Shown here piece after piece: positions 1-21,563 of a DNA stretch of 21,563 bases; within the stretch, counting starts at the first letter, position 1; each line of letters opens with the position of its first letter. The stretch is from a virus. Made by a program: the position numbers and the translations under genes. The notes beneath the pieces were generated by a model. That model was given only the letters and a program-made list of their open reading frames with translations, was not told where the DNA came from and ran no database searches. Location of the stretch: the IMG/VR virus record IMGVR_UViG_3300030012_000579, positions 1,186-22,748 of that record; one strand, given 5' to 3'.

Positions 1-99
1 GTCAAAGAAGGTGGTCAGGAACTAATGCACTTTGATGCTGACTATTGGGTAATACTCAATAGATCAGCTATAGTAGTTAGTGATACAGTAGATATATGA
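1..99 (+). CDS. C-terminal fragment of an upstream gene
   Basis: The frame is open from the first base to a TGA at 97-99 and encodes 32 residues ending in SDTVDI. Only the C-terminus is present, so no family can be assigned. The stop overlaps the next ATG (ATGA), which marks it as a real gene in the same transcription unit. By position, ahead of scaffold and capsid genes, it could belong to the packaging, portal or protease part of the head module; that is inference. Confidence 0.6.
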   Translation, partial: VKEGGQELMHFDADYWVILNRSAIVVSDTVDI

Positions 100-260
100 T
101 TGACAATGACATTTTTTTCTCCAGAGATCTTGCAAAATTAATGACAACTTTGCATTTAGATACTAAACAACGGAGAAAATGTATTGAAGAAGCTGCTAAA
201 GCAAAAGATTTTGAGTCTTTTGTTAAAGATTTTAATGACGGAAAAATATCTTTTGATTAA
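96..260 (+). CDS. small hypothetical protein (54 aa)
   Basis: A 54-residue protein starting MIDNDIFFSRDL, coupled to the gene before it by an ATGA overlap and followed directly (no gap) by the ATG at 261. It is mostly helical in composition with mixed charge, and has no cysteines beyond one and no membrane segment. I do not recognise a family. The tight coupling on both sides and the intact frame support translation. It is much less basic than the proteins that follow. Confidence 0.6.
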   Translation: MIDNDIFFSRDLAKLMTTLHLDTKQRRKCIEEAAKAKDFESFVKDFNDGKISFD

Positions 261-410
261 ATGCCACTCAAAAAAGGTAAGTCACAGAAGTCTATCAGTG
301 CCAATATAAGGCTACTTATGAAAGAAGGTCGCACATTAAGGCAAGCTCAGGCTATAGCACTATCTACAGCGGGTAAAAAAAAGAAGGCTAAAAGACGTAA
401 AAAGAAGTAA
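261..410 (+). CDS. very basic 49-aa phage protein with RQAQAIAL motif
   Basis: Starts at the base after the upstream stop. Of 49 residues about 18 are Lys or Arg and only one is acidic. The pattern is an N-terminal LKKGKS stretch, a central helix with RTLRQAQAIALSTAGK, and a C-terminal Lys/Arg tail. I know short proteins with a 'KQAxAIALS.A' core from many marine phages, usually near head genes; their function is not established. Charge suggests nucleic-acid contact, which is inference. Alternative: a small internal head component. Confidence 0.65.
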   Translation: MPLKKGKSQKSISANIRLLMKEGRTLRQAQAIALSTAGKKKKAKRRKKK

Positions 411-435
411 GATAAAATCAGTTGCACTTCTTACT

Positions 436-495
436 ATGTACGGAACACCCAAGAAAACTAAAAAAGTAAAAGTAAAGAAAGTTAAAAAGAAGTGA
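436..495 (+). CDS. possible 19-aa polylysine leader peptide
   Basis: A short ATG frame encoding MYGTPKKTKKVKVKKVKKK, with ten lysines in 19 residues. Its TGA (493-495) overlaps the GTG start at 492 of the next gene (GTGA), an arrangement typical of translational coupling, and this is the main reason to list it. It may be a genuine mini-protein, or a short upstream frame that delivers ribosomes to the GTG start. No family is recognised and chance cannot be excluded. Confidence 0.4.
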   Translation: MYGTPKKTKKVKVKKVKKK

Positions 496-716
496 AAAAA
501 AGAAAGTTTAGAAAAGTAGCAAAGGATAAAAAGACTGGTGTTGCTAAGAAGTATCTTAGTGGTGCTAAAAACAAGAGTGCAAAAGCAGCGGAGATTAAAC
601 AAACATCCGCAGCTTACAAGAGAGGAGAGTTTATAGACATTAAAGCTGTATCAAAATCACGAACTAATCAAGATGGCTCAAAGAAAAAAAGGCGTAAAAA
701 AAGCTCCAGCCGCTAA
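492..716 (+). CDS. basic 74-aa hypothetical phage protein
   Basis: GTG start at 492 is the only usable start after the in-frame TAA at 483-485. The protein is Lys/Arg rich, with a core reading TGVAKKYLSGAKNKSAKAAEIK followed by a KRGEFIDIKAVSKSR segment and a basic serine-rich tail. I have seen similar short 'KKYLSG' proteins in marine phage head regions but cannot give a function. Its last 44 bases overlap the next gene in another frame, so the basic tail is written over the N-terminus of that gene. Confidence 0.65.
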   Translation: MKKRKFRKVAKDKKTGVAKKYLSGAKNKSAKAAEIKQTSAAYKRGEFIDIKAVSKSRTNQDGSKKKRRKKSSSR

Positions 717-942
717 ACCTTTAAGTGCCACAGTAGTGGAAACACTTAGAAAAAAAGCAAAAAATTCAAGATTTACATTAACTCAGCTAAAATCTGTTTA
801 CAGAAGAGGTCAGGGGGCATACTTGTCTGGAGGCTCAAGAAATGTTTCTATAAGTGCATGGGCTATGGGCAGAGTAAATAGTTTTATTACTGGCAAAGGT
901 GGAGCTAGAAAAGCAGATGCTGATATTATGAGAAAAAAATAA
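673..942 (+). CDS. DUF5824-like basic phage protein
   Basis: An 89-residue basic protein. After a lysine-rich N-terminus (residues 1-18) comes a compact domain with SATVVETLRKKAK, LKSVYRRGQGAY and AWAMGRVNSFITGK, ending KADADIMRKK. The 'YxRGxxAY...WAxxRVNSFI' signature is what I remember of DUF5824, a small domain found in tailed phages; the assignment is from memory. It lies between basic mini-proteins and the scaffold gene. It starts inside the preceding gene in a different frame. Function unknown; a head or DNA-contact role is inference. Confidence 0.7.
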   Translation: MAQRKKGVKKAPAAKPLSATVVETLRKKAKNSRFTLTQLKSVYRRGQGAYLSGGSRNVSISAWAMGRVNSFITGKGGARKADADIMRKK

Positions 943-943
943 A

Positions 944-1099
944 ATGAAACTAACTACAAGACAAAAGAATACTTTAGCCAAACATCAAAGGACACATGGC
1001 CATACTAAAGCGCACATGGATTTTATGAAGCGTAAGATGCGAGAAGGCATGAGTTTTACACAGGCTCATAAAATGGCAATGAGTAAAAAAGGCAAATGA
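944..1099 (+). CDS. small basic His-rich protein (51 aa)
   Basis: ATG at 944 lies one base after the previous stop, and the TGA at 1097-1099 overlaps the next ATG (ATGA). The 51 residues include several His and Lys, with a pattern of RTHGHTKAHMDFM, then MREGMSFTQAHKMAM and a short Lys tail. Proteins with 'H.HT..HM..M...M..G.SF.QAH..A' are familiar to me from phage contigs, without known function. Tight coupling on both sides supports it as real. Confidence 0.65.
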   Translation: MKLTTRQKNTLAKHQRTHGHTKAHMDFMKRKMREGMSFTQAHKMAMSKKGK

Positions 1100-1398
1100 C
1101 TTTAACAAAAAGAGAAAAAACAAGACGTAAATTAAAAAAATATGGATTAACTGCGACTAATAAACCAAAGAGAACCCCATCACATCCAACAAAATCTCAT
1201 GTTGTCTTGGCAAAAGAAGGCGATAAGGTCAAGTTAATTAGGTTTGGTATGCAAGGAGCGAAGAATAAACCACCAAGAAAGGGAGAATCTGATGCAGATA
1301 AGGCAAAACGCAAGAGTTTTAAGGCTAGACACGCTAAAAATATTGCTAAAGGTAAAACGTCTGCGGCTTATTGGGCAGACAGAACTAAGTGGAGCTAA
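1096..1398 (+). CDS. conserved basic phage protein with KSFKARH motif
   Basis: A 100-residue basic protein. The N-terminal half is Lys/Arg/Pro rich; the C-terminal half carries RFGMQGAKNK, KSFKARHAKNIAKGK and a final SAAYWADRTKW. This 'RFG.QG...KSFRARH...A.YWA...W' layout is shared by a widespread group of phage and cyanophage proteins of unknown function. It closes the run of cationic mini-proteins directly before the scaffold gene. The start overlaps the previous stop (ATGA). A role in packaging or DNA contact is plausible from charge and position only. Confidence 0.7.
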   Translation: MTLTKREKTRRKLKKYGLTATNKPKRTPSHPTKSHVVLAKEGDKVKLIRFGMQGAKNKPPRKGESDADKAKRKSFKARHAKNIAKGKTSAAYWADRTKWS

Positions 1399-1426
1399 CA
1401 TTGTAAATAATTGTTAATTTTTATTT

Positions 1427-2104
1427 ATGGCAGAAGAACCAATTAAGCCAAATCCATCACCTCAAGAAGTTGAAGCACTAAGAGAAAGTGTCAGAAAGTT
1501 AGAGGCAAACAATAAGGCACTTATGGATCAATATGCAAAAGCGCAAGAAAAAGCAAAGGCATTACCGCCAGATGTAGATGTAAATGCTTTGATTGCCTTT
1601 AAGCAGCAAAAGGAGCAAGAAGAATTAGAGGCTAAGGGCAGATATGAAGAGGCGATTGCGAAACAGGCTCAACAATATCGGGAGGCAGAAGAGGCAAAAA
1701 ATAAAAAAATTGCAGAACTAGAAGCTAGGCAGAGACAGCTAGAAGTTGAAACACCCGCAGTCACAGCCCTTGCTGATGTCGTGCATGACCCCCAATATGC
1801 ACTATCTCGCATTAGTAAGGATCAATTATCAAGAGAGGCTGATGGCACAGTTGTTGTAGTTGATGGATATAACAGAACTAATGTCAAAGAGTGGGCAATG
1901 GCAAATATGCCACAATGGGCGCAAAAAAATCCAAGACCGCAGGGAGGAGGAGCTACAACTACAAAAGTACAAACAGAATTTGTCACTGCTGCTGGTGAAA
2001 AAAATCCTTTTGCAAAAGAATCTTTTAATCTTACTGAACAAAGTAGACTATATAAAACAGATATAAATAAATATAATATGCTCAAAAACGCAGTTAGCGG
2101 TTAA
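1427..2104 (+). CDS. putative capsid scaffolding protein
   Basis: 225 residues directly upstream of the major capsid gene, the usual place for a scaffold. Residues about 14-110 are a long charged, Ala/Glu/Lys/Gln-rich coiled-coil region; the middle (about 110-170) looks folded, with an LADVVHDPQYALSRI segment; the tail has a Gly/Thr spacer and NPFAKESFNLTEQSRLYK, which resembles C-terminal ends of scaffolds in related marine phages and may contact the coat protein. Scaffolds guide procapsid assembly and are then lost. No protease motif is visible. No Shine-Dalgarno sequence precedes the ATG; the leader is T-rich. Confidence 0.75.
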   Translation: MAEEPIKPNPSPQEVEALRESVRKLEANNKALMDQYAKAQEKAKALPPDVDVNALIAFKQQKEQEELEAKGRYEEAIAKQAQQYREAEEAKNKKIAELEARQRQLEVETPAVTALADVVHDPQYALSRISKDQLSREADGTVVVVDGYNRTNVKEWAMANMPQWAQKNPRPQGGGATTTKVQTEFVTAAGEKNPFAKESFNLTEQSRLYKTDINKYNMLKNAVSG

Positions 2105-2111
2105 TATAGGA

Positions 2112-2144
2112 CTATCTAGTGTGCGCTAGTTAGGGTTTGCACCC
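2112..2144 (+). promoter_or_regulatory. structured leader of the major capsid gene
   Basis: The 67-base gap before the capsid gene can form a hairpin with arms 2112-2120 and 2125-2133 (GTGC loop, one T-T mismatch, one G-T wobble), followed at once by a second one, GGGT-TTGC-ACCC at 2133-2144, and then GAAAG. The start lies about 27 bases further on with no obvious ribosome binding site. There is no T-run after the hairpins, so a terminator is unlikely. It may be a 5' untranslated element controlling capsid output or message stability; no known RNA family is recognised. Confidence 0.45.
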
Positions 2145-2171
2145 GAAAGTGAACATATCTAATTAATTAAC

Positions 2172-3209
2172 ATGGCTACAGTTCGTAGTGATTTAATTAT
2201 TCCAGAGGTGTTTACCCCCTATTTGATCGAAGCTACTACTCAAACAGATAGCTTTCTTCAGAGTGGTGTGGTGCAACCTCTAGCAGAATTAAATCTATCC
2301 GCAGAAAGAGGTGGTGACTTCGTTCGCATACCTTTCTACAAAGCTAACTTAAGTGGTGATTTTGAAGTTCTAACAGATTCTTCATCATTAACACCATCAA
2401 AAATTACAGCAGATCAGCAAATAGCTGCTGTATTGCATAGAGGTAAAGCTTTCAGTTCAAGAGATTTAGCAAGTCTAGCTATCGGTAGTTCTACTGATCC
2501 AATGGCTGCTATCGCTCAGAAAACCGCAGCATATATCAATAACCAGAAACAAAAGGATTTATATTCTTGCTTGACTGGTGCATTTGGATCTATTAATGCA
2601 AATGACAGTAACTCTGCTTTATTTGGTCTAACTATTGATTCTGAATCAGGCGATACACCTACTGCATTGAGTCCAAGACACGTTGCAAAGGCTCAGTCCT
2701 TACTTGGCGATCAAGGTTCTAAACTTACATCAATAGCTATGCATAGCAAGTGCTATTACGATTTGATGGAAAGAAGAGCAGTTGATTTTGTTCTTGCAAC
2801 TGATGTTAATGGTGGCGGTGCTACAGCATCTGGTGGTACTTTTCAAGGAGCTTTCCAGAATCCTAACTTTGGACAGTTCATGGGTCTAAATATTATCGTT
2901 TCTGATGATATTCCTACAACTGGAACTGGTTCTTCCACTGAGTATTCAGTTTTCATGTTTGCTGCTGGATCAGTGGTAACAGGTGAGCAAGCACCAGTGA
3001 GAACTCAAACTGACAGAGATATACTTGCCTTAGAAGAGGCAATGGCAATTGATTTGCATTACATCTACCATCCAGTAGGTTTGAAATATGCTGTATCAAC
3101 TGTAAACCCAACAAGATCAGTTCTTGAAACTGTAGGCTCTTGGTCGAAAGTCTACGAAACAAAAAATATCGGTATCGTTCGCGCTACTGTAGTTTCTAAC
3201 AACGACTAA
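2172..3209 (+). CDS. major capsid protein (Gp13-like, HK97 fold)
   Basis: 345 residues. The N-terminus (IIPEVFTPYLIEATTQTDSF) and the stretch GGDFVRIPFYKANLSGDFEVL are followed by ALTP-type and RGKAFSSRDLAS...DPMAAIAQKTAAYI segments (about residues 75-125), the pattern I associate with the Gp13-like family of HK97-fold coat proteins. The rest alternates strands and helices, with a Gly-rich loop near residues 215-225. Length fits an uncleaved coat protein without a delta domain. Its position after a scaffold and before connector genes agrees. It forms the icosahedral shell. Confidence 0.9.
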   Translation: MATVRSDLIIPEVFTPYLIEATTQTDSFLQSGVVQPLAELNLSAERGGDFVRIPFYKANLSGDFEVLTDSSSLTPSKITADQQIAAVLHRGKAFSSRDLASLAIGSSTDPMAAIAQKTAAYINNQKQKDLYSCLTGAFGSINANDSNSALFGLTIDSESGDTPTALSPRHVAKAQSLLGDQGSKLTSIAMHSKCYYDLMERRAVDFVLATDVNGGGATASGGTFQGAFQNPNFGQFMGLNIIVSDDIPTTGTGSSTEYSVFMFAAGSVVTGEQAPVRTQTDRDILALEEAMAIDLHYIYHPVGLKYAVSTVNPTRSVLETVGSWSKVYETKNIGIVRATVVSNND

Positions 3210-3221
3210 AGGTAACACATC

Positions 3222-3599
3222 ATGGCTACTCTTTTTGAGTTACAAAACCCCCCATTCGGTCAACTTACTAAAACTAAAGTTATTAAGACTGAAAACGGAG
3301 CGCATACATTAACAACTGCTGAAATGATTGAAGGCATAGTTGATGGAACTCCAACAGGCAACAGAGCAGTTACAACACCTACCGCAGCAGCTATTATTTC
3401 TGCTTTAGGTACTCAGGGTGGTGTCGGTCAAACTTTTGAGCTAACAATTGTCAACAAGGCAACTTCAACCCATAAGTTTACTTTGACTGCTGGTTCTGGT
3501 GTCACTATTGTTGGTGATGCAGATGTTGCAGCGGCTAGTTCTGGTACTTTCTTAGTGAGAGTGACAAGTTCTACTGCTGTGAGTGCATTTAGAAAATAA
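3222..3599 (+). CDS. putative head decoration protein
   Basis: 125 residues, directly after the coat gene. An N-terminal part (residues 1-60) has LTTAEMIEGIVDGTPTGNRAVTTPTAAAI, suggesting two short helices; residues 65-125 are Thr/Val/Gly-rich beta structure (FELTIVNKAT, KFTLTAGSGVTIVG, GTFLVRVTSS). Small beta-rich proteins in this slot commonly decorate capsids. I know near relatives in marine phage contigs but not one with a solved role. Alternative: another minor head structural protein. Confidence 0.6.
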   Translation: MATLFELQNPPFGQLTKTKVIKTENGAHTLTTAEMIEGIVDGTPTGNRAVTTPTAAAIISALGTQGGVGQTFELTIVNKATSTHKFTLTAGSGVTIVGDADVAAASSGTFLVRVTSSTAVSAFRK

Positions 3600-3734
3600 A
3601 TGGGAATCGCAACATTTAGGCGATTAAGAGAACGTGAGGCTGCTAAACAAAAAGCGGCCTCTGTTACTCCTGTAAAAAAAACAAAGCCAAAAGCAAAGAA
3701 AAATGGCAATCTCAATAGTAGCGACAGTCGGTAG
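3600..3734 (+). CDS. small basic protein with RRLREREAA motif (44 aa)
   Basis: The ATG shares no base with the previous stop but follows it directly (TAA then ATG). The 44 residues read MGIATFRRLREREAAKQKA followed by Lys/Pro-rich sequence. Short proteins with a 'RRRELEAA' helix and a basic tail are common between coat and head-tail connector genes in phages. The last 32 bases overlap the start of the connector gene in another frame. Function unknown. Confidence 0.55.
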   Translation: MGIATFRRLREREAAKQKAASVTPVKKTKPKAKKNGNLNSSDSR

Positions 3735-4263
3735 TGCATCCGCTAATAGTTATGTCACATTGACCCAAGCACAGGCATTTATTGATGGGCTAACTGAGTC
3801 TGATGACGTAGTGGCATGGGGAAATAGTACTGACGATCAAAAAAACAGAGCATTATTTACAAGTACTCAAAGGATTGATCGTGAGAATTTTTTAGGATCT
3901 AGGGTAGATAAGACACAGGCTTTACAGTGGCCACGCAGCGGTGTTCGTGTACCGGATCAATATAACCATTTATATTCACTAAGTTTTCCTTATCGCATTG
4001 TTGATGATTATTACACCGATACAGAAATACCAGATAGAGTTAAACACGCACAAATACATTTAGCTGTATATTTAAACAATAATAAAGATGGTTTAGGTTT
4101 AAGCGGATTAGAAGATTTCCAATCATTAAATATTGGTAATATAAGTTTAACTCCCAACTTCTATGGCAGGGTTGGTATTGATCGCATCCCACCAATAGTA
4201 GATCATTACTTAAATGGCATTAGAATGGGCGGGACAGCAAACTTACCAATCAAGAGGTCTTAA
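3703..4263 (+). CDS. head-tail connector protein (DnaT-like putative adaptor)
   Basis: 186 residues. SANSYVTLTQAQAFID (about 13-28), W39, the DQKNRALFTSTQRIDRENFLGSR helix region, and QALQWPRSGV (72-81) form the signature of the phage family that databases label 'putative DnaT-like' and which sits at the adaptor position, analogous to HK97 gp6. It is expected to dock on the portal and extend the neck. Gene order (coat, connector, closure, gp10-like, terminator) supports this over any replication role. Confidence 0.75.
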   Translation: MAISIVATVGSASANSYVTLTQAQAFIDGLTESDDVVAWGNSTDDQKNRALFTSTQRIDRENFLGSRVDKTQALQWPRSGVRVPDQYNHLYSLSFPYRIVDDYYTDTEIPDRVKHAQIHLAVYLNNNKDGLGLSGLEDFQSLNIGNISLTPNFYGRVGIDRIPPIVDHYLNGIRMGGTANLPIKRS

Positions 4264-4266
4264 CTA

Positions 4267-4491
4267 ATGGCATACGAATACCCAGCAGCGACAATAATTA
4301 ATGACACAAGTGCGGTTACAGGTAGGTTCGGCAAGATTGTAGCCTTAAATGATGCCGTCATTGCAACTTTAGTTGCTGAAAATATTGATGGTGATTTAAC
4401 AGCACTAAATCTTGATGCAACAGGTGAAATTTGCGGAGTAATAACTGGAGTAACATTATCTAGCGGCACTGTCATAGCTTATAAATTATGA
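4267..4491 (+). CDS. small structural protein, beta-rich (74 aa)
   Basis: 74 residues with repeated beta-strand-like pieces (GRFGKIVALNDAVIATLVAENI, EICGVITGVTLSSGTVIAYKL). Proteins with 'G.F..IVAL.D.VIA.L..EN......TL..G..I.G..T.ITL.SG.VIAYK' recur in marine phage neck and head regions and are probably virion parts, possibly decoration or fibre-like. Its stop overlaps the next ATG (ATGA), so the two are translationally coupled. The precise role is unknown. Confidence 0.6.
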   Translation: MAYEYPAATIINDTSAVTGRFGKIVALNDAVIATLVAENIDGDLTALNLDATGEICGVITGVTLSSGTVIAYKL

Positions 4492-4841
4492 GCATTGCAA
4501 AAGGAGTTATTAAAGGGATTAGCTCAGGCTTGCGGGCTGTTGGTGGAACTGTTACTTATAGGAGAGTCACTACAGGTATCTACAATTCTACCAGTGGCAG
4601 CATAAGTGAAGTTAAATCTGATTCCACTATAAAGGGTGTTGTTAGCAATGTCACAAGATCTGAGGTTACAGATTTAGTATCTAGTCAAGACAAAAGATTG
4701 ACTATCTCTGCTGGTGATATAAGTTTTACACCTACTACATTTGATCGAGTTGTTATTAGTGGAACAGAATATAAAATCATTCAAATTAATACTAATGAGC
4801 AGGGTAATGCAGCTTTAAGTTTTGATCTGTTTTTGAGGTAA
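4488..4841 (+). CDS. putative head closure protein
   Basis: 117 residues. After an N-terminal amphipathic helix, the region from GGTVTYRRVTTGIYN to the end is beta-rich, with IKGVVSNVTRSEV, DKRLTISAGDISFTP, DRVVISGTEYKIIQI and a final LSFDLFLR. This is the layout of head-closure (stopper) proteins of the SPP1 gp16/HK97 gp7 kind: a small barrel plus 'V.I.G..Y.I..I' strand. It sits between the connector and the gp10-like gene, as in those phages. Exact family named from pattern, not a search. Confidence 0.7.
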   Translation: MSIAKGVIKGISSGLRAVGGTVTYRRVTTGIYNSTSGSISEVKSDSTIKGVVSNVTRSEVTDLVSSQDKRLTISAGDISFTPTTFDRVVISGTEYKIIQINTNEQGNAALSFDLFLR

Positions 4842-4843
4842 GC

Positions 4844-5206
4844 ATGACTAGAAAGATTGAATTAACTCAAATGGATGATTTTTTTGAAGAAAAAATAATT
4901 GATTTAGTTCAAGCGACCACTTTAGAATGGACAGCTAGAGTAAAAAAAGCGACTCCAGTCGACACAGGAAGATTAAGGGCTGCATGGCAGACAAAACTCC
5001 CTTTCGCAAGTAGTTCAAGAAATAAAAATAGTTTTATTGGATTGATAACAAATAATGTTGTATATTCTGAACCCGTTTGTTATGGGGTAAATCTACCACC
5101 ATCTTGGGGTGGTACATATAGAACAAGACAAAATACTGTTGCTGGTTTTCCTGAGCTTATTGGAAAAGAACTTGAACAATATATAAGACGACAGTTCGGG
5201 AGGTAG
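4844..5206 (+). CDS. HK97 gp10-like neck/tail completion protein
   Basis: 120 residues. An N-terminal helix is followed by TPVDTGRLRAAWQ at 37-49, the hallmark of the HK97 gp10 family, then strand-like NNVVYSEPVCYG and a C-terminal helix. Family members act at the head-tail interface or in tail completion. A GAGGT ribosome binding site ends four bases before the ATG, and the neighbours (closure before, terminator after) match the standard order. Confidence 0.8.
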   Translation: MTRKIELTQMDDFFEEKIIDLVQATTLEWTARVKKATPVDTGRLRAAWQTKLPFASSSRNKNSFIGLITNNVVYSEPVCYGVNLPPSWGGTYRTRQNTVAGFPELIGKELEQYIRRQFGR

Positions 5207-5210
5207 ATAA

Positions 5211-5648
5211 ATGGCCGAAGTAAATTTAAACACAGTAAGGGCAACTATTGAAAAACGTCTTAATGATGAATTTAGAATAGGGCCATCAATACCTCTTGTT
5301 TTTAACAACATTCCTTTTGATGCCTCTACTGTTGACCAATATATACAATGCATTATTAGCTTTGGATCAAGTGAATACCTTACACAACAAGCACCTAATT
5401 CAAGTACCACCTCTACAAATCTTGTCGTTGGTCTTATTATTTTTAATATTTATACAAAGCAAGGATTAGGATCAGGAGCAAATTTTGATATATGCACCAG
5501 ATTAAGAAATTTGTTTAACAGAATTACTGTTTTAAATGTACGATTTGATCCACCAATAGGGCCTGAGATATTACAATCAAGTCCAGAAGGTAAATTTCAA
5601 ACGCAGATTAGAATAACATTTGAATTATATGAAGCACTTACACCATGA
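5211..5648 (+). CDS. tail terminator-like protein
   Basis: 145 residues preceded by a strong ribosome binding site (GGGAGG at 5198-5203). Features are an N-terminal helix (VNLNTVRATIEKRLND), IPLVFNNIPFD, LVVGLIIFNIYTKQGLGSGANFDICTRLRN and FQTQIRITFELYEA. This is the pattern of the phage tail terminator-like family (DUF4128 type), which caps the tail tube and sets its end. Position just before the tail tube gene agrees. Confidence 0.75.
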   Translation: MAEVNLNTVRATIEKRLNDEFRIGPSIPLVFNNIPFDASTVDQYIQCIISFGSSEYLTQQAPNSSTTSTNLVVGLIIFNIYTKQGLGSGANFDICTRLRNLFNRITVLNVRFDPPIGPEILQSSPEGKFQTQIRITFELYEALTP

Positions 5649-5791
5649 TTGAAATTACCGAAGAAATGCTAGATGCTATTGAAGCAGTAAAAGGCAGAAG
5701 AGAACCACAATACTGGGATCATCAGTGCAGACGATATATGGAAAAGCAAAAAGCAAAAGCAAAAGCTGTAAAAAACCCAAAAAAAGGGTAA
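5645..5791 (+). CDS. small charged protein (48 aa)
   Basis: ATGA overlap with the terminator gene. 48 residues: an acidic helix (IEITEEMLDAIEAVKG), a REPQYWDHQCRRYM segment and a Lys/Ala-rich tail. No known family comes to mind; similar tiny genes often precede the tail tube gene in related phages. Coupling to its neighbour is the main support. Confidence 0.55.
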   Translation: MIEITEEMLDAIEAVKGRREPQYWDHQCRRYMEKQKAKAKAVKNPKKG

Positions 5792-5821
5792 TATAATTAT
5801 AAATATATATTTTTTATTGTT

Positions 5822-6235
5822 ATGGCTGCTGTAAAAGGTGATGTCGGGCAAGTCAAATTCGATGATGGCGGCTCTTCTGTAAATCCAGTGTTAGGCACTA
5901 GATCATGGTCTATGTCTATTACTAAAGATACACAAGAAACTACTGTGCAAGGTGATACTTTTAAATCATTTGTTGGTGGACTTATCGAGGGTGAGGGTTC
6001 AGCTGAATTGGTTTATGACGCATCTGGTGAAACAGCTACTTTTGTTGATGGTGTATTGACTACAGGTGACGCTGGAACAGCATCTTTTGAGCTTTTCCCT
6101 GATAGTGCAAGCGGAACTAAAAAAATAAGCTTCAGCGGCTTAATTACTAACTTTGAACAGAGTTCCTCTATGGGTGATGTAAACACAATCAGCATCACAT
6201 TTAAGCCATCTGGCACAATTACCTCAGCAATCTAA
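5822..6235 (+). CDS. major tail tube protein
   Basis: 137 residues, Ser/Thr/Gly-rich and beta-structured. Features are an N-terminal KGDVGQVKFDDGG, the WSMSITKDTQETTVQGD strand-turn-strand region, an Ile/Glu-rich middle and C-terminal NTISITFKPSGTI. Small tail tube proteins with '...W.l....d..d.T..gd.......GL.eg.gs.....' are the rule at this place, directly before the G/GT chaperone and the tape measure. It polymerises into the hollow tube. The leader holds TATAAT and a T-run but no Shine-Dalgarno sequence. Confidence 0.8.
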   Translation: MAAVKGDVGQVKFDDGGSSVNPVLGTRSWSMSITKDTQETTVQGDTFKSFVGGLIEGEGSAELVYDASGETATFVDGVLTTGDAGTASFELFPDSASGTKKISFSGLITNFEQSSSMGDVNTISITFKPSGTITSAI

Positions 6236-6260
6236 AAAGTAAAATTCTTCGCATTTATTT

Positions 6261-6614
6261 ATGACAACCGAAAGAACCGCAGATGTAATTCTTGGAGCTT
6301 TTCAAGATGAAATGACTACAAGAAAAAAATTTGAAATAAAAGATTCAAAAGGAAAAGTAGTCACAACATTATATTTTAAGCCTATTACTAGATATGCAAG
6401 AGTAAAGGCACAGCAATTAGCTGGCTCTGATGATGCTTTAGTTATTTCAACGCAACTTCTCTGTCAAATGGCAGAAAAAGAAGATGGGACTCTTGCTTTT
6501 GATATGTCAGATGCCCCTATTTTACAAAGACAACTACCAGAAAAAGTTTTAAATGAAATTGAGCTTTTTCTTAATGACATTAAATTAGATATTGAAACAG
6601 CAAAAAAAGAATAA
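6261..6614 (+). CDS. tail assembly chaperone, zero-frame product (gpG-like)
   Basis: 117 residues between tail tube and tape measure genes, the fixed place of the lambda G chaperone. It contains an N-terminal helix, KFEIKDSKGKVVTTLYFKPITRY, and an acidic helical C-terminus. The end of the gene reads GCA AAA AAA GAA TAA; the seven-A run at 6602-6608 is a slippery heptamer that shifts into the -1 frame, producing a longer GT-like form (see 6608-6790). The short form is expected in excess and to bind the tape measure with the long form. Confidence 0.8.
   Translation: MTTERTADVILGAFQDEMTTRKKFEIKDSKGKVVTTLYFKPITRYARVKAQQLAGSDDALVISTQLLCQMAEKEDGTLAFDMSDAPILQRQLPEKVLNEIELFLNDIKLDIETAKKE
6602..6608 (+). 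other. -1 ribosomal frameshift site (A AAA AAA)
   Basis: Seven consecutive A in phase X XXY YYZ relative to the chaperone gene, followed by G and the zero-frame TAA only four bases later. The -1 frame is open from 6596 to 6790 and has no usable start near its beginning. Slipping here joins 116 zero-frame codons to 60 codons of the -1 frame. This is the classical arrangement of tail chaperone genes in siphoviruses. I found no convincing stimulatory hairpin by eye. Confidence 0.8.
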
Positions 6615-6790
6615 AAGGGGATTCTTGGCTTAGATTTGAGTTATTCCTAGCAACAGAACTTGGTAAAACATTAGAAGAACTTAGAAAGGGAATGTCTGAG
6701 GCAGAGCTTAGATATTGGGCTGGATATTATGAAATCAAGGCTGACGAAGAAAAAAGAGCTATGCAACGACAAAAACGCAATTCAAGGTAA
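6608..6790 (+). CDS. tail assembly chaperone, -1 frame extension (T part of GT)
   Basis: Read after slippage at the A7 run. The 60 added residues contain GDSWLRFELFLATELGKTLEELRKGMSEAEL, WAGYYEIKADEEK and a basic end. The 'T.eel.....s..El..W.ayy' pattern is that of T domains of tail chaperones. The fusion would be 176 residues. There is no zero-frame gene in this 175-base stretch otherwise. T extensions bind tail tube subunits and bring them to the tape measure. An ATG inside (6692) could only give a fragment. Confidence 0.8.
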   Translation, partial: RIKGDSWLRFELFLATELGKTLEELRKGMSEAELRYWAGYYEIKADEEKRAMQRQKRNSR

Positions 6791-6815
6791 TATATAATTA
6801 AGGTTCTTTTTATTT

Positions 6816-8864
6816 GTGGCAGAATCAGTTGTTAGGTTAAAAGTTGATGCCAGCGGTGCAACTAGAGCTTTAAATAGTGTCCAACAAAAAACTAATGTTC
6901 TACAAAAGTCATTTGGTGGATTAAGGACTGCGATTGGTGGAATAGGTCTGACGTTAGTAGCAAGGCAAGCGGTAAGAACATCAGCAAATTTTGATAAATT
7001 AAATGTAAGATTAAAACTTCTTACAAAAAGTAATTCAGATTTTGCAAAGTCTCAAAAAATTGCGGCAGATGCACAAAAAGCTTTTGGATTGAGTTCTATA
7101 GAGGCTTTAGAGGGAGTTACAGATATTACTGCAAGATTAGCTCCACTTGGAACATCAGTAGAAGATATAAGGACTGTATTCTTTGGATTTAATACTGCGG
7201 CCAAGTTAGCTGGGGCATCCGCTGTTGAATCATCTAACGCATTTAGGCAATTAGCTCAAGCTCTTGGCTCAGGAAGGCTTGCTGGTGATGAGTTTAGAAG
7301 TGTTTCAGAACAAGTGCCAACTGTACTTGCTCCAATAGCTGATGAACTTGGAGTAACTATAGGAGAGCTTAAAAAACTAGCGGCTGAAGGAAAACTTACA
7401 AGTGATGTTGTACTTAGAGCTTTGGGAAGAGTAGGAAATGAGGGAAGTGGATTTTTAAAGGAATTATTAAAAAATGATCCTACACAAGTGTTCAAGAATT
7501 TTACTAATGCTACAACAGATTTATCTATTGCTTTTGGTAAAGAACTAAGGCCAGCAGTTGAAGGTGTAACAATAGAATTAACAAAATTTATAAACTCATT
7601 AACTGAATTTTTAAAAACTGATGGAGGTCAGGCGATTATACAATTAACTAAAATTGCTGTTGTTGTAGGTGTTCTTAAGACTGCCATTCCTATTGTTACA
7701 GGTGCATTTGGTGGTTTATTAGTAAAATTAAATATGATAGGAGTGCAAGCTATTATTGCAAAAGCTGGATTTAGTGGAATAGCAGCGTCAGGTTTACTTG
7801 CTGCTAAAGGAATAGGTGCTGTCACTGTTGCTCTCGGAGCTTTAAAGGTAGCAATTGCTGGTCTTGGAATCGGTATTTTAGCTTTTGGTGTTTTTAAAAT
7901 TGCAGAAGCTTTCCAAAAAGCTAGAAGAAAAGCAAAAGAGTTTCAAGATTTAGTAAAAACAGGCAGCAAAGAAGATGTAGAAAAAAGTTTTAAAGAACAA
8001 GCAAAATTATTGGGCGAACTTGAGAAAAAATTAGAAAAAGCAAGAGGAAATGCAAAAAGAGGAATAAAAAGACAAATTGAAGAGGTACAAAATAATCTAA
8101 AACTTTTAGAAGGAAGATTTAAAGTTGCTGATAATGAAGAAACAATTACAGAAGAAAAGAAAAAACAAAATGAAGAAAACAAAAAAGCAGAGGAATCCTT
8201 AAAAAAACAAGAAGAATTAACAGAAAAGTTAAAAGAAAAAATGACTGCTGTGGGAGAAGAAATAGAACAAAGTATAAAAAATAATTTAAAAGATGCAATT
8301 AATGGCACTAAAACATTTGGTGAGGCTTTAGTTGGTGTATTAGAACGAATAAAAGATAAAATTCTTGATGCTCAATTAGACAGACTTCTTGGTGGCTTTG
8401 GAGAGGCTTTTGGTGCGGGAGCTAGTGGTGGAGATAAAAAAGGAATAGGAGGATTACTTGGCGGTATTTTAGGCGGTGCATTAGGTGGTGGCGGTGGCGG
8501 AAATAGAGGTGGTGGTGGAGGTTCTAGTTTTAATAAATTTAATCTTGGTCTAAGCCCCTCTAATTTTTTAAAAATACCTCAATTCTTAAAATTTGCAGAT
8601 GGTGGAAGGCCACCAGTAGGAAAACCATCGATAGTTGGAGAGCGTGGGCCTGAGCTATTTGTCCCATCTACTGCTGGCACAATTATTCCAAATAACCAAA
8701 TAGGAGGCGAATCAATTACTAATAATATCGTTATCAACGTAGATGCTTCTGGCACTGCTGTTCAAGGTAATGATTCAGATGCTAATCAGTTTGGAGAACA
8801 GCTTGCGGCAGCTATACAAGCTGAGATAGTAGTACAGAAAAGATCAGGAGGACTTCTAAATTAA
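6816..8864 (+). CDS. tape measure protein
   Basis: 682 residues with a GTG start. Residues 1-250 match the tape measure N-terminal domain pattern (FDKLNVRLKLLT, LAGDEFRSVSEQVPTVL, LKKLAAEGKLTSDVVLRAL). Residues about 268-365 are hydrophobic and Gly/Ala-rich, probably the membrane-inserting part. Residues 366-500 are a Lys/Glu coiled coil. A poly-glycine stretch lies near 541-571, and GERGPELFVPS follows near 608, a usual C-terminal motif. It sets tail length and is ejected during DNA entry; the length implies a roughly 100 nm tail by the 1.5 angstrom-per-residue rule. The stop shares a base with the next ATG (TAATG). Confidence 0.93.
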   Translation: MAESVVRLKVDASGATRALNSVQQKTNVLQKSFGGLRTAIGGIGLTLVARQAVRTSANFDKLNVRLKLLTKSNSDFAKSQKIAADAQKAFGLSSIEALEGVTDITARLAPLGTSVEDIRTVFFGFNTAAKLAGASAVESSNAFRQLAQALGSGRLAGDEFRSVSEQVPTVLAPIADELGVTIGELKKLAAEGKLTSDVVLRALGRVGNEGSGFLKELLKNDPTQVFKNFTNATTDLSIAFGKELRPAVEGVTIELTKFINSLTEFLKTDGGQAIIQLTKIAVVVGVLKTAIPIVTGAFGGLLVKLNMIGVQAIIAKAGFSGIAASGLLAAKGIGAVTVALGALKVAIAGLGIGILAFGVFKIAEAFQKARRKAKEFQDLVKTGSKEDVEKSFKEQAKLLGELEKKLEKARGNAKRGIKRQIEEVQNNLKLLEGRFKVADNEETITEEKKKQNEENKKAEESLKKQEELTEKLKEKMTAVGEEIEQSIKNNLKDAINGTKTFGEALVGVLERIKDKILDAQLDRLLGGFGEAFGAGASGGDKKGIGGLLGGILGGALGGGGGGNRGGGGGSSFNKFNLGLSPSNFLKIPQFLKFADGGRPPVGKPSIVGERGPELFVPSTAGTIIPNNQIGGESITNNIVINVDASGTAVQGNDSDANQFGEQLAAAIQAEIVVQKRSGGLLN

Positions 8865-9205
8865 TGGCTACATTTCCTGTTGCAAACCCAACTTACAACA
8901 CAAGAATAACTCCAAAACCATCTGTAAATGTTGTTTCCTTCGGTGATGGGTTTGAGCAAAGATTAACTGAGGGATTAAATCAAAATGCTTTAACTGTTAA
9001 TTTAGTTTTTGAACTTTCACAAACTGATGCTGATACAGCGATTACTTTTTTAAATGCAAGAATAGATGATGGCTTATCTTTTGATTACACTTTACCAAGT
9101 GAATCATCTTCAAGAAAATTTGTTTGTAATTCTTTCCCAAGATCTATTCCATTTTTAAATAGAGTTAGATTGAGTTGTGTGTTTAGAGAGGTGTTTGAAG
9201 CATAA
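8864..9205 (+). CDS. minor tail protein, lambda M-like
   Basis: 113 residues: FPVANPTYNTRITPKPSVNVVSFGDGFEQR at the start, a WxLxF-like region (NLVFELSQTDADTAITFLNA), then FDYTLPSESSSRKFVC and a final RLSCVFREVFEA. The 'V..v.fGDGYEQR' motif (here SFGDGFEQR) defines the lambda M / phage minor tail family, a tail-tip component. AGGAGG at 8846-8851 is the likely ribosome binding site. The gene overlaps both neighbours by one base. Confidence 0.85.
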   Translation: MATFPVANPTYNTRITPKPSVNVVSFGDGFEQRLTEGLNQNALTVNLVFELSQTDADTAITFLNARIDDGLSFDYTLPSESSSRKFVCNSFPRSIPFLNRVRLSCVFREVFEA

Positions 9206-9828
9206 TGGCAATACCATTTACAGAGTTAAATAAAATAAATCCAAGTTCTGTCATTGAATTATTTGAACTTGAGCTTACAGTGGGAACTCATATAGCTGCT
9301 GGTAATCCACAGAATTTACCTACTGTCTATAGATTTCATGCTGGTGCAAATCTCAATAATTTTGGTGAAGTTATATATCAATCAAATGCTTATCAAAGAG
9401 TGGCGGTAAAAGTTACTGGGTTTGAGAAAAATTCTAAAGGTGTTATTCCTAGACCTGTATTAACTTTTTCTAATGTTGGTGGTATAGTGCAAAATCCAGC
9501 AACAAAAAAAATTATAACCATGAGTGATTTTTTAAATAATGTAAATCTGGTAACACCTCATAATGACTTAGTAAATGCCAAACTTACAAGAAAAATGCCA
9601 CTTGCTTCAGCTTTAGATAACTCAAATTTTGCATCAGGAACAAATCCTTTTGGTACACCTAGTAATGACAGGATGCGAGATGAGATTTTTGTAATAGATA
9701 GAAAAGCTATTGAAAATAGAAAAATAGTAGAATTTGAGCTAACAGCTGCACATGATTTACAGAATAGAAATATACCTCAAAGGGTCGTTACAAGAGACCT
9801 ATTCCCTGCAGTAGGTACATTTGTATAA
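9205..9828 (+). CDS. minor tail protein, lambda L-like, without cysteines
   Basis: 207 residues between M-like and K-like genes. The pattern IELFELELTVGT, YRFHAGANLNNFGEVIYQSNAYQRV, GVIPRPVLTFSNVGG and FVIDRKAIENRKIVEFEL is typical of the L family, which builds the tail tip. Lambda L continues into a cysteine-containing C-terminal domain that holds an iron-sulfur cluster; this protein has no cysteine at all and stops just after RVVTRDLFP, where that domain would begin. Its start overlaps the M stop by one base and its stop overlaps the K start (TAATG). Confidence 0.85.
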   Translation: MAIPFTELNKINPSSVIELFELELTVGTHIAAGNPQNLPTVYRFHAGANLNNFGEVIYQSNAYQRVAVKVTGFEKNSKGVIPRPVLTFSNVGGIVQNPATKKIITMSDFLNNVNLVTPHNDLVNAKLTRKMPLASALDNSNFASGTNPFGTPSNDRMRDEIFVIDRKAIENRKIVEFELTAAHDLQNRNIPQRVVTRDLFPAVGTFV

Positions 9829-10175
9829 TGAAAGATTACACTTGGTCATTACAGGCTTTTGAACACGCTAAAGAGTGTTATCCAGAGGAGTCTTGTGGAT
9901 TAGTAATAAATTTAGATGGTATTGAAACATATTGGAAGTGCAAAAACATCTGTCAGATGTACAAAGAAAAAGCTTTTGTAATTGACCCTTTAGATTATGC
10001 CGCTGGAGAAGATCAAGGTGAAGTTCTTGGAATAGTTCATAGCCATCCTGATTGTGAATTAGAATTTAGTAAAGCTGATAAAGATTGCTGTAAAAGTGTA
10101 GATTTACCTTTTTATATTGTTGATCCAAAAACAGAATCTATTATTGTTTTAAATCCAACTGAGATAAATGATTAA
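9828..10175 (+). CDS. JAMM/MPN-domain tail assembly protein (lambda K N-terminal-like)
   Basis: 115 residues. The complete metalloprotease motif is visible: E20/E21 in YPEESCG, then H71-x-H73-x7-S81-x2-D84. This is the JAB1/MPN/Mov34 zinc peptidase fold found at the N-terminus of lambda K. The NlpC/P60 cell-wall peptidase domain that follows in lambda K is missing, and the gene runs straight into the I homologue (8-base overlap). It may process a tail protein during tip assembly; the substrate is unknown. Several further cysteines (C17, C23, C38, C42, C76, C87, C88) are present. Confidence 0.85.
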   Translation: MKDYTWSLQAFEHAKECYPEESCGLVINLDGIETYWKCKNICQMYKEKAFVIDPLDYAAGEDQGEVLGIVHSHPDCELEFSKADKDCCKSVDLPFYIVDPKTESIIVLNPTEIND

Positions 10176-10716
10176 ATTAACTATTTATGGAAGATTAAGA
10201 AAGATAGTGGGTCAATCTACTTTTGAGATTACAGCTAAAAGTCCAAGAGAAGCATTTAGTTTTTTAATTAATAATTTTGATGGTGTAAAAGACCATATCA
10301 AAGATCAAGAATATTGTGTCATGGCTGGTGATTTAAGAATATGGGGAGATATGTTGGATTTACAAACAAAAAGTGATATAAAAATTATTCCTGTAGTTCA
10401 TGGTGAAGGATTTTTCAAAAGTCTTTTAGGATTTGGATTACAAGTTTTTGGTGGTTTTGTTCCTGTTATTGGCCCTTTAATACAAAATTATGGCCTTAAC
10501 TTAATGATTGATGGAATCCAAGATATGCTAACTCCAGATCCAAAACCTAACAATGCTCAAAGGCAAGAAGATCCGCAAGACCCTAGTTTTGTATTTACTG
10601 GACTTTTAAATAATTCAAAACAAGGTGTTCCAATTAACATAGTATATGGAGAGACTTTAATCGGAAGTACAGTTGTAAGTTCTTCTATTGATACTTTTCA
10701 AGTCGTAAACAGTTAA
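10168..10716 (+). CDS. tail assembly protein, lambda I-like
   Basis: 182 residues. Residues 1-80 fit the ubiquitin-like fold of the lambda I family (IKLTIYGRLRKIVG, SPREAFSFLINNF, DIKIIPVVHGEG). Residues 80-122 are a Gly/Phe-rich hydrophobic segment, and the C-terminal part has FTGLLNNSKQGVPINIVYGE. In lambda, I acts with J, K and L in forming the tail tip. Position between K and J is exactly conserved. Translation is coupled to the K-like gene through an 8-base overlap. Confidence 0.85.
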   Translation: MIKLTIYGRLRKIVGQSTFEITAKSPREAFSFLINNFDGVKDHIKDQEYCVMAGDLRIWGDMLDLQTKSDIKIIPVVHGEGFFKSLLGFGLQVFGGFVPVIGPLIQNYGLNLMIDGIQDMLTPDPKPNNAQRQEDPQDPSFVFTGLLNNSKQGVPINIVYGETLIGSTVVSSSIDTFQVVNS

Positions 10717-10720
10717 AAAA

Positions 10721-13700
10721 ATGCCTTTCTTTCCTCCTAGAGAACTGATCGATGCTCTTTTACCTAAAAATCTTTTAAAATCTATTGATTTTGGTACTGT
10801 TGTTGATGCGTTAGCAGAGGGACAAATAGAAGGATCTGCGACAGCAAGCAAAGCAAGAATAACAGATAAAACAAGCACAGCCTTCAAAAATGCTTTTTTA
10901 AAAGATTTATTTTTAAATAAAACTGCTGTATTACAAGCTGATGCAAGTAATACAAGTCCTATAGATTCAGATTTTAATTATCCAACTGATCAAAACCGAC
11001 TTATTTTTGAGTTTCAAGATGGGACTGCTAACAATGAAGTTTTATTTGCAGCATCACAACAATCAAGTGAAGTTATTACAGGTGATAAAGGGCAAGAATG
11101 TAGCTTTCCAGTAGGAGGATCGGCAACGCCAAGATCCGGTACTATAACAAATTCATCTATTGACACTGTTCAAGTTAAGGTAAAATTCGATCAATTTTTC
11201 AAACTAAATACAGAAACTGGTAATAGAGAATCTACAAGCGTAAGAGTTTTGATAAAAGTAAATCCAAACAATGCATCTCAAGCAACAGTGATTGATGAAA
11301 TAATTACGGGTAAAAGTTTTAACCCTTATTCAAGAGATTTTGGTATAAATTTTAAAGATTTTCCAAATTTTAATGAAACAAATTTTTTTCCTGTTGTAGT
11401 AAGTGTTGAAAGAGCAAATGATGTTGGTGACGAGAATACATTTAATACAATGCGTTTAGCAGAAATGAGACAAATTATTAGAGAACAAAATAATTATCCT
11501 AATATTGCATATTCATCATTAAGATTTTCTTCTGAGTTGTTTACATCTGCTCCTAGTCGTGTACTTAGAGTACGAGGGAAACTTGTAAAAATACCTCATA
11601 ACGCAACTGTTGATTATTCAAATGGTCGCTTAACTTATTCTGGAACTTTTACAGGTGCTTTTAAACCAGATAAAGAATGGACAAGCGACCCTGCATGGTG
11701 TTTATTTGATCTTTTGACAGACTCAGTTAGTGGATGTGCGATACCAGAGGCAGAACTTGATCCATTTACTTTCTTTGGTGTAAGTAAATATTGCAGTGAA
11801 TTAGTAGATGATTTAAATGGTGGTCAAGAACCAAGATTTTCTTTGAATGTGAATATTCAAAGTAGACGAGATGCATTGGCAGTGATTAAAGACATTTGTT
11901 CAGTAATGAGAGCAACCCCTTTTTATGAAGAAGGAGTCATTAAAATTGCTCAAGATGCTCCACAAGATATAAACAACCCTAGTGCGGTAAGTTTTGATTA
12001 TATTTTTAACAATACTAATGTTGTTAATGGTGATTTTGTTTATGCTGGTTCGTCCGCCAAAACTAGATTTAATGTTATCAATGTTTCTTATTTTGATTTA
12101 GAAACTCAGGAAACAGATTATATAACAGTAAAAGACACATCTGCACAAGCAAAATTTGGTACGCAAACAAAAACAATTAATACTTTTGGTGTAACTTCAA
12201 GAGGTCAGGCACAAAGAGTCGGAAAATGGTTTTTAAATACACAGCAAACACAGACAGAAACAGTTTCATTTGAAACTAACATTGCTGCTGGATCTGTTTT
12301 AAGAATTGGCAATATTATTGGTATCTCTGACAGAGTAAAGGCAGCCACTAGAAGGGGAGGTTTAGTTAAATCAGCTACAGTTAGTCAAGTAACACTTGAT
12401 GATGTAACACAGACTAATTTGCCAGATATAGGTGATAGTCCGACAATAAGTTGTATGTTGTCAGATGGTAAAGTTGAGACAAAAAATATTGGATCTTACA
12501 GTGGAGGAAATATTGTTAATGTATCTTCTAACTTTTCATCAGCCCCAGTATTAAATAGTCCATATATTTTAGAATCTGGGTCATTTTCTGTTCGCTCTTA
12601 TAGAGTTTTAAATGTTAAAGAAAACGATAAAAAAACCTTTTCTGTGGTCGCAGTCATTCATAATGCTGCCAAATATGAAGCAGTTGATACTGTACAAGAT
12701 GGTGAGCAATTACCAGTTAAAAATATAAATTTATTAACTTCTCTTTTGCCATCACCATCAATTATTGATAGAGCAGATGGATCAAAAGCTATTGAAGAAA
12801 AAATAGTTTTAAATAATAATAGACCAGTGCCAAAATTATTTATTGACTGGCAAACAGTTGAGGGTGCATCTGGTTATCAATTAATTTATAGAAAAGATAA
12901 TGAAAATCCAGTAGTAGTTACAACTCAACAGTCAGAGCATGAGATTTTACCCTCAGAGTCAGGTTCATATAACATACAAATTTACACTTTAAATAGTAAT
13001 GGTGAGAGGAGTGCAAGGCCGACAGAAAAAATAGTAAATACTATTGGTTTAACTGCTGTTCCAGAAAATCCAACAAATCTGGAGATTGAACCACTTAATA
13101 ATTCACAAGTAAAACTATCATGGACAAAAACAACTTCTTTAGATGTGGAATTTGGAGGCAGATGTATTATTCGACATACTCCTAACACTTTATCTCAAGC
13201 AACTTTTGCAAACTCTACTGATTTGAATGAAAACATAAACGGAGCTACAAATGAAGCAATACTTCCGGCTTTAACAGGAACTTATTCTTTAAAATTTGCT
13301 GATATAGGTGGAAGGGTATCAGAAACAGAGGCAAAAGTAGAATTAAATTTACCTGAAATGTCAGATGAATTATTAATAAAAAGCCAAAGAGAGCAAACAG
13401 CATTTAGTGGCCAGAAAACTAATGTGACTGTTAGTTCAAACGCATTACAACTTACAAATCCAGCAAACAACCTCACAGGAACTTATGAATTTGCTTCAGT
13501 TTTTGACTTAGGATCTGTATTTACTAATGTAAGATTTAAAAGACATATAAAAAGTGAAGGGTTTTTTGTTTCAGACCAATTTGATTCTATACCTGATTTA
13601 GATGCGAGATTAAATTTTGACGGTGCTGGCAGTGATCGTCTAAAAAGTAAACTACAGGTTCAAACATCACAAGATAACTCAAGTTTCACTACAGAGCAAA

Positions 13701-14167
13701 ATTTAACTAATGGTTCATTTAGTGCAAGAGCTTTTAAATTTATAAGTAATTTAATTTCAGTAGATATTAATGAAAATATAAAATTTACAGAATTAGGTTT
13801 TGACGCTTTTTTACCATCAAGGACAGAAAATAAATATATTTCTTCGGGCAGTGTGATAAGCACACCAATTCAATCTGGCACGTCAGCCAGTGGTATTGAT
13901 ATTGTGTTTGCCAATAAGTTTTTTACAGGAACAAGTGGTATTGGTGGTTCAACTGCTGCTTTTTTACCTTCAATAACTATTACTCCGTTTGATTTACCTA
14001 GTGGCGGTCGTTTTGTTATTAAAGAAGATGGAAGTGGTAATTTTATAAATGCAGCAAATCAAAATGTTAATGGTACTGGTTTTAACATAATATTCAAGAA
14101 CTCATCAAATGCAGTCATAGATGTGAAATTTACATTTCAAGCGTTAGGATATGGAAAAGGTGCTTAG
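10721..14167 (+). CDS. tail tip / host specificity protein, lambda J-like
   Basis: 1148 residues, close to lambda J (about 1130). The N-terminal part contains DFGTVVDALAEGQIEG, the usual J beginning, and the middle (about 300-560) the domain with WTSDPAWCLFDLLTDS and SRRDALAVIKDICSVMRATPFYEEG. Two fibronectin-III-like segments follow (about 703-775 and 780-876, for example NLEIEPLNNSQVKLSWTK). The C-terminus ends with TGFNIIFKNSSNAVIDVKF and a GYGKGA tail like other J proteins. J forms the tip hub and, at its C-terminus, recognises the host receptor. Confidence 0.92.
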   Translation: MPFFPPRELIDALLPKNLLKSIDFGTVVDALAEGQIEGSATASKARITDKTSTAFKNAFLKDLFLNKTAVLQADASNTSPIDSDFNYPTDQNRLIFEFQDGTANNEVLFAASQQSSEVITGDKGQECSFPVGGSATPRSGTITNSSIDTVQVKVKFDQFFKLNTETGNRESTSVRVLIKVNPNNASQATVIDEIITGKSFNPYSRDFGINFKDFPNFNETNFFPVVVSVERANDVGDENTFNTMRLAEMRQIIREQNNYPNIAYSSLRFSSELFTSAPSRVLRVRGKLVKIPHNATVDYSNGRLTYSGTFTGAFKPDKEWTSDPAWCLFDLLTDSVSGCAIPEAELDPFTFFGVSKYCSELVDDLNGGQEPRFSLNVNIQSRRDALAVIKDICSVMRATPFYEEGVIKIAQDAPQDINNPSAVSFDYIFNNTNVVNGDFVYAGSSAKTRFNVINVSYFDLETQETDYITVKDTSAQAKFGTQTKTINTFGVTSRGQAQRVGKWFLNTQQTQTETVSFETNIAAGSVLRIGNIIGISDRVKAATRRGGLVKSATVSQVTLDDVTQTNLPDIGDSPTISCMLSDGKVETKNIGSYSGGNIVNVSSNFSSAPVLNSPYILESGSFSVRSYRVLNVKENDKKTFSVVAVIHNAAKYEAVDTVQDGEQLPVKNINLLTSLLPSPSIIDRADGSKAIEEKIVLNNNRPVPKLFIDWQTVEGASGYQLIYRKDNENPVVVTTQQSEHEILPSESGSYNIQIYTLNSNGERSARPTEKIVNTIGLTAVPENPTNLEIEPLNNSQVKLSWTKTTSLDVEFGGRCIIRHTPNTLSQATFANSTDLNENINGATNEAILPALTGTYSLKFADIGGRVSETEAKVELNLPEMSDELLIKSQREQTAFSGQKTNVTVSSNALQLTNPANNLTGTYEFASVFDLGSVFTNVRFKRHIKSEGFFVSDQFDSIPDLDARLNFDGAGSDRLKSKLQVQTSQDNSSFTTEQNLTNGSFSARAFKFISNLISVDINENIKFTELGFDAFLPSRTENKYISSGSVISTPIQSGTSASGIDIVFANKFFTGTSGIGGSTAAFLPSITITPFDLPSGGRFVIKEDGSGNFINAANQNVNGTGFNIIFKNSSNAVIDVKFTFQALGYGKGA

Positions 14168-14170
14168 TAA

Positions 14171-14965
14171 ATGACAAGAGTAAATTCAACTGGCAAAGAA
14201 TCTAGCAGTAATTTTTCACCTGATAATGGAACTGGTTTGGCAGTTAGAACGGCACTTAAAGATATTCTTGAATCTTTAAGAACAGTCAATAGTGCGGCTG
14301 GAGATCCATCTGGGGCGGCAAATCTAGCAGCATATCAATTACATATTGATAGTGATACTGATTTATTAAAAATTAGAAATGGTGCTAATTCAGCTTTCGT
14401 TACTTTAGGTAATGTAAGTCAGACAAACTTTGGTTTTTTATCAGCCGGAGGAGGAACTCTTACTGGAGTACTAGCTGCCTCTGCTGGATCTGCCTCTGCC
14501 CCATCTTTGCATTTTGGAGATAGTACAACAGGATTATTTAAAAAGGCATCAAATCAAATAGGACTTACATTTGCTGGTACGGAAAAAGCTTTTTTTGATC
14601 AAAACGGTTTTACTTTACAGGCTCAATCAGATTTAAGATTTGCTGATTCTGACAGTTCTAATTTTATAGCTTTGCAAGCCCCTGCAACTGTATCAAGCAA
14701 TGTCACTCTCACTTTACCAGCTACAGATGCCCCTGTTAGTGGATATGCACTGATATCTGATGGCTCAGGAACTTTAAGCTGGGGTGTTGCTGGAGGAGGT
14801 GCAAACGGAAATGGATCTAATGAAATTTTCTGGGAAAATGACCAAATTGTAACTGGTAATTATTCGATAACTAATGGCAAGAACGCTGGAAGTTTTGGGC
14901 CTATAGAAATTCAAAGTGGAGTTACCGTTACAGTTGGTTCTGGAGAAACATGGACTGTAGTATAA
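14171..14965 (+). CDS. tail fibre protein with shared C-terminal module
   Basis: 264 residues. The N-terminal part (MTRVNSTGKESSSNFSP...VRTALKDILESL) probably attaches to the tip. Residues about 103-160 carry SASAPSLHFGDSTTGLFKK and IGLTFAGTEKAFF, a pattern of phage fibre shafts. Then come ALQAPATVSSNVTLTLPATDAP and, from about residue 217, an ENDQIVTGNYSITNGKNAG...VTVGSGETWTVV end that recurs in the gene at 19678. Its role is host adsorption, by family pattern and position just after J. Confidence 0.75.
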   Translation: MTRVNSTGKESSSNFSPDNGTGLAVRTALKDILESLRTVNSAAGDPSGAANLAAYQLHIDSDTDLLKIRNGANSAFVTLGNVSQTNFGFLSAGGGTLTGVLAASAGSASAPSLHFGDSTTGLFKKASNQIGLTFAGTEKAFFDQNGFTLQAQSDLRFADSDSSNFIALQAPATVSSNVTLTLPATDAPVSGYALISDGSGTLSWGVAGGGANGNGSNEIFWENDQIVTGNYSITNGKNAGSFGPIEIQSGVTVTVGSGETWTVV

Positions 14966-14978
14966 AAGTGTATATAAT
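14951..14978 (+). promoter_or_regulatory. possible sigma70-type promoter before fibre gene 14985
   Basis: TATAAT at 14973-14978, with TGGACT at 14951-14956 (four of six matches to TTGACA) 16 bases upstream. Transcription would begin within a few bases of the ATG at 14985, so the message would be almost leaderless. No Shine-Dalgarno sequence is present. In AT-rich DNA such boxes arise easily, so this is tentative. Confidence 0.3.
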
Positions 14979-14984
14979 GAAATT

Positions 14985-15536
14985 ATGAGCCAACTAAAAG
15001 TAGATAGTATTATTCCAGTAGGAGGTATTCCTTCAGGTGGTACAGGTGGAGTTATTCAAGCAAAACAAACTGTCAAAACAGATACCTTTTCTCAAAATTT
15101 AGCAAGAGGTGCTAGTTCTAACGTTGTAATGAGTGTAGATTTTACTCCTTTAAAGTCAACAAGTATTTTGAAAATTAGTGCTTTCTTATGTGTAGGGACA
15201 GAGGCTGTTTCTGGCTTACCTAGAGCAGGTTTTATATTAACAGCAGACGGCACTACAATTAGCGGTGCAACAGGCGATCAAGGACAGTCAAGTCAGGTAA
15301 GAGTTATGAGTCAAGCATCATTAAATAACTCAAATGAAATATTTGGTATTTGTAATCTTGGCGGGACTTATTTTCATACAGTTTCAAATACAAATCAAGT
15401 TACTTATGGGGTTAAAGTTGTAAGCATAGAAGGTGATACGGTTGATTTTTTTGTGAATCGTTGTGCAAGTGATCAAGATGCTGCTTTTCTTGCAAGATCA
15501 ATGTCAACCTTAACAGTTGAGGAATTATCAGTATGA
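14985..15536 (+). CDS. fibre/host-recognition protein (MSQLKVDSI type)
   Basis: 183 residues beginning MSQLKVDSIIPVGGIPSGGTGG, an N-terminal tag also seen in shortened form at 15826 and 16221. The rest is beta-rich (VVMSVDFTPLKSTSILKISAFLCVG, QVTYGVKVVSIEGDTVDFFV) and ends TVEELSV. I know close relatives among marine cyanophage fibre-region proteins, described as structural or host-interaction proteins. The stop overlaps the next ATG (ATGA). Confidence 0.65.
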   Translation: MSQLKVDSIIPVGGIPSGGTGGVIQAKQTVKTDTFSQNLARGASSNVVMSVDFTPLKSTSILKISAFLCVGTEAVSGLPRAGFILTADGTTISGATGDQGQSSQVRVMSQASLNNSNEIFGICNLGGTYFHTVSNTNQVTYGVKVVSIEGDTVDFFVNRCASDQDAAFLARSMSTLTVEELSV

Positions 15537-15829
15537 GTCTTGACCATAAAGCAATAAGAAAAGCTTACCCAACCGTTGTAACTATTGATGATGCTACTGG
15601 AGCGTTTGACGCAAGCGGTAATTCTGTATCTTTAGATCAAAGCAAAATAGATGAAGCTAGAGCAACTATAGACGCTGAATATGCAGCTTTAGAATATTCA
15701 AGAAATAGAGCCAAACAATATGCAAGTCTGCCAGAACAAATGGATATGCAATATTGGGATAGTGTTAATGGAACGACTACATGGAAAGATCATATTGCTA
15801 AAGTAAAATCAGACAATCCAAAACCATGA
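15533..15829 (+). CDS. fibre-associated small protein (PEQMDMQYWD motif)
   Basis: 98 residues, starting MSLDHKAIRKAYPTVVTI with a helical middle (RATIDAEYAALEYSRNRAKQY) and a conserved end: SLPEQMDMQYWDSVNGTTTW, HIAKVKSDNPKP. Proteins with 'Y.s..eQLDm.y.D.vnGTt.W...i..VK...PKP' sit beside tail fibre genes in many phages and are suspected fibre chaperones or attachment proteins. Coupled on both sides by 4-base overlaps. Confidence 0.6.
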   Translation: MSLDHKAIRKAYPTVVTIDDATGAFDASGNSVSLDQSKIDEARATIDAEYAALEYSRNRAKQYASLPEQMDMQYWDSVNGTTTWKDHIAKVKSDNPKP

Positions 15830-16218
15830 GTACATTAGCCGTTGGCACAATTAAAAGCATTTCATCTGCTGCACCAGTATTTCAAAATACGAGTGGAACG
15901 GAAATAGGCCAGCTTGCAAAAGCTTGGATAAATTTTAATGGAACAGGAACAATAGCAATAAGAGACAGTTTTAATGTAAGCAGTATCACAGATAATGCAA
16001 CTGGCGATACAACTATAACTTTGGCTAATGCTCAACCAAATGCAAATTATGTTGTATGTGCTAGCTCAGGAGCTACTTCTACAGACCCTTTAAGAAATGT
16101 TGGTCTTTTTGTTTCTTTCACAACAACAACCTTTCGTATTTTTACAATGTATCCTGACGGTGCACCTAATTTTGGAAGAGATGATGAACTTGTTTGTTGC
16201 TCTGTTTTTGGAGCTTAA
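15826..16218 (+). CDS. fibre protein, KAWINFNGTGT family (copy 1)
   Basis: 130 residues: a MSTLAVGTI N-terminal tag, then AKAWINFNGTGTIAIRDSFNVSSITDNATGDTTI, the core of a family common in cyanophage fibre regions, and a beta-rich distal part with several Phe and Thr. The gene at 16221 encodes a divergent paralogue sharing the same core. Likely a small trimeric adhesin or fibre tip part; that is inference. The start overlaps the previous stop (ATGA). Confidence 0.65.
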   Translation: MSTLAVGTIKSISSAAPVFQNTSGTEIGQLAKAWINFNGTGTIAIRDSFNVSSITDNATGDTTITLANAQPNANYVVCASSGATSTDPLRNVGLFVSFTTTTFRIFTMYPDGAPNFGRDDELVCCSVFGA

Positions 16219-16220
16219 TT

Positions 16221-16622
16221 ATGTCAACACTTAAAGTAAACAACATACAAAATACAAGCGGTGGTTCTAGTTCAACCCCAGAACAGATTGAACAAGGTAG
16301 AGCAAAAGCATGGCTTAATTTTAATGGTACAGGTACGGCAGCTATCAACGATGATTTTAATATAAGTTCTATAACTGATAATGGGACTGGAGATTTTACA
16401 ATAAATTTTTCAAATGCTTTATCTAATGCAAATTATGCAGTTGTAGCTTGTAATGGTAGAAAAATTCACGGTAGCAGCACCAATGCGTTTATTATTATAG
16501 TAGCGGAAGAAAATACAGCAAAAACAACTGGACTTTTTAGGATTATTTCATTAGGAACTAATTCATATTTAAATGTTGTTGACCCCAATTCTGCTAATAT
16601 TGCTGTTTTTGGCGATCAATAA
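16221..16622 (+). CDS. fibre protein, KAWLNFNGTGT family (copy 2)
   Basis: 133 residues from the ATG at 16221, chosen because MSTLKVNNI matches the N-terminal tag of neighbouring fibre genes; a longer start at 16194 would run back into the previous gene. The core AKAWLNFNGTGTAAINDDFNISSITDNGTGDFTI parallels copy 1, while the distal half (RKIHGSSTNAFIIIV and on) has diverged. This looks like a tandem duplication with change in the exposed end, as expected for receptor-binding parts. Confidence 0.65.
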   Translation: MSTLKVNNIQNTSGGSSSTPEQIEQGRAKAWLNFNGTGTAAINDDFNISSITDNGTGDFTINFSNALSNANYAVVACNGRKIHGSSTNAFIIIVAEENTAKTTGLFRIISLGTNSYLNVVDPNSANIAVFGDQ

Positions 16623-16627
16623 TTCTT

Positions 16628-16636
16628 TGATATACT
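16628..16636 (+). promoter_or_regulatory. possible extended -10 promoter (TGATATACT)
   Basis: TG-A-TATACT fits the extended -10 pattern TGnTATAAT with one mismatch, in the 28-base gap before the gene at 16651. No clear -35 box. The gap otherwise holds an A-rich stretch and no Shine-Dalgarno sequence. Tentative in AT-rich sequence. Confidence 0.3.
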
Positions 16637-16650
16637 AAAAGAAAAACTTT

Positions 16651-16851
16651 ATGGCTAATTCAGACAAAAGGTTTATCTATGAGAATGATGAGGGCGGTAT
16701 TTCTATTGTCATTCCAGCAGATAATTGCGATTTAACTTTAGATCAGATAAAAGATAAAGATTGTCCTAGTGGCAAGACAGTTTATACTGTTGATAAGTCT
16801 GAAATTCCTACTGACAGGAGTTTCAGAAACGCATGGACTTATACGGAGTAA
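16651..16851 (+). CDS. conserved small phage protein (EIPTDRSFRNAW motif)
   Basis: 66 residues with an acidic N-terminus (YENDEGGISIVIPADN), a TVYTVDKSEIPTDRSFRNAW segment and a short end. Short proteins carrying 'D.SeIPTDRtFRnAWe' are widespread in the fibre region of tailed phages and are nearly always next to a partner like the gene at 16855. Function unknown; co-occurrence suggests an accessory or assembly role for fibres. Confidence 0.6.
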   Translation: MANSDKRFIYENDEGGISIVIPADNCDLTLDQIKDKDCPSGKTVYTVDKSEIPTDRSFRNAWTYTE

Positions 16852-16854
16852 AAC

Positions 16855-17115
16855 ATGGGATTTGGTGTAGACATGGCGAAAGCCAGAGAAATTCATAAAA
16901 CTAATATTCGTGCTGCAAGGGCAGAGAAATTCAAAGAACTTGATGTCGAATTTACAAAAGCTTTAGAAGCTGGCACAAGTACAACTGATATAGCAGCAAA
17001 AAGACAAGCTTTGAGAGATGCTCCTGCTGATTCTGGAATAGCTGCTGCTAGTGATGCTGACGCATTAAAAGCACAATGGAAAACTGATATACTTGGTGAT
17101 TCTCCTTACAGCTAA
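16855..17115 (+). CDS. partner helical protein (VDMAKAREIHKTNIRAAR motif)
   Basis: 86 residues, almost all helical: VDMAKAREIHKTNIRAARAEKF, LDVEFTKALEAGTS, AAKRQALRDAPAD, then DADALKAQWKTDILG. 'AKAreIhrd.IRaAR...l..LD.ef..al..gd...I...kQ.LRDaP' is a known recurring phage protein of unknown function, commonly paired with the IPTDR protein upstream, as here. The stop touches the next ATG (TAATG). Confidence 0.65.
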   Translation: MGFGVDMAKAREIHKTNIRAARAEKFKELDVEFTKALEAGTSTTDIAAKRQALRDAPADSGIAAASDADALKAQWKTDILGDSPYS

Positions 17116-17459
17116 TGGCAATAGCACCTGGAACATATAACATAACGATCCAAAGAAGATCAGATCATGTAGAAAATATCAGATTGACTGATAATAATGG
17201 AACGGCTATAAATCTCACGGGCTTTACTGTTGCTGCACAGGTTTGGAATGATGATAGATCAACAAAGTTTGCTGATTGGACAGTAGCTTATACAAATAGA
17301 ACTAATGGTGAATTTAGTATTACATTAAGTTCAACGCAGACAACTACATTTACTCCAAACTTATTAGCTTACGATGTGTTAGTAGTTAATGGATCAGGAC
17401 TCAAAGAATATTATTTAGAGGGTAAAATATTTATGAGTGAGGGTTATACAACAACATGA
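17115..17459 (+). CDS. Ig-like baseplate/fibre base protein
   Basis: 114 residues of beta structure. Visible are the start MAIAPGTYNITIQRRSDH, INLTGFTVAAQVW, GEFSITLSSTQTTTF and YDVLVVNGSGLKEYYLEGKI. This resembles the N-terminal Ig-like domain of baseplate upper proteins (BppU type), which anchor receptor-binding proteins. The domain stands alone, so it probably serves as a connector for other fibre proteins. The stop overlaps the next ATG (ATGA). Confidence 0.6.
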   Translation: MAIAPGTYNITIQRRSDHVENIRLTDNNGTAINLTGFTVAAQVWNDDRSTKFADWTVAYTNRTNGEFSITLSSTQTTTFTPNLLAYDVLVVNGSGLKEYYLEGKIFMSEGYTTT

Positions 17460-17683
17460 GCCAAATCAACATTACAACCACTAAAAATACCGTTACTGTC
17501 AACGGTGAAACTAGGGTTGTCACTGTTGCTACGCAAGGTCCACAGGGAAGTAGCGCAGACTTTACATTGGACTCAACAGATAAAGTTGATGGATCTGTTA
17601 TTTACTATGACTCTGGTTCTGCTAAGTTTAAGGCAGATTCAACCACAACTAAACTAAAACTTGTTAACGGAGGTAATTTTTAG
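17456..17683 (+). CDS. small fibre protein with GPQG turn (75 aa)
   Basis: 75 residues starting MSQINITTTKNTVTVNGETRV, followed by VATQGPQGSSADFTL and a beta-rich end (GSVIYYDSGSAKFKA, KLKLVNGGNF). Short proteins with 'V.V.G....V.....GPqG' occur in many phage fibre modules, the GPQG resembling the first unit of a collagen-like stretch. Coupled by ATGA to the Ig-like gene before it and followed at once by the large fibre gene. Confidence 0.55.
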   Translation: MSQINITTTKNTVTVNGETRVVTVATQGPQGSSADFTLDSTDKVDGSVIYYDSGSAKFKADSTTTKLKLVNGGNF

Positions 17684-17686
17684 GCC

Positions 17687-19657
17687 ATGTCTAACACAAT
17701 AAGAATCAAAAAAAGAGCAGCTAGTGGATCTGCTGGTGCTCCTTCGAGTTTATCTCCATCAGAATTAGCTTTTAATGAAGCTGATTTAAAATTGTATTAT
17801 GGTTTTGGTGATACAGGTAGTAATGAAGCAAGTTCAATCATTACGGTTGGTGGTGCTGGAGCTTTCTTTAATAAAACAGATACAAGAAGTGCAAATGCAA
17901 TCTTAGCTGGCCCTACGAGTGGATCGGCTGCTGCACCTACATTTAGAAGTTTGGTCGCTGCTGATATTCCTTCCATTGCTCATACCAAGATTAGTGATTT
18001 TGACACTGGAGTGCAAGCAAATAGAGTTGACCAGTTAGCAAGTGCAACTAACCCTGTAAGTGGAGTAACCCCTACTGCTGACGCTCATTTTACAACTAAA
18101 GGCTATGTCGATGGAGTTGCACAAGGACTTGATATAAAAGAAGCTGCAAGAGTAGCTACCACTGCAAACATTACACTTTCTGGAACGCAAACCATTGATG
18201 GTGTTTCAGTAGTTGCGAATGATAGAGTGCTTGTTAAAAATCAGTCTACTGCTAGTCAGAATGGGCTGTATCTTTGTAAAGCAAGTTCATGGGTAAGAAC
18301 AGATGATCTTGCTACTGGTGCTGATGCTTCTTCTGTTTTTGTATTCATAAGCGAAGGCAGTACACAAGCAGATCAAGGTTTTGTCTGTACAACTGATAAA
18401 GGTTCTGCTGTTGTTGGTACAAATAATTTAGCTTTTACACAATTTAGTGGCGGTGGAAATATAACGGCTGGTGATGGCCTTGATAAGTCTGGTAATGAGT
18501 TTAGTGTTGATCTTAAGTCCAATGGTGGACTTGTTATTGAATCAACTGAACTTGCTCTTAAGCTTGATGCCAGTTCTATAACAGGAACTTTAGCTATCGG
18601 AGATGGGGGCACAGGAAGTACCTCTGCATCAGGTGCGAGATCAAATCTTGGGTTAGTGATTGGCACGAATATTCAGGCATTTGACCAGCAGTTGTCTGAT
18701 ATCGCAGGTCTTACACCTTCTGATGGTAATTTTATTGTTGGAGATGGATCAAACTTTGTTCTTGAAAGTGGATCAACCGCCAGAGCAAGTCTTGGGGTCA
18801 GCATTGGCAGCCAAGTTCAAGCCTATGACGCTGATTTAGATAACTTATCAGGTATGCAGTCTGGTGCTTCTTCTGCTTTAGCTGCAATAACATCTACAGA
18901 GATACAGATTCTTGATGGAGCGACTGTCTCTACAGCAGAATTAAATATTCTTGATGGTGTTACCGCAACTGCATCTGAACTTAATATTTTAGATGGTGTA
19001 ACTGCTACTACTACTGAACTAAACCATACAGACGGAGTAACAAGTAATATTCAAACACAGTTAGATGCAAAGCAAACTTCAGACGCACAGCTTACTGAAT
19101 TAGCAACAATGGGTGCTAATACAGCAAGTGCTTTAGCTGATCTTACACAAGCTGAAGTACAGATATTAGATGGAGCAACAGTAACGACAGCACAACTTAA
19201 CAGAGTGGATGCAACATCAAGTATTCAAACTCAATTAGATGCGAAACAGGCTGCGGACGCTGATCTTACTGCTTTATCAGACTGTCAAACTGGTGCTGCT
19301 GCTGCATTGGCTTTATTAACTGCGACTGAAGTTGCAATATTAGATGGAGCTACAGTTACAACCTCTGAATTAAATATTTTAGACGGAGTAACAGCGACAG
19401 CTTCCGAATTAAATATCATGGATGGGGTTACTGCTACTACATCAGAACTCAATATCATGGATGGAGTTACAGCAACAACTTCAGAATTGAATTTAATGGA
19501 TGGAGGAACTTCTGCTACCTCAACAACACTTGCTACAGGAGATCGTTTTGTTTGTAATGATGCTGGAACGATGAAACAAGTTGCACTATCTGACCTTGTA
19601 ACATTTTTAGAAGATGGATCTACCTCTGGTTTTGATGTTGACGGTGGCACTTTTTAA
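17687..19657 (+). CDS. large repeat-containing tail fibre protein
   Basis: 656 residues. N-terminus SNTIRIKKRAASGSAGAPSS resembles the attachment domain of the gene at 19678. Residues about 85-255 include SLVAADIPSIAHTKISDF and TTKGYVDGVAQGL...VLVKNQSTASQNGLYLC, a shaft domain common in cyanophage fibres. From about 280 come LALKLDASSITGTLAIGDGGTGST modules, then 13-residue repeats of the form ILDGVTATASELN (408-446, 493-505, 551-602) mixed with NIQTQLDAKQ segments. The end is short (LVTFLEDGSTSGFDVDGGTF). Repeats imply an elongated trimeric shaft. Confidence 0.8.
   Translation: MSNTIRIKKRAASGSAGAPSSLSPSELAFNEADLKLYYGFGDTGSNEASSIITVGGAGAFFNKTDTRSANAILAGPTSGSAAAPTFRSLVAADIPSIAHTKISDFDTGVQANRVDQLASATNPVSGVTPTADAHFTTKGYVDGVAQGLDIKEAARVATTANITLSGTQTIDGVSVVANDRVLVKNQSTASQNGLYLCKASSWVRTDDLATGADASSVFVFISEGSTQADQGFVCTTDKGSAVVGTNNLAFTQFSGGGNITAGDGLDKSGNEFSVDLKSNGGLVIESTELALKLDASSITGTLAIGDGGTGSTSASGARSNLGLVIGTNIQAFDQQLSDIAGLTPSDGNFIVGDGSNFVLESGSTARASLGVSIGSQVQAYDADLDNLSGMQSGASSALAAITSTEIQILDGATVSTAELNILDGVTATASELNILDGVTATTTELNHTDGVTSNIQTQLDAKQTSDAQLTELATMGANTASALADLTQAEVQILDGATVTTAQLNRVDATSSIQTQLDAKQAADADLTALSDCQTGAAAALALLTATEVAILDGATVTTSELNILDGVTATASELNIMDGVTATTSELNIMDGVTATTSELNLMDGGTSATSTTLATGDRFVCNDAGTMKQVALSDLVTFLEDGSTSGFDVDGGTF
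18908..19024 (+). repeat. three 39-bp coding repeats, array 1
   Basis: Three consecutive in-frame units of 39 bp encoding ILDGATVSTAELN, ILDGVTATASELN and ILDGVTATTTELN. The protein units are near-identical while the bases differ at many third positions, so the repeat is kept at protein level. Confidence 0.85.
19163..19201 (+). repeat. single 39-bp coding repeat unit
   Basis: One isolated unit encoding ILDGATVTTAQLN between the two arrays, followed by a second NxxTQLDAKQ-type segment. It shows that a larger period (repeat, then SIQTQLDAKQ, then LTALxxxxTGAAAAL) also recurs in the shaft. Confidence 0.75.
19337..19507 (+). repeat. four 39-bp coding repeats plus partial unit, array 2
   Basis: Four in-frame units (ILDGATVTTSELN, ILDGVTATASELN, then IMDGVTATTSELN twice) and a partial LMDGG. 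The last two full units encode the same 13 residues but differ at seven of 39 bases, all silent. Confidence 0.85.
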
Positions 19658-19677
19658 GCCATAGGAGATAAAAGCCA

Positions 19678-19992
19678 ATGGCAAATACTATTAAATTAAA
19701 ACGAGGTACAAGCACACCTACTACAAGTGATATTGTTAATGGCGAAGTTGCTCTTGATACTTCTGCCCAAAAGTTATTTGTCAATGATGGAGGTACAGTA
19801 AAGGAGATTGGAGGAGGTAGTAGCGTTCCAACTGGAGGAGGAAGCGATGCTGTTTTTTATGAAAATGATCAAGCGGTTACAGCAGATTACACAATAACAA
19901 ACGGTAAAAATGCTATGGCTGCTGGTCCTATTACCATTAACAGCGGTGTTACTGTGACTGTTGGTTCAGGAGAAACCCTTACTATTGTTTAA
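19678..19992 (+). CDS. small fibre protein with Mtd-like N-terminus
   Basis: 104 residues. The N-terminus (NTIKLKRGTSTPTTSDIVNGEVALDTSAQKLFVNDGG) fits the short beta domain found at the start of many phage receptor-binding proteins, including the major tropism determinant. After a Gly/Ser linker, residues about 57-104 (ENDQAVTADYTITNGKNAM...VTVGSGETLTIV) repeat the C-terminal module of the gene at 14171. A clear AGGAG ribosome binding site lies at 19663-19667. It looks like a minimal adhesin: anchor plus cap. Confidence 0.7.
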   Translation: MANTIKLKRGTSTPTTSDIVNGEVALDTSAQKLFVNDGGTVKEIGGGSSVPTGGGSDAVFYENDQAVTADYTITNGKNAMAAGPITINSGVTVTVGSGETLTIV

Positions 19993-19995
19993 TTT

Positions 19996-20154
19996 ATGAA
20001 AGAAATTATAGAAAAACAGATTCTTGAATGGCAGCAGGAAATAATAAACCAAAGACAATATATTCTTAGACTAGAAGGTGGTGTACAAGCATATCAATTA
20101 TTATTGAAGGAAATTGATAAGTCAAAAGAGGTAAAAGAAAACATAAAAAAGTAG
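19996..20154 (+). CDS. small coiled-coil protein, likely frameshift donor
   Basis: 52 residues, mostly charged helix (MKEIIEKQILEWQQEIINQR, LRLEGGVQAYQLLLKEID) ending KENIKK. Similar helical mini-proteins follow fibre genes in marine phages; function unknown. The gene ends ATA AAA AAG TAG: A AAA AAG is a classical -1 slippery heptamer, and AGAGG lies 13 bases ahead of it. Shifting to the -1 frame adds 44 residues with a zinc finger (see 20151-20285). Confidence 0.65.
   Translation: MKEIIEKQILEWQQEIINQRQYILRLEGGVQAYQLLLKEIDKSKEVKENIKK
20127..20151 (+). other. candidate -1 frameshift signal, dnaX-like
   Basis: AGAGG at 20127-20131 as possible internal Shine-Dalgarno stimulator, a 13-base spacer, then A AAA AAG (20145-20151) in the correct phase, with the zero-frame TAG directly after. 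The E. coli dnaX signal has the same heptamer and an AGGGAG about 10 bases upstream. ACTTG (20162-20166) and CAAGT (20190-20194) could form a weak stem downstream. Confidence 0.5.
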
Positions 20155-20285
20155 AAGGGATACTTGTTAGAGAGTGTCCTGTTTGTGGTGCAAGTTTTAA
20201 TACGATGGAGCAAAGAAGGATTTATTGCAGTGGAGCGTGTAAGACTAGATCAAGTCGTAGTAACAAAACCTTGAAAAGGATTTGA
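20151..20285 (+). CDS. zinc-finger extension (CX2C-X13-CX3C) in the -1 frame
   Basis: The frame is open from 20121 to TGA at 20283-20285 and has no ATG, GTG or TTG before its first cysteine; the one ATG lies after CPVCG and would lose the first two ligands. The 44 residues after the shift read VEGILVRECPVCGASF, then RRIYCSGACKTRSSRSN and a basic end. CX2C-X13-CX3C with 'YCS.AC+.R..R' is a common bacterial and phage treble-clef-like finger. Fused to the upstream helix it gives a 96-residue protein. Alternatives: an AUA start at 20160, or a decayed separate gene. Confidence 0.55.
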   Translation, partial: VEGILVRECPVCGASFNTMEQRRIYCSGACKTRSSRSNKTLKRI

Positions 20286-20321
20286 AATCAATTAGTATAT
20301 AACTTTAATTTTTTTAATTAA

Positions 20322-20675
20322 ATGCTCAAAAAAGTATTAACAATAGCTGCTGCTTCAGCACTATCAACACCAGCGTTTGCAGGGTTCTACTTGAACGTTG
20401 AATCAAATTCCGCGTTTCTTGGCAAAGATTATATCGGAACTGGAACGGACGCTCATTTAGGGTACGAAGGTGGAAATGGTTCTGCTTCTTACTACCTACA
20501 AGGTGGTGCGTTTTTATCTAACCCTGATGGTGGCGAATCAAGCACAAACTTCTCTGGTAAAGTTGGTGGTTCTGTAGCAGCTACAGATAAAGTAGATGTT
20601 TATGGTGAATTTTCTATTGTCACAGACACAACTAATTCTTACGGAACGAAGCTTGGCTTGAAGTATAAGTTTTAG
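20322..20675 (+). CDS. secreted outer-membrane-barrel-like protein
   Basis: 117 residues with a clear Sec signal peptide (KK at 3-4, hydrophobic 5-15, cleavage after AFA at 18-20). The mature 97 residues alternate like beta strands (FYLNVESNSAF, DAHLGYEG, SASYYLQGGAF, KVDVYGEFSIV, YGTKLGLKYKF) and end in Phe, as outer-membrane proteins do. I know related 'porin-like' proteins in cyanophages. It may alter the infected cell's envelope, for example uptake or exclusion of other phages; that is inference. The leader holds TATATAAC but no Shine-Dalgarno sequence. Confidence 0.75.
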   Translation: MLKKVLTIAAASALSTPAFAGFYLNVESNSAFLGKDYIGTGTDAHLGYEGGNGSASYYLQGGAFLSNPDGGESSTNFSGKVGGSVAATDKVDVYGEFSIVTDTTNSYGTKLGLKYKF

Positions 20676-20711
20676 TCATTAAGGATAAAAACAAGTAACA
20701 GGGTATAACAG

Positions 20712-20739
20712 TTGGCAGAATTAGGAGCATGGATATAAT
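20712..20739 (+). promoter_or_regulatory. sigma70-type promoter
   Basis: TTGGCA (one mismatch to TTGACA) at 20712-20717, 16-base spacer, perfect TATAAT at 20734-20739, in the 104-base gap before the gene at 20780. Transcription would begin near 20746 and give a leader of about 34 bases. It is the best promoter match in the window and suggests that 20780 onward is expressed separately from the structural genes by host polymerase. Confidence 0.6.
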
Positions 20740-20779
20740 ACTTACATGACCTATAGCTTTTAATACTGCCTGTTTTACC

Positions 20780-20998
20780 ATGTTAAATAAAATCTCTTCT
20801 ATATTATCCATCGTATCTTTTGTGATTAGTATTTCAACTTTAGGTGGAGCTTATGCAGGTTATCGTTACATAACCAGCCCACAGTTTGAAAAGATGATGA
20901 TGGAAAAGGTTATGGGTAAAGTATCAGGACTTATGCCAAAAGCATTAGATGAAGCGATACCAAGTACAACAGGTGTTTCTATACCGTTTAACAAATGA
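20780..20998 (+). CDS. small single-pass membrane protein (72 aa)
   Basis: 72 residues: one transmembrane helix at about 5-27 (ISSILSIVSFVISISTLGGAYAGY), then an amphipathic Met/Lys-rich helix (SPQFEKMMMEKVMGKVSGLMPKAL) and a Pro/Thr end. Comparable 'GYRYITSPxFE..MM.KV' proteins occur in cyanophages. Function unknown; a membrane role during infection is the obvious reading, and a holin cannot be excluded, though only one span is seen. The stop overlaps the next ATG (ATGA), making an operon with the zinc ribbon gene. Confidence 0.65.
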   Translation: MLNKISSILSIVSFVISISTLGGAYAGYRYITSPQFEKMMMEKVMGKVSGLMPKALDEAIPSTTGVSIPFNK

Positions 20999-21183
20999 AC
21001 TGCTGGCATTGTCAAACAGAATTAATCTGGGGCGGAGATCATAGCGTTGAAGAGCTTAAACCCATACTTGCAGAAGAATATGCAATGGTCACAAATCTCT
21101 CCTGTCCAAAATGTGAATCCTATGTAGAGGTTTACTTTCCTAACTATGACAGAGATAAAGATACCGCAGATAACGCTTCCTAG
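20995..21183 (+). CDS. zinc-ribbon protein (CX2C...CX2C)
   Basis: 62 residues: C3-x2-C6 in MNCWHCQTELIWGGDH and C37-x2-C40 in TNLSCPKCESYVEVYFP make a two-knuckle zinc ribbon. Short phage proteins starting 'CWHC.TELIWGGDH' are common in cyanophages and other marine phages, without assigned function. The ATG overlaps the previous stop, and the last 38 bases overlap the start of the next gene in another frame. Confidence 0.7.
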   Translation: MNCWHCQTELIWGGDHSVEELKPILAEEYAMVTNLSCPKCESYVEVYFPNYDRDKDTADNAS

Positions 21184-21563
21184 TGTTGATATACCACAAA
21201 CTCCTTTCTTTACACAACACAAATTAGGAGGACAGATACCAGGCTGTAACTTATTTCATAGGGATCTAAAAGTAACACGCAATCCTTCTTTGTTGATCTC
21301 TGATAAAAATGGCACGTTCACTACCTGTCCAGAAGGTCAGATCCCGTCATTCGATCCAATAAGATTTGATATGAACGAGTTGATATATACAGAGAGTGAT
21401 CCTGCTCAGAATGAAACGAAAAGGCAAGAAACAAAAGTAACACCACCTATTAAAGAGAAGAAAAAACAAGAAGAAACATTACCTTGTCCTAGTAAAAAAG
21501 ATCAAAGAGTAGGGGACTTTCGTAACGAAAAACGATTGGAACGTGTTTTAGGACATAAAAGAG
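21146..21563 (+). CDS. conserved marine-phage protein, cut by window end
   Basis: Open from ATG at 21146 to the last base (139 whole codons, no stop). The N-terminal part has LPSVDIPQTP, then GCNLFHRDLKVTRNPSLLI and TCPEGQIPSFDPIRFD; a Lys/Glu/Thr linker follows, then LPCPSKKDQRVGDFRN and RLERVLGHK. The 'C..yHRD.k.t.N..ll..D..G....C....PSF.Pi' pattern is familiar from cyanophage proteins of unknown function near structural genes. The start lies inside the zinc-ribbon gene in another frame; the downstream end is missing. Confidence 0.65.
   Translation, partial: MTEIKIPQITLPSVDIPQTPFFTQHKLGGQIPGCNLFHRDLKVTRNPSLLISDKNGTFTTCPEGQIPSFDPIRFDMNELIYTESDPAQNETKRQETKVTPPIKEKKKQEETLPCPSKKDQRVGDFRNEKRLERVLGHKR

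Follow-up and report, generated by a model that had tools for sequence, protein, structure and literature searches.

Background

To our knowledge, the conserved frameshifts of bacteria and phages outside mobile elements are few, and comprise those of the tail chaperones, of some coat and tail proteins bearing Ig-like tails, of dnaX and of release factor 2. A review of frameshifting (PMC5009743) treats the dnaX cassette and, among phage genes, G/GT, A2 cro, the extended coat and tail proteins and the Ig-like domains. The cassette of E. coli dnaX consists of the heptamer A AAA AAG, a 5' Shine-Dalgarno stimulator and a possible 3' hairpin, and dnaX genes whose zero-frame stop abuts the site or closely follows it have been reported from a few bacteria such as Chlorobium (PMC5009743). 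The Ig-like domains of phage virion proteins are C-terminal domains that frameshifting places on a fraction of the protein; they sit on unlike partners and occur also without a frameshift (PMC5009743). The lambda G/GT tail assembly chaperone is made as a short form in excess and a long -1 form. Our search of the literature on phage frameshifting, zinc fingers and cyanophages, in which subscription journals were thinly covered, found no case such as the one described here.

The locus that we describe, a coil-finger gene of a tailed phage, resembles each of these systems in part. It has the same heptamer, a Shine-Dalgarno-like element and a possible hairpin as in E. coli dnaX, but whereas the shift shortens the dnaX product it would lengthen the coil-finger product, the zero-frame stop lying at or just after the site. 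As with the Ig-like domains, a C-terminal domain would be carried by a fraction of the protein, is found on unlike partners and occurs also without a frameshift; the domain, however, is a small four-cysteine finger and not Ig-like, and the partner is a helix of 52-75 amino acids and not a coat or tail-tube protein. As in lambda, an abundant short form and a long -1 form are predicted in the structural region of the genome, but the slot between the major tail protein and tape measure genes is held by another gene and the coil-finger gene comes after the fibres. The CX2C...CX3C spacing recalls YacG and the HNH-associated treble-clef fingers, to which there are weak profile and fold matches, although these are below family cut-offs or not significant and an HNH motif is absent. 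The locus would belong to a known kind of system, in which programmed -1 frameshifting adds a domain to a phage protein, here a finger on a helical mini-protein.

Results

The analysed window is a stretch of 21,563 nucleotides (G000:C1:1186-22748) from a 24,124-base IMG/VR virus record, and the parts of the coil-finger gene given below are on its plus strand. The 52-codon zero-frame ORF at 19996-20154, for which scanning found 59 relatives, encodes a helical (coil) protein and ends AAC ATA AAA AAG TAG. The in-phase heptamer A AAA AAG (20145-20151) abuts the TAG stop codon (20152-20154), and AGAGG, a candidate Shine-Dalgarno-like 5' stimulator, lies 13 nt upstream of it (20127-20131). The -1 frame extends from 20151 to 20285, with coding positions 20151-20282 and a TGA at 20283-20285, and its translation is the 44-residue finger VEGILVRECPVCGASFNTMEQRRIYCSGACKTRSSRSNKTLKRI with the pattern CX2C-X13-CX3C. 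This frame has no ATG, GTG or TTG 5' of the first cysteine; its first ATG comes only after the first two cysteines, before which the sole near-start is an ATA. The initial annotation had described the ORF end, the phased heptamer, the AGAGG and the start-less 44-residue frame, and its description holds to the base. A possible 3' stimulator, a 9-bp hairpin formed by GGGATACTT and GAGTGTCCT, begins 5 nt after the heptamer (20157-20180).

Taken alone, the heptamer is unremarkable and weak evidence in a single genome, since this genome is A-rich and the window holds 14 in-phase A6(A/G) sites in about 6,950 codons. Comparison with relatives lifts it above chance. IMG/VR was scanned with the finger only, blind to upstream sequence, and with the coil only, blind to downstream sequence. 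A separate first-pass scan with the coil gave 59 loci, and in 59/59 A AAA AAG stood directly before the stop (57 TAG, 2 TAA) with the finger in the -1 frame. In the census an in-phase site occurs in 131 distinct genes (128 A AAA AAG and 3 A AAA AAA); leaving out one natural in-frame fusion (L440), the site was found in 130/130 distinct coil-plus-finger genes with the finger in -1 (127 A AAA AAG, 3 A AAA AAA). As many of the sequences are closely related to one another, the counts are of sequences and not of independent events. The initial annotation had wondered if homologues would have the two frames fused or linked by a heptamer, and in all 130 such genes it is the slippery site that joins them. 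In one further locus (L446) the site is present and the coil start is degraded.

The site is conserved at the nucleotide level. The codon 5' of AAA AAG varies, specifying any of seven residues (E, V, I, K, A, Q, T), yet its third base is always A, while the KK pairs found elsewhere in the same ORFs are written A_AAA_AAG in 0/21 cases. The distance from the site to the zero-frame stop ranges from 0 to 27 nt among subfamilies, yet the -1 join stays at the site. The N-terminal helical parts to which the fingers of the census are linked fall into two unlike families. An unusual C-terminus, RLCRSNKRLEKNKKSTSIQL, is common to the fingers of L039-L042 and L181 although their coils belong to different families, which hints at finger exchange between coils. 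A 102-column finger tree has well-supported branches that require coil type to have changed at least twice. Even so, an AU test does not reject a single clade (p 0.556), and recombination of the coil families at the slip site is therefore unproven.

Synonymous resampling shows that the Shine-Dalgarno-like element is under selection. An SD-like motif was present in 73% of 100 genes against 30% expected, and in 60% of 42 cluster representatives against 27% expected, being missing from 17 of the 42; it starts most commonly 14 nt before the heptamer. The mean anti-SD energy was -5.55 in the 100 genes versus -3.96 after resampling, with 0/400 resamples as low, and -5.17 versus -3.59 kcal/mol in the 42 representatives, where again 0/400 resamples reached the observed value. 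For the 3' hairpin, at least 8 of the 9 pairs can form in 44/58 close relatives and some relatives are without it, and 56/58 members of family A have either an SD-like motif or the hairpin. No compensatory changes or covariation were seen in the hairpin among the close relatives, and the energy z-score of the 3' region averaged only about -0.4 in 25 representatives; a conserved 3' RNA structure is thus unsupported by covariation or energy z-scores.

Both parts of the gene bear marks of constraint. The finger frame is coding and under purifying selection: its dN/dS is 0.15, whereas the two remaining frames of this DNA give 1.5 and 2.2. The dN/dS of the coil is about 0.065 over its first 37 codons. 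The coil is predicted (AF2) as one continuous helix over residues 2-51 with a pLDDT of 92.7, and it may oligomerise as a coiled coil. The finger is predicted (AF2) as a knuckle of short strands and a helix with a pLDDT of 75. PHROG matches to HNH families fall mostly within the finger; neither an HNH catalytic motif nor another nuclease part was found, and the 96-aa product has no histidine. A PDB sequence search returned generic CxxC matches only.

Several natural variants serve as controls. The site accompanies the joined finger in 132/132 sequences, L440 and L446 included, versus 1/39 finger-less coil genes. Eighteen loci with a 69-aa-type ORF have neither an in-phase site nor a finger, and their alignment shows a single gap from the heptamer through the finger, with the coil and the downstream DNA kept. 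Site and finger may have been lost together in this clade through one deletion, the direction of the change being unproven. The finger is also missing from a second clade of coil genes (L392-L412), of which 1/21 has the site. In that gene (L395) the slippery A run is in phase and ends 31 nt short of the stop; it may be a relic. In the natural in-frame fusion L440 a deletion in the coil has moved the start into the finger frame; this coil-finger fusion (L440:1270-1640) could also be an assembly error.

The gene family was found in ocean phages related to siphophages of Prochlorococcus and Synechococcus. The capsid protein of the window shares 82% identity with its counterparts in Prochlorococcus phages MED4-184/P-HS2 and MED4-117 and 63-67% with those in Synechococcus phages S-H1 and KBS-S-2A, and the best matches of the J-like tail protein are likewise in the Prochlorococcus phages; a cyanobacterial host is therefore likely, judged from these matches. 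The finger is absent from the four nearest isolates (P-HS2/MED4-184, MED4-117, KBS-S-2A and S-H1). Among 50,697 phage records no homologue of the coil was found and the finger had only weak matches, many of them to HNH-type genes; one scan of bacterial and archaeal genomes found none.

In most loci with enough flanking sequence the gene comes directly after tail-fibre-type genes or a small ORF that accompanies them, and in most of these the downstream neighbour is a secreted beta-barrel-like ORF or a small membrane protein, the neighbour genes being named from a reading of their sequences by eye. Some of the upstream fibre-type genes end in what we take to be an S74 chaperone C-terminus. In the window, the separate ORFs at 14171-14965 and 19678-19992 have near-identical ends (GPIxIxSGVTVTVGSGETxTxV), perhaps a shared fibre module. 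Downstream, a barrel-like 117-aa ORF with a signal-peptide-like start (MLKKVLTIAAASALSTPAFAG) at 20322-20675 also stands behind the coil-finger gene in many relatives. A small membrane-protein ORF (20780-20998) overlaps by ATGA a 62-aa ORF with two CxxC pairs (20995-21183), and both recur in relatives. Elsewhere in the window, 6261-6614, just before the tape measure gene, shows a tail-chaperone-type overlap with an in-phase A AAA AAA (6602-6608) and the -1 continuation RIKGDSWLRFELF...

Discussion

Programmed -1 ribosomal frameshifting is the best explanation for the joining of helix and finger, and on the sequence comparisons we regard it as highly probable. One gene would then yield two products. 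Most ribosomes would read 19996-20154 and release the 52-aa helical protein at the TAG, while a fraction, of a size that we infer to be the smaller, would slip back one base on A AAA AAG, aided by anti-SD pairing to AGAGG and perhaps by the 3' hairpin, and would yield a 96-aa product, the helix now followed by the C-terminal CX2C-X13-CX3C finger, presumably zinc-binding. Because an in-phase slippery site stands at the junction in all 130 relatives, two versions of one protein are very probably made. The comparison supports this reading through the conserved phase, site and 5' stimulator, the selected finger, the lack of a start codon and the joint absence of site and finger. The A AAA AAA in the tail-chaperone overlap of this phage and the natural in-frame fusion in L440 also count in its favour, whereas the SD-like motif missing from part of the family and the hairpin without covariation count against it. 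The frameshift junction proposed in the initial annotation is thereby supported by the in-phase site in 130/130 genes and the start-less fingers of five relatives, and its regulated pair, helix alone and helix plus finger, is plausible.

Slippage may also occur in transcription, where an extra A in some of the mRNAs would give the helix-finger fusion by ordinary translation. This would produce the same fusion and is not fully separable from ribosomal slippage. Every site has an A run, which reaches 9-10 A in a few relatives of type B (L120, L122, L125, L181). Most sites, however, have 6-7 A ended by a conserved G, a shape that favours tandem tRNA-Lys slippage. Moreover, a selected SD-like element is expected for slippage of the ribosome and not of the polymerase. 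Although transcriptional slippage is a known route to the two dnaX products in Thermus (PMC5009743), we consider it improbable here, and the slippage is presumably translational.

The initial annotation had also allowed for a finger made separately, from a non-standard start; re-initiation past the coil stop would have the same outcome. Most members of family A do have an ATA 8 nt downstream of where the stop codon begins, and free-standing fingers with an ATG of their own exist. Five close relatives (L005, L006, L026, L027 and L035), however, have no ATG, GTG, TTG, CTG, ATT, ATC or ATA in the stretch from the upstream in-frame stop to the first cysteine; since none of the seven recognised start codons is available, ordinary initiation of the finger is ruled out in these five, and with it the non-standard start. 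The retention of the site in 130/130 genes and its absence where the finger is absent also speak against a separate finger protein, and with a zero-frame stop that can be as far as 27 nt downstream of the site, re-initiation would have no fixed geometry. We therefore hold a separately made finger to be very unlikely. The initial annotation had named a finger with its own start as a finding that would count against frameshifting. Such fingers do occur, in about ten loci (L106 and nine among L482-L492) at the same place after the fibre genes, but in these loci the finger is on its own or separated from the coil, with neither a heptamer nor a joined coil. They show that a finger can exist as a protein of its own, but they represent a different layout and do not contradict frameshifting. 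An error of assembly or sequencing in a homopolymer, or a decayed gene, might be suspected from a junction within an A run in metagenomic data; this is already contradicted by the low dN/dS in both frames and by the 130 distinct sequences, drawn from many separate assemblies, that share the frame relation, and the probability of such an error or decay is negligible.

With frameshifting as the preferred reading, the function of the two products can be addressed only tentatively. By analogy with lambda G/GT we favour an accessory role in the tail-fibre module, in which the helix may oligomerise and a minority of subunits might bring the finger to a partner; this is a possibility about which we remain doubtful. 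A function that is not tied to the tail, with the finger form acting as a host-directed regulator such as a YacG-like gyrase inhibitor, seems less likely still. YacG (4tma) is the best Foldseek match of the finger model, and there is a weak match to Pfam YacG (PF03884), but neither is significant: the Foldseek hit has a TM of 0.55 and an E of 1.3, and the Pfam score of 11.7 bits is below the cut-off of 25.5, as are the scores of the other Pfam matches. The gene also adjoins tail-fibre genes, which argues against such a regulator.

Conclusions

The coil-finger locus is a probable case of conserved frameshifting in a gene too small for annotation to notice; standard gene callers would list only the 52-aa ORF, without the finger. 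Its deletion, free-standing and fused variants act as natural controls. The genes may belong to a widespread family in which a zinc finger is placed on interchangeable helical proteins only via -1 frameshifting, so that it would be borne by a set minority of the subunits of an oligomer, possibly as a ratio-controlled adapter of the tail-fibre module, though we put this forward with considerable reserve. The locus offers a compact, testable cassette and suggests that -1 extensions may be hidden in other short phage genes.
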